Of a stretch of DNA of 64,000 nucleotides, positions 1 through 64,000 are shown piece by piece. The DNA lies in contig MTMB02000001.1 of NCBI GenBank assembly GCA_002011085.2, forward strand, positions 1,277,627 to 1,341,626. The letters are read 5' to 3'. The DNA is from Candidatus Geothermarchaeum rappei (lineage in GTDB: Archaea > Thermoproteota > Nitrososphaeria > Geothermarchaeales > JDFR-13). The notes beneath the pieces were generated by a model that did not search any database, was not told the DNA's origin, and saw only the letters and a list, made by a program, of their open reading frames with translations. The translations under genes were made by a program, and so were the position numbers. Positions within the stretch are counted from its first letter, which is position 1. Each line of letters starts with the position of its first letter.

Positions 1-571
1 GGATATTAGGAAGATAGTGGGTATAGTGGAGGATTCTAATTTAATGCAGATATCATTATCCATCCCCCTATATGTATTGGCCGAGGAAGTTGCGGGAGGA
101 AACGTCCTTCTAATGGGTCAGGGAAGCGACGAACTATTTGGTGGCTATCAGAAATACATTGACATATATAGGGAGAAGGGGGTTGAGAATGCTGATAAGG
201 AGATTAGGCTGGATGTACTCATGTCACATAGATTCAACTTTAGTAGGGAGGATAAGATAGCTAGTGAGTATGGTATGGATCTATGGTATCCATTGATAAG
301 CCCAGGCATAGTATATTACGTGTTTGGTAAACCACTGAGCTTTAAAATAAAGGGTTTGGGGGATGAGACTAGGAAGTGGTTAATAAGAAAGATAGCCGAG
401 TATATCGGGCTCCCCCATGAAATCATATATAGGAAAAAGAAGGCCATGCAATATAGTTCAAAGAGCCAAGATATGCTTGTTAAGACACTTGGTAGGAAAA
501 AAGTGTCAAAGACACTTTATCATTTTTATTTAGATATTGTTATGTCGTATTTTAACGAGTGGGGTGATTAA
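1..571 (+). CDS. asnB: asparagine synthase, C-terminal part (5' end outside window)
   Basis: Glutamine-hydrolysing asparagine synthase family; only the C-terminal synthetase (ATP pyrophosphatase) part is visible. The motif GQGSDELFGGY and the later RKKKAMQYSS stretch match the aspartate/AMP-handling part of AsnB. The frame stays open upstream of the first GTG (position 17) to the window edge, so the gene is truncated by the window, not by mutation. The N-terminal glutaminase domain cannot be checked, so an AsnB-like paralogue remains possible. The 3' end overlaps the likely GTG start of metG by 8 bp, which suggests co-transcription. Confidence 0.85.
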   Translation, partial: DIRKIVGIVEDSNLMQISLSIPLYVLAEEVAGGNVLLMGQGSDELFGGYQKYIDIYREKGVENADKEIRLDVLMSHRFNFSREDKIASEYGMDLWYPLISPGIVYYVFGKPLSFKIKGLGDETRKWLIRKIAEYIGLPHEIIYRKKKAMQYSSKSQDMLVKTLGRKKVSKTLYHFYLDIVMSYFNEWGD

Positions 572-2573
572 AATAGGGAAGTGGATAGTTACCTCTGCAT
601 GGCCATATGCCCATGGCGTCCCCCACCTAGGTAATTTAATAGGATCCCTATTATCAGCCGATATATTCACGAGATACCTTAGGATAAAGGGTGAAGACGC
701 TATTTTAGTATCGGGCTCAGACGAGCACGGGACACCGATTGAGGTAAAGGCCTTGCAGATGGGGAGGGATCCAAAGGATTTGACTGACGAGATCCATAGT
801 AAGATAGTTAATATGCTCGAGGGCTTCAACATTAAGTTTGATAATTATACTCGGACACATAACGATGTACACATTAAATTTGTCCAAGACTTTTACATGA
901 AGATATTTGAAAATGGCCATATATTCAAGAAGAAGGATAAGATGCTTTATTGTGAACACGATAAACTATTTCTTCCAGATAGATTTGTTGTTGGAACTTG
1001 TCCACACTGTGGATATGAACATGCTAGGGGAGACCAGTGTGAGAACTGTGGAAAGCTTCTGACACCCCTAGAGCTTGTAGAGCCGAAATGTATTGTATGT
1101 GGCGAAGAACCGGTTGTAAGGGAGACTACACACTTCTATTTCGACTTACCGGCTTTTGAAGAGAGGCTTAGGAAGATGATATCTGAGTCGGAGACACTTA
1201 CTGAAAACGCTAAAAACTTTAGCCTCAACATGATAAAAGAAGGGCTGAGGCCCCGTTCAATAACACGTAATAATAAGTGGGGAATACCTGCACCTTTCCC
1301 AGGAGCCGAGGATCTTACTATTTATGTCTGGTTTGAAGCCGTATTAGGTTATGTATCCGCTGTGAAGGAATACTTCATTAAAAAAGAAGGGGATCAGGAT
1401 AAGTGGAAGGAATGGTGGTTTGATAAGGATACGAATGTAGCCTTCTTCATTGGAAAGGATAATATCCCGTTCCACACGATAATATTCCCAGCTCTTTTGA
1501 TGGCGACCGGAGACCCATATACATTTAAATTCTATATTGGTGCCACGGAATACCTTAACTTTGAGGGGAAGAAGTTTTCAAAGACGCATAAGATTGGAAT
1601 CTGGTGTGATGAGGCTCTTAAACTCCTACCCCCCGACTACTGGAGATATACCTTAGTGTATCTTAGGCCGGAGACCAGGGACTCTAGTTTTACGTGGGAG
1701 GCCCTTGACTATGCTGTGAATGAGGAGCTTAATAATCATTTTGGAAACCTTGTCCAGAGGCTGTTAACACTGATAAAGAAATATTATGGGGGTAGGCTTC
1801 AGAAGGCTGATGTAAAGACAGGTGATCAGAAAGAGGTTATAAAGACACTGGATGAGGTTAGTAGGAAGGTTGATAGGTTCTATATGGATATGAGGTTTCA
1901 GAAGGTGCTTCCAGAGGTTATGAGGCTGGTTAAGAGAGCAAATGCCTTGATCAACAAGGAGAGGCCTTGGGAAAAGGCTAAGGAAAACCCTGATCTAGCC
2001 CATTCAACCCTATATACGATATATAGGGCTGTGAAAGCGGCTACAATAATGCTATACCCGATAATACCTGAGTCCTCGAGGAAGATACTCGGGTATCTCG
2101 GGGAAAACGATGAGGAGGTCTCTTGGAACGCGATGTATGAAGAACCTGAGGCGGTTGTTATAGACCCTGGTTTCAAGCCGCCGTTTAATAGGATAAATAT
2201 AGAGGATATTAAGAATAAATTAAGGTTATTAAGAGGTGATGTTATGGAGAGAATCGATATAGGATATCTTTCTAAGATAGATATGAGGATAGGCACTGTT
2301 GAGAAGGCTGAGAAGAAAGTTGGCTCAAAGAAGATACTTAGGATAAGTGTTGACATAGGAAAAAGGAAGATAAAGGTCTTAGCAGGATTAGCGCCATACT
2401 ATAAACCAGATGAGCTTGTGGGTAAGAAGGTTGTTGTAATCACAAACATGAAGCCGAAGAAGATCATCGACGAGACCTCAGACGCGATGTTACTAGCGGC
2501 GATAGATGATAAGGGTAGGGTCAGGCTACTCACCCCAGATGGAGATATAGATAATGGTGCTAAGGTTGGCTAG
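564..2573 (+). CDS. metG: methionyl-tRNA synthetase with C-terminal tRNA-binding OB domain
   Basis: Class I methionyl-tRNA synthetase, which charges tRNA-Met in the cytoplasm. The Rossmann fold carries HLGN as the HIGH motif (about residue 21) and KFSKT as the KMSKS motif (about residue 337). The inserted zinc knuckles show several CxxC pairs around residues 142-182. From about residue 562 there is an EMAP-II/Trbp111-like OB fold (IDMRIGTVEKAEKK, then VVVITNMKPKK), here fused in one polypeptide of about 669 aa. The track starts at TTG 537. GTG 564 is preferred because homology begins just after it and it gives a short overlap with asnB. The PHP gene follows directly. Confidence 0.95.
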   Translation: MIKIGKWIVTSAWPYAHGVPHLGNLIGSLLSADIFTRYLRIKGEDAILVSGSDEHGTPIEVKALQMGRDPKDLTDEIHSKIVNMLEGFNIKFDNYTRTHNDVHIKFVQDFYMKIFENGHIFKKKDKMLYCEHDKLFLPDRFVVGTCPHCGYEHARGDQCENCGKLLTPLELVEPKCIVCGEEPVVRETTHFYFDLPAFEERLRKMISESETLTENAKNFSLNMIKEGLRPRSITRNNKWGIPAPFPGAEDLTIYVWFEAVLGYVSAVKEYFIKKEGDQDKWKEWWFDKDTNVAFFIGKDNIPFHTIIFPALLMATGDPYTFKFYIGATEYLNFEGKKFSKTHKIGIWCDEALKLLPPDYWRYTLVYLRPETRDSSFTWEALDYAVNEELNNHFGNLVQRLLTLIKKYYGGRLQKADVKTGDQKEVIKTLDEVSRKVDRFYMDMRFQKVLPEVMRLVKRANALINKERPWEKAKENPDLAHSTLYTIYRAVKAATIMLYPIIPESSRKILGYLGENDEEVSWNAMYEEPEAVVIDPGFKPPFNRINIEDIKNKLRLLRGDVMERIDIGYLSKIDMRIGTVEKAEKKVGSKKILRISVDIGKRKIKVLAGLAPYYKPDELVGKKVVVITNMKPKKIIDETSDAMLLAAIDDKGRVRLLTPDGDIDNGAKVG

Positions 2574-2581
2574 TGTCTATA

Positions 2582-3223
2582 ATGTTTAAGGCAGATCTAC
2601 ATATCCACACCATATATTCCCTAGACAGTGTCATCGAGCCTTCCCTATTGATAAAAGCCTCGAAAAAAGTAGGGTTAAAAGCCATCGCTATAACTGAGCA
2701 TGATACTATCGAAGGAGCCATAAAAATACTTCGTGACTATCGGGATCCAGATCTAATAATTATTCCCGGGGTAGAGTTCACTCTATGGGAAGGGCATTTA
2801 ATAGGCTTGAATATAATGAAGATGCCTCCTAAGCGTCTAGGCCTATCAGAGCTGATAGAGTTTATCCATGGAGAAGGGGGGATAGCCGTCATCGCCCATC
2901 CATTTGACATAATAAGGGGCTTTAAGAAGATAGAGGAGAATATAAGACATGTCGATGCAGTTGAAGTGGCTAATGCATCAGACCTGAGGCTTAAGAAGAA
3001 TATGGAGAAGGCTATGAAGCTATGTGAAGAAAATGACAGGGGATATACAGCTGGGAGCGATGCCCATGTTATAGAGGCCCTTGGCCAGACATATCTTTAT
3101 TGCGATGAGGAACTTGAAAATATAGACGATATTATTGAATATGTTTTGAAAAGACGGTTTAAGATACATGCAGGGAAAACGCCTCTACACTCGAGGCTGA
3201 AGAAATATCTGAAGCGATTCTAG
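2582..3223 (+). CDS. PHP-domain metal-dependent phosphoesterase
   Basis: About 213 aa, a single PHP domain (polymerase and histidinol phosphatase superfamily). Metal-binding signatures run in order: DLHIHT near the N-terminus, TEHDT, GVEFT, AHPFD and GSDAHV. This is the stand-alone type of PHP protein, so a phosphatase or nuclease acting on a small phosphorylated substrate is likely; the substrate is unknown. GTG 2573 would overlap the metG stop, while ATG 2582 (MFKADLHIHT) is the simpler start. Its 3' end overlaps the convergent methylthiotransferase gene by 65 bp. Confidence 0.8.
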   Translation: MFKADLHIHTIYSLDSVIEPSLLIKASKKVGLKAIAITEHDTIEGAIKILRDYRDPDLIIIPGVEFTLWEGHLIGLNIMKMPPKRLGLSELIEFIHGEGGIAVIAHPFDIIRGFKKIEENIRHVDAVEVANASDLRLKKNMEKAMKLCEENDRGYTAGSDAHVIEALGQTYLYCDEELENIDDIIEYVLKRRFKIHAGKTPLHSRLKKYLKRF

Positions 3224-4499
3224 CCTTCAACCAAGTAGTGTGTGCATCCACTACCTCGACAAGCTTGACATCACCTATATTACCGTCATCTACGACAACT
3301 ATCTTATATGCATAGTTTCTAGCCATAAACGTCCCATTCTTACCCCTCTCGTTAACAAGAACCGGGCCTCGCCATCCAAGCCACATCCTATTCCTCCTAA
3401 GTAGGATTGAGTCGACGAAATTAGATACCTCTACACTCCTCCTCTTAATAACCTCAGTAGGCACTTTATCCATGTATTTAGCGGGTGTATTAGGGCGGGG
3501 GAAGAATTTGGATATATTGACGAAGTCAGGTTCAGACTCCTTTAATAAGTCAAGGGTCATCTCAAAATCACTCTCCTCCTCCCCCGGATGCCCTATGATA
3601 ACGTCGGTTGAGAACGAGAAACGCGGATCCACTTCCCTACGGATCCTCTTAACAGACTCGATATACTCCTCCACTCCATGGCTCCTATTCATAATCTTCA
3701 ATAACCGCTCGCTACCAGTCTGCACAGGAATATGTAGGAAATAGTAGAACCTATCCGTCGAAGTGAATAACTCAATCAACTCATCCAGCCATTTATAAAC
3801 CCATCTAGGATTAGCCATACCTATTCTAACGATGAAACTTCCCTCGATACTAGCCACCATCCTCAGCAAGTCAATCATATTACGTCGAGGCCTAAGATCA
3901 TATCCATATGCACCTAAATCAGAAGAGGTCAGGTGAATCTCTCTCACGCCCTTCTTAACGAGGTTTCTAATGAGGCATTCCAAGTCCTCCAGTGGAATAC
4001 TCTTCACAACACCCCTAGCGAACCACGTTCCGCAGAAACTACATTTGTCAAGGCATCCAGAGGAGACTCCAATAGGCATCGTAATCGGGGTCTCACGTAT
4101 ATGTAGGTCATGGGGAACCCTCCCGCCATTCCCAGGATGGCTCTTAGACGATGCCCCTATAATAGACTCAACTACATCCACAATCCCAGGGCCTACTGAG
4201 GGGCCTGTCAAGCCCGCGAACCGTATCTCCCTAGCCAGCCTCTCCTTGTTAATCAGTGGTAGACATCCACTTAAAACCAGTCTCTTATCGGGATACCTTC
4301 TATTTAGAAACTTTAGGTAGTCGATTATCCTATCCTCAGTCTGCTTCTTAACACCACATGTGTTAACTATAATTATATCCGACTCATTAAGACTGTCCAC
4401 TATGGAGTATCCACTCTCCCTAAGGTAATGCTCCATGACTATAGCCTCGAATTTATTCAGTGGACAGCCAAATGTCCTGATGTATATCCTCATCTCCAT
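3159..4499 (-). CDS. tRNA methylthiotransferase (MtaB/CDKAL1-type radical SAM enzyme)
   Basis: 446 aa with the full MTTase layout. An N-terminal UPF0004 domain has three cluster cysteines (C12 in TFGCPLN, C48 in NTCGV, C79 in SGCLP). A radical SAM core has CLDKCSFC (C149, C153, C156), and a C-terminal TRAM-like RNA-binding domain covers roughly the last 60 residues. Archaeal members of this branch are predicted to convert t6A37 to ms2t6A37 in ANN-decoding tRNAs. The exact subtype is inferred from family membership. It lies 42 bp downstream of gcvPB on the same strand and converges with the PHP gene. Confidence 0.88.
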   Translation of the reverse strand: MEMRIYIRTFGCPLNKFEAIVMEHYLRESGYSIVDSLNESDIIIVNTCGVKKQTEDRIIDYLKFLNRRYPDKRLVLSGCLPLINKERLAREIRFAGLTGPSVGPGIVDVVESIIGASSKSHPGNGGRVPHDLHIRETPITMPIGVSSGCLDKCSFCGTWFARGVVKSIPLEDLECLIRNLVKKGVREIHLTSSDLGAYGYDLRPRRNMIDLLRMVASIEGSFIVRIGMANPRWVYKWLDELIELFTSTDRFYYFLHIPVQTGSERLLKIMNRSHGVEEYIESVKRIRREVDPRFSFSTDVIIGHPGEEESDFEMTLDLLKESEPDFVNISKFFPRPNTPAKYMDKVPTEVIKRRSVEVSNFVDSILLRRNRMWLGWRGPVLVNERGKNGTFMARNYAYKIVVVDDGNIGDVKLVEVVDAHTTWLKARIASDISSASSVEAFSLHVS

Positions 4500-4541
4500 A
4501 TCACAGATTCATCAACGATGTTATAAAGATTTCCATGAAGA

Positions 4542-6035
4542 CTACTCCTCTTTTTCCAGGAGCCATCTATAAGTCGGTGCCATCGTCTTAGGCCTAGACC
4601 CATATGCCTCGTCCACCCTACCAATCTTGGTATTATGTGGAGAGGATCTAACTGTATCGGGATCTGAATATGCCTCTTCAATTATCGCCTTCAAGGCATC
4701 TGCATACCTATCCAAATCACTTTTTGAGACGGACTCCGTGGGCTCAATCATGAAGGCCTCCTTCACGATAAGTGGGAAATATATGGTTGGCGGATGCAGT
4801 CCATAGTCCAGTAGCCTCTTTGCCACGTCTTTGGCAGTTACCCCAGTATCCTCCTTCAAAGGCTCAAGGCTTATAACGAACTCATGCTTCCTAAAAACAC
4901 CTTTTGAATATGGCAGGGACACACCCCTGAGGTCCTTTATCCTCCACAGTAGATAATTGGAGTTTAGGACGGCTTGTTCAGAGGCTTTTCTAATCCCCTC
5001 ACCACCATTTAGGAGGATATAGCAGTAAGCCCTTAGGAGAACAGATATGTTCCCATAATATCCATGTACTTTTCCAATACTATTCTTCAGATCCCAGTTT
5101 AGGAAATACATTCCATCCTCATGATCGATGTATGGTATGGGTAGAAACTCCTTGAGATATGATTTTACTCCAACAGGGCCTGAGCCGGGGCCGCCTCCCC
5201 CATGTGGCGTGCCAAACGACTTATGCAGGTTAAGATGGACAATGTCGAAGCCCATGTCACCAGGCCTAGCCAGACCAGCGATAGCGTTTAAATTCGCCCC
5301 GTCATAATACATTAACCCACCTACTTCATGCACCTTCTTAGCTATCTCAACAATATTCTTCTCAAATAAACCAAGTGTATTCGGATTAGTTAGCATCATG
5401 CCAGCAGTCTTATCGCTTAAAGCAGCTTCAAGGGCATCCATATCAACCAAGCCATCCGGATCACTGGGTATCTCGATAACCTTAAACCCAGCCATCTTTG
5501 CACTAGCGGGATTCGTGCCATGTGCGGAATCAGGGATAAGAATCTCGTCTCTATGCGACTCACCATGCACTTCATGATACTTCTTGATTATAAGTACACC
5601 GACGTATTCTCCATGGGCTCCAGCAGCTGGCTGTAACGTAAAGAAGTCCATACCCGTGATCATAGACAGGTACTTCTTCAGTTCATATAGTATCTCCAAC
5701 AGGCCCTGTAGAGTCTCCTCAGGCTGGAGGGGATGTATATTCATAAGGCTAGGCTCTGAAGCAAGATAATCACATATTTTGGGATTATATTTCATCGTAC
5801 AGCTACCTAGGGGATACATCCCTAAGTCCACGGAGAAGTTCATTTGGCTAAGCCTAATAAAGTGTCTGACGACCTCTGGCTCCGATAGATCCGGAATAGA
5901 GAGAGTTTTTCTAATATATTTCTCAGGAAGGTATCTAGATGCCTCCTTAACAACGTCTTCAGGTAGAGACGGGTCTATTTTGGAGAGCTCATATATCAAT
6001 GGCTCATCCCACTTTGCCTGTCTAAACCCAGTCAC
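4542..6035 (-). CDS. gcvPB: glycine dehydrogenase (decarboxylating) subunit 2
   Basis: PLP-containing subunit of the split P-protein of the glycine cleavage system, which decarboxylates glycine and passes aminomethyl to the lipoylated H protein. 497 aa; the PLP lysine lies in NLHKSFGTPHGGGG around residue 272. GSCTMKYNP near the N-terminus and DGANLNAI are also conserved family segments. The start overlaps the gcvPA stop by one base, so the two are translationally coupled. GcvT and GcvH are not in this window and must be encoded elsewhere. Confidence 0.95.
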   Translation of the reverse strand: MTGFRQAKWDEPLIYELSKIDPSLPEDVVKEASRYLPEKYIRKTLSIPDLSEPEVVRHFIRLSQMNFSVDLGMYPLGSCTMKYNPKICDYLASEPSLMNIHPLQPEETLQGLLEILYELKKYLSMITGMDFFTLQPAAGAHGEYVGVLIIKKYHEVHGESHRDEILIPDSAHGTNPASAKMAGFKVIEIPSDPDGLVDMDALEAALSDKTAGMMLTNPNTLGLFEKNIVEIAKKVHEVGGLMYYDGANLNAIAGLARPGDMGFDIVHLNLHKSFGTPHGGGGPGSGPVGVKSYLKEFLPIPYIDHEDGMYFLNWDLKNSIGKVHGYYGNISVLLRAYCYILLNGGEGIRKASEQAVLNSNYLLWRIKDLRGVSLPYSKGVFRKHEFVISLEPLKEDTGVTAKDVAKRLLDYGLHPPTIYFPLIVKEAFMIEPTESVSKSDLDRYADALKAIIEEAYSDPDTVRSSPHNTKIGRVDEAYGSRPKTMAPTYRWLLEKEE

Positions 6036-7372
6036 TAGCCGATCACCTCCTCAATAGAGGATATCAGCCCCTCCAACGCCTGTTGAGAATGGTGTTCATT
6101 GAGTGAAACTGTATGGTATCTAGCCAGTACGGCTCCGAATAAAAAGCCTTTATTAATCATATGCCTTAGAAGGCTTTTGGTCTCTATAGGCTTATCCAAG
6201 GTGAGTGAGAACTCCCTGAAATAAGGAAGGTTATAAGGCTGTTCAAAGCCATGGGATGCAAGCATCTCATAAAGCATATGTGAATATTTCAATAGCTTCG
6301 TCGAAAGCTTAACCAAGCCATTTTTACCAAGTAGAGAAATGTATACAGCTGATGCCACTGCAGTCAACGCCTCATTACTACATATATTTGACGTTGCACG
6401 CTCCCTACGTATATGCTGCTCCCTAGTCTGTAGAATCATTGCAAAAGCCCGCTCCCCATCAACTGTCTTCGTCAAGCCGATTATACGCCCAGGCATCTCC
6501 CTAATTAGCTTCATATCCCTCCTGACGCCGAAGATGCCTAGTAAAGGGCCTCCGAAGAACAAGGGATTACCTAGGGGCTGCCCCTCCCCAACCACGATAT
6601 CAGCTCCATAGGCGCTCGGAGGCTTTAGGATAGGCAGAGATAATGGATCTACACCTACTATAAAAAGGCCATTCCTATTATGGACATACTCACCGGCCTC
6701 ATCCAAATTCTCCATAATATATCCATATATATTGGGATATTCGGCGTATAACCCGGCTATCCTCCTACCTCCATCCACCTTATTTAGGAATGATATATCT
6801 ATATTTCCTTCTTCATCAAGTGGATACTCCATGTATTCGACGCCTGCTCCCCATAGATACGTCTTCAAAACCATCTTTCTATAATATGGCATGTCCTGGG
6901 GAATGAGGACAATATCTCCCTTAGTTGCCCTCACCGAGAGAAGAAGGGCTTCGGCAGCTGCGCTTGACCAGTCGTACATAGAACTGTTTACTACATCCAT
7001 ATCGAGGAGCTCGGCCAATAGACTTTGATACTCGTATAAGGCCTGCATAAGCCCCTGAGAGATCTCAGCCTGATAAGGTGTGTATGAGGTGAGGAACTCC
7101 GTCCTCATTAGGATATATTTAACTACAGCAGGTATATAGACTGGCCATACACCTCCCCCGAGAAAAACCTTCTCAGGCGGGAAAAACTGGTTTTTAGAAA
7201 GCTTTTCACCAAGGTATCTAGTTAACTCAAATTCATTGAGACGAGGAATATCTAAGGCCTCTTTAAACAAAACTTCCCTGGGAATATCTTTAAAAAGCTC
7301 TTCAATTGAGTCGATGCCCAGTAGGGACATCATCTCCATAACTTCATCCTTAGTATTAGGAATAAAGTTCAT
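6035..7372 (-). CDS. gcvPA: glycine dehydrogenase (decarboxylating) subunit 1
   Basis: Partner half of the split P-protein, 445 aa. It has the aminotransferase fold without the PLP lysine, which is normal for this subunit. Recognisable family segments are FLGGGVWPVYIPAVVK, the TPYQAEISQG stretch and an EGQPLGNP segment. A Shine-Dalgarno stretch (AGGAGGGG on the coding strand) sits about 7 nt before the ATG. It is the first gene of a gcvPA-gcvPB unit that may continue into the methylthiotransferase. The region upstream (7373-7500) is very AT-rich and carries the divergent promoters. Confidence 0.95.
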   Translation of the reverse strand: MNFIPNTKDEVMEMMSLLGIDSIEELFKDIPREVLFKEALDIPRLNEFELTRYLGEKLSKNQFFPPEKVFLGGGVWPVYIPAVVKYILMRTEFLTSYTPYQAEISQGLMQALYEYQSLLAELLDMDVVNSSMYDWSSAAAEALLLSVRATKGDIVLIPQDMPYYRKMVLKTYLWGAGVEYMEYPLDEEGNIDISFLNKVDGGRRIAGLYAEYPNIYGYIMENLDEAGEYVHNRNGLFIVGVDPLSLPILKPPSAYGADIVVGEGQPLGNPLFFGGPLLGIFGVRRDMKLIREMPGRIIGLTKTVDGERAFAMILQTREQHIRRERATSNICSNEALTAVASAVYISLLGKNGLVKLSTKLLKYSHMLYEMLASHGFEQPYNLPYFREFSLTLDKPIETKSLLRHMINKGFLFGAVLARYHTVSLNEHHSQQALEGLISSIEEVIG

Positions 7373-7527
7373 CGGCAGCCCCTCCTGAAATATTTCTAAA
7401 AGATTATTTAAGAAAACATATAATAATAATCTCCATTATAATTTACCTTAATTAACTCATTTAATTATAACGTTAAGTATAGTATAATGGTAATTAAATC
7501 ATGGATAGTATTGATGAAGGGGTTGTA

Positions 7528-9204
7528 ATGATGATAAGAACCAATAAAATAATCCTGGTAACAATCCTTGTAGCAATGCTTGTAGCGATAGCATCTCTAA
7601 ATCCAGCGATATACGCCCAGAACTATTCACTGGAGATTAAAGAAACCTACACCATTGAGAAGGACGGTGGAAACCTGTATATGTTCTACGACGTAACTAT
7701 ACACGGCGTCACGACAGGAGTCCCAGATAAGGTAGAGTTCAAGTATCCAAGCGACTTTATAGGAGGCAGGTTCCTCTATGTCAAGGCCTTTACCGACATT
7801 AAGGAGAAGAACCTACTCAAGACCACGGTAGTTAGGGGAGATGTAGATACTATAGTGACAGTCTATACCTCTGGATTAGATGTCTCAGAGGATACTGCAT
7901 CATTCAAGCTCATAGTGTTTATGCCACTAGCAGTATATCAGGAGAAGCCGTTTGAATATGCAATAGACATAATTAAGTATCCAGCTACAAACATCCCGAT
8001 CGAGAAAGTTACTTTGAAGATTGCTCCTCCACTGAATGCAAAACCAGAGGAGGTGCCACAGGGACTTGAGGTAAGCCAAATAAGCCCGTCGGGAGTCAAG
8101 CCCGAGCAGTATGAGATTAAGGCCACCTTCACCCAGGAGAATATCACGTATACTGACCAGGGTCTTCCAGAAGTATATAAGGTTATACTATCAAATAGAG
8201 ACACTCCTAACAACGTGATACTCCTCCTAAAGGGAACGGAGGATATTACTATAAAGATATATCCAGATGGAGAAGTTAGATACACCTATGTCTATACCTT
8301 AAGGAACTATGGATACGACGCCTTAACGACGAAGAGCAAGATCACCATAAAGAAGCCAAGGGGAACACATGATACTTATCCATTATCACTACTAGATAGG
8401 GAACTCGAGTCGGAGGATGCTGGTACAATTATATATGTTAACCCACCATACGTGGTCCTTGAGAATATGACGCTACAGTTTAAGATGATATTCTATACCA
8501 AGACCAATGTTACCAACACAGGGCTACTTGGAGAAGAGCTCAGGTATGATATACTTGTCAAGCCTACAGTTGACTTCCTCATAGAGGAGGCTAGGATAAA
8601 GGTATATGCTCCAGACAACACTATCGTTGAGGAGACTACAGTCTACAACTTCACACGCTTCATGGACGTAAGTCTAGATAATACAGTTAAGGTAAATATG
8701 TTTACATCACTATATGAAAACGAGTTTATAGGAATAGCGATCTACTTCCTAATAGCTGCTGGGGGCATAATCAGCGTATATAGGGCATATTATCTACTGG
8801 CTTATAGAAGGCTTCCTGAAGAGATGAAGAGATATCTAAGGGAGATGAAGCAGGAGATCAAGCTGATGGAGGAGTTAATCGACTTGGAGGACAGGTATCT
8901 CAAGAGGGAGACCAAGAGCAAGGAGTATCTAAAGCGTAGGAGCCAGATAATCAAGGCGCTTAAGAAGGAGATGAAGAAGAAGGAGCACACGAAGAAAGAG
9001 CTATCCAAAGTAGCGGAGAGAAACCCGAGGGTTAGAGAAGCCCTAAACCTAATTCAGGACATGGAGGATAAATGGGAGGAGATGAGGAGACTCGAAGAAG
9101 ACTTCCTCCGTAGGAAGATAACCCCCGATCAGTATACAGAGGAGCGAAGACACTTGCTCACGGAATTCAGGGCATATCTAAAGAAGATAGAGGGGCTGGT
9201 ATAA
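7528..9204 (+). CDS. secreted/membrane-anchored protein with one C-terminal TM helix and coiled-coil tail (ribophorin I-like layout)
   Basis: About 558 aa. The order is a signal peptide (hydrophobic stretch IILVTILVAMLVAIA, processing likely after YAQ), then about 370 residues of beta-rich extracellular domain with several N-glycosylation sequons, one TM helix at about 401-425, and a charged coiled coil to the C-terminus. This is the topology of ribophorin I/OST1 of eukaryotic oligosaccharyltransferase. The last helix (FLRRKITPDQY...) also recalls the ribophorin tail, but also the common SHOCT motif. I do not recognise it with certainty. ATG 7528 is preferred to ATG 7501 because AAGGGG lies 5 nt before it. 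It is monocistronic, and tRNA-Gln follows. Confidence 0.55.
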   Translation: MMIRTNKIILVTILVAMLVAIASLNPAIYAQNYSLEIKETYTIEKDGGNLYMFYDVTIHGVTTGVPDKVEFKYPSDFIGGRFLYVKAFTDIKEKNLLKTTVVRGDVDTIVTVYTSGLDVSEDTASFKLIVFMPLAVYQEKPFEYAIDIIKYPATNIPIEKVTLKIAPPLNAKPEEVPQGLEVSQISPSGVKPEQYEIKATFTQENITYTDQGLPEVYKVILSNRDTPNNVILLLKGTEDITIKIYPDGEVRYTYVYTLRNYGYDALTTKSKITIKKPRGTHDTYPLSLLDRELESEDAGTIIYVNPPYVVLENMTLQFKMIFYTKTNVTNTGLLGEELRYDILVKPTVDFLIEEARIKVYAPDNTIVEETTVYNFTRFMDVSLDNTVKVNMFTSLYENEFIGIAIYFLIAAGGIISVYRAYYLLAYRRLPEEMKRYLREMKQEIKLMEELIDLEDRYLKRETKSKEYLKRRSQIIKALKKEMKKKEHTKKELSKVAERNPRVREALNLIQDMEDKWEEMRRLEEDFLRRKITPDQYTEERRHLLTEFRAYLKKIEGLV

Positions 9205-9260
9205 CCCTCTAAATTACCTTTTATATATCCATCTATCCTAAGGCATATCCCTCCATAAAA

Positions 9261-9270
9261 TTTTAATATA
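9261..9270 (+). promoter_or_regulatory. TATA box for tRNA-Gln
   Basis: TTTTAATATA about 40 nt upstream of the tRNA 5' end, preceded by an A-rich BRE-like stretch. The position suits an archaeal promoter with a short tRNA leader. Confidence 0.4.
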
Positions 9271-9305
9271 TCTCCTATTCAAACAAAGCATATTGAAGAA
9301 GAGAT

Positions 9306-9381
9306 AGCCCCGTCGTCTAGCGGCCAAGGATGCCGGCCTTTGGAGCCGGCGACGTGGGTTCAAATCCCACCGGGGCTACCA
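9306..9381 (+). tRNA. tRNA-Gln (TTG)
   Basis: Complete cloverleaf: acceptor AGCCCCG/CGGGGCT, anticodon stem CCGGC/GCCGG with loop CTTTGGA (anticodon TTG), T-arm GTGGG-TTCAAAT-CCCAC, discriminator A. The 3' CCA is encoded. No intron. Confidence 0.95.
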
Positions 9382-9440
9382 AACTTTATGGTAGGTAGCT
9401 CCTCTTTATAGAGGCGAAAAGAACTAAGCTGATATACTTT

Positions 9441-10682
9441 CTATACTTCAAATGAACCTTCATAGGCCTCGGCCCGATCTTGAGAGGTTCCTTCAAAAAG
9501 CTTCTCTATGTACTCTCTCTCCTCTTCAAGCTGTTGGATATCTCTTCGTGAGTACATTCTCTCCTGGGTACGTATAGCAGAAGAGAGGTTTAGCTGATAT
9601 ATTTTCCTAGTATACCCATTCCACATTGTAAATGGGGGGATATTCCTATATACAAGCCCCATTACATGTGAAAATGCCCCAATAATTTTTCCGGCGAATA
9701 TAGATGTTGATATTGATATCTTAGCGAAATCACCTATAAAAGAACCGAGTTTTATAGTGCCAGTATCGAATCTTACACCGCCGAACTCCACTTTTATCTT
9801 TCCATATGTGTTTTTTAGGTCGGATGTCACGGATAAAGCGCCTATATTAACCCATTCACCTACATAGCTATGCCCTAAATAGCTTTCATGAGCCTTATTA
9901 GTATAGCCGTCTACAAGGGAATCGGATATCTCCCCACCTATTTTACATACTGGTCCAATCACTACATTCTCCCTAACCAAGCCCGAGAAGATATAAGAGT
10001 TCTCCCTAATGACACTAGGGCCAGAAATACGGCTGAAGGCATGTACCTCCACATTGTCACCAATGATTATCGGGCCCTTACTAGAATCTAAATAGACGTA
10101 CTTCTCGATATAGACGCCCTCCTTAGAGGCGAAGACAGGCCACTGCCCCCTATTCGGCTTCAACACACTGAAATTCCCTTTAATAAATTTACTAAAGATA
10201 TCGTCGCTAATTATCATACCCTGGATCTTTATAATGTCCCAAGGATACCTGACTAGGAATATATTCGTAGATGGATATTCTAACCCGGGTAGCTTATTAG
10301 CTAAATTAAAACCATCTAGATTATCTTTGTTTAGCTTACCTGCTATAAAGACGCCGTCTATGTAAATCGCTTTACCAGATGGAGCGGTCTCCAAATATTT
10401 GATGAGCTCTTCTAGAGCAGTAAATGACCCGGCTACCCTGGAGTTTATCATGATAAAATCGTTTTCCGGAATTGTCTGGACAGCTATTCCCAAGCGTCTA
10501 GACAATATCCTAGCCTGAAGATCATTTTTTAACAGGAGATAAATAGATTCTCTACCGACCAGCCTCTCAAGCCGCTCCCTCAGTGAAAAACCTCCCACAC
10601 GGAACTCTGAGAAAGGCCTGTATAATACGAGCCATCTAAAGAAGTCATCCGGCAAGATATTATCATTAATAACTATATCCAT
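9441..10682 (-). CDS. alternative-type GlmU: sugar nucleotidyltransferase fused to left-handed beta-helix acyltransferase
   Basis: 413 aa. The N-terminal part matches the divergent NTP_transf_4 type of nucleotidyltransferase (YRPFSEFRVGG with no classical GxGTR loop) seen in alternative GlmU proteins. The C-terminal half is a hexapeptide beta-helix with the signature VNIGALSVTSDLKNTYG, then GSFIGD and NIPPFTMW. The expected activity is making UDP-GlcNAc or a related sugar nucleotide from the sugar 1-phosphate, possibly with prior N-acetylation, feeding glycan or lipid-linked sugar synthesis. Substrate choice cannot be read from sequence. The last about 40 residues are a charged helical tail. 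It stands alone, convergent with tRNA-Gln. Confidence 0.8.
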   Translation of the reverse strand: MDIVINDNILPDDFFRWLVLYRPFSEFRVGGFSLRERLERLVGRESIYLLLKNDLQARILSRRLGIAVQTIPENDFIMINSRVAGSFTALEELIKYLETAPSGKAIYIDGVFIAGKLNKDNLDGFNLANKLPGLEYPSTNIFLVRYPWDIIKIQGMIISDDIFSKFIKGNFSVLKPNRGQWPVFASKEGVYIEKYVYLDSSKGPIIIGDNVEVHAFSRISGPSVIRENSYIFSGLVRENVVIGPVCKIGGEISDSLVDGYTNKAHESYLGHSYVGEWVNIGALSVTSDLKNTYGKIKVEFGGVRFDTGTIKLGSFIGDFAKISISTSIFAGKIIGAFSHVMGLVYRNIPPFTMWNGYTRKIYQLNLSSAIRTQERMYSRRDIQQLEEEREYIEKLFEGTSQDRAEAYEGSFEV

Positions 10683-10767
10683 AGTATATCACTACACAAA
10701 AATATCTAAGACTAATAATAAATTATCAGCATAACATATCATAATAATTTTTAATAGTGTGGTGGAT

Positions 10768-11190
10768 ATGAGAGCACTATATATCCATGCAAGGGAGTTT
10801 TATTATAAACCCATTGAGAAAGCGAGGATATCCAAGGTTGAAGAAGCTTCTGAACAGGGTAAGGGCTTCGAAAACCTCCTCGTAGTATACGTAACAATTG
10901 AGAAAGGAGATTTTGAGAGGAGGAGAGAGATATTGGATAAGATGCTGGGGGATATAAAGACGCAGCTTGAGAGGCTGAATCTAAATAGGCTGGTTATATA
11001 TCCATATGCTCATCTGTCAGACAACCTTGAGGAGCCTGTAAAGGCCGTTAGGTTGTTGAAGCTGCTGGATAAGAAGATAAAGTCGGGGCTAAGCGGGGTT
11101 GAATATGATAGGGCGCCCTTCGGATGGTACAAGGAGTTCAGAATACATTGTCCAGGACATCCCTTATCAGAATTGTCTAGGAGCTTCTAA
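10768..11190 (+). CDS. stand-alone threonyl-tRNA synthetase editing domain
   Basis: 140 aa, corresponding to the archaeal ThrRS N-terminal editing domain (D-Tyr-tRNA deacylase-like fold), which hydrolyses Ser-tRNA-Thr. It begins MRALYIHAREFYYKP and ends at the conserved CPGHPLSELSR that closes this domain in full-length archaeal ThrRS. There is no catalytic class II core and no anticodon-binding domain, unlike the ThrRS-ed proteins known from some crenarchaea, which keep the anticodon-binding domain. It may work in trans with a separate ThrRS-cat, or be a truncated remnant: a tRNA fragment lies 13 bp after the stop. ATG 10768 is preferred over GTG 10759, with GGTGG just upstream. Confidence 0.75.
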   Translation: MRALYIHAREFYYKPIEKARISKVEEASEQGKGFENLLVVYVTIEKGDFERRREILDKMLGDIKTQLERLNLNRLVIYPYAHLSDNLEEPVKAVRLLKLLDKKIKSGLSGVEYDRAPFGWYKEFRIHCPGHPLSELSRSF

Positions 11191-11203
11191 AATTATTTGA
11201 ATC

Positions 11204-11251
11204 GGACCCACAGGGATTCGAACCCGGGGATATTCCGGCTTAGAAGCCCCT
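11204..11251 (-). pseudogene. tRNA-Arg-like 3' fragment (remnant)
   Basis: On the minus strand this reads CTTCTAAGCCGG, then CCGGG-TTCGAAT-CCCTG, then TGGGTCC. That is an anticodon-loop-like stretch, a T-arm and a 3' acceptor strand resembling the intact tRNA-Arg(TCT) about 240 bp away. No 5' half with a matching acceptor (GGACCCA) or D-arm is visible nearby, and the anticodon stem does not pair. I read it as a decayed duplicate or an old integration scar. Confidence 0.5.
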
Positions 11252-11293
11252 ATATTTAATAAGGGTTGTCTCCTGATCCTCTCATGCTTTGAG

Positions 11294-11470
11294 ATGTTTT
11301 TACAAGTCTCCGATAACCTGAATTATTCGAATATGAAACAGGCAACTGAAGAACGGTATGAGGAAGAACCTAATCCGATTCAACAATACCACATCTGGCT
11401 ATTAATAACGATATCATTAACGATCCCAATAATATTAACAAGTTTAGAAATCAGAAATAGACGTATTTAA
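11294..11470 (+). CDS. possible 58-aa single-pass membrane miniprotein
   Basis: Below the ORF-track size limit. ATG 11294 (or ATG 11333, 45 aa) to TAA 11470. The C-terminal half is hydrophobic (HIWLLITISLTIPIILTSL) and is followed by a basic tail, so it looks like a small tail-anchored protein. No family is recognised and no clear Shine-Dalgarno is seen. The stretch 11191-11493 otherwise holds only the tRNA fragment. It may be spurious. Confidence 0.25.
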   Translation: MFLQVSDNLNYSNMKQATEERYEEEPNPIQQYHIWLLITISLTIPIILTSLEIRNRRI

Positions 11471-11492
11471 CGGAAGCTTTAAAGGTAAGAAA

Positions 11493-11580
<88 letters not shown>

Positions 11581-11656
11581 ATATTGAAACTATTAACCAA
11601 TATACTTTATGATTATCTCCAGCCTAAATATAAAAAATTTTCTGCTTCCGCAAGGC

Positions 11657-12328
11657 CTATCGTAGAAACTGAAAGTCTACTGTGTTTACCTCCATATTCG
11701 ATGTTGATGCATATAACTGAGGGATGTCTATAAGCTTCTCTGCACGTAAGTGTATTATTGAATCGCTTGTAGCCACGATCCCACTCACATCATATAACGT
11801 TGAGTCCACGTTCCTCGTCAATATAACCTCGGTTTCATCACCTAATATCCTAGCTAAGAATGCTCTATACTCACCGCTTTTACTAACCTGAGACTCCAGG
11901 AAGATGGTTGTTCTTGGTGGAGAGAGTTGGGTGATCAGCTCCTTAAATATGTTTATTGCTTGAGAGAGTAGGTCGACATCCCTTATCCGGCCATGTACCC
12001 CACTCATATCCCTGATGAAGCCATCGTTACCAAGATATAGTTGTTGGCCCCTCAACATGGCTGTTATCGTCAGTATGACATTATAGAAATCAATATAAAG
12101 TGGCTCTTCCAAGGGATACGTATTGATTATCTTAGGAGATACCCTTGCTACGTGGCTCGATGGGTGGATTGACCTATATAGAATTAGACGCTCCTCTTTT
12201 TTCAAAGTATAATGGTCTCCGATGAAACGTAGGGCATGATCCCTGTTAAACCCCCTATCAAGCAGATACTTATAATCCCTAGCAGCCTCCATCAAATGCT
12301 TAGGTGGAGTGATGTGGATGATCACCAT
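11657..12328 (-). CDS. DUF434 domain protein
   Basis: 223 aa. The N-terminal about 60 residues (AARDYKYLLDRGFNRDHALRFIGDHY and the following KKEERLILYR) match DUF434. The rest looks like the C-terminal domain (DUF5616 type) usually attached to it, with conserved acidic positions such as YIDFYNV. Function is unknown. The stop of leuS lies 6 bp before its start, so it is probably co-transcribed with alaS and leuS, which hints at a tRNA-related role by association only. Confidence 0.65.
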   Translation of the reverse strand: MVIIHITPPKHLMEAARDYKYLLDRGFNRDHALRFIGDHYTLKKEERLILYRSIHPSSHVARVSPKIINTYPLEEPLYIDFYNVILTITAMLRGQQLYLGNDGFIRDMSGVHGRIRDVDLLSQAINIFKELITQLSPPRTTIFLESQVSKSGEYRAFLARILGDETEVILTRNVDSTLYDVSGIVATSDSIIHLRAEKLIDIPQLYASTSNMEVNTVDFQFLR

Positions 12329-12334
12329 ATGAAG

Positions 12335-15244
12335 CTAACCAGCCTCCTTAATTACTATAGCAGGTACGATGGGTAGTGCACGGCCAGCTTTGGATGCATC
12401 GCTACCCGCAGCCCTTGACTCGGGAGATACCACTAGCCTAGCTCGAGGATACTTTGATTTTAGATATTTTACAAATGTGTTTTCTAGGAATGAGGATTCA
12501 CCCTCTGCATCGAGGAGCATGAGGAGCTTCCTATGCTTTGCAAATCTATCGAACCATTGTTTAGACACCATTTTACCGAATACAGCCGCTTTAGATGGAT
12601 CTATGCCCATCTCCCTAGCCTTTGACACGATATCCCGGATACTTGGTGGAGAGGACTCATTTATGAAGCTCTTCAAAATACTCCACTTCCACTCATCGGC
12701 AGTGTATATGAATATGGATATATCATTGTCTACAGCATCCATTTTAGTGACCTCAAATATCTTGACGATATCCTCAACAACATCCTTTGCATACTCATCC
12801 AGTAAGAGAGTGAGTTCATCTATATAATCCTCTGGAAGCTCTGGCCAAGGCTCTCTAGCTATAAATGTCTCTCTACCTAGGATATCGTGCCATATCTCCT
12901 CCGATATATAAGGAGCATATAGTGATAGTAGTTTAATCCAGGCCTCCACGAAGGCGTTTAGAGCCTTTTTAGACGGCTTATCCTCATAGGAGGCGTATTC
13001 ACGAATTATTCTCGGCATTCTATAGAAGATGACTTTACCCGCGTATGCAATCCTATGTTCACTCAATAGTGAATCAACCTGCCTCAGGATACTTCCAAGC
13101 TGTGAATAAAGGAGTTTGTCGAAGAAGGTAGTGTCATCTCTATCCACAGCCTTCGAGAATATCTCCCGTATGAAGCTCGGTAGACCCTCTATCTTCTTTG
13201 AAATAGCTTCCAGATCCTTCAAATGTATATCGGGGTCATCGAGGCCGTCTGCAAGGGTTAGGACACCTACCCGGACAGCGTCGGCGCCGTAGAGCTCCAT
13301 CACCTTCCTCAGAGAAATATAATTGCCCTTGGATTTAGACATAGGTAGGCCGTTTAACATGGTAAAGCCGTTTACAGTGATTCCACGTGGCCAGAGGCTC
13401 CTCGGGAATAGAGCGACATGCTGGAATATGAAGAATGTAAGGTGGTTACCCACCAAGTCCTTACCTGAACCCCTCATATCCACGGGATACCAGTAGAGAA
13501 ACTCCTCTCTAATATGTTTTAAAAGCTCCTTACCTAAACCGTATTTCTTAGATAATTCCTCTGGATCCCCCTCTCCATAGTAGACATAGTTGAAGAAGCC
13601 GTCATCAATCTTATCTGCATCTATATATCCAGCGTTATAATATTTCGCCACGGGGTAAAACGCCATGTATACAGTGGAGTCAGTCAACGTCTCAACAATC
13701 CACGACCTATCAAATGGAAAAGGCGTGCCCAAGCCCGTCTTCCTAGTACATGGCCAGTCCCTATACCAGTCTATATAATAATAAAATACTTTCCTCAGCT
13801 CAGGTGGATAGAAATCCATCTGATCCACCGCATCCTTAGCAAGTTTCTTCCACTCAGAATCAGAATATTTAAGGCTCCACTGATCTTCAATGATCTTAAC
13901 TATAGTACGCGTACCACATCTACAGACAACCTCCTCCGGTAGGTCGTACATCATATCAGCCCTGTTAATCGCCTTTAGACGTTCACGAATCTCTTCCTTA
14001 GCCTCCCTAACAGGCATCCCCGCGAGATCCATACAGTTATCCTTCATTACACCACTATGATATTCCCTGCTATACACTAGGTGAGTGGCTTCATCAGCCT
14101 TTTCGAAATCCAGTTGGTTGGATGCGCCTATCTTGTCAACAGCCTCAACAGCCGGATACTCGCCGAAGCCCTCTACCTTAATAATTGAAATCGGCTCGAT
14201 ATCCTTGACGATATTATATAGGGGGTCAGAGGGCTTTAGAGATGTTTTGAGGTCTCTAAGGGCAAGTAGATCATATGGAGCGTGGGCAGGCACGCTGTAT
14301 ACCACGCCCGTTGCGATAGAGGGGTCTATAAACTTAGCTGGCAACACAGGTATCCGCCGGTTTACATATGGTGCGACCGCATATTCACCGATTAGGTCAG
14401 TTCCTTTAAGCCTCTTGATAACCTTAACCCTCCTAAGTTGATGGCTGAGTTTCTCAGCGGCATACTCACTTATAATCCACTTCTCGCCATCTACATCCGC
14501 CAATACATATACAGCGTCCTCCTTCACCCATACATTTGTAGCCCCAAAGATGGTTTCTGGCCTGAAAGTGCCTGCTACTAGGAAGACATCATCATCGATC
14601 TCAAATTTTATAAGTGTATATTCCTCTGGACGAACCCCCTCACCCTTAAGCCGATCATGGTCGCCAGTTGGGCTCTCATCCCTAGGGCACCATACAACGG
14701 GGTGAGGGCCCTGTATAATTAATCCTTTTGAATGTAGCGTCCTTATCTGCCACTCAACAAACTTTGTATAAAGTGGATGTAAATCAGTTGTATGGAACTC
14801 TCTCCTCCAGTCTATGGATAATCCATATCTAATTATATCCTCCTTACCTTGATTCGTGAAGTATTTAACTAGGTATACTGGGTCTAAAAAACTCTTTATA
14901 GCCTCAGGCTCAACTCCATCTAGCTCAATCAACCGTTTTACGAGAGCTTCATCCCCCTGCTCTAGCCTATGTACAACGCCCATAACCGCTTCCCCAGTCC
15001 AGTGCCATGCCCAGGGAAATAGGACGTTATAACCCTTCATACGCATATATCTAGCTATGACATCCAACCTACCTGAGGTATAGGCATGCCCTAAGTGTAG
15101 AGACCCGTTCATATATGGAAATGGAAAGGTTATGAAGAACTTCTTCCTATCTCCATCTGGATCCGCCTCAAAAACCTTATTCTCCATCCACCTACGGCTC
15201 CAATACTCTTCCCGCTCTCTAAACCCCCTATGCTTCCTTGACAA
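12335..15244 (-). CDS. leuS: leucyl-tRNA synthetase
   Basis: 969 aa, the usual length for archaeal LeuRS. The catalytic class I core has HLGH (in MNGSLHLGHAYT) and a perfect MSKSKGN as the KMSKS loop. The inserted CP1 editing domain (roughly residues 190-420) contains TFRPETIFGATNVWV, the threonine-rich motif of the deacylation pocket. A C-terminal anticodon-binding helical bundle and archaeal-type C-terminal extension follow. The start overlaps the end of alaS by 17 bp, so the two are coupled. Confidence 0.96.
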   Translation of the reverse strand: MSRKHRGFREREEYWSRRWMENKVFEADPDGDRKKFFITFPFPYMNGSLHLGHAYTSGRLDVIARYMRMKGYNVLFPWAWHWTGEAVMGVVHRLEQGDEALVKRLIELDGVEPEAIKSFLDPVYLVKYFTNQGKEDIIRYGLSIDWRREFHTTDLHPLYTKFVEWQIRTLHSKGLIIQGPHPVVWCPRDESPTGDHDRLKGEGVRPEEYTLIKFEIDDDVFLVAGTFRPETIFGATNVWVKEDAVYVLADVDGEKWIISEYAAEKLSHQLRRVKVIKRLKGTDLIGEYAVAPYVNRRIPVLPAKFIDPSIATGVVYSVPAHAPYDLLALRDLKTSLKPSDPLYNIVKDIEPISIIKVEGFGEYPAVEAVDKIGASNQLDFEKADEATHLVYSREYHSGVMKDNCMDLAGMPVREAKEEIRERLKAINRADMMYDLPEEVVCRCGTRTIVKIIEDQWSLKYSDSEWKKLAKDAVDQMDFYPPELRKVFYYYIDWYRDWPCTRKTGLGTPFPFDRSWIVETLTDSTVYMAFYPVAKYYNAGYIDADKIDDGFFNYVYYGEGDPEELSKKYGLGKELLKHIREEFLYWYPVDMRGSGKDLVGNHLTFFIFQHVALFPRSLWPRGITVNGFTMLNGLPMSKSKGNYISLRKVMELYGADAVRVGVLTLADGLDDPDIHLKDLEAISKKIEGLPSFIREIFSKAVDRDDTTFFDKLLYSQLGSILRQVDSLLSEHRIAYAGKVIFYRMPRIIREYASYEDKPSKKALNAFVEAWIKLLSLYAPYISEEIWHDILGRETFIAREPWPELPEDYIDELTLLLDEYAKDVVEDIVKIFEVTKMDAVDNDISIFIYTADEWKWSILKSFINESSPPSIRDIVSKAREMGIDPSKAAVFGKMVSKQWFDRFAKHRKLLMLLDAEGESSFLENTFVKYLKSKYPRARLVVSPESRAAGSDASKAGRALPIVPAIVIKEAG

Positions 15245-17957
15245 TCTCTAGAAACACCTCCTTGATCGACCCTATCTCCCCTGAGAAGCGTCCTCCAAAC
15301 CTAGCGTAGCGCGAGTCTCCCTTACCACCACCCTTCAAAATATCCTTAACCGCCTTGACCCCGGTCTTATATGCATCGAGACCCTTCTCACGGAGACTTG
15401 ATCCAACGAATATCATTATATTGATACCTCTACCCTTCCTCGAGACGCCGACGAAGAACACATCACTATAACGCTTCTCCAACGCCTCCCCGATTTTAAT
15501 AACCTTCTCAACATCATCGTCAACAAGGAAGATATATTTTAGGTCATTGACCTTTATCGCCTCGGAATACAGCTTCTCACCATATAGGTTTATGTACTCC
15601 CTCATCAGCTTCTCAAATTCCTTCTCCAGCGCCTCCCTATCCTTCATAAGGTCTTGAACCGCATTATATACATTATCTCTAGAGACACTCAAGAGCTTTG
15701 ATAAGTTATCCAGAATATCCTGATCCTTCCGGGAAAACTCTATCGCCTTCGTCCCAGCCACATAATTAAATCTTATTACGCCATCATGGATCTTATCCAC
15801 CGAAGTTATCTTGATATACATTAGTTCCCCTGTGTTTGAAACATGCGTCCCCCCACATGCCTCTACATCCCAGTCTCCTATTTTAAGTATCCTGAGTTTC
15901 TTACCTGGAACCATACCTCCCTGGTATATCCTGACGCCATATTTTTTCTCCGCAGCTCCCCTATCCATCCAATTTATCTCTACCTGTATGTTCTTAGAGA
16001 CTATCTTGTTGGCAAGCTTCTCAATCAACCGTATCTCTTCTGGGGTAGGCAGTTTATAGTGCGTTACATCAATATGGGCTATTTCCGGCCTCTTTTCAGC
16101 CCCCGCCTGCCATATATGCCCACCTAGGACCCGTCTTATAGCGCCTAGTAATACATGTGTAGATGTATGGTGCCTCATTATTGCGAGTCTCCTATCCCAG
16201 TCTATGATCCCCTCCACGGTCTTCCCAACGATATCCTTTGGAACATCTCCATCTACTATATGGAGGATGACTCCGTTCTTCCTAACTGTATTTACAACTC
16301 TATACTCAGAACCACCTATCTTTAAAACACCTGTGTCACCGACCTGCCCCCCTCCCTCGGGGTAAAAAACGGTTTTATCAAGGATAATAGAGTTATCCTC
16401 TACATGCAGCACCTTAGCCGTCATCGACTTCCAATACTGATTCCTATAATATAATTCAGTGGTCTCATACCTCGATAAGACAGATGGAGCGGGTATGGGC
16501 TCGGCGGATGACTTCATATGCCGCTCCGACACCATCCTATAGAAATCGCTGGGTATCTCTATCTCTATACCCTCACTCCTCTTCAAATACTCCGCAACCA
16601 TCTCAGGCGATATTCCATGTGAGTCATATATCTCTATCAGATGCTCCGTCTCTATCCCACCATATTTCTTTCTGTATCTCCTGATTATAGTCGGAAGCCT
16701 GTTGAGGATAGACTTGTATTTTTCTCTCTCCAATGATAAGACTTCGAAGATTACGTCCTCAGCCTCCTTCACATCCCTAAAATCACGGCCCCAATAATCT
16801 ATCTGTCTCTTAAAAAGCTCCTCCAAGAGGCCTTCTAAGCCTCTCATCGACAGTAACCGAAATATCTTCCTAAGCAGCATCCTAGTTAAATACCCCTCCT
16901 TCACATTCGAGGGGATCGCCCCATCCTTAATTAGAAATATAGCTGCCTTAGAATGATCCAGTAGAATCGATAGCTCGTCGAACAAAGATAGTTTGTTTAT
17001 AAGCTCACCTGGATCATATCCATGCTTCCTAGCTATCTTCCTCCTAAGTTTAATTACTTCGTCGCGTTTACTAGCGTCATACATCGGGCTATAAAGAGTA
17101 TTATCATACAAGACCTCATCCTCGATGGACAGGTCTACCTCATCCATAATCCAGTTGAGTACAGGCCCATATATCGTGTGGAAGGCTGATGGCGCACCCT
17201 GTGAAAGCCAAGCCCACCTCTCAATCCCATATCCAGTATCTACAGTAAGTATCGGGGTCTGGATAAGCTTGTTATCAACAATCTCATACATCATAAATAC
17301 TAGAGTAGAGACTTCCAGACCCTTTATAATACCCTCTACATCTGGTCCTGCATTCCCTCCACCGACCCAGAAATGCTCTTTATATGTTATTAAGTCACCG
17401 GGTATACCCAATTCATCTGTAGCGAATTCATGGTGATAGGCTATAGTCCCATCTTTCCAATATAGGAAGCCACCGTCTTCAGTCTTGTTAAAGGCATGTG
17501 CACCGCCCATCTCAAATATGGTTAGATGGCGCCCAGCCGTTAAACCGACGTTTAATATATCTTCAAACCTTAGGCAGGGCTGGCTTATAACAAGTGGATT
17601 AGCAGGGGGATCAGCGAGGCCAGCAGTAACATATGGCTGGAAATCAGCTATCGACGCGATTGTAACTAGGAGGTCATCCCTCCATCTAGCGACAACTGGG
17701 TATGGGTCTATAATTTCATGCCCATTTTTCTCGAAAAACTTTAGGAATAGCCTCCTCATCTCACTAACAGTATATCTACCTCGAGTAGGTGGCTTCCCAA
17801 GGAACTCATAATCAACGCATGGAGTCTCGCCACATACCTCTTGATCAGGGTTTGGAGTCCAGAAAAATGCCCCACACTTAATACATTTCTTCCTAACATA
17901 TCCATTTTCCTTCATGAAATCTATATTAAATTCATTTGGATCGATTTTGAATTCCAT
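15228..17957 (-). CDS. alaS: alanyl-tRNA synthetase (archaeal type)
   Basis: 909 aa, full length for archaeal AlaRS. The N-terminus has the archaeal zinc-like segment CIKCGAFFWTPN...CGETPC before the class II core (WRDDLLVTIASIADFQP). The editing domain carries the metal-binding HHTSTHVLLG and CGGTHVSNTG. The C-terminal domain ends in a glycine-rich GGGKGDSRYARFGG segment. It charges tRNA-Ala and hydrolyses Ser- and Gly-tRNA-Ala. The G3:U70 identity pair is present in the tRNA-Ala of this window. It is the first gene of an alaS-leuS-DUF434 unit with its own TATA box near 18040. Confidence 0.96.
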   Translation of the reverse strand: MEFKIDPNEFNIDFMKENGYVRKKCIKCGAFFWTPNPDQEVCGETPCVDYEFLGKPPTRGRYTVSEMRRLFLKFFEKNGHEIIDPYPVVARWRDDLLVTIASIADFQPYVTAGLADPPANPLVISQPCLRFEDILNVGLTAGRHLTIFEMGGAHAFNKTEDGGFLYWKDGTIAYHHEFATDELGIPGDLITYKEHFWVGGGNAGPDVEGIIKGLEVSTLVFMMYEIVDNKLIQTPILTVDTGYGIERWAWLSQGAPSAFHTIYGPVLNWIMDEVDLSIEDEVLYDNTLYSPMYDASKRDEVIKLRRKIARKHGYDPGELINKLSLFDELSILLDHSKAAIFLIKDGAIPSNVKEGYLTRMLLRKIFRLLSMRGLEGLLEELFKRQIDYWGRDFRDVKEAEDVIFEVLSLEREKYKSILNRLPTIIRRYRKKYGGIETEHLIEIYDSHGISPEMVAEYLKRSEGIEIEIPSDFYRMVSERHMKSSAEPIPAPSVLSRYETTELYYRNQYWKSMTAKVLHVEDNSIILDKTVFYPEGGGQVGDTGVLKIGGSEYRVVNTVRKNGVILHIVDGDVPKDIVGKTVEGIIDWDRRLAIMRHHTSTHVLLGAIRRVLGGHIWQAGAEKRPEIAHIDVTHYKLPTPEEIRLIEKLANKIVSKNIQVEINWMDRGAAEKKYGVRIYQGGMVPGKKLRILKIGDWDVEACGGTHVSNTGELMYIKITSVDKIHDGVIRFNYVAGTKAIEFSRKDQDILDNLSKLLSVSRDNVYNAVQDLMKDREALEKEFEKLMREYINLYGEKLYSEAIKVNDLKYIFLVDDDVEKVIKIGEALEKRYSDVFFVGVSRKGRGINIMIFVGSSLREKGLDAYKTGVKAVKDILKGGGKGDSRYARFGGRFSGEIGSIKEVFLEIVKEA

Positions 17958-18034
17958 ATTACCACTCCTAAATATGTTATTATTAGGGTTTCGCTGCTTA
18001 AAAAATTAGAGTGTATAGTGACGCTGAAAATAGA

Positions 18035-18044
18035 TTTATTTATA
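18035..18044 (-). promoter_or_regulatory. TATA box for alaS unit
   Basis: On the coding strand TATAAATAAA, about 80 nt before the alaS ATG. This implies a leader of roughly 55 nt, longer than usual for archaeal mRNAs. Confidence 0.4.
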
Positions 18045-18054
18045 TGAAAGTCAA

Positions 18055-18070
18055 CCGGTGTTTAAACCGG
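18055..18070. repeat. short hairpin between rpl12 and alaS
   Basis: CCGGT and ACCGG arms with a 6-nt loop. It is placed after rpl12 and before the alaS TATA box, so it may help end the stalk operon transcript. No long T-run follows. Confidence 0.3.
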
Positions 18071-18160
18071 AGTATCCTCTAAAATAAGGAATTGAAAACC
18101 GAAAAATAACGCAGGAGGAATAACTGGGAAAGATAGTAGAAAATTAAAGGATGTAGGAGG

Positions 18161-18475
18161 CTAGCCGAATAAGGCGCCAAGACCCTCTAGGGCCTCTTCC
18201 TCTTCCTCCTTCTCCTCCTTCTTCTCCTCCTCCGGCTTCTCCTCCTTAGCCTCTTCAGCTGGAGCAGCTGGAGCAGCAGCAGGCGCAGCCACTGGTAGTG
18301 CAGTAGCGCTCTCCAAGACCTCCTTAATGTCTATAGAGCTTAAGGAGGATACTAGAGACCTCACCACCCCATCATCGACTTCTTCTCCTATGGCAGTCAT
18401 TATCTTCTTAATATTCTCCTCATTGATCTCCTTTCCAGACTCATACAACAGCAATGCAGCATATATGTATTTCAC
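18161..18475 (-). CDS. rpl12: ribosomal protein L12 (P1-type stalk protein)
   Basis: 104 aa archaeal P1/L12. The N-terminal dimerisation helices start [22 protein letters not shown]. An Ala/Pro hinge follows (about residues 62-75), then a long Lys/Glu tail ending in [11 protein letters not shown], the hydrophobic tip that recruits translation GTPases. GTG start with AAGGAG just upstream. It is the last gene of the stalk operon. Confidence 0.96.
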
Positions 18476-18534
18476 TCCTTAACACCTCACAATCAACTAT
18501 TCACATATTCATCTAAAAAACAAATATATAAATA

Positions 18535-19404
18535 TTAAGAAGCTTCGGCTCTCTGCTGGAGAGCCAAAGCCTTTGTGTATGCGGCGATGACGATGTCCTT
18601 GATCGTCTCAGGAGTGATGAATTCTCCCTCAACCGCCAGTTTCTTAGCGTGTAGATAAGCCTTAAGCAGTAGCTGGCTGACGTTGTACTTCGTTGGATAC
18701 CCGAGTTCAAGCGAGATCTTGAAAGCGTTTCCAAACGCTTCTGAAAGCTCCGACTTAATCTTCTCAAGATCAGGTATCAGGTATTCTCTTGTAATTAGTA
18801 TATTGTCCTTAAAGTCGTATGCAGCCTTGAGGTTAACCTTAGATTTAATCGGCTTAATACCCAGTTTATTCAGTAGGTTCGCCAAGTTAGGCGATATCTT
18901 ATCACCGGCACGAGCAACGAGGGTGTCTTTAACCACATTAATTGCTCCACCAACTATCTTAGTCGGGATACTAAGGTTTGAGAATAGGCTGATAACTGGA
19001 CCGGGTGGAATACCTGTATTACCCTCGGGTATTACTATGTCCACTGGAGTGATGTCGCCAGGCGACGCGGCTATATCAACCTCATATTTATCCAACTCCA
19101 TCGCGATTTTAATCGGGTCTTCATTTGTAAATATAAATAGTATCTGGCCAAACATCTCGTCTTTAAGTTTTTCAACCGCCTCAGGATATATCTTTTCCAA
19201 TGCCTTGAGGAAAACGGTCTTCTTACCTCCTTTTATCCTGAAACCCAGCTGCGGCTGTAGCCTCCTAACCTCGTTCAACATCGAGGCTTTAAGCCTGGTT
19301 GAGTCAACTAATATCACATATCTATGCTCCTGAATAAGCTTACTAAACTCCTCAAAAAGCTTCTTCTTCCTGTCTTTAGACCTAGGAACATACATCATCT
19401 TCAC
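18535..19404 (-). CDS. rplP0: ribosomal protein L10/P0, short form
   Basis: 289 aa. Stalk base protein: an N-terminal rRNA-binding domain (LIQEHRYVILVDSTRLKASMLNEVR), an insertion domain and C-terminal helices that bind L12 dimers. It ends ALALQQRAEAS and lacks the acidic tail with a GLGALFG-like tip that closes many archaeal P0 proteins. The 59 bp up to rpl12 hold no in-frame or frameshifted tail, so the short form looks genuine. It overlaps rpl1 by 4 bp. The second Met (MMYVPRSK) may be the real start. Confidence 0.93.
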   Translation of the reverse strand: MKMMYVPRSKDRKKKLFEEFSKLIQEHRYVILVDSTRLKASMLNEVRRLQPQLGFRIKGGKKTVFLKALEKIYPEAVEKLKDEMFGQILFIFTNEDPIKIAMELDKYEVDIAASPGDITPVDIVIPEGNTGIPPGPVISLFSNLSIPTKIVGGAINVVKDTLVARAGDKISPNLANLLNKLGIKPIKSKVNLKAAYDFKDNILITREYLIPDLEKIKSELSEAFGNAFKISLELGYPTKYNVSQLLLKAYLHAKKLAVEGEFITPETIKDIVIAAYTKALALQQRAEAS

Positions 19405-20060
19405 ATCACCCTAATAGATGGCCCCATACTAGTCTTGACATATATCTTCTTGATATATGACTTCTCAGGAAGCTTGCCTTTAATAGCCTCGATAACAGCC
19501 ATGGCGTTTTCAGCCAGTTTCTCATCGTCCATATCCTCAGTTCCAATTGCAACAGCCACCATCGGATTATTCCTAACATTAACTGAAACAGATGATCTTA
19601 GGCCTTCTATAATTGCCTTTACATCAGCGTTTGGCGGCAGTATCTGAGGCATCTTCCCCCTTGGACCCAATACAGAACCCATGACCCTACCTACCTTGGC
19701 CATGAGCTTCGGCTCCGCTAGGAAGAAGTCGAATTCACTAGCAAGTTTCTTTATATCTTTCTTGGATCCTGCCACGCTATCAATATCCTTCTCACTAATA
19801 ACCCTATCGGCACCAGCCTCTGCAGCAGCCTCAGCTACAGCGCCATCGGCAAATACAGCGACTCTCTTGTCCTTACTTGACTTATGTGGGAGTCGTATAA
19901 CCATCCTGATCCTATTCTCAGGCCTCTTTAAATCAATTCCAGATATGGCGAGCATCAGCTCAACCGACTGAAGGAAATTCCTCTTTTTACTCTTCTCCTT
20001 TGCCTCCTTTATAGCCTTCGCCAAAACATCCTTATTGATCTTCTCTATGAGCTCACTCAT
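19401..20060 (-). CDS. rpl1: ribosomal protein L1
   Basis: 219 aa, usual archaeal L1 length. It has two-domain L1 signatures such as PRGKMPQILPPNADVKAI and the final TSMGPSIRV. It binds the L1 stalk of 23S rRNA and in several archaea also its own mRNA. It sits 9 bp after rpl11. Confidence 0.97.
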   Translation of the reverse strand: MSELIEKINKDVLAKAIKEAKEKSKKRNFLQSVELMLAISGIDLKRPENRIRMVIRLPHKSSKDKRVAVFADGAVAEAAAEAGADRVISEKDIDSVAGSKKDIKKLASEFDFFLAEPKLMAKVGRVMGSVLGPRGKMPQILPPNADVKAIIEGLRSSVSVNVRNNPMVAVAIGTEDMDDEKLAENAMAVIEAIKGKLPEKSYIKKIYVKTSMGPSIRVM

Positions 20061-20069
20061 CTAACCCAC

Positions 20070-20561
20070 CTATTCAGAACCATATATCTTATCGTCATAC
20101 TCTCCATTCCTAACCTTTGCAGTTACCTCCTTAGGATTCATACCCTCTATTGTTACACCCATACTCACGCATGTACCTATGACTTGGAGAACAACCTTCT
20201 TAAGATCATCCATCTCCAGCTTCTGATTAATTATCCTACTTATCTTAACCACTTGATCAAATGTCAAGTCCCCCACGAACTCCCTACCTGGATTGGAGGA
20301 GCCCTTCTCGATACCAGCCTCCTTCGCTATCAATGCCGAAGCTGTTGGGATACCGACCTCGATCTCAAACTCCTTTGTATCGACATCAACTATTATTTTG
20401 ACTGGGACACGCATACCTTTAAAGTCCTTGGTCTTCTCATTTATCTGGTCAACTATCTGCTTTACATTAACGCCTAATGGTCCTAGTGCAGGGCCCAGCG
20501 GTGGCCCTGCTGTAGCAGCTCCTCCGCTAACCAATGCCTCAACAACCTGCTTCTTACCCAT
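20070..20561 (-). CDS. rpl11: ribosomal protein L11
   Basis: 163 aa. The N-terminal proline-rich GPPLGPALGPLGVNVKQIV and C-terminal RNA-binding domain (MGVTIEGMNPKEV) are typical of archaeal L11. It forms the base of the GTPase-associated centre with P0. It lies 6 bp after spt5. Confidence 0.97.
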   Translation of the reverse strand: MGKKQVVEALVSGGAATAGPPLGPALGPLGVNVKQIVDQINEKTKDFKGMRVPVKIIVDVDTKEFEIEVGIPTASALIAKEAGIEKGSSNPGREFVGDLTFDQVVKISRIINQKLEMDDLKKVVLQVIGTCVSMGVTIEGMNPKEVTAKVRNGEYDDKIYGSE

Positions 20562-20567
20562 TTACAC

Positions 20568-21047
20568 TCACCTACCAATACTCTTCTTCTTAAGATTAGA
20601 CACGGATATTATTATTGGAATCGGGGAGATAGATGCATCCTGAAGCTGTATAACAGCCTCTCTCCTATCTTTTTCACCACGGATATTTATAACTTTTGCA
20701 CTCATACCCTTAAATGGCCCGGAGACTATCTCCACGATATCACCTATCTCGATAACCTCCTCCTCCTTCTCAAGCTCAAGAAGGGTCTTAACATCATCTT
20801 CAGAGAGGATTCCCGGGATAACCCTCTTAAAATGCTTTAGATCCTCAAATACCTTGACGATATCTGTATAGCTAAACGCTTCTACGATCAAGACGCCTTT
20901 TAGAGATGGAGGGACAAATACGGATCTAACCCTAATATCTCCATCCGAATTCTTAACCCGTAGCTCGATGATACGAGCTATATGCTCTTCCTGGCCGCCA
21001 GTCACTGATACCATGAAAAACTTGTATTTGGGCTTTGACTCCTCCAT
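20568..21047 (-). CDS. spt5: transcription elongation factor Spt5 (NusG homologue)
   Basis: 159 aa with an NGN domain (FFMVSVTGGQEEHIARII, then VPPSLKGVLIVEA) and a C-terminal KOW domain (GDIVEIVSGPFKGMSAKV). It binds the RNA polymerase clamp with Spt4 and aids processivity. Its place between secE and rpl11 is the standard archaeal order. Confidence 0.95.
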   Translation of the reverse strand: MEESKPKYKFFMVSVTGGQEEHIARIIELRVKNSDGDIRVRSVFVPPSLKGVLIVEAFSYTDIVKVFEDLKHFKRVIPGILSEDDVKTLLELEKEEEVIEIGDIVEIVSGPFKGMSAKVINIRGEKDRREAVIQLQDASISPIPIIISVSNLKKKSIGR

Positions 21048-21060
21048 CTCCTTAAGACAC

Positions 21061-21222
21061 CTACCTAACGATGAATAGACCGAATAACATCTTTATCGTA
21101 AATGCAATGACGCCTAATAAAGAAACCCCTAAGAATATCAGCTTTGTATATTGCCAAAACTCCTTCCAATCCGGCTTTCTAGCCAGTTTCAACACCTGAA
21201 TATACTTTTTAAATATAGCCAC
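21061..21222 (-). CDS. secE: preprotein translocase subunit SecE (Sec61 gamma)
   Basis: 53 aa, below the ORF-track limit. GTG start with GGTGAT about 7 nt upstream. The product begins MAIFKKYIQVLKLARKPDWKE, the amphipathic helix with the conserved RKP..E segment. One TM helix follows (FLGVSLLGVIAFTIKMLF). It is the SecY-clamping subunit of the translocon and the first gene of the spt5-rpl11 operon; secY lies in the spc cluster of this window. Confidence 0.92.
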   Translation of the reverse strand: MAIFKKYIQVLKLARKPDWKEFWQYTKLIFLGVSLLGVIAFTIKMLFGLFIVR

Positions 21223-21419
21223 AACCTATCACCGCCTATTCCAAACATCCATAATATTTATTTTTGCTTCAATTGATATACACAAATCCAAACCTATATA
21301 AATATTATTTCTATTTATATTGGGAAGGCGTGGAGAAATAGTAATGAAACGATAAATATATTATAAATATTTAATCATAATGATTATAATTAAAAAACAT
21401 GCCTTCAAGACACGGGATT

Positions 21420-22241
21420 CTATGCTTTAACCACCTCAAAACCTTTTTTAGTCAACTCTTCATATAACTGTCTTCTAATACCGCCTGGGATACCCTTCCA
21501 GTTGAATACGGCCGTCTTAGTATTGCTAGTCTTTTTAAACGCATCCATTATAATATCAAAGCCAGTGTTTCCCAGCACATGTTTAGACAGGATATGACCA
21601 AACGCATATCCTTTTTCAAGTGCGTATCTAGTGAAGGTAGGTGCATAGTGTGGCCCTCCAAAGCCGACTGCAGGTATTCCCTCAAGGGGGGATTTAATAG
21701 CCTTTAAAACCGAGTCTACAGCCGCCTGTATCGCCTTCTTATCCTTCCACTGTTCAATTGATGAGCCGACTTCTACGAAGAAGGATGGTGATGAAATTTC
21801 CGAAGGTCCGTGATGCGTCACCTCTAGAGACACATGATACTGTAAGCCACGTTCCCGGGCTATCTGACTCATATACACTAAGGTGCTTCTCATCAAAATA
21901 GGGTGGCTGATGGCTAGGGAATACGGTTTTCCTCCATATTCAGCTTCCCCCGTTGGATTACCTGTTACATGCACACTTAGTGTCGGGGAACCGCTTCGTG
22001 AACTGTGTCTAGATAGGAAAATGATAGTCTTAGGGCTCATGCCAAGCTGCTTATCTACCTCATCTGAATAGATAATATCGTTATCTATATATGCCAAGTA
22101 CCAGTCACAATCCTCAAATTGTACAACATCCTTTGATACCTTGTTACAGGAGTGAAGGTCGCATAGGTATTCGGCCATTAAAAGACCAGCTGGATCCTTT
22201 CGGCTTACAATAAATAAAAAAGATGGAGTTATAGAAGCCAT
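21420..22241 (-). CDS. dtdA: D-aminoacyl-tRNA deacylase, archaeal DTD2 type
   Basis: 273 aa, matching the archaeal/plant DTD2 (GEK1) family. Conserved segments are IIFLSRHSSRSG, LSVHVTGNP, SLEVTHHGPSE and GFGGPHYAPTFT. It frees D-amino acids from mischarged tRNAs. Its start overlaps the end of argF by 13 bp. A stretch of about 200 bp of AT-rich sequence (21223-21419) before secE holds no gene. Confidence 0.94.
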   Translation of the reverse strand: MASITPSFLFIVSRKDPAGLLMAEYLCDLHSCNKVSKDVVQFEDCDWYLAYIDNDIIYSDEVDKQLGMSPKTIIFLSRHSSRSGSPTLSVHVTGNPTGEAEYGGKPYSLAISHPILMRSTLVYMSQIARERGLQYHVSLEVTHHGPSEISSPSFFVEVGSSIEQWKDKKAIQAAVDSVLKAIKSPLEGIPAVGFGGPHYAPTFTRYALEKGYAFGHILSKHVLGNTGFDIIMDAFKKTSNTKTAVFNWKGIPGGIRRQLYEELTKKGFEVVKA

Positions 22242-23152
22242 CTTAAAACCGCCTTCTGCATATGAAGCCTGTTCTCAGCCTGATCATATACAATTGAGAG
22301 CCCGGAGTCCATAACCTCGTCAGTGACTTCTTCGCCTCTATGAGCAGGTAGACAATGCATAAAATATGTCTTTTTACCGGTACTTTTTATCAGATCCATG
22401 GTTACCCTGTATTTTGGGAGAAATGTCTTTAGACGCCTATCACGCTCAGCCTCGTCACCCATGGAGACAAATGTATCGGTGTAAATCACATCAGCGCCCT
22501 TTACAGCCTCCAGTGGATCCTCATATAGCTCAATTCTACTCCCAGAGGTCTCAGCGAATTCCATAGCCATCTCAACAACCTTCTCATCCGGCTTATAATC
22601 TCTGGGAGTGGCTAGGGCCAAGTCAATACCTACCTTGGAAGCTCCTAAGAGAAGTGAGTGTGCAACGTTGTTTCCATCCCCAACATAGGCGATCTTGATC
22701 CCATATAGCTTACCAAAGGCCTCATAAATAGTATATAAGTCTGATAGAATCTGAACTGGGTGATACATATCGGATAAACCGTTTATCACTGGTACAGATG
22801 CATAAGATGCTAATTCAACTAGATCATTTTGACTATATACCCTCGCCATTATGCCATCGACATATCTACTTAGAACCCTCGCAGTATCCTTTATTGACTC
22901 CCCCCTACCGAGTTGTAGAGTCTGCCAGCCGAGATATAGTGCATGTCCACCCATCTGTAGCATAGCCACTTCAAAGGAGACCCTTGTCCTCGTCGAAGGT
23001 TTCTGGAATATCATGCCAAGAACCTTACCCTCCATGTCTCTCGATACGTCTATGACCCCCTTCTTAATCTTATCCGTCGTCAGCACGAGATCCCAAATCT
23101 CCTCAGGTGTTAAATCAGCTATTGTAAGAAGATCACGTTTAACTTTCGCCAA
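22229..23152 (-). CDS. argF: ornithine carbamoyltransferase
   Basis: 307 aa. Carbamoyl phosphate site STRTR at residues 53-57, HPVQ at 131-134, and the ornithine-side HCLPAHRGEEV near residue 264 identify OTC rather than ATCase. It makes citrulline in arginine synthesis. No other arginine genes are in the window, so it is stranded among translation and targeting genes. ftsY ends 12 bp upstream of its start. Confidence 0.94.
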   Translation of the reverse strand: MAKVKRDLLTIADLTPEEIWDLVLTTDKIKKGVIDVSRDMEGKVLGMIFQKPSTRTRVSFEVAMLQMGGHALYLGWQTLQLGRGESIKDTARVLSRYVDGIMARVYSQNDLVELASYASVPVINGLSDMYHPVQILSDLYTIYEAFGKLYGIKIAYVGDGNNVAHSLLLGASKVGIDLALATPRDYKPDEKVVEMAMEFAETSGSRIELYEDPLEAVKGADVIYTDTFVSMGDEAERDRRLKTFLPKYRVTMDLIKSTGKKTYFMHCLPAHRGEEVTDEVMDSGLSIVYDQAENRLHMQKAVLRWLL

Positions 23153-23164
23153 GGCGAACCACCC

Positions 23165-24061
23165 TTATAATATATTCTTAAGATACTCTTCTTTATCAAA
23201 GGTTCTTAAGTCTCCATAACCCTGTCCAACGCCTATGTATAAAATCGGCTTTTTTATGGAGGCTGCAACAGATAATATGGCTCCTCCCTTTACATCAGCA
23301 TCTACCTTAGTAAATATAACCCCGTCTACACCTACAGAGGAGTTAAACTCAATCGCCTGGGTAAGGGCGTCGTTACCCGCTAGAGAGTCGACGACAAGAA
23401 TATTGAAATCAGGCTCAATAACCCTAGCTATCTTCCTAAGCTCCTCCATGAGATTAACATTACTATGCTGCCTCCCCGCAGTATCTATAAATACGACGTC
23501 AAATCCCCTGCTTCTAGCATGCTCCACCGCATCAAATGCCACTGCAGCGGGATCTGCACCATATTCCTGTGAAATTACTGGGACGCCTACGTTAGACGCA
23601 TGGATTTGGAGCTGTTCAATGGCTCCTGCCCTAAATGTATCTGCACATGCTAAGAGGACCTTGAAACCCTTATTCTTAAAAAGATACGCCATTTTGGCTA
23701 TAGTAGTCGTCTTACCGACTCCGTTAACGCCTAAAAACATCACTTTATAAGGCTTTACACCAGATGACTTAACGTGCTTCACGAAGTCAAGTGCCCCTGC
23801 TTCAGAGAGAATCTCATCTAGGACATTATATAATGCCTCCTTTACAAATTTCCCAGCGTCGTCAAACCTAGGAAACTCCATATCCCTTAACCGGGTTTTA
23901 AGCATCTCACGAATACGTTCAGTCACCTCATAAGCCACGTCGTTTTCAAGGAGTATTAGCTGGAGATCGTCGAAGAAAGAGTCTATCTCCTCCGGGGAAA
24001 GCTTCTTCTTAGTTATCTTTCCAAGTAAATTGTTTAGCCCAGTCTTTAGGTTCCTAAACAT
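23165..24061 (-). CDS. ftsY: signal recognition particle receptor FtsY
   Basis: 298 aa SRP GTPase. The N-domain helices (residues about 1-85) are followed by the G-domain with P-loop GVNGVGKTT, DTAGRQHSN (G3), TKVDADVKGG (G4) and the closing GVGQGYGDLRTF. The acidic A-domain is absent or very short, as usual in archaea, so membrane docking probably uses the N-terminal helix. It lies between argF and pfdA, all on the minus strand. Confidence 0.95.
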   Translation of the reverse strand: MFRNLKTGLNNLLGKITKKKLSPEEIDSFFDDLQLILLENDVAYEVTERIREMLKTRLRDMEFPRFDDAGKFVKEALYNVLDEILSEAGALDFVKHVKSSGVKPYKVMFLGVNGVGKTTTIAKMAYLFKNKGFKVLLACADTFRAGAIEQLQIHASNVGVPVISQEYGADPAAVAFDAVEHARSRGFDVVFIDTAGRQHSNVNLMEELRKIARVIEPDFNILVVDSLAGNDALTQAIEFNSSVGVDGVIFTKVDADVKGGAILSVAASIKKPILYIGVGQGYGDLRTFDKEEYLKNIL

Positions 24062-24091
24062 CTTGAATCACGGATAAGGAGTTCTATAATT

Positions 24092-24520
24092 CTATCCCCT
24101 ACCCTGGAGTTTAAACTGGAGCTCTGCAATAGCCGCCGAGACCTCTTCATATCTGTTCCTAAGGTCATTTAAGGTTTTAAGCCTGTTCTCAACCGCCTGC
24201 CTAAGATTCTCAATAGACTTCTCAACATGGGTTATAGCGTCTTCAATACTCTTTTCGAGGAAGACCCCTGCACCTACACCAACTACCACCTTATCTGGTT
24301 TAGAGATGTTTACGGGGAGATAGACGCCTCCTCCCACTGGCAACAACGTATCAAATTCCTTGGACTCGGTCTCCCTATACATCTTTAGTATATCCAATGC
24401 ACTCTGATGCTCCATGAGAGACCTCTCTAGAACATTGACCTCATTATATAAGGCCTCTATAAGCTCCATAATCCTCCTCTGCTCATATACTAATGCAGCT
24501 AGATTCTCCCTCTCACCCAT
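24092..24520 (-). CDS. pfdA: prefoldin subunit alpha
   Basis: 142 aa: an N-terminal coiled-coil arm (ENLAALVYEQRRIMELIEAL), a beta region with TLLPVGGGVYLPVNI and VVVGVGAGVFLEKS, and a C-terminal coiled-coil arm. It assembles with beta subunits into the hexameric holdase. ATG 24520 is preferred to 24535 because it gives the usual N-terminus and has GGAG upstream. It overlaps the end of eif6 by only a few bases. Confidence 0.92.
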   Translation of the reverse strand: MGERENLAALVYEQRRIMELIEALYNEVNVLERSLMEHQSALDILKMYRETESKEFDTLLPVGGGVYLPVNISKPDKVVVGVGAGVFLEKSIEDAITHVEKSIENLRQAVENRLKTLNDLRNRYEEVSAAIAELQFKLQGRG

Positions 24521-24521
24521 A

Positions 24522-25193
24522 TTAATCAACTCCAAAAGCCTGGCTAATTACCATAAGCTCCCTACCGGTTGTGGCTGTGCCCACAACCACACCCCTATCA
24601 TTAGCAACCACACCGGAAGATATAAATTCAACGCCTCCATTAATTGTCCCAGTATACGTAGACACCTTCAGAACATCCTCTATTATCTTCGCCTCATCAT
24701 CCTTCAGTACCGGGGCTACAAGAACCCCATTATTATTAGAAACTGCGAGGGAACCTACATAAGAGAAGCGTCCTATTGTTGCTGTGACAACCTCGATATC
24801 AAGGGTCTCTGCAATTATCTTACGTGAGGATATTGGTAGCACCGGGGAGACTATAGCACCCTTATCATTAGCCAGAACCAGGTTGCCTAATGAAGTATAC
24901 CTATGTTCCAAAATACCTATATTAATATCTAGCTCCTTCAGTTTCCTAACCAATTCCTCCCTCGCATAATCCTCAAATAAATGAGGTAATACGATTCCAT
25001 TCCGGTTTCCAGCTATAAAGGGTGAGGTTATAAGAGTATTAATTAGATATACTGGAATCGCTGGAACTCCCAGCTCTTCCTCTAATATAGAGATCTTTTT
25101 CTTTGGAATCGAGGAATGATATAGGAGATAAGAGTTTGTAGCCTTAATATATAACCCTACATGATCCCCGCCAAATATTTTTATACGCTTCAA
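24522..25193 (-). CDS. eif6: translation initiation factor aIF6
   Basis: 223 aa pentein-fold factor made of five repeats with the recurrent GNLVLANDKGAIVSP / SLAVSNNNGVLVAP / GVVANDRGVVVG pattern. It binds the large subunit and prevents premature joining. It sits between rpl31e and pfdA, the standard archaeal order. Confidence 0.95.
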   Translation of the reverse strand: MKRIKIFGGDHVGLYIKATNSYLLYHSSIPKKKISILEEELGVPAIPVYLINTLITSPFIAGNRNGIVLPHLFEDYAREELVRKLKELDINIGILEHRYTSLGNLVLANDKGAIVSPVLPISSRKIIAETLDIEVVTATIGRFSYVGSLAVSNNNGVLVAPVLKDDEAKIIEDVLKVSTYTGTINGGVEFISSGVVANDRGVVVGTATTGRELMVISQAFGVD

Positions 25194-25207
25194 ATCCAGT
25201 GATCCCT

Positions 25208-25630
25208 CTACTCATGTTTTAATACCCAGATCTCCTCTTCACTCGTCCTTATTACCTTGACTTTGATACGCCTAGGCGGGTTTCTAATTCCCCTACTCCA
25301 TATGACTTCATTAACCTCAGGACTGATCTTTACATTAGGGTTCTTCATATGTCTACTTACGAAGTCCCTGAGGAATTTAGCAGCTCTTTTAGCCCTATGC
25401 AGACCCTTCTTATACCTTATTACCTTCCACAAGGGAACCGTATATACACGCTCTTCAACGACCTCAACACCCTCTGGAAGCCAGTCATATTCAGCCTCCT
25501 CAGCCTCTTCCTCCTCAGCTTCCTCTAAAGTCTCTTCAGGCTCTTCTTCAGCCTCCTCTATCAATGCCTCTTCCTCCGGCTCCGTTTCCTCGACAGTAGA
25601 CTCCCCGACCTTCTCCTCATCCATATACAT
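25208..25630 (-). CDS. rpl31e: ribosomal protein L31e with long acidic N-terminal extension
   Basis: 140 aa, although L31e is usually about 85-100 aa. The conserved domain starts near residue 58 (EERVYTVPLWKVIRYKKG) and runs to the end. Before it lie about 55 residues dominated by Glu (EEEALIEEAEEEPEETLEEA...). No ATG or GTG occurs in frame close to the domain start, so the extension is probably translated. The codon pattern is GAG-rich but otherwise matches neighbours. It follows rpl39e in one operon. Confidence 0.9.
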   Translation of the reverse strand: MYMDEEKVGESTVEETEPEEEALIEEAEEEPEETLEEAEEEEAEEAEYDWLPEGVEVVEERVYTVPLWKVIRYKKGLHRAKRAAKFLRDFVSRHMKNPNVKISPEVNEVIWSRGIRNPPRRIKVKVIRTSEEEIWVLKHE

Positions 25631-25637
25631 CGCCTAC

Positions 25638-25817
25638 CTACCTCCTGAAGAACCGCTTAGTCTTTAGCTTAAGCCTATTCCGCCTCCAGTGACGCCTACT
25701 AGGCGTCGTCCTAACCCTTCCATTTGTACGGGCGATGACCCATACGGGCACACTCTGATTAGTCTTAATCTCCTTCGCAATATGATTCTTAATTGCAGGT
25801 GTCTTAACTCTCGCCAT
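25638..25817 (-). CDS. rpl39e: ribosomal protein L39e
   Basis: 59 aa, missed by the ORF track. It begins MARVKTPAIKNHIAKEIK and has VPVWVIARTNGRV, then a very basic tail ending KRFFRR. L39e lines the exit tunnel. It sits 7 bp before the rpl31e start and directly after the PDCD5-like gene. Confidence 0.95.
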   Translation of the reverse strand: MARVKTPAIKNHIAKEIKTNQSVPVWVIARTNGRVRTTPSRRHWRRNRLKLKTKRFFRR

Positions 25818-25820
25818 CTT

Positions 25821-26108
25821 CTAAAACCCCCTTATCCGATAATCCTTCTTTCTCTGAAGCCTATATAAAATTTCCTTAACCTCATCATCAGTAAGCCTAT
25901 GATCAAGCCTTCCCTCGAGGCCTAGCTGGATTATAATTGCCTCCACCTTCTTGGCTAGATCAGGCTTAACGAGGGCGACGTTCTTGAGCCTCTGCCTAGC
26001 CTCAGGCGTCAGAAACTGCCTGAGGAGCGCCGCCCGCTCAGCTTCCTCCCTCCTCTTCTTCTCCTCTTCATCATCGTGTCCAGAGGGAGGGATGTTCCAA
26101 TAGCTCAA
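25821..26108 (-). CDS. PDCD5-family DNA-binding protein
   Basis: 95 aa. A charged N-terminus (EEEKKRREEAERAALLRQFLTPEARQRL) leads into the compact helical core of the PDCD5/TFAR19 family (VKPDLAKKVEAIIIQL). Archaeal homologues are annotated as DNA-binding proteins of unclear role. It is encoded 3 bp before rpl39e and 7 bp after rps19e. Confidence 0.9.
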   Translation of the reverse strand: MSYWNIPPSGHDDEEEKKRREEAERAALLRQFLTPEARQRLKNVALVKPDLAKKVEAIIIQLGLEGRLDHRLTDDEVKEILYRLQRKKDYRIRGF

Positions 26109-26115
26109 TATTTAG

Positions 26116-26571
26116 TCACCCCTGATACATTTCATACCACGGCTTTATATCCAGTGACTTCTTAATCTGATAAGCCATTTTATCCAATAGAGACCTGCCT
26201 TTAGGCGTCAACATCCTACCCCTTGGAGTCTTACGTACCAGACCGGCTTCCTCGAGTTGCTGAAGTATCTTCCTAATTATTGCCCCGCCTCCAGGGTAAA
26301 AATGTTCAGGTCGTACACCCCTGTTCTTTCTACCACCATACATTAGTCTAAGATCGTCGACACCCAAGGGCTCCTTAAGATAAAGCTTTCTCAATATAGA
26401 TGCGGCCCGAATATACCACCAGTCTGGATTATCTGGAGGCCTCTCCCGTGAAACCCCTGTTTTAACCCAGAAGGCCCACTCAGGCGGCGTGACAGTAGAT
26501 ATCTCACTCTTAATATACTCAGCCAACTTCTCTATGAATACGTCGGCAGGCACCTCCTTTACGCTAACCAT
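26116..26571 (-). CDS. rps19e: ribosomal protein S19e
   Basis: 151 aa, the full S19e length. Conserved segments are VKEVPADVFIEKLAEY, PDWWYIRAASILRKLY, the basic GGRKNRGVRPEHF and LTPKGRSLLDK. ATG 26571 (MVSVKEVP) is chosen over the upstream 26589 start, which would add six unconserved residues. It heads the rps19e-pdcd5-rpl39e-rpl31e-eif6-pfdA-ftsY row. Confidence 0.95.
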   Translation of the reverse strand: MVSVKEVPADVFIEKLAEYIKSEISTVTPPEWAFWVKTGVSRERPPDNPDWWYIRAASILRKLYLKEPLGVDDLRLMYGGRKNRGVRPEHFYPGGGAIIRKILQQLEEAGLVRKTPRGRMLTPKGRSLLDKMAYQIKKSLDIKPWYEMYQG

Positions 26572-26687
26572 CAAACCCACCCAATACACTCACTAATTTT
26601 TTAACCTAAATCACCTAAATTTAAACAGATAGACATATTTATATTTATTTACAAACCATGGCACTATAGAAACATCATTTATATTAG

Positions 26688-26764
26688 GGAGGGTGAGGGT
26701 TCAGAGGGACTACCGGTGAATCATCCTGGAACATCATTATTGCTCCAGGTCATCATCACCCTCC
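26688..26764 (-). ncRNA. candidate structured RNA, possibly a box C/D sRNA
   Basis: An intergenic element with a perfect 9-bp terminal stem (GGAGGGTGA/TCACCCTCC) and an inner 6-bp hairpin (CCTGGA/TCCAGG). Read on the minus strand it has a box C-like ATGATGA after the 5' stem and a box D CTGA before an ACCCTC 3' stem. That suits a k-turn, but no good D' box is seen and it is longer than most archaeal C/D sRNAs. The flanks 26572-26687 and 26765-26822 are AT-rich with no gene. Confidence 0.35.
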
Positions 26765-26822
26765 ATAAATTCATAATAATATAATAATATAGTAAAAATA
26801 TGAAGTGGAGCTAGAGAAAAAA

Positions 26823-26832
26823 CTTTATAAAA
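26823..26832 (+). promoter_or_regulatory. TATA box for tRNA-Met
   Basis: CTTTATAAAA preceded by an A-rich BRE-like run, about 40 nt before the tRNA 5' end. Confidence 0.45.
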
Positions 26833-26866
26833 ACAGTGGCTAACATAATTAATACTAGATTATAAA

Positions 26867-26991
26867 GCCGGGGTAGCTCAGCGGCGGAGCAGGAGGAGCC
26901 TCCTCCGAGGCCGGACTCATAGGGCCGCCCTGAGATATCCGGAGTAGGCAGATGCCTACGGAAGTCGCGGGTTCGAATCCCGCCCCCGGCA
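26867..26991 (+). tRNA. elongator tRNA-Met (CAT) with three candidate introns
   Basis: Acceptor GCCGGGG/CCCCGGC, discriminator A, D-arm GCTC-AGCGGCG-GAGC, T-arm GCGGG-TTCGAAT-CCCGC, no encoded CCA. Anticodon arm exons are CCGGA-CTCATA and A-TCCGG. Intron 2 (26922-26936, 15 nt) is at the canonical 37/38 site with an ideal bulge-helix-bulge (CTCA/TGAG helix, bulges TAG and ATA). Intron 1 (about 26891-26910, 17-19 nt) follows the D-arm and also folds as a bulge-helix-bulge (GGAG/CTCC). Intron 3 (about 26945-26963, 19 nt) is in the variable loop with a GTAGGC/GCCTAC stem. Splicing gives a 72-74 nt tRNA matching archaeal elongator tRNA-Met. Confidence 0.88.
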
Positions 26992-27204
26992 CTAAAATTC
27001 TAATCTGCTTATCATGACATCAAGAACGATCGGAACTCGTAATTTTTAAAAACATACGACTCCAACCCAGCATTTCTAAGGAAAATTCTAACAAGGTTTC
27101 CTAAGAACTTAATTAGTTAACCAGATGTTATTGAACAAAGTATAATTATGAAAAATGTTTTTTATAAAAAACACAATTATTTGTAAATTCTTGGATGAAA
27201 AAAG

Positions 27205-27214
27205 TTTTAAATAT
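27205..27214 (+). promoter_or_regulatory. TATA box for peptide transporter operon
   Basis: TTTTAAATAT preceded by a GAAAAAAG BRE-like run. It lies about 60 nt before GTG 27270 and about 30 nt before TTG 27237, so transcription would start near 27237. This favours the downstream GTG as translation start. Confidence 0.45.
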
Positions 27215-27269
27215 CGATGTTTTCCATTTATATTAATTGTTGTATCTAATTTTAAGAGGTGTTTACGAG

Positions 27270-29084
27270 GTGTCACGTAGGCATCTTATGGCTATTATTT
27301 TGCTGTTACCTCTTCTACTATCATCGCCTACATTAGCGGACCTAGCTTCTCCAGTTGAGGCTCAGCCATACGGGGGGACGTTGAAGGTAGCGTTGCCCTC
27401 CGAGCCAAACACATTCAACTGGTTCTCAGCAGGCTCAACATGGAGTATTAACGTCCTAATCCCAGTATACAATAGGCTATTCAGGTGGAAAAACGGGACT
27501 TTAATGCCCGAGCTTGTTAAGGATTGGTCAGTGTCAGATGATGGACTGACATACACATTTACGATCCATAATAATGTAACCTTCCAAGATGGTAAACAGC
27601 TAACTGCAGAGGATGTTGTATTCACAATAAATGTAGAGGCCCAGAATGACTGGCCCTACTACCATGGATACTTTGCAAAAGTGGATCGAGCGGAGGTAGT
27701 AGACCAATTTACATTCAAGATATATATGAAGGAGGTTGACGCAGGATTCCTCGCCAACGCCTTAGCGGTCATGAATGTATTGCCAAAGCACATCTGGGAG
27801 CCACTACTCAATGAAAAGGGTGAGGAGCTAGCTGTATACAACCCTAAGCTTCCAGATGAGGTGATTGGAAGCGGTCCCTTCAAGCTGGTGGAGTACGTAC
27901 CAGGCCAGTATGTAAAGTACACCGCCTATGAAAACTACTGGCAGGGTAGGCCCTATATAGATGAGTTGATCGTCACCTTTATCACAGAAGCCACTACAGC
28001 CATCCTAGCTGTGAAGAAAGGCGACATAGACCTATATGAGGGTTGGATCACCCCGGAGGTCGTTCCATCACTCATTACTACGGAGGGTGTCGGTATCCAC
28101 CTGTATCAGAGCGCTACATTCTATCATTGGGGCTTCAACAACCTAAGGTGGCCATTCAACATCACCGACTTCAGGAGGGCAATGGCATACTGTGTTGACA
28201 AGAATGAGATAGTCAATACACTGCTAGCTGGTTATGGAATGCCTGGTAGCTGGGGAGTAGTACCTCCATTCGGTATACATGCATACTGGTACAACCCCAA
28301 TGTCGAGGGCAAGTACTCATTCAACTTGACAAAGGCCGGTGAGATCCTAGACAGCCTAGGATTTGTAGATGTCGATGGAGATGGGTGGAGAGAGGCTCCA
28401 GATGGAAGCGACTTCTCCTTCGAAATCTACCCACCGAACTACGACATTATACGTGTAAGGGCTGCACAGATGATATCAGACTGGCTGTCCAAGATACCAA
28501 ACGGCGGTATAAAGGCTGAGGTCAGAGTACTTGAGTGGAAGAGCGTGTGGCCACTAATTAGAGACGGTAAAGTTGACTCCTACTTACTAGGTTCTGGACC
28601 TGGTGCGGACCCAACATGGCTATATAGGAGGTTCCACTCCAGGCCAGGAGGAACTGGAAACTGGGCTAGATACAGCAATCCAGAGGTTGACCAGCTGACG
28701 GAGCAGATAGGTAAGGTATTGGACAAGGAGCAGAGGAGAGAGATTGCATGGCGTATACAGGAGATACTCGCCGACGAAGTACCAATCATAGTACTATACT
28801 ACAGGAAGTTCCCACAGCCATATAGAGCCGATAAATTCGATGGGTGGTTTAAGGCTGTTGACGACGGTCTATACAACTTCTGGACATTTAGGTATGTCCA
28901 TCTAAAGGTTGAGACGACTCAGCCAACAGAACCAACGCAGCCGACACAACCCACTGAGCCGACTCAGCCAACGCCACCGCCTGAAGAGCCGGAGATGGGT
29001 ACAAACCTACAGTTCATGGCTGCACTCGTCGTCATCGTCATACTCATAGTGATAATCGTAGTGCTGCTGGTGAAGAAGAGGTAG
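27270..29084 (+). CDS. ABC transporter substrate-binding protein, peptide/solute family 5, membrane-anchored
   Basis: About 604 aa. A signal peptide (HLMAIILLLPLLLSS) is followed by a large family 5 binding domain with PSEPNTFNWFSAG, the VYNRLFRWKNG segment and ADEVPIIVLYY near its end. Then comes a Thr/Pro/Glu/Gln linker (about residues 547-573) and a C-terminal TM helix with a KKR stop. This C-terminal anchor is typical of archaeal binding proteins. The ligand is unknown; oligopeptides or oligosaccharides are both possible. GTG 27270, with GAGG just before it, is preferred to TTG 27237. It is followed at 7 bp by the permease genes. Confidence 0.9.
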   Translation: MSRRHLMAIILLLPLLLSSPTLADLASPVEAQPYGGTLKVALPSEPNTFNWFSAGSTWSINVLIPVYNRLFRWKNGTLMPELVKDWSVSDDGLTYTFTIHNNVTFQDGKQLTAEDVVFTINVEAQNDWPYYHGYFAKVDRAEVVDQFTFKIYMKEVDAGFLANALAVMNVLPKHIWEPLLNEKGEELAVYNPKLPDEVIGSGPFKLVEYVPGQYVKYTAYENYWQGRPYIDELIVTFITEATTAILAVKKGDIDLYEGWITPEVVPSLITTEGVGIHLYQSATFYHWGFNNLRWPFNITDFRRAMAYCVDKNEIVNTLLAGYGMPGSWGVVPPFGIHAYWYNPNVEGKYSFNLTKAGEILDSLGFVDVDGDGWREAPDGSDFSFEIYPPNYDIIRVRAAQMISDWLSKIPNGGIKAEVRVLEWKSVWPLIRDGKVDSYLLGSGPGADPTWLYRRFHSRPGGTGNWARYSNPEVDQLTEQIGKVLDKEQRREIAWRIQEILADEVPIIVLYYRKFPQPYRADKFDGWFKAVDDGLYNFWTFRYVHLKVETTQPTEPTQPTQPTEPTQPTPPPEEPEMGTNLQFMAALVVIVILIVIIVVLLVKKR

Positions 29085-29091
29085 CTTACAG

Positions 29092-30057
29092 ATGAAAAAA
29101 CTGTTGATTAGGAGGGCATTAACCTCCCTCATCACTTTTTTCTCCGCCATAACAATCGTCTTCATAATCTCCAGATTAAGTGGAGATCCTTTGGCAGAGC
29201 TCCTAGAGAATCCAGAGGTTTCTCCTGAGACCGTTGAAGCACTTAGAAGAGCCTTTGGACTGGATCAACCCCTACATATGCAATATATTAACTTCATAAT
29301 AGCAACGTTATCAGGTCAACTTGGATACTCAATTAATTATAAAAGGCCAGTGCTAGATGTCCTTATTGCAAAACTACCATATACAGTTGCTTTACTAATA
29401 CCAGCGATTACCCTTTCAAATTATTTTGCATATAGGCTAGGCGTGGAAAGTGGATGGCGAAGAGGGAGAAAATTCGATGTACTCCTGACCTCATCGTCAC
29501 TATTCATCAGGGCTACCCCACATTTCTGGCTGGCTATACTCTTCCTATATGTATTCGGGGCCGTTTTGAACTGGGCGCCGCTATTCGGTGCGGTTACTCC
29601 TGGGAAGGTCTTTGAAAGCCCGTGGGAATGGCTCCTAGACTATCTATGGCATTATATTCTGCCAGTGTCTGTCATAACGATTAGAGCGACCGGAGCAATG
29701 TTCTTATACATCCGTAACTCCCTCGTTGAAGTACTGGGAGAAGACTATATAATGGCAGCTATGGCAAAGGGGCTTCCAGATAAGATAGTTCTCTACAAAC
29801 ATGCTGCTAGAAACGCCCTACTTCCCGCAGTAACTATGATGGGGCTAAGATATGCGTTTATAATTGATGGTGCTGTCCTAACAGAGACCGTATTCTCATA
29901 TCCAGGTACAGGCAGACTTGTATTCGAGGCTATCATCTTTAGAGACTACTATCTTCTACAAGGCGCTATAATAATTCTGACGACCAGCGTGATCCTAGTG
30001 AACTTCTTGATAGATATACTGTATCTATACCTCGATCCTAGGGTGAGATATAGATGA
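29092..30057 (+). CDS. ABC transporter permease, DppB/OppB type
   Basis: 321 aa integral membrane protein with about six TM helices. The N-terminal helix (RALTSLITFFSAITIVFIISRLSGDPL) is the DppB signature start. The EAA loop that docks the ATPase reads EDYIMAAMAKGLPDKIVLYKH. It ends DPRVRYR. The next permease overlaps it by 4 bp. Confidence 0.92.
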   Translation: MKKLLIRRALTSLITFFSAITIVFIISRLSGDPLAELLENPEVSPETVEALRRAFGLDQPLHMQYINFIIATLSGQLGYSINYKRPVLDVLIAKLPYTVALLIPAITLSNYFAYRLGVESGWRRGRKFDVLLTSSSLFIRATPHFWLAILFLYVFGAVLNWAPLFGAVTPGKVFESPWEWLLDYLWHYILPVSVITIRATGAMFLYIRNSLVEVLGEDYIMAAMAKGLPDKIVLYKHAARNALLPAVTMMGLRYAFIIDGAVLTETVFSYPGTGRLVFEAIIFRDYYLLQGAIIILTTSVILVNFLIDILYLYLDPRVRYR

Positions 30058-30968
30058 GTCAGACAACAGTAATAAGGAAAAAAGACAGGGCATCCAGAAC
30101 AATTGAGGGGCTACGTAAATTCTGGCGTGTCTTCAGCCAGAACACAGCAGCTGTCATTGGATTAACAATGTTCCTCATAATATTGACTATCGCGATACTA
30201 GCACCGTGGATAGCGCCCTATGATCCATATGAAAAAGTCGGGCTGCCAATGCAGCCACCGAACGAGGCCCATTTACTGGGTACAAACGACGTTGGCCAGG
30301 ATATACTCAGCGAATTAATTTATGGATCTAGGATATCCCTTTTAATCGGCTTCATCGCCGCTGTAGTGGCAACACTTATAGGTACTCTAGTAGGAATGAT
30401 AGCAGGATACTATGGGGGATTAGTGGATGAGGCTTTAATGAGGGCTACAGACGTATGGCTATCGTTCCCAGGTCTATTGCTGACTATATTCCTAGCTACA
30501 GTGCTTATAAAGACACCTATAGGTGGGAAAATTATTTACACTGTCATCTTTGCCATAGCGTTAAACGCGTGGCCTGGTGTAGCTAGGCTTGTAAGATCAG
30601 TTACCCTTAAAATTAAGGAGCTGCCATATATTGAAGCCGCCCGGGCTATTGGCGCCAGTAATAGAAGGATCCTATTAAAGCACATAATCCCTAATGCTAC
30701 GCCAATTATACTAGTAGCGGTATTAACCAGAATAGACTCAGCCATGCTGACAGAGGCGTCACTCTCATTCCTAGGTATAGGTGATCCAACGGTAAAGAGT
30801 TGGGGAATGATTATACACTATGCAATGATTAGGAACGCCATAGTAATAGGAATGTGGTGGTGGTTCATACCTCCAGGGCTTATGATATCGCTTTCAGTCC
30901 TCAGTATTATATTAATAAGCATGGGAATAGAGGAATATATCAACCCAAGGCTTAGAGAAAGCATGTAA
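30054..30968 (+). CDS. ABC transporter permease, DppC/OppC type
   Basis: 304 aa with an N-terminal cytosolic segment, then APWIAPYDPYEK and LGTNDVGQDILSELIYGSRISL, the DppC hallmark. The EAA loop is IEAARAIGASNRRILLKHIIPN. It pairs with the preceding permease. No DppD/DppF ATPase genes follow; the next gene is unrelated and 164 bp away. Confidence 0.93.
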   Translation: MSQTTVIRKKDRASRTIEGLRKFWRVFSQNTAAVIGLTMFLIILTIAILAPWIAPYDPYEKVGLPMQPPNEAHLLGTNDVGQDILSELIYGSRISLLIGFIAAVVATLIGTLVGMIAGYYGGLVDEALMRATDVWLSFPGLLLTIFLATVLIKTPIGGKIIYTVIFAIALNAWPGVARLVRSVTLKIKELPYIEAARAIGASNRRILLKHIIPNATPIILVAVLTRIDSAMLTEASLSFLGIGDPTVKSWGMIIHYAMIRNAIVIGMWWWFIPPGLMISLSVLSIILISMGIEEYINPRLRESM

Positions 30969-31132
30969 TTTTTTATACAGCTTCTCATTCCATTTTATTT
31001 ACCTATCTTCCACATCAAACTCTCACAGCAGGTTTATATATTGGGAAATATGTGTATAGCTCCATTTTTCAAAAGGATGAGGAGCTTCTAGAGATAAAAA
31101 GGTTAATAGACTTCTAGATAATACCTTATTAT

Positions 31133-31687
31133 ATGCCTTGGATCAAAGTTGTCGAGGAGGAAGAGGCTGAAGGAAGATTAAAGGAGATCTACCAAGAGAT
31201 CCTTGAGAAGAGAGGGAAGATATCTAATATAATGAAGATACATAGCCTGAATCCAGAGGCTTTGAAGAACCACCTCGACCTATATCTTACAATCATGTTT
31301 AGAAAACCTGGTCTGAAGAGATGGGAAAGAGAGTTGGTGGCCGTTATCGTCTCGAGAGTAAATAAGTGTAGATATTGTATTGCACATCACTCTAGTGCAC
31401 TGTCAAGATACTGGGAGGAGGAGAGGATAAAAAAGGTTGTTGAGGATATGGAGATAGATGATTTCGATGAGAGAACGAGAGAACTAGTTAGATATGCAGT
31501 TAAATTGACTGAAAAACCCTCTGGAATAAATGAAGGAGATATCCTTAGACTCAGAGAGGCTGGGTTGACAGATGAGGAGATACTTAGCCTAAACCTGGTT
31601 GTAAGCTATTTCAACTTCGTTAATAGAATTGTTCTTGGTCTGGGTGTAGAGTATAATGAGGAGGAGCTTGAGGGATATAGGTATTGA
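31133..31687 (+). CDS. peroxidase-related AhpD-like protein
   Basis: 184 aa, carboxymuconolactone decarboxylase/AhpD superfamily, the 'uncharacterised peroxidase-related' type. The redox motif is NKCRYCIAHH (CxxC followed by His) with an upstream Glu (WERELVAV). Members use the cysteine pair for peroxide or disulfide chemistry. N-terminal MPWIKVVEEEEAEGRLKEIYQEI is characteristic. It appears to be monocistronic. Confidence 0.82.
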   Translation: MPWIKVVEEEEAEGRLKEIYQEILEKRGKISNIMKIHSLNPEALKNHLDLYLTIMFRKPGLKRWERELVAVIVSRVNKCRYCIAHHSSALSRYWEEERIKKVVEDMEIDDFDERTRELVRYAVKLTEKPSGINEGDILRLREAGLTDEEILSLNLVVSYFNFVNRIVLGLGVEYNEEELEGYRY

Positions 31688-31784
31688 CCACATATAGGTT
31701 TCCATATAATTATACTTTTTTAGGGGAAAAGACAATACATAAAAACACTGCTTTTCAAAATATCAGTAACCGAGGGGATATGTT

Positions 31785-32270
31785 TTGGATAGTTATTTTG
31801 AGAGGCCTGACATTGATAAAAACACGTTATTAGCATTGATGATATTTATAGGTATTACAGTTATCATGGTCGACATACCTATTATGATGGTGATTAACCT
31901 TCCTCTCTGGTTATATTTAGTTGAGATAGGATTAATTGGAACTATATTCTCGATCTTTATCAGTTACTACCTTATTAGAGAAATTAAAATAAATAATGGA
32001 GTCTTGGAGATCAGATTTGGAGTATTTAGAAGTAAGACCCCGATAAAAGATATAGTTAATATTGAGATGAAGAATCCTCCATTACCAGCATTAGTACCTG
32101 GGATAGGTTATATGTTCAATTATCTAGTATTTGCCTTTAATCCCACAAAGAGATTTATAAGAATAAAGAGGAAGAGGGGTGTAGTTAAAGAGATATACTT
32201 CACTGCATCAAACGAATATCAACTCCTTTCTATCATAAACACAATTAGGGAGGAGACAGAGACTTGTTAA
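31785..32270 (+). CDS. membrane protein with two TM helices and PH-like domain
   Basis: 161 aa. Two TM helices (about residues 15-37 and 42-65) are followed by a beta-rich cytosolic domain (VLEIRFGVFRSKTPIKDIVNIEM, then RFIRIKRKRGVVKEIYFTASNEYQLL). This pattern resembles bacterial PH-like (bPH) domains. No specific function is recognised. TTG start with GAGGGG upstream. Its stop overlaps the next gene by 7 bp, so the two products probably act together. Confidence 0.6.
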   Translation: MDSYFERPDIDKNTLLALMIFIGITVIMVDIPIMMVINLPLWLYLVEIGLIGTIFSIFISYYLIREIKINNGVLEIRFGVFRSKTPIKDIVNIEMKNPPLPALVPGIGYMFNYLVFAFNPTKRFIRIKRKRGVVKEIYFTASNEYQLLSIINTIREETETC

Positions 32271-33019
32271 GCCAGATATATATAACGGCAATGATGGTAA
32301 CTTTAATAGTATTATTTATTGTCTATCTTGTTGCTAGATGGGGGAATTTTGAGGGGAAGAAGGTATTTATAGCTATCATAGCTGGACTACCTCTAAGCTC
32401 GATGGTGAATATTTTTATCAAAAAACCAGTTATCCTCTATATACTTAAAGTGTCATCCCTTGAAAATAATATGGACACAATACCTGTGTATATTCTAATA
32501 CTATCGCTTTTAGTAGTAGGATTCTCTGAAGAAGCCATAAAAATGGCTCCAGCCTTATTACCACCAATTTCCAAGATGCTCTTTAGGGCTAACTACTATA
32601 AAATGGCATTCTCCTGGATTATCGGCGTTGGATTCGGCTTGGGAGAAGCATATTATATAGCATATGCTATTTCCTTAAACCCTGCATATTCAGGATACCC
32701 TTATTATTATTTTACAGGGTATATGAACGAACGTATAATAGCATGTCTTATTCACGGGATTTTAACGGTATTAGCCTTATATGGCTGGCCCTCATCAAAG
32801 AAGATTATAGCTACATATATACTTGCATCTATAGCCCATTCGATCATAGATATCCCGGCCACATTATATCAGACGGGAGTTATAGATATAGCTATGGCAG
32901 AGATCAGCACAGGAGTCATAGGCTTCATTGCCATTATAGTATTTTTATATATATTGAATAGAGCCAGAGAAGATGAGTTTGCCCACGGGCTTTATGGGGA
33001 TATCGGGTCTATAGCATAG
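32264..33019 (+). CDS. polytopic membrane protein, PrsW-like putative intramembrane metalloprotease
   Basis: 251 aa with about seven TM helices. It shows the PrsW/CPBP-type arrangement of buried polar motifs: SEEAIKMAP (EExxK), GFGLGEAYYIA, IHGILTVLALYG and AHSIID. Archaeal PrsW homologues are predicted zinc proteases cutting membrane proteins. The assignment rests on these motifs and topology, so a related inactive family or a plain transporter-like protein is not excluded. It is translationally coupled to the PH-like gene before it. Confidence 0.6.
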   Translation: MLSQIYITAMMVTLIVLFIVYLVARWGNFEGKKVFIAIIAGLPLSSMVNIFIKKPVILYILKVSSLENNMDTIPVYILILSLLVVGFSEEAIKMAPALLPPISKMLFRANYYKMAFSWIIGVGFGLGEAYYIAYAISLNPAYSGYPYYYFTGYMNERIIACLIHGILTVLALYGWPSSKKIIATYILASIAHSIIDIPATLYQTGVIDIAMAEISTGVIGFIAIIVFLYILNRAREDEFAHGLYGDIGSIA

Positions 33020-33081
33020 AAAGCTTTATACCATATAACAGCATTATTTAAGTTATACGCTAATTTGTTAGGTGAGAGTAA

Positions 33082-33510
33082 ATGGGTTATTACATTAAAA
33101 TGATAGGCGAAAAACTGTTTCTAGGTGGATCGGATGATGGGAGGTTGATTATTGTAGATGCTAGAAAACAAGAGGAAAAGAAATATTTTTCTCCAATGGA
33201 GATGCTATTACTTGCCGCTGCCGGTTGTACAGCAATAGACGTAAGTCATACACTAAAGAAGATGCGACAGGATGTTAGGGAACTTGTTGTAGAAGTTGAT
33301 GGAGAACGTAGGGATGAATATCCAAGGATATATAAAAAAGTTGGGTTGGTGTATAAAATCAAGGGAGTGAATATAGATAAGAAAAAAGCCGAGAGAGCTG
33401 TTGAGATGAGCCTAAGTAAATACTGTAGCGCGTCAATAACTTTAAAGAAGGCAGGAGCAGATCTCACATATAAAATAGAGATCGAGAATGTAATGGACTG
33501 CCAAGACTAA
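33082..33510 (+). CDS. OsmC family peroxiredoxin-like protein
   Basis: 142 aa OsmC fold. It has the two reactive cysteines typical of the family: C49 in AAAGCTAIDVSHTL and C112 in SLSKYCSASITL. Likely reduces organic or inorganic hydroperoxides. ATG start with GGTGAG upstream. A hotdog thioesterase follows 29 bp later. Confidence 0.88.
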   Translation: MGYYIKMIGEKLFLGGSDDGRLIIVDARKQEEKKYFSPMEMLLLAAAGCTAIDVSHTLKKMRQDVRELVVEVDGERRDEYPRIYKKVGLVYKIKGVNIDKKKAERAVEMSLSKYCSASITLKKAGADLTYKIEIENVMDCQD

Positions 33511-33539
33511 AGATTAAAAACATAGAGGGGTAGTGTACT

Positions 33540-33998
33540 ATGGAGAAGCTTCCACTAGAGTTAATTAGAGAGATTATCAGGGGGAATCAGGATGTCAGGG
33601 ACATTCTACATCAAGCTTTTAAACAGAGAAGCCCGGTCTATAAGTTATTTGATATGAGGCTTCTCGAGGTCACGGAAGGGAGAGCTAAGATAGAGTTTCC
33701 ATATAAAGAAGAGCTATCTCGGATAGGTGGCATGCTCCATGGAGGAGCAATAATGACCGTTATAGACCAAGTATGTGGCCTAGCCGCTATGACTGTGAAC
33801 AAGGGAGTTAATCAAGTTACTATGGAGCTTAAAATAAACTTTCTAAAACCTTTAACTAAAGAGACAGAGCCATATATAGCCGTGGGAGAGGTTGTTAGAG
33901 CAGGTAGGACAACTATAGTATGCCAAGGAAAAATATTTAATTCAAAGGGAGAAATATGCGCGGTCGGTATAGGAACATGGTATGTCTTCACAAAATGA
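33540..33998 (+). CDS. PaaI-type hotdog thioesterase
   Basis: 152 aa single hotdog domain. The motif GGMLHGGAIMTVIDQVCGLAA carries the LHGG catalytic segment of PaaI/ACOT13 acyl-CoA thioesterases, followed by VTMELKINFLKP. The substrate is unknown, possibly phenylacetyl- or acyl-CoA. It is probably co-transcribed with the OsmC gene. Confidence 0.88.
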   Translation: MEKLPLELIREIIRGNQDVRDILHQAFKQRSPVYKLFDMRLLEVTEGRAKIEFPYKEELSRIGGMLHGGAIMTVIDQVCGLAAMTVNKGVNQVTMELKINFLKPLTKETEPYIAVGEVVRAGRTTIVCQGKIFNSKGEICAVGIGTWYVFTK

Positions 33999-34103
33999 AG
34001 ACGATATGAAGTAAGTATAATAAGATACCTTCTTAATAATTATTATTTTTAACACGACAGTTGAGAGGAGCTATTTACCCCTCTCCAATGGAGGTTATAT
34101 TAG

Positions 34104-35078
34104 TTGAAGGATATATGGATACCGAGGTTATCGGATGTTTTTGAAGCCCGTAAAACAATAAGTAGGTTTATTAGAAGGACGCCGCTCATCTATAACCGTG
34201 GGTTATCGGAGGAGCTTGAGGCAGATATCTATATAAAATGTGAGAATCAACAGGTTACAGGCGCCTTCAAGGTCAGGGGAGGACTTAACCTAATGGCTCA
34301 TCTAAGTGAAGAAGAGAAGAAGAAGGGAGTCGTAGCGGTCTCAACGGGAAATCATGGGCAGTCGATAGCCTATGCAGCGATGAAGTACGGTGTCGAGGCC
34401 ACTATAGTAATGCCTGAAGACGCTAACCCATATAAGGTAGAGGCTATAAAATCATTCGGAGCCAAAGTAGTATTTCATGGAAAGGACTTTGATGAGGCCA
34501 AGGAATGGACAGAAAAGGAGTTAGTGAAGAAAGGAGTAAGATACATCCACTCTGGAGACGAGCCCTATCTAATCGCTGGAGTAGCCACGATATATTTAGA
34601 GGTGCTTGAGGACCTTCCAGATGTAGATATTATAATAGTCCCTGTAGGTGGAGGAAGCGGGGCAAGTGGAGCCTGTATAGTTGCAAAAAACATTGATAAG
34701 AGTATAAGGGTAATTGGCGTCCAATCCAGCGGAGCGCCGGCAGTATACTACTCATGGAAGAATAGGGATGTAGTTAAACGTGATAAGATAGAGACTTTTG
34801 CAGAGGGGTTGGCAACTAGGGCACCATTCAGTCTACCTCTTAGAATAATGTGGAAATATCTGGATGACATGATCCTGGTGGATGACGCGGATCTGGAATA
34901 CGCGATATTTCTCTTGATAGACACTATTCATCAGATTGCTGAAGGCGCTGGCGCCGCATCCACCGCCGCTGCACTAAAAATGAAGAGGAAGATAAGAGGG
35001 AAAAAAGTTGTTCTAGCCTTGACTGGTGGGAACATAACTACTGACCAGCTTAGAAAAATTTTGATGAAGTACCCTTAG
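34104..35078 (+). CDS. threonine/serine dehydratase family PLP enzyme
   Basis: 324 aa, fold type II PLP enzyme without an ACT domain. The PLP lysine is K56 in TGAFKVRGG, the phosphate loop is VGGGSGASG, and STGNHGQS binds substrate carboxylate. This matches catabolic threonine ammonia-lyase or serine racemase/dehydratase. A biosynthetic, isoleucine-inhibited IlvA is less likely without the regulatory domain. TTG start supported by GGAGG about 9 nt upstream. The 3' end overlaps the convergent copper ATPase gene by 4 bp. Confidence 0.85.
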   Translation: MKDIWIPRLSDVFEARKTISRFIRRTPLIYNRGLSEELEADIYIKCENQQVTGAFKVRGGLNLMAHLSEEEKKKGVVAVSTGNHGQSIAYAAMKYGVEATIVMPEDANPYKVEAIKSFGAKVVFHGKDFDEAKEWTEKELVKKGVRYIHSGDEPYLIAGVATIYLEVLEDLPDVDIIIVPVGGGSGASGACIVAKNIDKSIRVIGVQSSGAPAVYYSWKNRDVVKRDKIETFAEGLATRAPFSLPLRIMWKYLDDMILVDDADLEYAIFLLIDTIHQIAEGAGAASTAAALKMKRKIRGKKVVLALTGGNITTDQLRKILMKYP

Positions 35079-37126
35079 AGCTTGAGGAGCCTTGCATTTA
35101 TAGCCACTATCACTGTACTAAGTGACATCAGAACCGCGGCTGCTGCTGGAGACAATACGATACCCTGGTTATATAGTATACCTGCTGCAAGGGGGATTGC
35201 AACTGCATTGTATCCAGTTGCCCAGAAGAGGTTCTGCATCATCTTCTTATAGGTCTTTCTAGCGAGGGATATTATATGTACAACATCCCGTGGATCATTC
35301 CTAACCAGTATAATATCTGCTGATTCAATGGCTACATCCGTTCCTGCTCCGATAGCTATACCTACATCGGCCTGGATCAAGGCTGGCGCATCATTTATAC
35401 CGTCTCCAACCATAGCAACCTTATAGCCACGTCTCTGTAGCTTCTTAACAACCTCTACTTTTTCATGTGGCAAGACCTCTGCATAGAATTCATCAAGCCC
35501 AAGTTCCTCACTAACCCATCTTGCAACGCTCTTATTATCTCCAGTTAACATAACTACTTTTAAACCCATTTCCTTTAATGCCTTGACAGCCTCTTTAGAC
35601 TCCTCCCTAACCAAGTCTCCTAGTGCAATTGCACCAATTGGCTTAGAATCCTCCAAGACGAATACAACGGTCTTCCCCTGCTCCTCCACCTCCCTTATCT
35701 TCTCCAAGTAACTCACCAATCTATTCTCCCTTAGATAACCCGGGCTGACGACCATTATCCGCCTACCGTTTACTATCCCTTCGACGCCTCTACCAGGTAT
35801 GGCCTTGAAATCATCGACATAGTCGAGCTTTATACCCATTTCAACAGCTTTACTTACAATACCTTGTGCAATTGGGTGTTCAGACTTTGACTCTAGGGAT
35901 GCTGCAAGCCTCAGGATATCCTTCTCCTCACTATCCCCGAGGACTATTATATCCGTGACACCAAACTCTCCCTTTGTAAGGGTCCCTGTTTTATCGAATA
36001 CGACGACATCCAGTTCACGAGCCCTCTCAAATGCATCTCTCTGTCTTATCAAGAAACCATTTCTAGCTGCTAAGGCGGTTGAAACAGCAACCACTAGTGG
36101 AACAGCCAGTCCAAGGGCATGGGGACAGGTGATTACCATGACGGTTACAGCCCTCTCGAGCGCAAAGGCAATATCCGTCTGTGAAAATAGCCATATTAAG
36201 AAGGTTAGTGAACCACCGATTATGGCTATTATAGTTAGGAAATAAGCTGCTCTATTAGCTAGATCCTGGGTCTTAGAACGTGTCTCCTGAGCTTGTCTGA
36301 CGAGCTCAATAACCTGTGAGAGATATGTCTCTGCACCGGTCTTCCTAACCTCAACGATTATGGATCCTTCGCCATTTATGGATCCAGCTATGACCTCGTC
36401 TCCAACATCCTTACTAACTGGCTTTGATTCGCCCGTCAACATAGATTCATTTACACTCGTCCTACCCTCTATAATAATTCCATCCACGGGGATTTTCTCA
36501 CCGGGTTTTATCAGGACCTTGTCGCCTGGGACAAGCTTTTCAATAGGCACATCAACTGTAGTCCCATCCTCTCTGAGGAGATGCGCTTCTGAAGGCAGGA
36601 GCTTCACCATCTCCTCCAATGCCCTGGAGGCACCGAGGATACTCTTCATCTCGATCCAATGCCCTAACAACATTATATCTATTAATGTGGCCAGCTCCCA
36701 GAAGAATGGTTTTCCAGGAAGCCCTGTGAGAATCAGCACACTATATAGGTATGCTGTAGATATTGCAACAGCTATGAGCACCATCATCCCAGGCGTTTTC
36801 TTCCTAAGCTCATTTACAAACCCCTTTAGAAACGGTAGGCCTCCATAGAAATATACAATGGATGCCATTAGAAAGAGGATGTATCTCTGCCCCGGGATTA
36901 TAATTGTATACCCGAGTAACCCCTGAATAATAGGGTCTAACAATAATATTGGGATCGTTAGGATTGTAGATACGATAAATCTCCTCCTATAATCCTTAAT
37001 CATCATACGATGATGCTCCATAGACACATGTCCTTTATGCTCTTCCATAGGCATTTCATGCCCTTTATGCACATTATCATGCCCATGCTTATGATCATGA
37101 TGAGCATGATGTTCATGACCCTCCAT
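35075..37126 (-). CDS. copB: P1B-type heavy-metal ATPase, CopB-like (Cu/Ag export)
   Basis: 683 aa. The N-terminal tail of about 45 residues is very rich in His (GHEHHAHHDHKHGHDN), a metal-binding tail typical of CopB, with no CxxC HMA domain. Eight TM helices are expected. The transmembrane metal site is CPH in TCPHALGLAVPL, which marks the P1B-3 group (Cu(II)/Ag(I)). The phosphorylation site is DKTGTLTKG, the actuator has TGES, and the hinge has GDGINDAPAL. No copper regulator or chaperone gene is adjacent. Confidence 0.93.
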   Translation of the reverse strand: MEGHEHHAHHDHKHGHDNVHKGHEMPMEEHKGHVSMEHHRMMIKDYRRRFIVSTILTIPILLLDPIIQGLLGYTIIIPGQRYILFLMASIVYFYGGLPFLKGFVNELRKKTPGMMVLIAVAISTAYLYSVLILTGLPGKPFFWELATLIDIMLLGHWIEMKSILGASRALEEMVKLLPSEAHLLREDGTTVDVPIEKLVPGDKVLIKPGEKIPVDGIIIEGRTSVNESMLTGESKPVSKDVGDEVIAGSINGEGSIIVEVRKTGAETYLSQVIELVRQAQETRSKTQDLANRAAYFLTIIAIIGGSLTFLIWLFSQTDIAFALERAVTVMVITCPHALGLAVPLVVAVSTALAARNGFLIRQRDAFERARELDVVVFDKTGTLTKGEFGVTDIIVLGDSEEKDILRLAASLESKSEHPIAQGIVSKAVEMGIKLDYVDDFKAIPGRGVEGIVNGRRIMVVSPGYLRENRLVSYLEKIREVEEQGKTVVFVLEDSKPIGAIALGDLVREESKEAVKALKEMGLKVVMLTGDNKSVARWVSEELGLDEFYAEVLPHEKVEVVKKLQRRGYKVAMVGDGINDAPALIQADVGIAIGAGTDVAIESADIILVRNDPRDVVHIISLARKTYKKMMQNLFWATGYNAVAIPLAAGILYNQGIVLSPAAAAVLMSLSTVIVAINARLLKL

Positions 37127-37240
37127 ATGTCATACACCCGTCAAAACAATGTTAACCAAGAATAAGATAATGGGAGGGTCTTCATATTAAGTTGAAAATT
37201 TCCAAAATGGAATGGATTAAACCGAGGATATTTAATTATT

Positions 37241-37331
<91 letters not shown>

Positions 37332-37425
37332 ATTATCCATGTTTCACATCTACAACTACTTTATTTTTCCATGAAATAATATATATACTTTTCTTTCCTC
37401 TCTTAGAACCAATTGGAAAAAATAA

Positions 37426-37435
37426 TTTTTAAACG
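37426..37435 (+). promoter_or_regulatory. TATA box for PUA protein gene
   Basis: TTTTTAAACG preceded by GGAAAAAATAA (BRE-like), about 50 nt before ATG 37480. Confidence 0.4.
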
Positions 37436-37479
37436 TTCGACGCATCAACAGATTATTATAGTGTTACCCAGTTTATAGG

Positions 37480-37968
37480 ATGAAGAATATGAAGGTCAAG
37501 CAGATAAGTAAGAAAAACTATAAGATGATCATAGAGTCCATTAGGAAAAAGGGTGTTGATCCTCATCTCCCAAAGACTAAGAACGTGAAGTCTATTGTTA
37601 CAAAGAAGGGTGAGTTGATATACGTGGATGATGAGCCTACGATAATATACGCTGGTGGAGAGTATCTGCCATTCATCGGTAGCCTAGGGAAATTCCGGGG
37701 ATTAAAGAAAATTGTTGTCGACACCGGCGCCGTGAAGTATCTTACAAATGGCGCGGATGTCATGCGGCCGGGAATAGTTGATTGGGAGGAATTTAATAAG
37801 GGAGATATCGTTGTCGTACACGTGGAGAAATATGATACACCTATTATGATAGGTAGAGCTCTAATTGACTCAAAGGATCTTGAGGAGATGGAGAGAGGGA
37901 AGGTTATAGAGAATCTCCACCATGTTGGAGACGTGTTCTGGGAAGCCTCTAAAAGAGAAAAATATTAA
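37480..37968 (+). CDS. PUA-domain RNA-binding protein (MCT-1/Tma20-like)
   Basis: 162 aa. An N-terminal basic domain (VKQISKKNYKMIIESIRKKG) is followed by a PUA domain from about residue 75: FRGLKKIVVDTGAVKYLTNGADVMRPGIV and then GDIVVVHVE..TPIMIGRAL. This layout is that of archaeal relatives of MCT-1/Tma20, linked to ribosome recycling and re-initiation in eukaryotes. The archaeal role is not established. Monocistronic, flanked by tRNA-Phe and tRNA-Ala. Confidence 0.85.
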   Translation: MKNMKVKQISKKNYKMIIESIRKKGVDPHLPKTKNVKSIVTKKGELIYVDDEPTIIYAGGEYLPFIGSLGKFRGLKKIVVDTGAVKYLTNGADVMRPGIVDWEEFNKGDIVVVHVEKYDTPIMIGRALIDSKDLEEMERGKVIENLHHVGDVFWEASKREKY

Positions 37969-37974
37969 TGCTGG

Positions 37975-38049
37975 TGGTGGACCCGCCGGGAATTGAACCC
38001 GGGACCTCCGCGTTGCGAGCGCGGCGTGCTACCACTACACCACGGGCCC
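37975..38049 (-). tRNA. tRNA-Ala (CGC)
   Basis: Acceptor GGGCCCG/CGGGTCC with the G3:U70 alanine identity pair, anticodon arm CCGCG-CTCGCAA-CGCGG (CGC), T-arm CCGGG-TTCAATT-CCCGG, discriminator A, CCA encoded. No intron. Confidence 0.95.
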
Positions 38050-38073
38050 ACGTATCATTAGGAATTCTAGATA

Positions 38074-38097
38074 AATTAGGATTTGGAAATCCTAATT
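38074..38097. repeat. perfect inverted repeat upstream of tRNA-Ala
   Basis: Arms AATTAGGATTT and AAATCCTAATT, 11 bp each, separated by GG. It begins 25 bp upstream of the tRNA-Ala 5' end, that is, over its expected BRE/TATA region. It may be a regulator site or a cruciform-prone element. Confidence 0.6.
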
Positions 38098-38164
38098 AAA
38101 CTTTAGTAGAGTATATGGAGTCTAATAGATAGGTAGGGAAAAGAATTTTTATTAATAAGGAAAC

Positions 38165-38175
38165 TCTAAATATAC
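38165..38175 (+). promoter_or_regulatory. TATA box for tRNA-His
   Basis: TCTAAATATAC, centred about 29 nt before the encoded G-1 of tRNA-His. Transcription would start at or next to the tRNA. Confidence 0.45.
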
Positions 38176-38198
38176 ATCTTGACTATATTAGGGCACAT

Positions 38199-38276
38199 GG
38201 CCGCGGTAGCTCAGCTTGGCAGAGCGCTCGGCTGTGGACCGAGAGGTCGAGGGTTCAAGTCCCTCCCGCGGCCCCA
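38199..38276 (+). tRNA. tRNA-His (GTG)
   Basis: Acceptor GCCGCGG/CCGCGGC with encoded G-1 (38199) facing discriminator C, as expected for tRNA-His. Anticodon arm CTCGG-CTGTGGA-CCGAG (GTG). T-arm GAGGG-TTCAAGT-CCCTC. CCA encoded. No intron. Confidence 0.95.
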
Positions 38277-38393
38277 CTAGAAAAGGTTCGGGTCCCGAGT
38301 AGATTGCTTTATTAGAGAAATTAGTATATTTAGGAGCTATCGATTGATCTATTACCTAGGACAATTATCAAATCTATGAAAATAATAAAAAAT

Positions 38394-40298
38394 TTAGGAT
38401 TGAGGCGTTGGCATAGGTATTGTAGAGTTATACAGTAGATCAGGTAGCTGATAAATATTGATTTGCCCTGTGGTCACTATATATAATATGTCGTCTATAT
38501 AGACTCCTCTTGTATATGGAGACCGGTACCAGTATGTCTCGTTCAATGTCCTCTCGATAGTCAACAGCCCAATTTTTTCAAGCCCTTCTTGAGACGCGTT
38601 TAGCATTAGATAGCCTTCCCTTAGCTTCTTAACACCTGTAGCTGGATCGATGTATACAGTGTCCTCTCTAACTGGTATGCCTACATAACCATACTTGTCT
38701 ATCTTCAGTATAGCTCGATGGTTATAAGCGGCCTCGCTCCACGCCCAGTCGGCCTCCTTATAAATAAGTTTACCGATCTCCTTTGGATTTGACGGGTCAC
38801 TTACGTCGAAGAGGCTTAGTTTTAACCGCATTATCCTAGTCTGGTTATCCACTTCGTATCCTATTCCCAACACTAGGTTGTTCCAGAGCGGTTGCAACAT
38901 ACTGCTGAATCCAGGTATTTTTAGTTCACCGAGTATCTTGGGGCTAGTTGGGTTACTGAGGTCCATTACGAAGAACGGGTCTATCCTTCTAAATGTCACT
39001 AGATATGCATAGTCTCCCATAAACCTAGTTGCATATAACTGCTCTGACTCAGCAATACCAGTTATCGATCCGACAATATCCAGATCCATGTTAAGGACGA
39101 ATATATTTGTATAGGTCTCCACCCTAAAGGCAGGTCCTGTCCTGACCTCCTTCCATCCATATGTAGATACCCTTAAAAAGCCTTTATACTCATCAAGCTG
39201 GAGCTGGTTATTTATTGAGCCAGGGACCTCTCCAACTGCCTCTGGAGTAATGGTTAGGCCATCGACGCTAAACCTGTATATCTTTGTCATCGACTTATAC
39301 TCGTTTCTCGAAAAGACATTCGACTTCCACTCAGGCTGGGTAAGGTATATGTTGTTGTAGGACATGTAGAGCACGTTTGTATATCCTGTTAATACGGTTA
39401 CATAGTCATAGTCGAATGACTCCAAGTCAAAAGCAAATAATATAGTGTACTGGAAACCAGTGTCCTTCATGTCGCCACTATAGTATATCTCATTGGGATC
39501 AATGTCGTATTTATCACCATCGATATAGTAGGTGGGTAACACAAGTTCTTGGATCTCCTTCTCATAATTATAGACATGAGTCGGCTCAGTAATTACAAGG
39601 TATAATATATTGTCTAGTAGCCTATTGTCATTTATCCATCCTGTGAATGATATGTTCTTAACAAGTTCAGGCGTCTCCCTATCCTGTATATCATAGATAT
39701 ATACGGATGTAATCGGCATTGAAGGCATTGGCATCAATGCCTTAGGCTCGGCTGAAGTATCTACAGTCTCAACTGCCGGTGCAGCTCCCTCTAATATATA
39801 GTATCTGCCCCATTCAGCCACGGCTATAAGCCTATCCTTATAGACGTAGACACCGCCTATTGGAGTATTATTTATAGTTATTACTGATACTACACCAGCA
39901 TCATCCAGCGGATATGCCTTGACTATAATTATCCTATTGTCGGAGACTAGGTAAATGTATTCTCCATCCGTCTTTACATGATCCACTTCATCGATGCCCT
40001 CCACCTGGACATTCGTCTGGCTGAAATCAACTTCCGAAGGACCCTTGGCACCAATGCCGGCGGCAGGTGTCTCGGCCTGAGACTCCAGCACCATTACACC
40101 AGGCATCCTAATACCTGGATACCACTCTTTAAGAGTATTCGCCTCTAAGAAAAACTCTAGCTCTCCCGTGTTTCTAAAGGTCTTTAGACCCTCAAGACTC
40201 CTAGGTAGTAGGTTTAATTGGGGTAGTGCAAACAATCCTATTGTAATAGATGCTACAAGCAGCACTGTAAGCAGTAACGCAATCGATTTTTTCTCCAC
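38394..40298 (-). CDS. secreted beta-propeller domain protein
   Basis: About 634 aa. An N-terminal signal anchor (SIALLLTVLLVASITIGLFAL) leads to an extracellular protein of the secreted beta-propeller family (PF09826 type). The hallmark is DFSQTNVQVEGIDEVDHVKTDGEYIYLVSDN, followed by repeated blades such as VYVYKDRLIAVAEWG and IPGFSSMLQPLWNNLVLGIG. The role of the family is unknown; cell-surface binding or scaffolding is plausible. Several GTG codons start the frame; GTG 40298, after GGTGGTGAT, is preferred to 40310. It is divergent from a winged-helix gene across a short shared regulatory region. Confidence 0.85.
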   Translation of the reverse strand: MEKKSIALLLTVLLVASITIGLFALPQLNLLPRSLEGLKTFRNTGELEFFLEANTLKEWYPGIRMPGVMVLESQAETPAAGIGAKGPSEVDFSQTNVQVEGIDEVDHVKTDGEYIYLVSDNRIIIVKAYPLDDAGVVSVITINNTPIGGVYVYKDRLIAVAEWGRYYILEGAAPAVETVDTSAEPKALMPMPSMPITSVYIYDIQDRETPELVKNISFTGWINDNRLLDNILYLVITEPTHVYNYEKEIQELVLPTYYIDGDKYDIDPNEIYYSGDMKDTGFQYTILFAFDLESFDYDYVTVLTGYTNVLYMSYNNIYLTQPEWKSNVFSRNEYKSMTKIYRFSVDGLTITPEAVGEVPGSINNQLQLDEYKGFLRVSTYGWKEVRTGPAFRVETYTNIFVLNMDLDIVGSITGIAESEQLYATRFMGDYAYLVTFRRIDPFFVMDLSNPTSPKILGELKIPGFSSMLQPLWNNLVLGIGYEVDNQTRIMRLKLSLFDVSDPSNPKEIGKLIYKEADWAWSEAAYNHRAILKIDKYGYVGIPVREDTVYIDPATGVKKLREGYLMLNASQEGLEKIGLLTIERTLNETYWYRSPYTRGVYIDDILYIVTTGQINIYQLPDLLYNSTIPMPTPQS

Positions 40299-40319
40299 TA
40301 TTATCACCACCTAATATAT

Positions 40320-40358
40320 GGGTGTTATCTATACATGACTCTAACATATTGAACACCC
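40320..40358. repeat. inverted repeat in divergent promoter region
   Basis: GGGTGTT and AACACCC arms, 7 bp each, separated by 25 bp. It lies between the beta-propeller start and the winged-helix gene, so it could be an operator for the adjacent regulator. A further related motif, GTTTAAACATTTTGAAC, follows at 40370. Confidence 0.4.
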
Positions 40359-40364
40359 AGGGAA

Positions 40365-40862
40365 ATGCTGTTTAAACATTTTGAACTCTATAACCCGTGG
40401 CTAAACGATGGTGAGTTAATTACTGTCTATAGTAATTACATATTTTGTATGAAGGATTTACAGGGTACAACGCTGAGAGTATACTTGCATATCCTGAGAA
40501 GTGGTAGGGAGAGAATTGGAGTCCGTGAACTGATGCGTGAGATGAATATGAAGACTCCTAGCCATGCATATTATCACCTGGATAAACTCGTTTCCATGGG
40601 GCTTTTGGAGAAGAAATATGGTGATTATTATATTGTAAAGAATGTTAAGATAGACTACCTAAAGGAATTCGTGTTCATAGGAAGCAGTTTAATCCCGAAA
40701 TTCATATTTTACTCTGTATTTTTCATGGTGATACTCATATACAGCATCTTGTTTCCACGGCCACACGAGTTATACTGGTATATTACAGTTGTATCTTCAG
40801 TAGCTGGATCATTGGTGGCGATATATGAGTCTATAATTAGCCTGAGGAAGATAAGGCTGTAG
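40365..40862 (+). CDS. winged-helix protein with two C-terminal TM helices
   Basis: 165 aa. A winged helix-turn-helix covers about residues 30-92 (VYLHILRSGRERIGVRELMREMNMKTPSHAYYHLDKLVSMGLL). Two TM helices follow (about 104-130 and 136-158). A DNA-binding domain tethered to the membrane suggests a regulator that senses the envelope. ATG 40449 (MKDLQGTT) is an alternative start that would free the motif at 40370-40386 to be an operator. It is divergent from the beta-propeller gene and followed by a secreted-protein gene. Confidence 0.65.
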   Translation: MLFKHFELYNPWLNDGELITVYSNYIFCMKDLQGTTLRVYLHILRSGRERIGVRELMREMNMKTPSHAYYHLDKLVSMGLLEKKYGDYYIVKNVKIDYLKEFVFIGSSLIPKFIFYSVFFMVILIYSILFPRPHELYWYITVVSSVAGSLVAIYESIISLRKIRL

Positions 40863-40870
40863 CTGTTCAA

Positions 40871-40914
40871 ATGTTTAGAGTAAATACGCTATTCAAACAT
40901 TAATATGTTTAGAG
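40871..40914. repeat. repeat cluster ahead of secreted-protein gene
   Basis: ATGTTTAGAG occurs twice (40871-40880 and 40905-40914). The second copy is the right arm of a palindrome, AAACAT-TAAT-ATGTTT (40895-40910). TTCAAA precedes the first copy and TTCAAAC the palindrome. The same words occur inverted at 40370-40386, so they look like sites for one regulator. Confidence 0.45.
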
Positions 40915-40924
40915 AGGAGGAGGA

Positions 40925-41500
40925 ATGGTGAGTAAAAGTCTAATGATACACATAGGGGCTGCGGCGATACTGGCTATTGTAGTCATATTTGGCTCCACAT
41001 ACCTATATAATAATATTGCTTCATATGACATCATCTATACTAGCGAGAGCCTATCTCCTGGGAACATGGAGAGCATGAACCAGGCTGAGCAGCCTCTGGA
41101 AACTGCGCCATTAAACAGCCAGAAAAGCGCTGAGGCATCGGATATGCCTATATTACTTATATATATAGAGTATCCACTGAACTCGACTCTTAATACGAGG
41201 ATAACTATCTATGTTGAGACCATAACCCTGACTTTTGAAGATGGATCGGTTTACGACGTTCCAGTAAACAGGCTGGTATCCAGGATGGTATCCATAATAC
41301 CCGGTGAAAAAAAGCTGGTTGCAGCAGTACCTATTCCCATAGCTAGGGTCACTAAGGTTACTTTACAATTGGGGGATAACATGGAGGTCAACGGGGAATT
41401 TGTGAAGCTGAGGAGCCCAGCCTCATCCTGGGAAGGAACCCTATATCTAGATATGGGTTCTAATGTTGAGGTAACGATATCCATCAACCAATTTATTTAG
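40925..41500 (+). CDS. secreted or membrane-anchored protein of unknown function
   Basis: 191 aa. One N-terminal TM/signal helix (IHIGAAAILAIVVIFGSTYLY), then a Ser/Gln/Glu-rich spacer (residues 35-70), then a beta-rich domain (ITIYVETITLTFEDGSVYDVPV through VTKVTLQLGDN). No family is recognised with confidence. GAGGAGG Shine-Dalgarno before ATG. It lies 62 bp after the winged-helix gene in an intergenic space filled with repeated TTCAAA/TGTTTA motifs. Confidence 0.6.
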   Translation: MVSKSLMIHIGAAAILAIVVIFGSTYLYNNIASYDIIYTSESLSPGNMESMNQAEQPLETAPLNSQKSAEASDMPILLIYIEYPLNSTLNTRITIYVETITLTFEDGSVYDVPVNRLVSRMVSIIPGEKKLVAAVPIPIARVTKVTLQLGDNMEVNGEFVKLRSPASSWEGTLYLDMGSNVEVTISINQFI

Positions 41501-41512
41501 AAGCTTATATAG

Positions 41513-41598
41513 AGCCCCGGGCGGGTTTCGAACCCGCGACCTCTGGCTTTCTGGCGTAAGATACCAAGCCAGCGCTCTACCGACTGAGCTACCGGGGC
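41513..41598 (-). tRNA. tRNA-Thr (GGT) with 13-nt intron
   Basis: Acceptor GCCCCGG/CCGGGGC, discriminator T as in archaeal tRNA-Thr, anticodon stem CTGGC/GCCAG with loop TTGGTA plus A (GGT). The intron TCTTACGCCAGAA (41549-41561) is at 37/38, with bulge-helix-bulge helix TTGG/CCAG and bulges TAT and AAA. CCA is not encoded. Confidence 0.93.
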
Positions 41599-41702
41599 GT
41601 TTAACTTGTCTACACTACTTTCCAACTCTTAATTTATACATCATAATTCTTTTTATATTTTAATCTGATTCATAGATACACTAATTTTTGAGTGGATAGG
41701 AT

Positions 41703-42533
41703 ATGGTGACACATGCCATAATACCTGCTGCGGGATTGGGGACCAGAGTCCTACCTGCATCTAAAGCCATCCCCAAGGAGATGTTTCCCATTCCCCATAG
41801 GTTTGGAGATAGGTACATGCTTTACCCAATGATACACCTCATATTTGATACTCTATATAAAGTGGGTATTAGGAACTTCTGTTTTGTCATAAGCCCTAGT
41901 AAAGAGGAAATTAAGGAGTATTTCAAGCCAGATCAGGAGTTTATAGACAACTTAATTGATTTAGGCAAGGAGGATGAGGCTAAGGCTCTCAGAGAATTCT
42001 ATGATAGGGTAACTCATTGTAAGATTGGTTTCAGGGTTCAAGAGGAGCCCCTGGGAGTTGGAGACGCTGTTCTAAGGGGAAAAGAGTTTGTCGGAAACAA
42101 TAATTTTATGATTAACATGGGTGATGACCTGATTCTAGGCGATGAAGGTAATGTATACAGAGAGATGATAGATATTTTCATCTCCAAGGAAGTAGATGGA
42201 GTCGTGCTTGTAAAGGAAGTTGAGGATCCCAGGCATTATGGAGTAGTTATTGGAAAGGAGGTGAAAGAATCTCTGTATAAGGTTGAAGAGATCATTGAGA
42301 AGCCTAAAACCCCGGTCTCAAACCTAGCCATACTAGGGATATACGTATTGAAACCATGGATATTCCATGTTATGGAGGAGATGAGGGGAAGTGGAGGCTG
42401 GGAATTAACCGATGCAGTTGATGAGATGGCTAAAAGAGGAGAGATGCTTGCATATAAAGTGGAAAACATCCGTAGGATAGATATTGGGAGGGTGGAGACC
42501 TACATAGATCTATTTAAAGACATTAAGCTATAG
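41703..42533 (+). CDS. galU: UTP-glucose-1-phosphate uridylyltransferase family protein
   Basis: 276 aa nucleotidyltransferase. The signature loop is PAAGLGTRVLPAS followed by KEMFPI. GVGDAVLRGKEF and the metal-site GDDLIL match GalU, which makes UDP-glucose from UTP and glucose 1-phosphate. Archaeal paralogues can use other NTPs or sugars, so the substrate is inferred. ATG start with GTGGATAGG upstream. It sits between tRNA-Thr and tRNA-Ser, both on the other strand. Confidence 0.88.
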   Translation: MVTHAIIPAAGLGTRVLPASKAIPKEMFPIPHRFGDRYMLYPMIHLIFDTLYKVGIRNFCFVISPSKEEIKEYFKPDQEFIDNLIDLGKEDEAKALREFYDRVTHCKIGFRVQEEPLGVGDAVLRGKEFVGNNNFMINMGDDLILGDEGNVYREMIDIFISKEVDGVVLVKEVEDPRHYGVVIGKEVKESLYKVEEIIEKPKTPVSNLAILGIYVLKPWIFHVMEEMRGSGGWELTDAVDEMAKRGEMLAYKVENIRRIDIGRVETYIDLFKDIKL

Positions 42534-42622
42534 TGGCGCCGGGAGTGGGATTCGAACCCACGCGGGCCAGGAGGCCCATGGGCTCTCAAGGCCCACCCCT
42601 TGGTCCGCTCGGGCATCCCGGC
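42534..42622 (-). tRNA. tRNA-Ser (TGA)
   Basis: Class II tRNA: acceptor GCCGGGA/TCCCGGC, anticodon arm TGGGC-CTTGAGA-GCCCA (TGA), long variable arm GGGCC-TCCT-GGCCC, T-arm GTGGG-TTCGAAT-CCCAC, discriminator G, CCA encoded. It overlaps no gene; the galU stop is at its very 3' edge. Confidence 0.95.
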
Positions 42623-42684
42623 ATCCAGAACTCTATTATACATGTAGAGAAATTAATTATTTAAAAGCTTATTATAAACCTTCT

Positions 42685-43707
42685 CTAGACAGATTCCGAG
42701 GACCTTTTCCACATAGGTGGATAGATTCCCTTTTCCATAACTACCCTTTCTGTGAGAGCGGCGACACCCTTATCAAGAGACCTTAGTTCTTCAGCTGTAT
42801 ATTTAGATAATGCAACTGCAATTGCCTCACCCTTTCTAGTTATGAGGATGACCCGCTTATCCCTCTCCACATCATCTGTAAAAGCCATTATACCAGGTAT
42901 CTTAAGCTGGGCACCATATACTATAGATGCTACCGCTGTATCCTTAACGATAATCTTAGGAAAGTCTTTAAACACATACTCCATTGGAACAACTACCTTT
43001 CTCATTAGGCTGAAGTCATCTTCCTCATCCCATAGGTATTTAGCGCCCACAAGATCATAGAGAGAGGCTAAACGATCCTTCTCGTGGAAGGGGCCTGCCC
43101 TTACACGCCTAAGCTCAGCCAGGTGAGCGCCACATCCTAGGATTAGACCTATATCATGCGCTAGCTTCCTGACATAGAAGCCGGATTCACAGTCTATATG
43201 GAATAATATATCCCTACCTTCTATCTCCAAGATCTCTAAACTATATATTGCTCTTGTCCTAAGACGGCGTCTCACAGAACTCCTCTGGGGAGGTTTCTGG
43301 TATATTCGGCCTTTAAACAGGCTAAATACCCTCCTTAACTCTTCTTCATCCACATCCGAATGAAGATGTATAATACCGACATACTCTTTTGAGGAGCCAA
43401 CAATATATCTCATGACAAGTGTCGCCTTTTCCAAGCCTATCGGTAACACCCCAGTCACCATTGGATCGAGTGTCCCTCCATGCCCCGTCTTCGAGACACC
43501 AAGTATCCGCTTGACCCAGGCTGCAACTTGGTGACTAGTTGGCCCCGGAGGCTTATCCAGATTCACCGCCCCATATCGAATATAGATCTCAGGGGGGCGT
43601 TCCCAAGGAAGAAAACCGAATCCAAGCTCATCTTCCTCAGACTTTATAATAAGGTTTTGACCATCCTTCAAGAGCCATTTTATATCCTGTATATAATCGC
43701 TACTCAT
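42685..43707 (-). CDS. cbf5: tRNA/rRNA pseudouridine synthase Cbf5 (TruB family)
   Basis: 340 aa. A TruB catalytic domain with the aspartate motif GHGGTLDPMVTGVLP is followed by a C-terminal PUA domain (KIIVKDTAVASIVYGAQLKIPGI). It is the catalytic subunit of H/ACA RNPs and can also modify tRNA U55 in archaea. ATG 43707 is chosen; TTG 43716 is the track start. Its start overlaps the end of cmk by 8 bp, and it is the last gene of the spc run. Confidence 0.95.
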   Translation of the reverse strand: MSSDYIQDIKWLLKDGQNLIIKSEEDELGFGFLPWERPPEIYIRYGAVNLDKPPGPTSHQVAAWVKRILGVSKTGHGGTLDPMVTGVLPIGLEKATLVMRYIVGSSKEYVGIIHLHSDVDEEELRRVFSLFKGRIYQKPPQRSSVRRRLRTRAIYSLEILEIEGRDILFHIDCESGFYVRKLAHDIGLILGCGAHLAELRRVRAGPFHEKDRLASLYDLVGAKYLWDEEDDFSLMRKVVVPMEYVFKDFPKIIVKDTAVASIVYGAQLKIPGIMAFTDDVERDKRVILITRKGEAIAVALSKYTAEELRSLDKGVAALTERVVMEKGIYPPMWKRSSESV

Positions 43708-44257
43708 TGGAGACAACCTTCAGATACCCGTCTATAATTGAGAACAATACATTCTTAACAGACTCATAGTCATAGGGATGTGTCGAGATAACGAAATCAT
43801 ATATCGATAGATCGTTTAAATCAATATTATAGTATCTTTTAAACCGCTTTATCTCCGACTCCTCCCTAGCAATGGTCTCTCTATGGACCTCCTCATAATC
43901 CCTGTTCTCTCTATCCGCGATCCTACGTATCCTGACTTCCTTAGGCGCCTTCAACCATATCTTTATATGCGCGATGTCTTTAAGCATCCAGCCCGATAAT
44001 AGGGCGTCGGCCACTACACCGCCCTCCATAGCTAGCTTCTTAAGCCTACTATCTATCATCTCATCGATCTCTGGAGACTCCTCAGCTAGACGTGAGAGCT
44101 CCTCTAGGGTTAGACCCATTTCCTCAGCAATCTTCCTGAACACCATCCCTGAGGAAATAACCTTTAGACCATATTTTTCAGCAATATCCCTAGCTAGGCT
44201 ACTCTTACCCGTTCCATGGAACCCAGATAATGCTATGATTACTTTCCTAGCCTTCAT
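43700..44257 (-). CDS. cmk: cytidylate kinase (archaeal)
   Basis: 185 aa P-loop kinase with SGFHGTGKSSLARDIA and a lid-like REESEIKRFKRYYNIDL. It phosphorylates CMP/dCMP. The archaeal form is short. It sits between the DUF106 gene and cbf5; the L34e and L14e genes often seen nearby in archaea are absent here. Confidence 0.92.
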   Translation of the reverse strand: MKARKVIIALSGFHGTGKSSLARDIAEKYGLKVISSGMVFRKIAEEMGLTLEELSRLAEESPEIDEMIDSRLKKLAMEGGVVADALLSGWMLKDIAHIKIWLKAPKEVRIRRIADRENRDYEEVHRETIAREESEIKRFKRYYNIDLNDLSIYDFVISTHPYDYESVKNVLFSIIDGYLKVVSNE

Positions 44258-44312
44258 TGTTAGAAGTAAAATATGGTGAAATCTCTTAAAAACTTAACCA
44301 TAAACAGGCGAT

Positions 44313-44768
44313 CTACACATCGGGTAGAAGCAGTTTCCTCAGCAATACACCAAACCAGAAGGATGCGAGGATATACCAACCGAAGAAATTAAGGGCGGAG
44401 CCAAGGTATGGGAGGGGTATCGGCATGACTATGAAAGCCCCCATCTCGCCGTAGACTCCGCTTAGCCACCACCACATAAGCCAGAAAAGTCCAAAGGTGA
44501 ATATGAGTGGCCTGAATGCCTTCATAGAGATCTCTGCCTCCATCTTCTTCATGCTCTGAATCTTTTTCTCAAGCTTCTTAAGCTGCTTCTCATCCTTGCG
44601 TTTAGTGGCCTCCATATATTCCTTCCTAACTGTACTGATGAACTTCTTTTTCTCAATATAGTCTGGAGTATATACAAGGTATTTGTTTAGAATGTTGGAT
44701 ATGAGGTTCATTATAAAGGCTACACCCATGATAACTAGTATAGCGGTTAGCGGATCATGTAGATTCAT
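44313..44768 (-). CDS. DUF106/EMC3-TMCO1-type membrane insertase
   Basis: 151 aa with three TM helices: one N-terminal, then a cytosolic coiled coil (MEATKRKDEKQLKKLEKKIQSMKKME), then a pair of TM helices. This is the archaeal YidC/Oxa1-superfamily protein related to EMC3 and TMCO1, thought to help insert membrane proteins. Its place next to secY and adk is conserved. It overlaps adkA by 4 bp. Confidence 0.9.
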   Translation of the reverse strand: MNLHDPLTAILVIMGVAFIMNLISNILNKYLVYTPDYIEKKKFISTVRKEYMEATKRKDEKQLKKLEKKIQSMKKMEAEISMKAFRPLIFTFGLFWLMWWWLSGVYGEMGAFIVMPIPLPYLGSALNFFGWYILASFWFGVLLRKLLLPDV

Positions 44769-45361
44769 AGTTCATCAGCCAATTTCCTCAAAACTTTATA
44801 GATGGCGTCCGCAGCCTCCTCAGCCTTACCAGTATGATTGGCCACAAAGATCACTGGGCTACTTGTAAATACGCTTAGGGCTGCGGCTAAACACCTATTA
44901 TAGTTTAGATCGTCTATAATTGATTCACGGCTCTCCATCTCCCTTATTCTGGTTTTATCACTTAGCCGTCGCTCAATAATCTCCTCTGGTTCCGCCTCTA
45001 CCACGATAATTTGCTTAACATCTAAAGCACTTAGGTTATTAACAGATAATCCAGGCCACCTCCCCCTTGGAGTCAATATAAATAAGTGGGTATCAACGAG
45101 TAGGAGATCGACTTCCTTAGACAATTCATATAGCTTTTCAGCGGCAAGTTTCTGAAGTCGAAGCTGTTCGGAGACCTTCAGCTTACGCATCTCATCCCTA
45201 TGATTAACAAGCTTATTCCTCAACGCCTCCTCAAGCATAACGGTACCATAGTTTACTAGCTCGACCTTAAGCCCCTCCTTCCTAAGCCGTTCAATGGCGA
45301 TATTAAGAACCGTGGACTTACCGACACCAGGTAATCCAGATACTATTACAACACCACCCAT
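44765..45361 (-). CDS. adkA: adenylate kinase, archaeal type
   Basis: 198 aa. P-loop GLPGVGKST, then NYGTVMLEEALR and DTHLFILTPRGRWPGL, as in archaeal trimeric adenylate kinases, which are unrelated in detail to bacterial Adk. It balances AMP, ADP and ATP. It lies 4 bp after secY. Confidence 0.94.
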   Translation of the reverse strand: MGGVVIVSGLPGVGKSTVLNIAIERLRKEGLKVELVNYGTVMLEEALRNKLVNHRDEMRKLKVSEQLRLQKLAAEKLYELSKEVDLLLVDTHLFILTPRGRWPGLSVNNLSALDVKQIIVVEAEPEEIIERRLSDKTRIREMESRESIIDDLNYNRCLAAALSVFTSSPVIFVANHTGKAEEAADAIYKVLRKLADEL

Positions 45362-45365
45362 ATGA

Positions 45366-46775
45366 CTACACCTTGATAAGCCTATGGATAGCTGGATACA
45401 TCTCCTCCAGCTGCTCCTTCATCAGCAGCTGGTAATACTGCATTAGTATATCTATCATAAGGAGGATACCCATTCCCCCACCGAATACACCGAATATCTG
45501 TGATAATGCGGCTATGACACCTACGAAGAAACCACCTACAACAGTGACCACAGGAATGTATTTCTTTAGGATGATGTTAATTGAATATGCCCTCCTCCTA
45601 AACCCAGGTATCTGCATTCCCGAGTCAATCAGCTGCTGAGACACCTTCTCAGGAGATAATCCGCCGACCTCAACCCATACTACAGCGAATATAATTGCCA
45701 TTATAATCATCATGATAGAGAATGTAGTAGTCCTAATTGGATCCGACACCGCTTGGAAATAGTCCTGGGGAGGCATTAGATAATACATAAGTCCTCCTGT
45801 GATCGTGTGATTCTCCATTTGAATAATCAAGTTAAATAGTGGATCTGCATTATTTGGATTAAATGAAGTCCAGAGGACTTGGGACATCAACTGGAGATCC
45901 ATTATCAAGGTAGACGCCAATATAATGGGAATGTTTGATACATATAGTAGCTTAATTGGATAGACGCTTCTAACACCCCGGTATCGGGCCATAGAGATAG
46001 GTATCTCAATACGGATACCTTCTGCATATAGTATGACGAATATAGTTACAAGAGTCGCTATAAACCCAAGTATACTGGGGAAGTTCGTAGGCCTGATAAG
46101 TGCAGATGCCCACTCACCGCTCATACCTTTGGAAATTAGATAGGGAATAAGACCATAGGGTAGTAACTCGCCGTTCTCCTGAACAGGGAGGACGCTAAAC
46201 AGGTTTAGGAATATGGCTTCCGCGACACCCACTGCGATGAAAAGACTAATTCCACTTCCAAGACCCCAGCCCTTTTGCACAAGCTCGTCCAGCAACATCA
46301 GGATTATAGTGGCTAAAATCAATTGTATAAATACAACGGTGATTATTGTAAAAGAAAACTGCTGAGGCTGAATCAAACCAGACATTATGAAGGCTGCAGC
46401 CTCGACAATAGTAACAATTATAGTGAGAAACTTGGTGGCTGCCGTGAATACAGCCCTATCCTCTGGGTCTGTGAAATCAAATCTTATTATTTCAGCGCCG
46501 GCCAAGAGCTGGAGAATAAGACCTGCAGTTACTATAGGCCCTATACCCAACTCTAGAAGAGAGCCTCTTTTAGACGCGAATATGATCCTCGCATATTTAA
46601 ACGGGTCCTGTGCACCTGCTGCTATGCCGAATAAGGGTATCTCACCCATTATCAGGTATAGGAGGAGGACGATGCCCGTCCAAATCAATTTGGTTCTTAG
46701 AGAAAGATGTTTCTTAGGCTTCTCAACCTCTGGTAAGATATACGCGATTTGCCTAAAAAACTTCTTTACAACCAT
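45366..46775 (-). CDS. secY: preprotein translocase subunit SecY (Sec61 alpha)
   Basis: 469 aa with ten predicted TM helices. Family segments include the IPLFGIAAGAQDPF plug region, GIGPIVTAGLILQLLAG, WGLGSGISLFIAVGVAEAIF and the cytosolic loop RIEIPISMARYRG. It forms the protein-conducting channel with SecE. It lies 11 bp after rpl15. Confidence 0.96.
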   Translation of the reverse strand: MVVKKFFRQIAYILPEVEKPKKHLSLRTKLIWTGIVLLLYLIMGEIPLFGIAAGAQDPFKYARIIFASKRGSLLELGIGPIVTAGLILQLLAGAEIIRFDFTDPEDRAVFTAATKFLTIIVTIVEAAAFIMSGLIQPQQFSFTIITVVFIQLILATIILMLLDELVQKGWGLGSGISLFIAVGVAEAIFLNLFSVLPVQENGELLPYGLIPYLISKGMSGEWASALIRPTNFPSILGFIATLVTIFVILYAEGIRIEIPISMARYRGVRSVYPIKLLYVSNIPIILASTLIMDLQLMSQVLWTSFNPNNADPLFNLIIQMENHTITGGLMYYLMPPQDYFQAVSDPIRTTTFSIMMIIMAIIFAVVWVEVGGLSPEKVSQQLIDSGMQIPGFRRRAYSINIILKKYIPVVTVVGGFFVGVIAALSQIFGVFGGGMGILLMIDILMQYYQLLMKEQLEEMYPAIHRLIKV

Positions 46776-46786
46776 CTTTCAACGAC

Positions 46787-47194
46787 CTATTCGGCCTCAG
46801 ATAACAATACTACTTCTCCACCAGCGGCCTCGATCTTCTCAATAGCCTTCTCACTAGCCTCTTTAACAATGACCTTCACCGGAACCGTAATCTTACCCTT
46901 GGCGAGCAGCTTGTCAATACCCATCTCATCAAGATTTATCTCCTTAACCCCCTGGGAGATAAAACGTTCTAGATCACTTATGTTCATAGCCTTTTTCCTA
47001 GGCCTATGGGATACAAATCCATGTTTACCAAAGTGATCAGGCTCGTATTTAAGGACATAAAACCATTTATGCTTCTTCATACCGGCTTTTCCAAAGCCTC
47101 CACGGGCTCCAGACTTCCTATGCTGGCCTATCTGGCCCCACCCATGATATCTACTACCTCTATACCACCTAGTTTTACGCTTACTATGAGGCAT
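46787..47194 (-). CDS. rpl15: ribosomal protein L15
   Basis: 135 aa. Basic Gly-rich N-terminus (GSRYHGWGQIGQHRKSGARGGFG) and C-terminal globular domain. ATG 47194 follows GGAGGAGG; the track start at TTG 47200 is two codons upstream. An independent TATA box just before it suggests a second promoter inside the spc cluster. Confidence 0.95.
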   Translation of the reverse strand: MPHSKRKTRWYRGSRYHGWGQIGQHRKSGARGGFGKAGMKKHKWFYVLKYEPDHFGKHGFVSHRPRKKAMNISDLERFISQGVKEINLDEMGIDKLLAKGKITVPVKVIVKEASEKAIEKIEAAGGEVVLLSEAE

Positions 47195-47266
47195 CGGCAA
47201 CCATCCTCCTCCAACTAATTAAATTACATCTAAACCCTCAATAGTATTTAAGAATTAGATAATAAT

Positions 47267-47276
47267 ATTTATAAAG
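47267..47276 (-). promoter_or_regulatory. internal TATA box before rpl15-secY
   Basis: Coding strand TTTATAAATA, about 75 nt before the rpl15 ATG and just after the rpl30 stop, in the only sizable gap (92 bp) of the spc cluster. It suggests separate transcription of rpl15-secY-adkA-DUF106-cmk-cbf5. Confidence 0.45.
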
Positions 47277-47286
47277 GCATATGGCA

Positions 47287-47751
47287 CTAGAGCATCTTCA
47301 CAATAAGCTTATCTATATCCTCTCTATACCCTAGTTCACCACCTGCGGAGACTAGCTTCTTCGTTGATCTTTTGAATCCCCCACGTGGCGGGTGAAGTCT
47401 AAATACTGGTTTAAGCCCCTTTATATCCTTGAGCTTAAGCTCTCCCTTAGCGATCTTCTCAGCCAATTCATCTATAGTTGTTTTCAAGACCTCTTTTACA
47501 TACTCCTCTGTAAAAGGCTTGTTACCTATGAGCCTACCTCTTTTCAACAGAATTGATTTAACCGTCTCCGTGTCGATCGGCCCATAGGCCACATAGTCCT
47601 TCACCTTAAACAACATGGATTTATAGATAGGGTCGTCTGGCACGATTGTAGCGTGAAACTTCTTATGTAGACGTAGGCGTTTCAACGTCTCTTTAATATC
47701 ATATCTTACATCCGGCTGTCCCCTAATACGTATCACTAGGTATGCAGTCAT
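47287..47751 (-). CDS. rpl30: ribosomal protein L30
   Basis: 154 aa archaeal L30 with the L7/L30e-like N-terminal domain (AYLVIRIRGQPDVRYDIKETLKRLRL) and the archaeal C-terminal extension ending in HPPRGGFKRSTKK. ATG 47751 follows GGAGGTG; the longer track ORF runs into rps5 in another frame and is rejected. Confidence 0.95.
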   Translation of the reverse strand: MTAYLVIRIRGQPDVRYDIKETLKRLRLHKKFHATIVPDDPIYKSMLFKVKDYVAYGPIDTETVKSILLKRGRLIGNKPFTEEYVKEVLKTTIDELAEKIAKGELKLKDIKGLKPVFRLHPPRGGFKRSTKKLVSAGGELGYREDIDKLIVKML

Positions 47752-47758
47752 TACAGGA

Positions 47759-48397
47759 TTACACCTCCTGCCAATAGTCTCTAGACACAATACGGTAGGT
47801 ATTTCTAAGGGCATCATAACTAGCCATTGCAAAGGATAGGGGGGTCCTAGTCTCTCCAAAGGCTATTGCCCATACATCAGCTACCCCGGCTAACTCTAGA
47901 ACAATCTTAGCAGTATCTCCAGCAACTATACCAAGCCCTCTCGGAGCCGGCTTTAGATATACACGTACACTACCCCACTTACCCTCTGAAGCAGTCAAGA
48001 GGGAATGTTGGGTTCCACATCCACACTCCCAGCTTCCACAGCCCCTTCTAACTGGAGCAATATTCAATAAGGCTCGATTAAGGGCCTTCTGAATAGCCTG
48101 ATGAACTTGTTTAGCCTTATCGGCCCCGACACCGACCAATCCATCCCGGTTACCGACGGCTACTACAGCCCTGAATTTAGATCGTCTACCGGCGTCAGTC
48201 ATCTTCTGAACCAACCTAATCTCTATAATCTCATACTCTAGATTGGGTACAAGAGCCCTTACGATCTCAGGCTCCTTAATAGGATAGTTATTCATGAAGA
48301 TCTCGTATATAGACGTGATTTTACCCTCCTTAACGAGCCTACCCAATCTAGTTCTAGGCTCCCATTCCTCAGGTACAGGCTCAACTTTATTCGCCAT
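47759..48397 (-). CDS. rps5: ribosomal protein S5
   Basis: 212 aa. A double-stranded RNA-binding N-domain (FRAVVAVGNRDGLVGVGADKAKQV) and the GCGSWECGCGTQHSL insertion typical of archaeal S5. ATG 48397 follows GGTGGTGAAG. It overlaps rpl18 by 11 bp. Confidence 0.96.
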   Translation of the reverse strand: MANKVEPVPEEWEPRTRLGRLVKEGKITSIYEIFMNNYPIKEPEIVRALVPNLEYEIIEIRLVQKMTDAGRRSKFRAVVAVGNRDGLVGVGADKAKQVHQAIQKALNRALLNIAPVRRGCGSWECGCGTQHSLLTASEGKWGSVRVYLKPAPRGLGIVAGDTAKIVLELAGVADVWAIAFGETRTPLSFAMASYDALRNTYRIVSRDYWQEV

Positions 48398-48989
48398 CTT
48401 CACCACCTAATATCTTCTCCTTAACATCATCAAATAATTTCGGGATATCCACCGGATCTACTCCGGCTTCTAAATATTTTGAAAACCTTCTCTTAAATAA
48501 ATCAGGGTCGGTTTCCTTAAGCATCCTAGCATATTCAGCGATATGCTCCCCCCTTATACGTGATTCATCAACCACGGCCTTCTCCCCAATAGGTATCTCC
48601 ATCCCAGCGTCAACAGCCCCCATTGCAGCTGCAAATGGGATTGATGCCCTCTTCGACCATGCATACCCTAGGTTTACAACAGCTTCCTTAACACCCATCT
48701 CAAGAGCCTTCTTACCAGCCAATAACCCGGTCAAATATGCTGCGGGGGTGTTTTTAAGCCCGATCCAACCATATTTCTTAGCTAATTCCTTAGATGTGAC
48801 TGTGAATAGTGTCTTGTCCCCACCTATGGCAGGTACGGATATACTTATTGTTATATATCGATTGCTTCTCCTAACTATGAAGAACGGCTTCTTACTCTTT
48901 AGAAGCTCCTTACGAAGCCTGTAGTTAGTCCTTCGCTCCCTCTTTCTCCTATACGGCACTATATATGTTGGTCCCTTAGCCCTACCCAT
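48387..48989 (-). CDS. rpl18: ribosomal protein L18
   Basis: 200 aa archaeal L18, the 5S rRNA binder: GPTYIVPYRRKRERRTNYRLR at the N-terminus, then AAYLTGLLAGKKALE and a C-terminal archaeal extension (HIAEYARMLKETDPDLFKRRF). It overlaps rpl19e by one base. Confidence 0.95.
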   Translation of the reverse strand: MGRAKGPTYIVPYRRKRERRTNYRLRKELLKSKKPFFIVRRSNRYITISISVPAIGGDKTLFTVTSKELAKKYGWIGLKNTPAAYLTGLLAGKKALEMGVKEAVVNLGYAWSKRASIPFAAAMGAVDAGMEIPIGEKAVVDESRIRGEHIAEYARMLKETDPDLFKRRFSKYLEAGVDPVDIPKLFDDVKEKILGGEDGE

Positions 48990-49417
48990 TACTCCTCACC
49001 AGCCAATATTCTCTGCCTAATATACGTCTTCAGATGCGCCTTAGACCTAAACATACCTCCCTTAACCAGCATATAAAGCTTTCTATACTGGCTCCTCGTT
49101 ATCCTACCCTTATCCCTAAGCATACGTAGGAACTTCCTCTGAGCCCTGACACGCATCATCCACAGCTCCTTCTTAGTCATCCTAGCAGTCTTCTTACCCT
49201 TCTTACTCCCAGGTCCCCTCTTACCACCACGTCTACGAATCGTCTGGCCCTCAACAGGTTTTATCTTGACATAGCCCTTTCTAATAAGTATCCTAACATC
49301 CTCCCTTGTATCAATATCTGCTATATCATCAAGATGATCCGGATCTATCCAGACCCTATCCACTCCTACACCGAGCATCCTAGCGATAAGCCGTCTCTTA
49401 AGTCCTATGTTCACCAT
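48989..49417 (-). CDS. rpl19e: ribosomal protein L19e
   Basis: 142 aa. N-terminal RRLIARMLGVGVDRVWIDPD, the basic GGKRGPGSKKGKKTAR segment and the long helix (MRVRAQRKFLRMLRDKG). Archaeal/eukaryotic-specific protein in its usual place after rpl32e. Confidence 0.96.
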   Translation of the reverse strand: MVNIGLKRRLIARMLGVGVDRVWIDPDHLDDIADIDTREDVRILIRKGYVKIKPVEGQTIRRRGGKRGPGSKKGKKTARMTKKELWMMRVRAQRKFLRMLRDKGRITRSQYRKLYMLVKGGMFRSKAHLKTYIRQRILAGEE

Positions 49418-49421
49418 AATC

Positions 49422-49832
49422 CTACAACCTCCTATTCAACACACGAATACCATGTTTATCAGCATATTTAATGATCTCCATCCGCTTCCTCTTACCCACT
49501 GACCCAGCGATTCTAATAGCCTGTCTATTGGGATCCGAGACCTTAGCCTCAACATCCTTCACATTATATACCAGGACCTCTTCAAACCCAGAGGGATGCC
49601 TTCCCCTAACTAATTTAGGCGTCCTATACCCTATCCTAGGAAGAGGGGGACGGCCCTTCTTACGTAGACGCATCTTACTATCCTTACCACGTGGCCGTCT
49701 CCAATTCTCCTTAATACGTACATACCTCCAGCTCTCCTGACGGATGAACCTCGGTAGCTTCTTCTTAATCACACTATATTTAAGCTCGAAAAGCCGGATC
49801 TCCTCCTCTGTCAGTACAGGTTTCTTAGTCAT
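49422..49832 (-). CDS. rpl32e: ribosomal protein L32e
   Basis: 136 aa with the L32e core SWRYVRIKENWRRPRGKDSK and PKLVRGRHPSGFEEVLVYN. Start overlaps the rpl6 stop by 4 bp. Confidence 0.96.
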   Translation of the reverse strand: MTKKPVLTEEEIRLFELKYSVIKKKLPRFIRQESWRYVRIKENWRRPRGKDSKMRLRKKGRPPLPRIGYRTPKLVRGRHPSGFEEVLVYNVKDVEAKVSDPNRQAIRIAGSVGKRKRMEIIKYADKHGIRVLNRRL

Positions 49833-50392
49833 GCCATACCCTCCCCCTTGTAATATACATAGATACCATCTAGGAATACACGTGGATCCTTATTCTTAAC
49901 CTTCGTCGCGAGATAAATGTTTGCTGCCGTCTGGCCAACAGCATCCTTATCGATTCCTTTTACAATTACATCGGTATCACTACCCTTTTTAACGACCTCG
50001 ACCTTCACCCCAGGCATTATCCTAGCCTTCCTAACACCACGCTCACCAGCAAAGTTCTTGATAATAACATATTCGCCGGAGACCTCGACGGTCATAGGGA
50101 AGTGGATATAGAATACCTTCATTTTATAGGTGAAGCCCTTTGTAACACCTGTGAACATATTATTTATCCTGCTTTTAATCGTGTTTATCAGGGCGAAGCC
50201 CTTCTTACCCTTCCTATATATCTCATACTTAACCTTATTATCCTCAATCCTAAACTTAATTGGGACCTTACTAAAGTCCTTCCTAACTTCTCCAAGCGGG
50301 CCCTTAACTATAATTATCCGCTCGCCCTCTAGCCTAACCTCTATACCCTCCGGGATCTCCACCTCACCGTAGTGTACCCTTGGAGCGACCAT
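49829..50392 (-). CDS. rpl6: ribosomal protein L6
   Basis: 187 aa, two L6 domains. ATG 50392 (MVAPRVHYGEVEIPEG) follows GAGGTGG and leaves a 10-bp gap to rps8. The track start at 50443 would run far into rps8. C-terminal signature KDPRVFLDGIYVYYKG. Confidence 0.94.
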   Translation of the reverse strand: MVAPRVHYGEVEIPEGIEVRLEGERIIIVKGPLGEVRKDFSKVPIKFRIEDNKVKYEIYRKGKKGFALINTIKSRINNMFTGVTKGFTYKMKVFYIHFPMTVEVSGEYVIIKNFAGERGVRKARIMPGVKVEVVKKGSDTDVIVKGIDKDAVGQTAANIYLATKVKNKDPRVFLDGIYVYYKGEGMA

Positions 50393-50402
50393 GTCATCCA
50401 CC

Positions 50403-50795
50403 TCAATATACATATGCAAGTAAGACACCGCCAATATTCTCATCTAGACACTCCAGATGAGTCTTCAAGCCCCTTGACGTCGATATAACGAGTATCCCTA
50501 GGTCCCTGGATGGAAGATATTTCTTGGCGAACTCCAAGACCTCATCCCTTCTAACGGGGAACCTAGGCCTAATAGCCCCGCATTTATTTATCCTACCTAA
50601 TAACTCAACCCTAATCTTATCCCCCCTACCATCCTCGATAATCTCAATCTCACCGACATAACCATGTTTCTGTAGAACCTTCAATACATTGACAGCGAGT
50701 TTAGAGGCTGGATAAATGACTACATATTTCTTCCTAACAGCCTCCGCATTCTGTATCGCCGACATTAAGTTACTTAATATATCTAGCTGCGTCAT
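50403..50795 (-). CDS. rps8: ribosomal protein S8
   Basis: 130 aa: DILSNLMSAIQNAEAVRKKYV, then the C-terminal VISTSRGLKTHLECLDENIGGVLLAYVY that binds 16S helix 21. Separated by 34 bp from rps14. Confidence 0.96.
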   Translation of the reverse strand: MTQLDILSNLMSAIQNAEAVRKKYVVIYPASKLAVNVLKVLQKHGYVGEIEIIEDGRGDKIRVELLGRINKCGAIRPRFPVRRDEVLEFAKKYLPSRDLGILVISTSRGLKTHLECLDENIGGVLLAYVY

Positions 50796-50829
50796 ACTCC
50801 TCAGCCTCCCTAATTATTCAACATATCAC

Positions 50830-50991
50830 CTACATATATTTTTTAAAGCCAAGTTCTTCAGCGACTTCTCTAAAGCATCGCCTACATAGCATGATTCCCC
50901 TAGCCTGTATCACGGCTACATGCGTCCCACATCTTAGGCATCTCCTACTTCCCTTCCCATATTTCCTGGGCTTAGGCCCCTGTTTAGCCAT
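50830..50991 (-). CDS. rps14: ribosomal protein S14, zinc type
   Basis: 53 aa, with start ATG 50991 ([18 protein letters not shown]); the longer track ORF adds 15 unconserved residues and overlaps rpl5. Zinc ligands CLRC and CRRC. Ends ELGFKKYM, as usual for archaeal S14. Confidence 0.95.
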
Positions 50992-50995
50992 TATT

Positions 50996-51532
50996 CTAGA
51001 CCACCTCCACACCAAACTCATTCTTAACGAAAGCAATTGCTTCTTCGCGTGTAACCATTGCTCTTTTACCGAGTCTGGATTTCCTATATTTCCTTAACTT
51101 AACTCGTCTACCCGGCTTACTTAGGTGGACAATCACATCCATACCATATATCCCTATCTCGGGATCATATTTTGTATCGGGTATATAGAGGTGCTCAGGG
51201 ATTCCGAAGGCGAAATTCCCGAATTCATCGAAGGAAGATGCCTTCAACTTATTCTCAATCGCTTCAAAAGCCCTTTTCAAAAACTTTATGGCCTTCTCCC
51301 CCCTAAGAGTGACCATTGTAGCCATGGGCCTCTTACGTGTAATGCCAAAGGCCCTAATCGTCTTCTTAGCCTGTCTAAAAACGGGTTTCTGACCGGTTAA
51401 GGTCTCCAGTAGCTTAGCGGCTTTCTGGAGCCTATCCCAGTCACTACCCACAGATATATGTACGATTACCTTTTCAATACGTATCTTCTCCATCGGATTC
51501 TTAGTCTCTCTCTTACTTACTTCTTCACTCAT
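50996..51532 (-). CDS. rpl5: ribosomal protein L5
   Basis: 178 aa. Conserved [32 protein letters not shown] and [25 protein letters not shown]. Binds 5S rRNA. Overlaps rps4e by 8 bp. Confidence 0.96.
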
Positions 51533-52274
51533 TGCCTACACCACCTACTGATATCACAGGGGCCTCCTTCCCAATGGGGAATACATACTTAAATATAGTC
51601 TCTATAACTTCTCCATCCACTTCAAGGGAAACTACCTTAGGCTTCAGCGGATGCACTTTACGGACCTCAGTAATCTTACCTACGACGCCACGCTTACTAC
51701 CCCAGTATACGAGAGCATATACTCCAGGCTCAAACCTAATAACATCCCTAATCTTCTTGGATTTAAAGTCATAGATAAATACATCTCCAGGCTTGAGAAC
51801 ACTCTTCTTATCCTTTGGGGTAAACAGGAAGTTACGTCCATCATGTGTCGTGAACTGTAGATTACCTCCTTTAACCATAACCTTATTCTTGATCAAAAGT
51901 GGTTTTAGTGATGATTCCTTCTTCTTCTCAATCTTATATGGCGCTAGAGGAGAGGTCGTCCCTGGAAGGATCCTATAGAACTCTTTAGTAGGAACGAGTT
52001 CAACTACATCCATCAACCCTATTGGAAAACGATACTCCCTAACATACTTTCCATCTATCTTTACATAGCCTTTCCTAAGCATATACTTTACTTCCCTCAT
52101 GTTCCTAGCTACTCCAAGGACGTCTCTGAGTAATACAGCTAGGGGAATAGACATGTCCATAGGATGAGGACCTGGAACAGTTCTAACAACCCATTTAAAA
52201 TGCTTCCTAGGCACCTTATATGTAATGGGTGCCGCCAGCCTCTTTAGCCGTGTGCTTCCACCTCTTTTTGTCAT
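51525..52274 (-). CDS. rps4e: ribosomal protein S4e
   Basis: 249 aa. N-terminal S4e segment (LKRLAAPITYKVPRKHFKWVV), an S4-like RNA-binding stretch, then a KOW-like C-terminal part (VYWGSKRGVVGKITEVRKVHP). Archaeal/eukaryotic-specific. Overlaps the rpl24 stop by one base. Confidence 0.96.
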   Translation of the reverse strand: MTKRGGSTRLKRLAAPITYKVPRKHFKWVVRTVPGPHPMDMSIPLAVLLRDVLGVARNMREVKYMLRKGYVKIDGKYVREYRFPIGLMDVVELVPTKEFYRILPGTTSPLAPYKIEKKKESSLKPLLIKNKVMVKGGNLQFTTHDGRNFLFTPKDKKSVLKPGDVFIYDFKSKKIRDVIRFEPGVYALVYWGSKRGVVGKITEVRKVHPLKPKVVSLEVDGEVIETIFKYVFPIGKEAPVISVGGVGNE

Positions 52275-52657
52275 TACTCACTCACCTCCTCAACCTTCAC
52301 CTTACTCTCCAAACGCTCCTTCCTCCTTGGATCGGAGAGGTCAAGCTCTATAATCATGAGATTTGAATAGTGAATAGGTATTGGCACCTTCTCACCACGC
52401 TGATTCTCTCTAACTACATTCTCAATATAAACCCTATAGTTTTTTCTATCTACTCTAGTTACCTTACCTTCAACACCCCTATTATCCCCACGCATTATAC
52501 GAACCTTATCACCTACTCTAATGGGGAAAGACCTCCTCCCATACCTCTCCCTAAGCTCGGGAGAGAGGTTTACAGACATTATCTTACCTCGTCTATGTAA
52601 AGGAGCCTGGAATAGACGCTTCCTCTGCTTAGACGGTTTTTTACTACTTACCATCAC
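52274..52657 (-). CDS. rpl24: ribosomal protein L24
   Basis: 127 aa. A basic N-terminus (PSKQRKRLFQAPLHRRGK) and KOW motif (FPIRVGDKVRIMRGDNRGVEGKV). Assembly initiator protein of the large subunit. Confidence 0.95.
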   Translation of the reverse strand: MMVSSKKPSKQRKRLFQAPLHRRGKIMSVNLSPELRERYGRRSFPIRVGDKVRIMRGDNRGVEGKVTRVDRKNYRVYIENVVRENQRGEKVPIPIHYSNLMIIELDLSDPRRKERLESKVKVEEVSE

Positions 52658-52673
52658 ATATACACCTCTCTAA

Positions 52674-53096
52674 TCATATTATTAACGACGCCATATTAGC
52701 AATCCTAGACCACAGGTCAGCGGCTTCAGCGGCTACAGGACCCTTAATCTCAGTGCCCATGGGGTTACCCTCTGGGGTGATTAAGACAGCCGCATTATCC
52801 TCAAACATTACACGGGTGCCGTCTGGCCTCCTAATCGGAAACTTCTGCCTGACTAATACGGCGTCAAGCACCTTCTTCCTGAGCTTATATGGACCAACAT
52901 ACACTGTCACCTTGAGATGATCGCCTACACACGCGGCTGGACGTCTCTTTAAACGACCTTTATAACCCACTACCTGGATTATCTTAAGCTGCTTGGCACC
53001 AGTATTATCGGCACATCTAACTATAGATCCGACTGGGACTGCTCTCGTTATCTTAGGCCTCCTAGATAATACTTCTCCACCTAAAATCCTAGGCAT
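52674..53096 (-). CDS. rpl14: ribosomal protein L14
   Basis: 140 aa with VGSIVRCADNTGAKQLKIIQV and FEDNAAVLITPEGNPMGTEIKGPVA. Forms intersubunit bridges. Confidence 0.97.
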   Translation of the reverse strand: MPRILGGEVLSRRPKITRAVPVGSIVRCADNTGAKQLKIIQVVGYKGRLKRRPAACVGDHLKVTVYVGPYKLRKKVLDAVLVRQKFPIRRPDGTRVMFEDNAAVLITPEGNPMGTEIKGPVAAEAADLWSRIANMASLII

Positions 53097-53098
53097 CT

Positions 53099-53461
53099 CT
53101 ATTCACCTCCCTTCTTCTTAGGTGGGTTACTCTTGTTATAGACCAAGACAAATGCAATTGTCTTGCTAATCGGCCGGGTCTCAGCTGCAACGACTATATC
53201 ACCCTCCCTGACATCTATACATGGAGGGATATATACCGAGACCTTGCTCCTTCGCCGCTCATACCGCTGATATTTCTTATCGTAATGTAGATACTCCCTT
53301 AATATCACACCTGCCTTATCCATTTTCTTAGATACCAAAACTCCCTCTAATAATATTCCACGCACCTTAAGATGACCGTGATATGGACAGTTCCTATCCT
53401 CACACACCCTCTCAGGAGGTGGATAACCCAATCCAATATCCTTTACCTTCTGCTTACTCAT
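53099..53461 (-). CDS. rps17: ribosomal protein S17
   Basis: 120 aa archaeal S17 (S11e-like): CEDRNCPYHGHLKVRG at the N-terminus, HYDKKYQRYERRRSKVSVYIPPC, then EGDIVVAAETRPISKTIAFVLV. Overlaps the rnp1 stop by 4 bp. Confidence 0.96.
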   Translation of the reverse strand: MSKQKVKDIGLGYPPPERVCEDRNCPYHGHLKVRGILLEGVLVSKKMDKAGVILREYLHYDKKYQRYERRRSKVSVYIPPCIDVREGDIVVAAETRPISKTIAFVLVYNKSNPPKKKGGE

Positions 53462-53715
53462 ACCTCAATCACCCTCCTAATAATATCTCCTACTAAATCA
53501 CCACCATTCAATATGTATTCCTCACCATTTGGATGATACAATTTAAACACACAACCCTTCTTAATAACCCTATATATGCTACTATCATCACCCTTAACCA
53601 GTATCGTGTTCCTTGTCTCATCTATAACAACGCCTCTAATACCCTCATAATTCACATTAGAGGATGAAACCACCTCAATCATATATCCAATTAAAGTGCC
53701 GAATAGACGCTTCAT
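53458..53715 (-). CDS. rnp1: RNase P protein component 1 (Rpp29/POP4)
   Basis: 85 aa Sm-like Rpp29 fold: GTLIGYMIEVVSSSNVNYEGIRGVVIDETRNTILV. One of the archaeal RNase P proteins, needed for tRNA 5' maturation. Located between rpl29 and rps17 as in most archaea; the aIF1/SUI1 gene often found here is absent. Confidence 0.92.
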   Translation of the reverse strand: MKRLFGTLIGYMIEVVSSSNVNYEGIRGVVIDETRNTILVKGDDSSIYRVIKKGCVFKLYHPNGEEYILNGGDLVGDIIRRVIEV

Positions 53716-53915
53716 AGCTTGACACCCCTTTCCCTCAAGATAGTTAATATCCTTGCACGAGTCCTCTTCAAAACCTTTATACGACCCGGCTTCTCAATAG
53801 CACCACCTGATTTAATCGCCCTTCTAAGCTTGAACAACTCCTCATTAACTTGATTCAATATCTCAATCAACTCCTCATTACTCTTTCCACGTAGCTCCTC
53901 GACTTCCCTAGCCAT
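53712..53915 (-). CDS. rpl29: ribosomal protein L29
   Basis: 67 aa, two long helices: LRGKSNEELIEILNQVNEELFKLR and KVLKRTRARILTILRERG. Overlaps rnp1 by 4 bp. Confidence 0.95.
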   Translation of the reverse strand: MAREVEELRGKSNEELIEILNQVNEELFKLRRAIKSGGAIEKPGRIKVLKRTRARILTILRERGVKL

Positions 53916-53917
53916 AT

Positions 53918-54577
53918 CTAACCACCCTCAGCAACCTCTTCACCAGACCCCTCCTGCTCCTCAGACGCCTCCTGCATAGCCAGGTAATCCTGGAGTGATA
54001 TAGGCATTATACTTACCTTTACACCTATGATACCCATCTTAGTCAAGACCGGGCGTTTAGCAGTCCTAACTAGGCGGCTTGCAAGTTCACCGCTTTTAAG
54101 AACAACACCAGATGAGAACTTTTCATATGCCGATCTAACGGTCCTAATCTTGCCACTTATAACTATCTCTACTCCAGCAGCCCCCGCGCTACGTATGACC
54201 CTCAGGGCCCAGAAACCTACTCTCCTATATCTTACGCCCCTAAGGAGCTGACGCTGGATCTGCCAAGCCATAATCTCTGGATCGAGCTCAGGCTCCTCCA
54301 CCTCATAAACTAGTAGACGTACATTTTCATAGCCAAATATCTTCTCTATCTCCTCCGAGATCTGCTTTATCCTCGCACCCCTCCGACCGATAACCAGACC
54401 TGGTCTAAGAACCTTAACGATTATCTTAGTCCCTATCGTACCTGTTGGAGATGATATTACCTTCATACTAGAAAAACCGGCAGCAGCCAACCTCTCCGCC
54501 AACCATTCCTTTAGCAGTAGATTCTTCCTCTCTTTATTAATGAAATACTTTAGTTTTGATAGATCCTTCTCCACCAT
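53918..54577 (-). CDS. rps3: ribosomal protein S3
   Basis: 219 aa. N-terminal KH domain with the GxxG loop in GLVIGRRGARIKQISEEIEKIFG and C-terminal S3 domain (ISGKIRTVRSAYEKFSSGVV). The acidic C-terminal tail is short. Confidence 0.96.
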   Translation of the reverse strand: MVEKDLSKLKYFINKERKNLLLKEWLAERLAAAGFSSMKVISSPTGTIGTKIIVKVLRPGLVIGRRGARIKQISEEIEKIFGYENVRLLVYEVEEPELDPEIMAWQIQRQLLRGVRYRRVGFWALRVIRSAGAAGVEIVISGKIRTVRSAYEKFSSGVVLKSGELASRLVRTAKRPVLTKMGIIGVKVSIMPISLQDYLAMQEASEEQEGSGEEVAEGG

Positions 54578-54583
54578 ATATTA

Positions 54584-55045
54584 CTACACCTCCATAGCAA
54601 CTATCTCTATATGGGTAAGGGTATCGAAATAAGGTGAGGAACGGCCAAAGGCCCTGGGGATATATTTTTTACGCTTCCTCCCCTTAAGCGCAACACAATG
54701 GATTATCTTTAGCCTAGATGTATCTAGACCCTTAAACTCAGCATTGTTCTCAAGGTTGTCAAGCAGCTTCAAAAAGAATTTAGCGGCTTTAACAGGATAT
54801 CTACCGCTGGGCCATCCCTCCAGACCCCTTCTATGAGGAACCTTCTTATTATACCTCTTAAAGAGGACTGGACGCCGCATAGCCACGACATCCTCCAAAT
54901 ATCTCCTTGCATCCTCCAGCATCTTACCTCTAATTTCTCTAGCGATCTCAACAGCGTGTTTAGGAGATATAGAAACCTCTCTTAAACTCGCCTTTGCGAT
55001 CCTCTCTTCATCCTCAAGTTTAATACTGTATCGCCATGTGGGCAT
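54584..55045 (-). CDS. rpl22: ribosomal protein L22
   Basis: 153 aa: SIKLEDEERIAKASLREVSISPKHAVEIAREIRG then the extended loop (PHRRGLEGWPSGRYPVKAAKFFLKLL). First gene of the run. ATG 55045 follows GGTGAT at about 6 nt; ATG 55051 is an alternative. The genes that normally precede it (rpl3, rpl4, rpl23, rpl2, rps19) are missing, and an intergenic region with a TATA box lies upstream instead. Confidence 0.94.
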   Translation of the reverse strand: MPTWRYSIKLEDEERIAKASLREVSISPKHAVEIAREIRGKMLEDARRYLEDVVAMRRPVLFKRYNKKVPHRRGLEGWPSGRYPVKAAKFFLKLLDNLENNAEFKGLDTSRLKIIHCVALKGRKRKKYIPRAFGRSSPYFDTLTHIEIVAMEV

Positions 55046-55095
55046 TACCATATCACCGCATCTCAACCCTACTACTCAAATTATGACATGGATAG

Positions 55096-55106
55096 TTAAA
55101 TATAAA
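55096..55106 (-). promoter_or_regulatory. TATA box for rpl22-led ribosomal operon
   Basis: Coding strand TTTATATTTAA, about 55 nt before the rpl22 ATG, in a 249-bp AT-rich intergenic region with no other gene visible. Confidence 0.45.
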
Positions 55107-55294
55107 TAATAAATAAAAATATTTTTCGCTTTGTTACATACAGGAAGCTCAAAAATAGGGAATGTTTTCCCCAAATACTTGGGCATCCCAATGAGGTTTT
55201 AATAACATAGTTTTATATAGATTAAATGTGGATATATAAAGATATTACTTATAAAACATTTGGCATATTATCTTAATAAGTTCGAGTTGATTTA

Positions 55295-55822
55295 ATGAAT
55301 AAAAGAATTTTATATGGAATGACGATTCTAATTGCTTCTCTAATGATGATTACGCCGAATATCGCTGGCGTATTGGCTCCAGATGGCCCTGGAGTCGTAT
55401 ACCAAGAAACTTTCTATGGGATGGTTAACGCCAGATTCACATGGAGTGCCGAGGGATATTCAGAGACGGAAACAGATCAGGAAATGGCTTTGATAACAAT
55501 AACTGTGTATGATGACAATACAGTAAATGTGTTTTTTGATTTTCCATTCTGGAGTGAAGATTATACTGGTAAGATAAGGGTAATGGTTAATAAGACGAAT
55601 TATCTATTTATCGCAGCCTGGGTATATAATCCCTACGATGAGATATCGAGGATAAGGATATTTATAAGGATAACTCCTTCTGGACTTGATCTTAGAATGA
55701 ATGGAATGGGGTATTTCAATACGAATGATGCGCCTCCATTGTTAGTAGCACCTGGTCCTCAGATATTTTTCTTTGGTTTTACCTATATCGTTAGACATGC
55801 GGAAGTAGCTGTAGAAGTGTAG
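55295..55822 (+). CDS. secreted protein of unknown function
   Basis: 175 aa. Signal peptide (ILYGMTILIASLMMITPNIAGVLA), then a beta-rich domain with several aromatic positions (VNVFFDFPFWSEDYTG, PQIFFFGFTYIV) and no Cys. No family is recognised and there is no second TM. It is a single gene between two minus-strand operons, with its own TATA-like AT-rich upstream region and a hairpin terminator after it. Confidence 0.6.
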   Translation: MNKRILYGMTILIASLMMITPNIAGVLAPDGPGVVYQETFYGMVNARFTWSAEGYSETETDQEMALITITVYDDNTVNVFFDFPFWSEDYTGKIRVMVNKTNYLFIAAWVYNPYDEISRIRIFIRITPSGLDLRMNGMGYFNTNDAPPLLVAPGPQIFFFGFTYIVRHAEVAVEV

Positions 55823-55832
55823 GAATCAGTGT

Positions 55833-55860
55833 GAGGGATAAATCATCCCTCTAATTTTTT
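55833..55860 (+). terminator. hairpin plus T-run after secreted-protein gene
   Basis: GAGGGAT/ATCCCTC stem of 7 bp, 5-nt loop, followed by TAATTTTTT. It lies 11 bp after the stop at 55822, in the convergent gap with tfe. Confidence 0.55.
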
Positions 55861-55951
55861 ACTATGTAACTAATTTGAATATAGATGAGGTTAAGAACAC
55901 TTGAAACCTAGCTATTCAAAAAATAAATTATCTTGAGCCGTCGGGAGCGGG

Positions 55952-56536
55952 CTAGGAATCCGGGGAAGATGATTCGTCACTGGATATCTGGACCTTATCA
56001 AAATAGTTTTCATATATTTTTTTCATCTCGGCTAACGCCCATGATAATGATGCAATTAGTTTAGCATTATCATACGGCATCAGCGTTCTCCCACATTTAT
56101 TGCATCTGAACATCATATCAGCTGCTTCGGAAAACGTGTATCTTGGATGGGTCTTGTCACCACACCAGTAGAAAATATTCTGAGACTCGTATTCAATTCG
56201 TTTCTCAAGCCTGTCTATGATCTTGCGATATAGACCTAGTATAATGCCATCCACCTGCTCAATTGGAAGGACCCAGTAGAAAGTGATCCAACCAGTTTCA
56301 CTTACAACCTTCTTCGATATAAGTAGTCCTTCCGTGGATAATACCCATATAACTTTTCTAATCTCGCTTTCACTCATCTCCAGCTCTTCAGCGATCTCGG
56401 CATCTGTAGCCTGGCCTTTCCTAGCAATAGCCTCAATTATACGTCTAGCTAACTCTCCCCTATAGGCTTCAGCAAGTGTAGCGAGGACGTAGACTGCAGA
56501 GGAATACATATCCTCCTCCTTATTTTTACCCATCAT
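55952..56536 (-). CDS. tfe: transcription initiation factor E, alpha subunit
   Basis: 194 aa. N-terminal extended winged helix (GQATDAEIAEELEMSESEIRKVIWVLSTEGLL), a coiled-coil helix, then a zinc-ribbon region (YWCGDKTHPRYTFSEAADMMFRCNKCG). The first metal half has only one Cys where CxxC is usual, so metal binding may use His or be altered. TFE helps TBP/TFB open promoters. ATG 56536 follows GGAGG at 5 nt. It precedes trm56-hflX-mbf1 on the same strand, a crenarchaeal order. Confidence 0.93.
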   Translation of the reverse strand: MMGKNKEEDMYSSAVYVLATLAEAYRGELARRIIEAIARKGQATDAEIAEELEMSESEIRKVIWVLSTEGLLISKKVVSETGWITFYWVLPIEQVDGIILGLYRKIIDRLEKRIEYESQNIFYWCGDKTHPRYTFSEAADMMFRCNKCGRTLMPYDNAKLIASLSWALAEMKKIYENYFDKVQISSDESSSPDS

Positions 56537-56573
56537 AAAAACCTCCAATATACTGCTAAAAATATATTAATAG

Positions 56574-57095
56574 TCATCGTAACTTAACTACTTTTTTACC
56601 TTTTTCCATAGGTATAACCTTATATTTAGCACCGGGAAAATCAAGTTTAAACTCGGCTCCTTGATGATAATAGTCTAGGAATACGGCTAATGCGGCTATC
56701 TCGGAGTGAGGTTGAGTAGTAATAGATACATTATAAGTTGCTAAATCAAAGAATATGGAGTCAACCTTCTCACTGCCTACTATGACCAGTATCTTATCGT
56801 GTCTACGTATATCATCAATTACATCGGGGAGAGGTATTCCATACATCGTTAAATGGACTACTTGCCCCTTCTCCAGAATCCATTTCCTAGTAAACTGAAC
56901 AGGGTTATCGACATATTCAATTGAAAACTTTCCACCCCATCTCTCAACGACACCCCTTATTTTATCCTCCAGAGACATATCTTGATCGCCACTGTAATAC
57001 ATTCCTTGGGCTCCAAACGCTCTAGCGACAAGTGCAAGATGTGTAGTAACCCTTTTATCCCGCTCGACCCTATGTGTGAGTCTTAATATCCACAC
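56574..57095 (-). CDS. trm56: tRNA (cytidine-56)-2'-O-methyltransferase
   Basis: About 173 aa SPOUT enzyme. The family N-terminus WILRLTHRVERDKRVTTHLALVARAFGA follows a GTG at 57095; the track start adds unconserved residues. SAM-binding knot segments are HLTMYG, VIVGSEKV and PHSEIAALAVFLD. It methylates C56 in the T-loop of archaeal tRNAs. It overlaps the end of hflX by 26 bp. Confidence 0.92.
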   Translation of the reverse strand: MWILRLTHRVERDKRVTTHLALVARAFGAQGMYYSGDQDMSLEDKIRGVVERWGGKFSIEYVDNPVQFTRKWILEKGQVVHLTMYGIPLPDVIDDIRRHDKILVIVGSEKVDSIFFDLATYNVSITTQPHSEIAALAVFLDYYHQGAEFKLDFPGAKYKVIPMEKGKKVVKLR

Positions 57096-58362
57096 TTTCC
57101 TCGACAACAATCTTACCCCCCATATCCTTAACATACTTCTTTATCGCCCAGATATCCTCTAGATCCACTGATCCAGATATGACTATGCCGTTTTCAGTAA
57201 AATCTATTTTATAGTCGCCTAAATGCTCCTTAAAGAACTCAATCGCCTTAGCCCAGCCATCTATATAGGGTATCTCCAGCTTAGCCCACACCATATCTCC
57301 AAGAAGCCGCTCTATCATATCAATAAGTTTATCAATGTTTTCACCTGTCTTTGCAGATATCAACATTACATGCCCAGAATATTCTTGGAAGAATGAGACT
57401 ATCCCTTTCAATGCAAGCTCATTATTTATCTCGTCTATCTTATTACCTACTATAATTATCTCACCGTCGTATCCAAGCGTATGAAGAATATCCCATGATG
57501 TAAGGAACTTTTTCTTTATCTTGTCAAAAGGCTCTGACACATCTATCATGAGGAGAACGAGGTCTGAGAAAACGATCTCTTCTAGCGTCGAGTAGAAGGC
57601 TGTGACCATGAAAGGGGGGAGATCGCTTATAAAGCCTATCGTATCAACGAGATAACACTTCCATGGACCGACTTTTATCAAGGCAAATTTTGTGGATAGG
57701 GTTGTGAAGGGCTCCTCACCCGTCTTCTCCATCATTCCCGAGAGTGTATTGAATAAAGTCGTCTTCCCAGAGGAATAGTAGCCTGCAATTGATATTGTCT
57801 TATACCCCTTCTTCTTCCTATGTATCCTATGTACATCACGCTTCTTACGCTCCTCCTCAAGCTTACGTTTTATATTCTGTATACGCCTCTGGATCTCATT
57901 ATAATACAGATCTACCTCATATGCACCTAAACCAACTGTTAAGGCGGTCTGCTCCCCCAATTTCCTCAGCCGAACCCTCTCCCTCGCCCTAGCCAACTCA
58001 TATTGTAAAGATGCTAACTTAATCTGGAGATCAGCTTCCTTGGATGGAGAGTGGAGCTCGAATATCTCTAGAATTATCTCAAGCCTATCCTTAGGCTCCA
58101 CCTTAAGCTCCTGAGCTATATTATATAGGTGCTTAGGCTTGAGCGGAACGTCAAATATAACCTGGGAAGCCCCATGTTTCTTCATAGCCTGTTTAATCTC
58201 ATTTAATTTATAATCACTAAGGCCTCTCCCAGTAAAACGCCTTACATATACATAGCCCACAATCTCATAACCAGCTTCCTTAGCTAATATCCTAAACTCC
58301 TCAATATTATCCCTATTAAGGATAACAGCTATAGCACGTTTATACCCGTTCATCCCCATCAT
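57070..58362 (-). CDS. hflX: GTPase HflX
   Basis: 430 aa. N-terminal HflX domain plus coiled coil (ELARARERVRLRKLGEQ, ERKKRDVHRIHRKK), then the G-domain with GYYSSGKTTLFN (P-loop), DTIGFISDLP and GNKID. It binds ribosomes, probably for rescue or subunit splitting under stress. The glycine-rich linker before the P-loop is short. It overlaps mbf1 by 23 bp. Starts at 58362 or at the in-frame ATG 58353. Confidence 0.93.
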   Translation of the reverse strand: MMGMNGYKRAIAVILNRDNIEEFRILAKEAGYEIVGYVYVRRFTGRGLSDYKLNEIKQAMKKHGASQVIFDVPLKPKHLYNIAQELKVEPKDRLEIILEIFELHSPSKEADLQIKLASLQYELARARERVRLRKLGEQTALTVGLGAYEVDLYYNEIQRRIQNIKRKLEEERKKRDVHRIHRKKKGYKTISIAGYYSSGKTTLFNTLSGMMEKTGEEPFTTLSTKFALIKVGPWKCYLVDTIGFISDLPPFMVTAFYSTLEEIVFSDLVLLMIDVSEPFDKIKKKFLTSWDILHTLGYDGEIIIVGNKIDEINNELALKGIVSFFQEYSGHVMLISAKTGENIDKLIDMIERLLGDMVWAKLEIPYIDGWAKAIEFFKEHLGDYKIDFTENGIVISGSVDLEDIWAIKKYVKDMGGKIVVEESVDIKTHT

Positions 58363-58870
58363 CGTATCTAATTAAATCCCCCAATGTAATAGAAAAATCT
58401 TCATCCACATCCTCCGCAACAATATACTCCTCCTCACCAGCCTCCTTAAATAACTTGATGTTAAGTATTTTCTCAAGTCTCCTCGCGATTTCAGGTGTCG
58501 GTGGAAGTATCCCCGCCTCAACTTTCTTAATGTACGATACCTTAACCTTCAGCTCCCTAGCTAGGTCAGTCTGTGTAAGACCTAGAGCCTCTCTACCTCT
58601 CTTAATTAGATCACCATAGTTTTCAACATACTCCATCTCATCATCAAGAGCCTTCAGAGATACACGTCTCCTTTTTACAGGTGGGCTTACAATTGGTGCA
58701 GTGGTTTTAGGCTTAGTTATGCTCTTCCTCCTCGTAAAGGGTTGACTGATGTGTTTCACTCTAATAAGACCATATTTATCTATACACTCTGGGCATGCCA
58801 AGCCCCTTCTACCTTTATAAATCACTTCATACAGTGGCTGCATCTCAACGCCACATATCTCACATCTCAT
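58340..58870 (-). CDS. mbf1: multiprotein bridging factor 1 homologue (aMBF1)
   Basis: 176 aa, starting MRCEICG. An N-terminal zinc ribbon (CEIC...CPEC), a basic linker (RRKSITKPKT), then a Cro/C1-type HTH (GREALGLTQTDLARELKVKVSYIKKVE) and an acidic tail. The archaeal protein contacts the ribosome as well as DNA. The track ORF extends 31 residues upstream without support. It is divergent from nac across an 80-bp shared promoter region. Confidence 0.93.
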   Translation of the reverse strand: MRCEICGVEMQPLYEVIYKGRRGLACPECIDKYGLIRVKHISQPFTRRKSITKPKTTAPIVSPPVKRRRVSLKALDDEMEYVENYGDLIKRGREALGLTQTDLARELKVKVSYIKKVEAGILPPTPEIARRLEKILNIKLFKEAGEEEYIVAEDVDEDFSITLGDLIRYDDGDERV

Positions 58871-58950
58871 TGTCGACACCAAAAATAAATTAAAAACCTT
58901 TATTCCCAATAACTTACATATAATACTATAGTGTTTCGAGGGATAAGAAC

Positions 58951-59301
58951 ATGAGGTTCTCAAACAGGGAAATCAGGAGGATGATGAAGAAGGCGGGGAT
59001 CGTGTTTGAGGAAGTCAAGGATGTAAGTAGGGTAGATATAGTCTTAAATGACGGTACCATCATCCGGATTATAGATCCAGTTGTGGCGAAGATGAAGGTA
59101 TCTGGACAAGTCACCTATCAGATTACTGGTAAGGAGGAGATAGTGGAGGAGGAAGAGACCCCTATAGAGATAACTGAGGAGGATATAAAGATCGTTATGG
59201 AACAGGCTGGAGTCGATAGGGACCTAGCTATAAAGGCTCTAGAGATGACTGGGGGAGATATAGCTGAAGCAATTATGGTGCTTAAGGAGGCTAACTTCTA
59301 A
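58951..59301 (+). CDS. nac: nascent polypeptide-associated complex protein
   Basis: 116 aa archaeal NAC alpha. The NAC domain is FSNREIRRMMKKAGIVFEEV through the ISGKEE-like VTYQITGKEE, followed by a C-terminal UBA domain (DIKIVMEQAGVDRDLAIKALEMTGGDIAEAIM). It forms homodimers at the ribosome exit site. The 3' end overlaps the convergent unknown gene by 11 bp. Confidence 0.95.
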   Translation: MRFSNREIRRMMKKAGIVFEEVKDVSRVDIVLNDGTIIRIIDPVVAKMKVSGQVTYQITGKEEIVEEEETPIEITEEDIKIVMEQAGVDRDLAIKALEMTGGDIAEAIMVLKEANF

Positions 59302-60763
59302 CAATTATCTTCAGGAGCTGATAGCCTGATTTAATAAATTTAGCAAGCGTAAGTTTAAGATCATCAACGTCAATTACCACTGTCTTTATAGGCGGCGTGT
59401 ATCCATTCAACAATAAATTGATCTTTTTGTTATCCAAAGGCTCTGAAACACCATAGCTGATATATCCTAGTCTCCTCTCAGACACAACCCGATCAACATC
59501 AGATATTATCCCAAGAACTTTCTCATTAGACTTATCAATCAACTTACTTAATCTGTCGAAGACAAGTATACTGAAGGATCTCTTCCCATCTAGGCCTAAT
59601 ACACTTGACTTCCATCGAACATATTTAGATAAGGAGTTTAGACCGTCTCGAAGGAAGGTTTCTTTAACTCCTTGATTAAAGAGGCTTTCTACATCTATAT
59701 TGAGAGTAGCTATTAAAACCTGCAAAATATCCCCTCCCTCTAGAACTGAGGCAGAGTATCCCCTTGAAGAATATAGCCTGTTAGGATTTATGGAGGCGTT
59801 TACAAATAGAGTATCAATACCCATTTTAGCGTTGTTAAACAGCATCCTGAGTGTAAGGTCGTCACCCAATATCTTTAGGTCATCAACATGTATAACGACT
59901 GAAAAAGCTTTTCTAAATTCGAGGAGGCGTCTATACATATCGTTTACATCAGGTGAGTAACGTTCATAATCTATGTTTATAGTTATGTAGCTCTCTCTTG
60001 GCACGAGAGACAAATACTCTACAAAACTTGGAGAGTCTGAATGGAGATACACATATTCATTAATTTGTGGCCTGAGGTTTAATGAGCCTATTTCTGGAGA
60101 TGTGAGGAAAAGAGCATAGCATTTAGTTAAGTACTCCGGAGTATCAATAGCAAATTTATTGTCTTTATATAGCATCGGAGCATGGCCTATGAGTATGTTC
60201 TCTAGAACCTTCCTATATATAGACTTATTTGAGGGAATGAGGGTATTGGTATCTATAGATATTAATTGTTTGGACAAGAGTCTACTGAGCTCTATATAGC
60301 CGTCTCTAATCAGTAGGTGGGAGAGGAGTAGGATTAGATATTCTTTTGAGAGTACACCCTTACTTGCAACTAAGCTTTTAAGCTCATTATAATATTTAGA
60401 GATACCGCTAGATGGAAGATAATTACCTAATATTGACTCCACAACAGGGAAATCCATCCTTATGAAGCCATCGTCGTTCCATATGTAGATATCCCCACTT
60501 TCTATAAACAGTGATAATATGTTATTATAGATAGCATATCCCTTAGGGGATAATTTATAGACGCCTCTATCCACCTTGTTAACCAGCCCCGCCTCACGCA
60601 GTTTTTCTAGGCAGTAAAGGACCTTTCTTTTACCCATATTAACATGCCCACTTATAAGTGAGGGAGGAGAAGGACCTTCCTTAGCTAGACAATCCATTAT
60701 GCTTATACAGTCCCCACGCAGGATCCCCAATAGTTTTTCCAGGCCCTCCATAGGTATCAACAA
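59291..60763 (-). CDS. winged-helix protein with large C-terminal domain of unknown function
   Basis: 490 aa. An N-terminal winged helix (about residues 20-75: PSLISGHVNMGKRKVLYCLEKLREAGLVNKVDRGVYKLSPKG). The remaining about 410 residues form an alpha/beta domain with segments such as YITINIDYERYSPDVNDMYRRL and AFSVVIHVDDLKIL. I do not recognise it. A faint similarity in rhythm to anaerobic ribonucleotide reductase-like proteins came to mind but cannot be supported. Its neighbours (nac, ggt) give no hint. Confidence 0.55.
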   Translation of the reverse strand: MLIPMEGLEKLLGILRGDCISIMDCLAKEGPSPPSLISGHVNMGKRKVLYCLEKLREAGLVNKVDRGVYKLSPKGYAIYNNILSLFIESGDIYIWNDDGFIRMDFPVVESILGNYLPSSGISKYYNELKSLVASKGVLSKEYLILLLSHLLIRDGYIELSRLLSKQLISIDTNTLIPSNKSIYRKVLENILIGHAPMLYKDNKFAIDTPEYLTKCYALFLTSPEIGSLNLRPQINEYVYLHSDSPSFVEYLSLVPRESYITINIDYERYSPDVNDMYRRLLEFRKAFSVVIHVDDLKILGDDLTLRMLFNNAKMGIDTLFVNASINPNRLYSSRGYSASVLEGGDILQVLIATLNIDVESLFNQGVKETFLRDGLNSLSKYVRWKSSVLGLDGKRSFSILVFDRLSKLIDKSNEKVLGIISDVDRVVSERRLGYISYGVSEPLDNKKINLLLNGYTPPIKTVVIDVDDLKLTLAKFIKSGYQLLKIIVRS

Positions 60764-60828
60764 TCAATAATTAAAGTAAAATTATATTTTATTCTAATGA
60801 AACTTAGCTGGATACTCAAGCCAGGCAT

Positions 60829-62403
60829 CTATTCTAAAGTGGATACGCCAAATTGTTTCCTGGGATCGCTTACACCCAATACCAAACCGTTGTCTAGAAA
60901 CTCGATAGCCTCTACTGCACCCATATATATACTGTATTTTCCGAAATATGGGTTTAAGATGCCTCTTCTAGAAACATCCTCAACTACAGTGTCTCTAGGA
61001 ATGTGTTTCAAGTTGAACCCTTCTACATAGATCTTATTGTTGAAATAATGGAGACGCGGTTTAAACATGGCTGATACTAGATCCATGTCGAGAAATAGCC
61101 GGTAGAGTAGGACCTGAAGTAATGCTGATACAATTCTGGTTCCACCAGACGCCCCGATGACCAGCATCGGTTTACCATCTTTAAATACTATGGTAGGGCT
61201 CATGCTACTCCTTGGACGCTTCCCAGGCTGGATATAATTTGAAGACTTGGGATTATAATCGAAGTCGTGTAGCTCATCGTTCATAAGTAAGCCGGTATCC
61301 TTAATTGCTACTCCAGAACCCATGAAACACTCCAATGTCTCGGTTAGGGAAATCATGTTACCCTCCTGATCCACAACACTAATATGCGCCGTGCCTCGAT
61401 CCTCCCTTCCACAGCATTTTCCTATAGGCTGTGATTCGTCTGTAATTATGTTTTTAGCCTCCTCAATATGCTTGTCACTCAAGAATTTAGAAGGATCAGT
61501 GTCTTTTATGAAGTCGGGATCATGGATATACAGATCTCTTTCATACATAAGCAGCTGTAGGGTTCTTAGGAGAAGAAGCTCGATATTCCCTCTATCTAGG
61601 GATAATTCATTTAGGATTTTTAGGCCTTCGACTAACAATGCTCCTGAACCGGGAGGTGGCATTGTAACAATCGTATACCCACCTACTTCGTAGACCAGCG
61701 GCTCCCTGATCTTCACTCTATACAAGTTTAGATCAGCACTTGAGATGGTACCACCATTCTCCTCCATATCCTTTATAATCTGGTCAGCTACATGCCCCCG
61801 ATAGAATGTATCCACGCCCTCTTCAAGAATGTATTTAAGTGTGTTAGCCAGATCCTTCTGGATAAGTAATTCCCCGGTCTTGTAAGCCTCATTATTCCGC
61901 AGGAACACGTCGCTAGAATATTTATTTCGACGAATTTTCTCCAGCGACCTAGGAATATATTTCATTGCAAACTCCCATAGTGGAGATACTGCGATGCCCT
62001 CGGAAGCGTATTTTATTGGGTAATGGAAGACATCCTTTAAACTCAATAGGCCATATTTTTCATGTAAGTATAATAGGCCTGCTACGAAGCCGGGTACACC
62101 TATAGAAGAGTATCCCGTGGATTTATTCTCCTCCACATCATAATCCGAGGGGTTAATCCCATTGGGAGCGACCTCTCGATGATCAACTATTTCCATACTC
62201 CCATCATTCATATGGACGAGGCCGAAGCCCCCGCCTCCCAACCCCATCCATCCAGGCTCTACAACAGCCATCGTGAGAGACGTGGCTACAGCAGCGTCAA
62301 CGGCATTACCGCCCTTCTTAAGTATGTGAATACCGACTTCCGACGCGAGTGGAGATAGACTGACCACCGCGCCCCTGCCTATAGCTACACCATGCATATT
62401 CAT
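60829..62403 (-). CDS. ggt: gamma-glutamyltransferase family protein
   Basis: 524 aa Ntn hydrolase. The catalytic Thr is in EDRGTAHISVVDQEGN near residue 337, the point of autoprocessing into two subunits. The N-terminal part has GGNAVDAAVATSLTMAVVEP and GGGGFGLVH, and the C-terminal part SMSPTIVFKDGKP and GASGGTRI. No signal peptide is visible, so it is probably cytosolic. The substrate in an archaeon without known glutathione is unclear; hydrolysis of gamma-glutamyl compounds is a guess. Confidence 0.9.
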   Translation of the reverse strand: MNMHGVAIGRGAVVSLSPLASEVGIHILKKGGNAVDAAVATSLTMAVVEPGWMGLGGGGFGLVHMNDGSMEIVDHREVAPNGINPSDYDVEENKSTGYSSIGVPGFVAGLLYLHEKYGLLSLKDVFHYPIKYASEGIAVSPLWEFAMKYIPRSLEKIRRNKYSSDVFLRNNEAYKTGELLIQKDLANTLKYILEEGVDTFYRGHVADQIIKDMEENGGTISSADLNLYRVKIREPLVYEVGGYTIVTMPPPGSGALLVEGLKILNELSLDRGNIELLLLRTLQLLMYERDLYIHDPDFIKDTDPSKFLSDKHIEEAKNIITDESQPIGKCCGREDRGTAHISVVDQEGNMISLTETLECFMGSGVAIKDTGLLMNDELHDFDYNPKSSNYIQPGKRPRSSMSPTIVFKDGKPMLVIGASGGTRIVSALLQVLLYRLFLDMDLVSAMFKPRLHYFNNKIYVEGFNLKHIPRDTVVEDVSRRGILNPYFGKYSIYMGAVEAIEFLDNGLVLGVSDPRKQFGVSTLE

Positions 62404-62477
62404 AATAAAGAAATCAGATAGATGGGAATTCTAATAAGTATTAAAAATAATATGGAGGGGTATAATGCCATAAAAAA

Positions 62478-64000
62478 TCAGGATTCGTAGACCACTTTGC
62501 CCCCTACTATCGTAGTAACTACCTTGATGTCTTTAATATCTTGTGGAGACACTTCATCCAAGTTATGAGAAAGTATAACCATATCTGCATATTTACCTAC
62601 TTCAATAGAGCCGAGAGAATCTTCGTCGAATCCTAGGTAGGCAGCGTATTTAGTATAAAGCTTTAAAGCCTCCTCCAGACTCATCTTCTCATTCTCTGTA
62701 TACTTACATAGCTCAATATTATCGTAGCATCCTCTAGTTACAGCGGAATATATTCCATATATTGGGTCTATTGGATCAACAGGTGCATCTGAGCCTCCTC
62801 CAATGACGATCCCCCTATTCAGGAGAGTCTTGAAGACATATGTCCATCTAGCCCTTTCTGGCCCAAGCCTGTCTACTGTCCAGAAATCAGATATTATGAA
62901 ACGTGGCTGAACTGCTGCAACCATCTTTAGACGTGACATACGCTCCATTAGATCAGGAGGAGTAAGGGATGCATGTTCAATTCTATGCCTATAGTCACCT
63001 ACATTACCCTGTAGCGTATCCTCCACAGCGTCTAATATAAGCTCTAGTGCATAGTCTCCTATAGCATGCATTGCAAGCTGCAGACCCGCCCTATGACTTT
63101 TGGAGACAACTTCTTTGAGAATCTCTGGAGAGACAACTAGTTTACCCTTGTTTCCCTCTTCATCCGAATAGGCTTCTCTCAATGCAGCGGTTCTACCTCC
63201 AAACGATCCGTCAACAATGATTTTGATCCCGTTTATCCCGAGAAGATCGTCTCCAAAACCACGTTTTATGCCCAGTGATACTACACTGTCGAGGTATTCA
63301 TGGCTATAATATATCCTAGTCCTTAACTTCAGCTCCCCCCTCTCCCTCAAAACCTGTAGGGCGGCTACCTCTTCAGGCAAGGCAGATACGAAATGCACCG
63401 TAGTAAGCCCGTGTTTAACCGCCTCATCAACAGCTAATTTAGCCGCCTTAATATGATCCTCTTTACTAGGAGGAGGAATTACCTTATAAACCAAGCTCAT
63501 GGCGGTCTCCTTTAATATGCCATTTGGTTCTCCCGATGCATCCCTCTCAATGATGCCACCGGGAGGAGCCTTCGTATCTCTATTGATGCCTGCTGCTTCA
63601 AGGGCTCGACTATTTACGACAGCAACGTGTCCACAGACCCTGACTAGATAGACAGGGTTATTAGGAGCCACTTCATCCAAGTCATGTTTATTTGGATACC
63701 TCTTCTCGGCAAACCGCTCCTGATCCCAGGATCTTCCTATGATCCACTCCCCTGGTTTACTCTCCTCCACTTTCATCTTAACAAGCTTCTTCATCTCCTG
63801 TATTGAGGTTACGTGTCTTAGGTCGATGAAGCCGAGTGAAAAACCGAATTTAACTAGATGCACATGTGTATCTATTAAACCGGGTATAACACTTTTACCC
63901 CCTGCATCTATAACCTTAGTTGTGTCCCCGACGTACTTCGAGACGCCATCATTGTCCCCTACATAAATTATCTTACCGTCCTTGACTGCAACAGCCTCAG
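62478..64000 (-). CDS. amidohydrolase family 3 (YtcJ-like), 5' end outside window
   Basis: Metal-dependent hydrolase of the cyclic amidohydrolase superfamily. The frame is open beyond the track's GTG start up to the window edge, reading EAVAVKDGKIIYVG and then PGLIDTHVHLV, the HxH metal motif. This is the normal N-terminus, so the gene is cut by the window. Later motifs are GIKIIVDGSFGGRTAALRE, AMHAIGDYALE and GGGSDAPVDP. The substrate is unknown; relatives include N-substituted formamide deformylase-like enzymes. It runs in the same direction as ggt and is separated from it by 74 bp. Confidence 0.88.
   Translation of the reverse strand, partial: EAVAVKDGKIIYVGDNDGVSKYVGDTTKVIDAGGKSVIPGLIDTHVHLVKFGFSLGFIDLRHVTSIQEMKKLVKMKVEESKPGEWIIGRSWDQERFAEKRYPNKHDLDEVAPNNPVYLVRVCGHVAVVNSRALEAAGINRDTKAPPGGIIERDASGEPNGILKETAMSLVYKVIPPPSKEDHIKAAKLAVDEAVKHGLTTVHFVSALPEEVAALQVLRERGELKLRTRIYYSHEYLDSVVSLGIKRGFGDDLLGINGIKIIVDGSFGGRTAALREAYSDEEGNKGKLVVSPEILKEVVSKSHRAGLQLAMHAIGDYALELILDAVEDTLQGNVGDYRHRIEHASLTPPDLMERMSRLKMVAAVQPRFIISDFWTVDRLGPERARWTYVFKTLLNRGIVIGGGSDAPVDPIDPIYGIYSAVTRGCYDNIELCKYTENEKMSLEEALKLYTKYAAYLGFDEDSLGSIEVGKYADMVILSHNLDEVSPQDIKDIKVVTTIVGGKVVYES

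Follow-up and report, generated by a model that had tools for sequence, protein, structure and literature searches.

A probable three-intron elongator tRNA-Met gene in an archaeon of the Candidatus Geothermarchaeota family

Introduction

It is established that archaeal tRNA genes can carry up to three introns each (PMC8450103, PMC4090602). The tRNA-Pro(UGG) gene of Pyrobaculum islandicum, a member of Thermoproteales, is interrupted at positions 25/26, 37/38, and 56/57 (PMC4090602). In Caldiarchaeum subterraneum, tRNA-Thr(GGU) has introns at 24/25 and 45/46, and 13 of the 45 tRNA genes contain introns (PMC3293823). Introns are found in 92–95% of the tRNA genes of the Asgard Atabeyarchaeia and Freyarchaeia (PMC11291895), and three occur in the nucleomorph-encoded elongator tRNA-Met of Guillardia theta (PMC4090602).

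Here, we describe a tRNA gene at 26867–26991 on the plus strand of a 64,000-nucleotide stretch of archaeal DNA (the window). It is very probably a single elongator tRNA-Met(CAU) (eMet) gene with three introns, located at 25/26, at 37/38, and in the variable loop (~45/46), from an uncultivated archaeon of the Candidatus Geothermarchaeota family. The gene resembles P. islandicum tRNA-Pro(UGG) in having three introns of the bulge-helix-bulge (BHB) type, two of them at common positions (25/26 and 37/38), but the isotype and lineage differ, and the third intron lies in the T-arm there and in the variable loop here. D-arm and variable-loop introns within one gene and an intron-rich tRNA set are shared with C. 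subterraneum, whose tRNA-Thr(GGU) has two introns instead of three and differs in isotype and lineage. The Asgard sets are likewise non-Thermoproteales and have non-canonical positions, often with several introns per gene; that lineage is distant, and its share of interrupted genes is higher than the roughly 22 of 46 here (PMC11291895). The G. theta gene has the same isotype, but it is eukaryotic with very short non-canonical insertions (PMC4090602), and its three introns presumably originated independently of this archaeal gene. The gene is ordinary in kind, and what is new is the host and the combination of isotype and positions. A literature search that missed most subscription papers turned up no earlier work on the tRNA introns of Geothermarchaeota.

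Results

The region 26867–26991 (G000:C1:1304493–1304617 in genome coordinates; GCCGGGG...CCCCGGCA) matched the tRNA family RF00005 end to end when the local stretch was searched with cmscan (Infernal/Rfam), scoring 42.1 bits (E = 1.8e-7) against a gathering score of 29. The same gene was not in the table when the whole window was searched at the gathering threshold, probably owing to the speed filters, and ARAGORN listed no tRNA at 26867–26991. To parse the gene, we exhaustively enumerated the ways of excising one to three blocks from the region bounded by the D-stem and the T-arm. No one-intron parse was acceptable, and the two-intron parses were nonsensical, with wrong arms and a best score of 27.0. 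Removal of three blocks gave a complete class I cloverleaf with a score of 31.5. The earlier note on this DNA had described an elongator tRNA-Met gene with three interruptions of about 17–19, 15, and 19 nt. Its coordinates, strand, and isotype were right, and so was the number of interruptions, with the third read as an intron by comparison and its register uncertain by 1–2 nt; the sizes are 19, 15, and ~19 nt.

The best parse by cloverleaf score and BHB pairing combined removes 26891–26909, 26922–26936, and 26945–26963, all within one cis-encoded gene. Exon 1 (26867–26890) provides the 5′ strand of the acceptor stem and the D-arm (mature positions 1–25), and exon 2 (26910–26921) provides base 26, the 5′ strand of the anticodon stem, the anticodon CAT, and A37. 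A38, the 3′ strand of the anticodon stem, and the first variable-loop bases come from exon 3 (26937–26944); the rest of the variable loop, the T-arm, the 3′ strand of the acceptor stem, and A73 come from exon 4 (26964–26991), and CCA is not encoded. The mature product is a 72-nt tRNA, GCCGGGGTAGCTCAGCGGCGGAGCGCCGGACTCATAATCCGGAGGTCGCGGGTTCGAATCCCGCCCCCGGCA, for which the cloverleaf is the minimum free energy (MFE) structure if intron 3 is cut in one register and at most ~1 kcal/mol above the MFE if it is cut in another. Elongator identity follows from the CAU-anticodon cloverleaf and the eMet acceptor and T-arm sequence, which match the eMet genes of relatives. The 7-nt D-loop, which had left the exact mature sequence in doubt, is real: the differently interrupted gene of the relative G010 yields the same mature D-arm and anticodon-arm sequence. 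A TATA-box-like sequence, CTTTATAAAAA (26823–26833, plus strand), ~34 nt before the gene, may serve as its promoter element.

Intron 1 (26891–26909, 19 nt) is cut between C25 and G26. CGGA (26885–26888) before the 5′ bulge pairs with TCCG (26904–26907) before the 3′ bulge in four of four positions, which is equaled by 0.6% of intron shuffles (p = 0.006), and the motif is completed on the outside by CGG:CCG pairing and on the inside by GGAG:CTCC. The BHB motif previously proposed for this block stands, but the GGAG/CTCC pairing assigned to it is the inner helix (26892–26895:26900–26903), and the helix at the canonical cutting distance is CGGA:TCCG. An intron occupies the same 25/26 site in G008 and G010, relatives from two other genera; the central helix is CGGA:TCCG here and in G010 and AGGA:TCCT in G008, a compensatory change. 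In G009 and G011, the D-arm of eMet is interrupted at a different site. Intron 2 (26922–26936, 15 nt) occupies the canonical site 37/38, with CTCA (26916–26919) and TGAG (26931–26934) pairing at the canonical distance, just as first noted (four of four pairs, shuffle p = 0.011), and an insertion at 37/38 is present in all seven relatives' eMet genes that were read. Both introns have a 4-bp central helix with the cuts in 3-nt bulges. Motif and comparison together show introns 1 and 2, at the level of sequence, to be BHB-type tRNA introns.

Intron 3 (26945–26963, ~19 nt) is less certain. The variable-loop block is absent from the eMet genes of all seven relatives read (G004, G006, G007, G008, G009, G010, and G011), where the variable loop is AGGTC, AAGTC, or AGGCC. 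In the register that leaves AGGTC, the motif is relaxed, with CCGG against ACGG forming three of four pairs (shuffle p = 0.11). The block has an inner hairpin at 26945–26949:26954–26958. Starts from 26940 to 26945 and 20- or 21-nt registers are possible; because CGGA stands on both sides, starts at 26940–26944 give AAGTC and a start at 26945 gives AGGTC. The strongest argument for block 3 as an intron comes by analogy from tRNA-Ile2(CAT) of the same genome, in which 22 nt are inserted in the variable loop, flanked by CCCGG and GGGTC; the motif there is just as relaxed (three of four pairs). This block is present in the same-genus genome G003 and missing from the otherwise identical genes of G004, G005, G007, and G009; therefore, variable-loop insertions are real in this genus. 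No eMet gene was found in G003, which is 75% complete, so the closest eMet comparison is missing. The intron nature and exact ends of block 3 are best regarded as predicted.

The nearest S19e proteins (79–82% identity) belong to Candidatus Geothermarchaeota MAGs and one Nitrososphaeria MAG; the correspondence of their eMet locations identifies these as G009, G010, and G011, genomes of the same family. These relatives place the host elsewhere than in Thermoproteales, the order in which, together with its relatives, multi-intron and non-canonical tRNA genes had been said to occur mainly; comparable genes have also been published outside that order (PMC3293823, PMC11291895). Within the family, the number of eMet introns rises from one (genus g3) through two (g4 and g5) to three here. 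Across the class, eMet loci were found with a sequence pattern that misses genes with other T-arms, so that numbers from outside the family are incomplete; among the genes read in this way, introns occur at other positions in other families (beside bases 9/10 and within the anticodon stem), and a variable-loop block occurs only in the present gene. A covariance model of the mature eMet was insufficiently specific for the class-wide search. In five genomes of genus g28 (L169–L173), eMet is interrupted twice, by an intron of ~30–60 nt beside bases 9/10 and by a second one within the anticodon stem. A further multi-intron Met tRNA in the family may be the initiator tRNA-Met of genome G002 (L239), with a variable-loop block and an apparent T-arm block.

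The eMet 3′-half pattern, with up to three mismatches allowed, matched only once in the genome (89% complete), and the second intact eMet gene that could have contradicted the earlier note was not found. The other CAT genes, an initiator tRNA-Met (L011) and tRNA-Ile2 (L019), are both separate, and the Ile2-modifying enzyme TiaS is encoded. By our own reading, the genome has 46 tRNA genes with distinct anticodons except for the three CAT genes; about 22 of them contain ~26 introns in total (visual inspection for the class II and Cys genes), several at 25/26, and eMet is the only one with three. Intron transposition between tRNAs of this genome was considered for seven introns (21 pairs tested): the only clear resemblance is between the two tRNA-Glu introns (p = 0.003), and eMet intron 1 has a marginal likeness to the Lys intron (p = 0.017).

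The genome encodes two tRNA_int_endo proteins and RtcB. Along its length, the alpha subunit can be aligned to EndA of Aeropyrum pernix (3p1z chain B; E = 2.5e-48), and it keeps the catalytic Tyr, His, and Lys; its Lys41 aligns with A. pernix Lys44 of the Crenarchaea-specific loop, a conserved lysine required to cut relaxed motifs (PMC6379350). The second protein, a diverged paralogue, fits the role of beta subunit. Two different subunits, the catalytic triad, and the loop lysine are the sequence traits of an (alpha-beta)2 endonuclease of broad specificity, and they support the earlier expectation of such an enzyme, whose assembly and activity are predicted from these features (PMC6379350).

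Discussion

We favor a gene whose transcript would be expressed and spliced at all three sites. In the folded 125-nt transcript, every intron-exon junction would adopt a BHB or relaxed motif; the alpha-beta endonuclease would cut both bulges of each motif, and RtcB would join the exons into the 72-nt class I tRNA. An ordered removal of the introns had also been suggested. Folding energies indicate no strong order and lend it no support: forcing BHB1, BHB2, and BHB3 in the full precursor costs 3.2, 1.7, and 0.3 kcal/mol relative to the MFE, and the costs are similarly small in the partly spliced forms (0.3–3.2 kcal/mol overall), so that any motif can be forced at ≤~3 kcal/mol in each intermediate. 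The 5′ strand of the anticodon stem, CGGA, is duplicated within intron 3, and the 4-bp form of BHB3 uses the anticodon-stem TCCG, which is also the outer helix of BHB2; because both need it, this form and BHB2 cannot coexist. That BHB3 and the anticodon stem compete for TCCG, making the two splicing substrates mutually exclusive at any one time and passing the precursor through a conformational switch, is unlikely.

Other readings of the gene concern mostly block 3. The block might be kept as a class II-like long variable arm with only introns 1 and 2 spliced, as its BHB motif is weak and its 6-bp hairpin leaves a product that retains the cloverleaf fold and gains a stable extra arm (−47.1 kcal/mol). 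However, the variable loop is 5 nt in all seven relatives' eMet genes, the same genome's tRNA-Ile2 has a comparable insertion that the otherwise identical genes of relatives lack, and we know of no archaeal eMet with a long variable arm; we consider this reading distinctly improbable. Very doubtful, too, is a third intron in a 21-nt register (26944–26964) set by TCCG:CGGA (26938–26941:26959–26962). Only this register offers a perfect helix, with four of four pairs, 3-nt bulges on both sides, and a shuffle p of 0.03, but G46 would be lost, and the variable loop of the resulting 70-nt tRNA would be cut to 3 nt, a length below that of every relative read. Moreover, the equivalent strict register in tRNA-Ile2 fails to restore the relatives' sequence, whereas the relaxed three-of-four register does.

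That 26867–26991 is a degenerate or silent copy, with another gene supplying elongator tRNA-Met, can be given hardly any weight. The genome is scored incomplete, as stated above, and the match of the unspliced gene to the tRNA model is poor, but every stem is intact after splicing, the single contig holds no other eMet, a TATA-like box lies upstream, and the eMet genes of relatives are interrupted as well. The reading with three introns, the third at 26945–26963 or within 1–2 nt of it, is therefore preferred.

With this gene, three-intron tRNA genes now reach the Geothermarchaeota family, on an indispensable tRNA for which no second copy was found. The graded series of one, two, and three introns in the same gene makes intron gain traceable in one orthologous tRNA. 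The principle is already known from several archaeal groups, to which the gene adds a clean further example, and that ARAGORN missed it entirely is a practical warning.

The 37/38 introns of the eMet genes of G004, G006, and G007 (L087, L088, and L089) hold TTATGAG, two further nucleotides, and CTGA, followed by GATGATG; ATGA replaces CTGA in those of G004 and G007 (L087 and L089). By eye, the TTATGAG...GATGATG blocks are common to introns that have otherwise diverged. These introns look like a box C/D antisense element in which the fifth base before the D′-like box faces C34 of the same tRNA, and an intron-encoded guide for Cm34 of elongator tRNA-Met is possible on the basis of this likeness, similar to the known guide in the tRNA-Trp intron. 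When the genome with the three-intron gene was searched for a guide acting in trans on C34, the matches were at chance level. Just upstream of the tRNA gene in the window, on the minus strand at 26696–26762, lies a candidate C/D-box-like small RNA (GTGATGA...CTGA), whose matches to Rfam C/D families all fall short of the cut-offs.

Several other tRNA loci were observed. L035 (G000:C1:339214–339324) is a probable tRNA-Cys(GCA) with U73 and an intron of ~38 nt at 37/38, and it is easily taken for a Ser-like class II gene. A tRNA-Arg(TCT) gene with a 12-nt D-loop insert lies at 11174–11334 of the window on the minus strand; ~280 bp from it, at ~11480–11580 on the same strand, is a degenerate 3′ half resembling that of tRNA-Arg(TCT), which may be an integration scar. 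An isolated tRNA-Glu 3′ end in the same-genus genome G003 (L207, G003:C66) may likewise be an integration scar.
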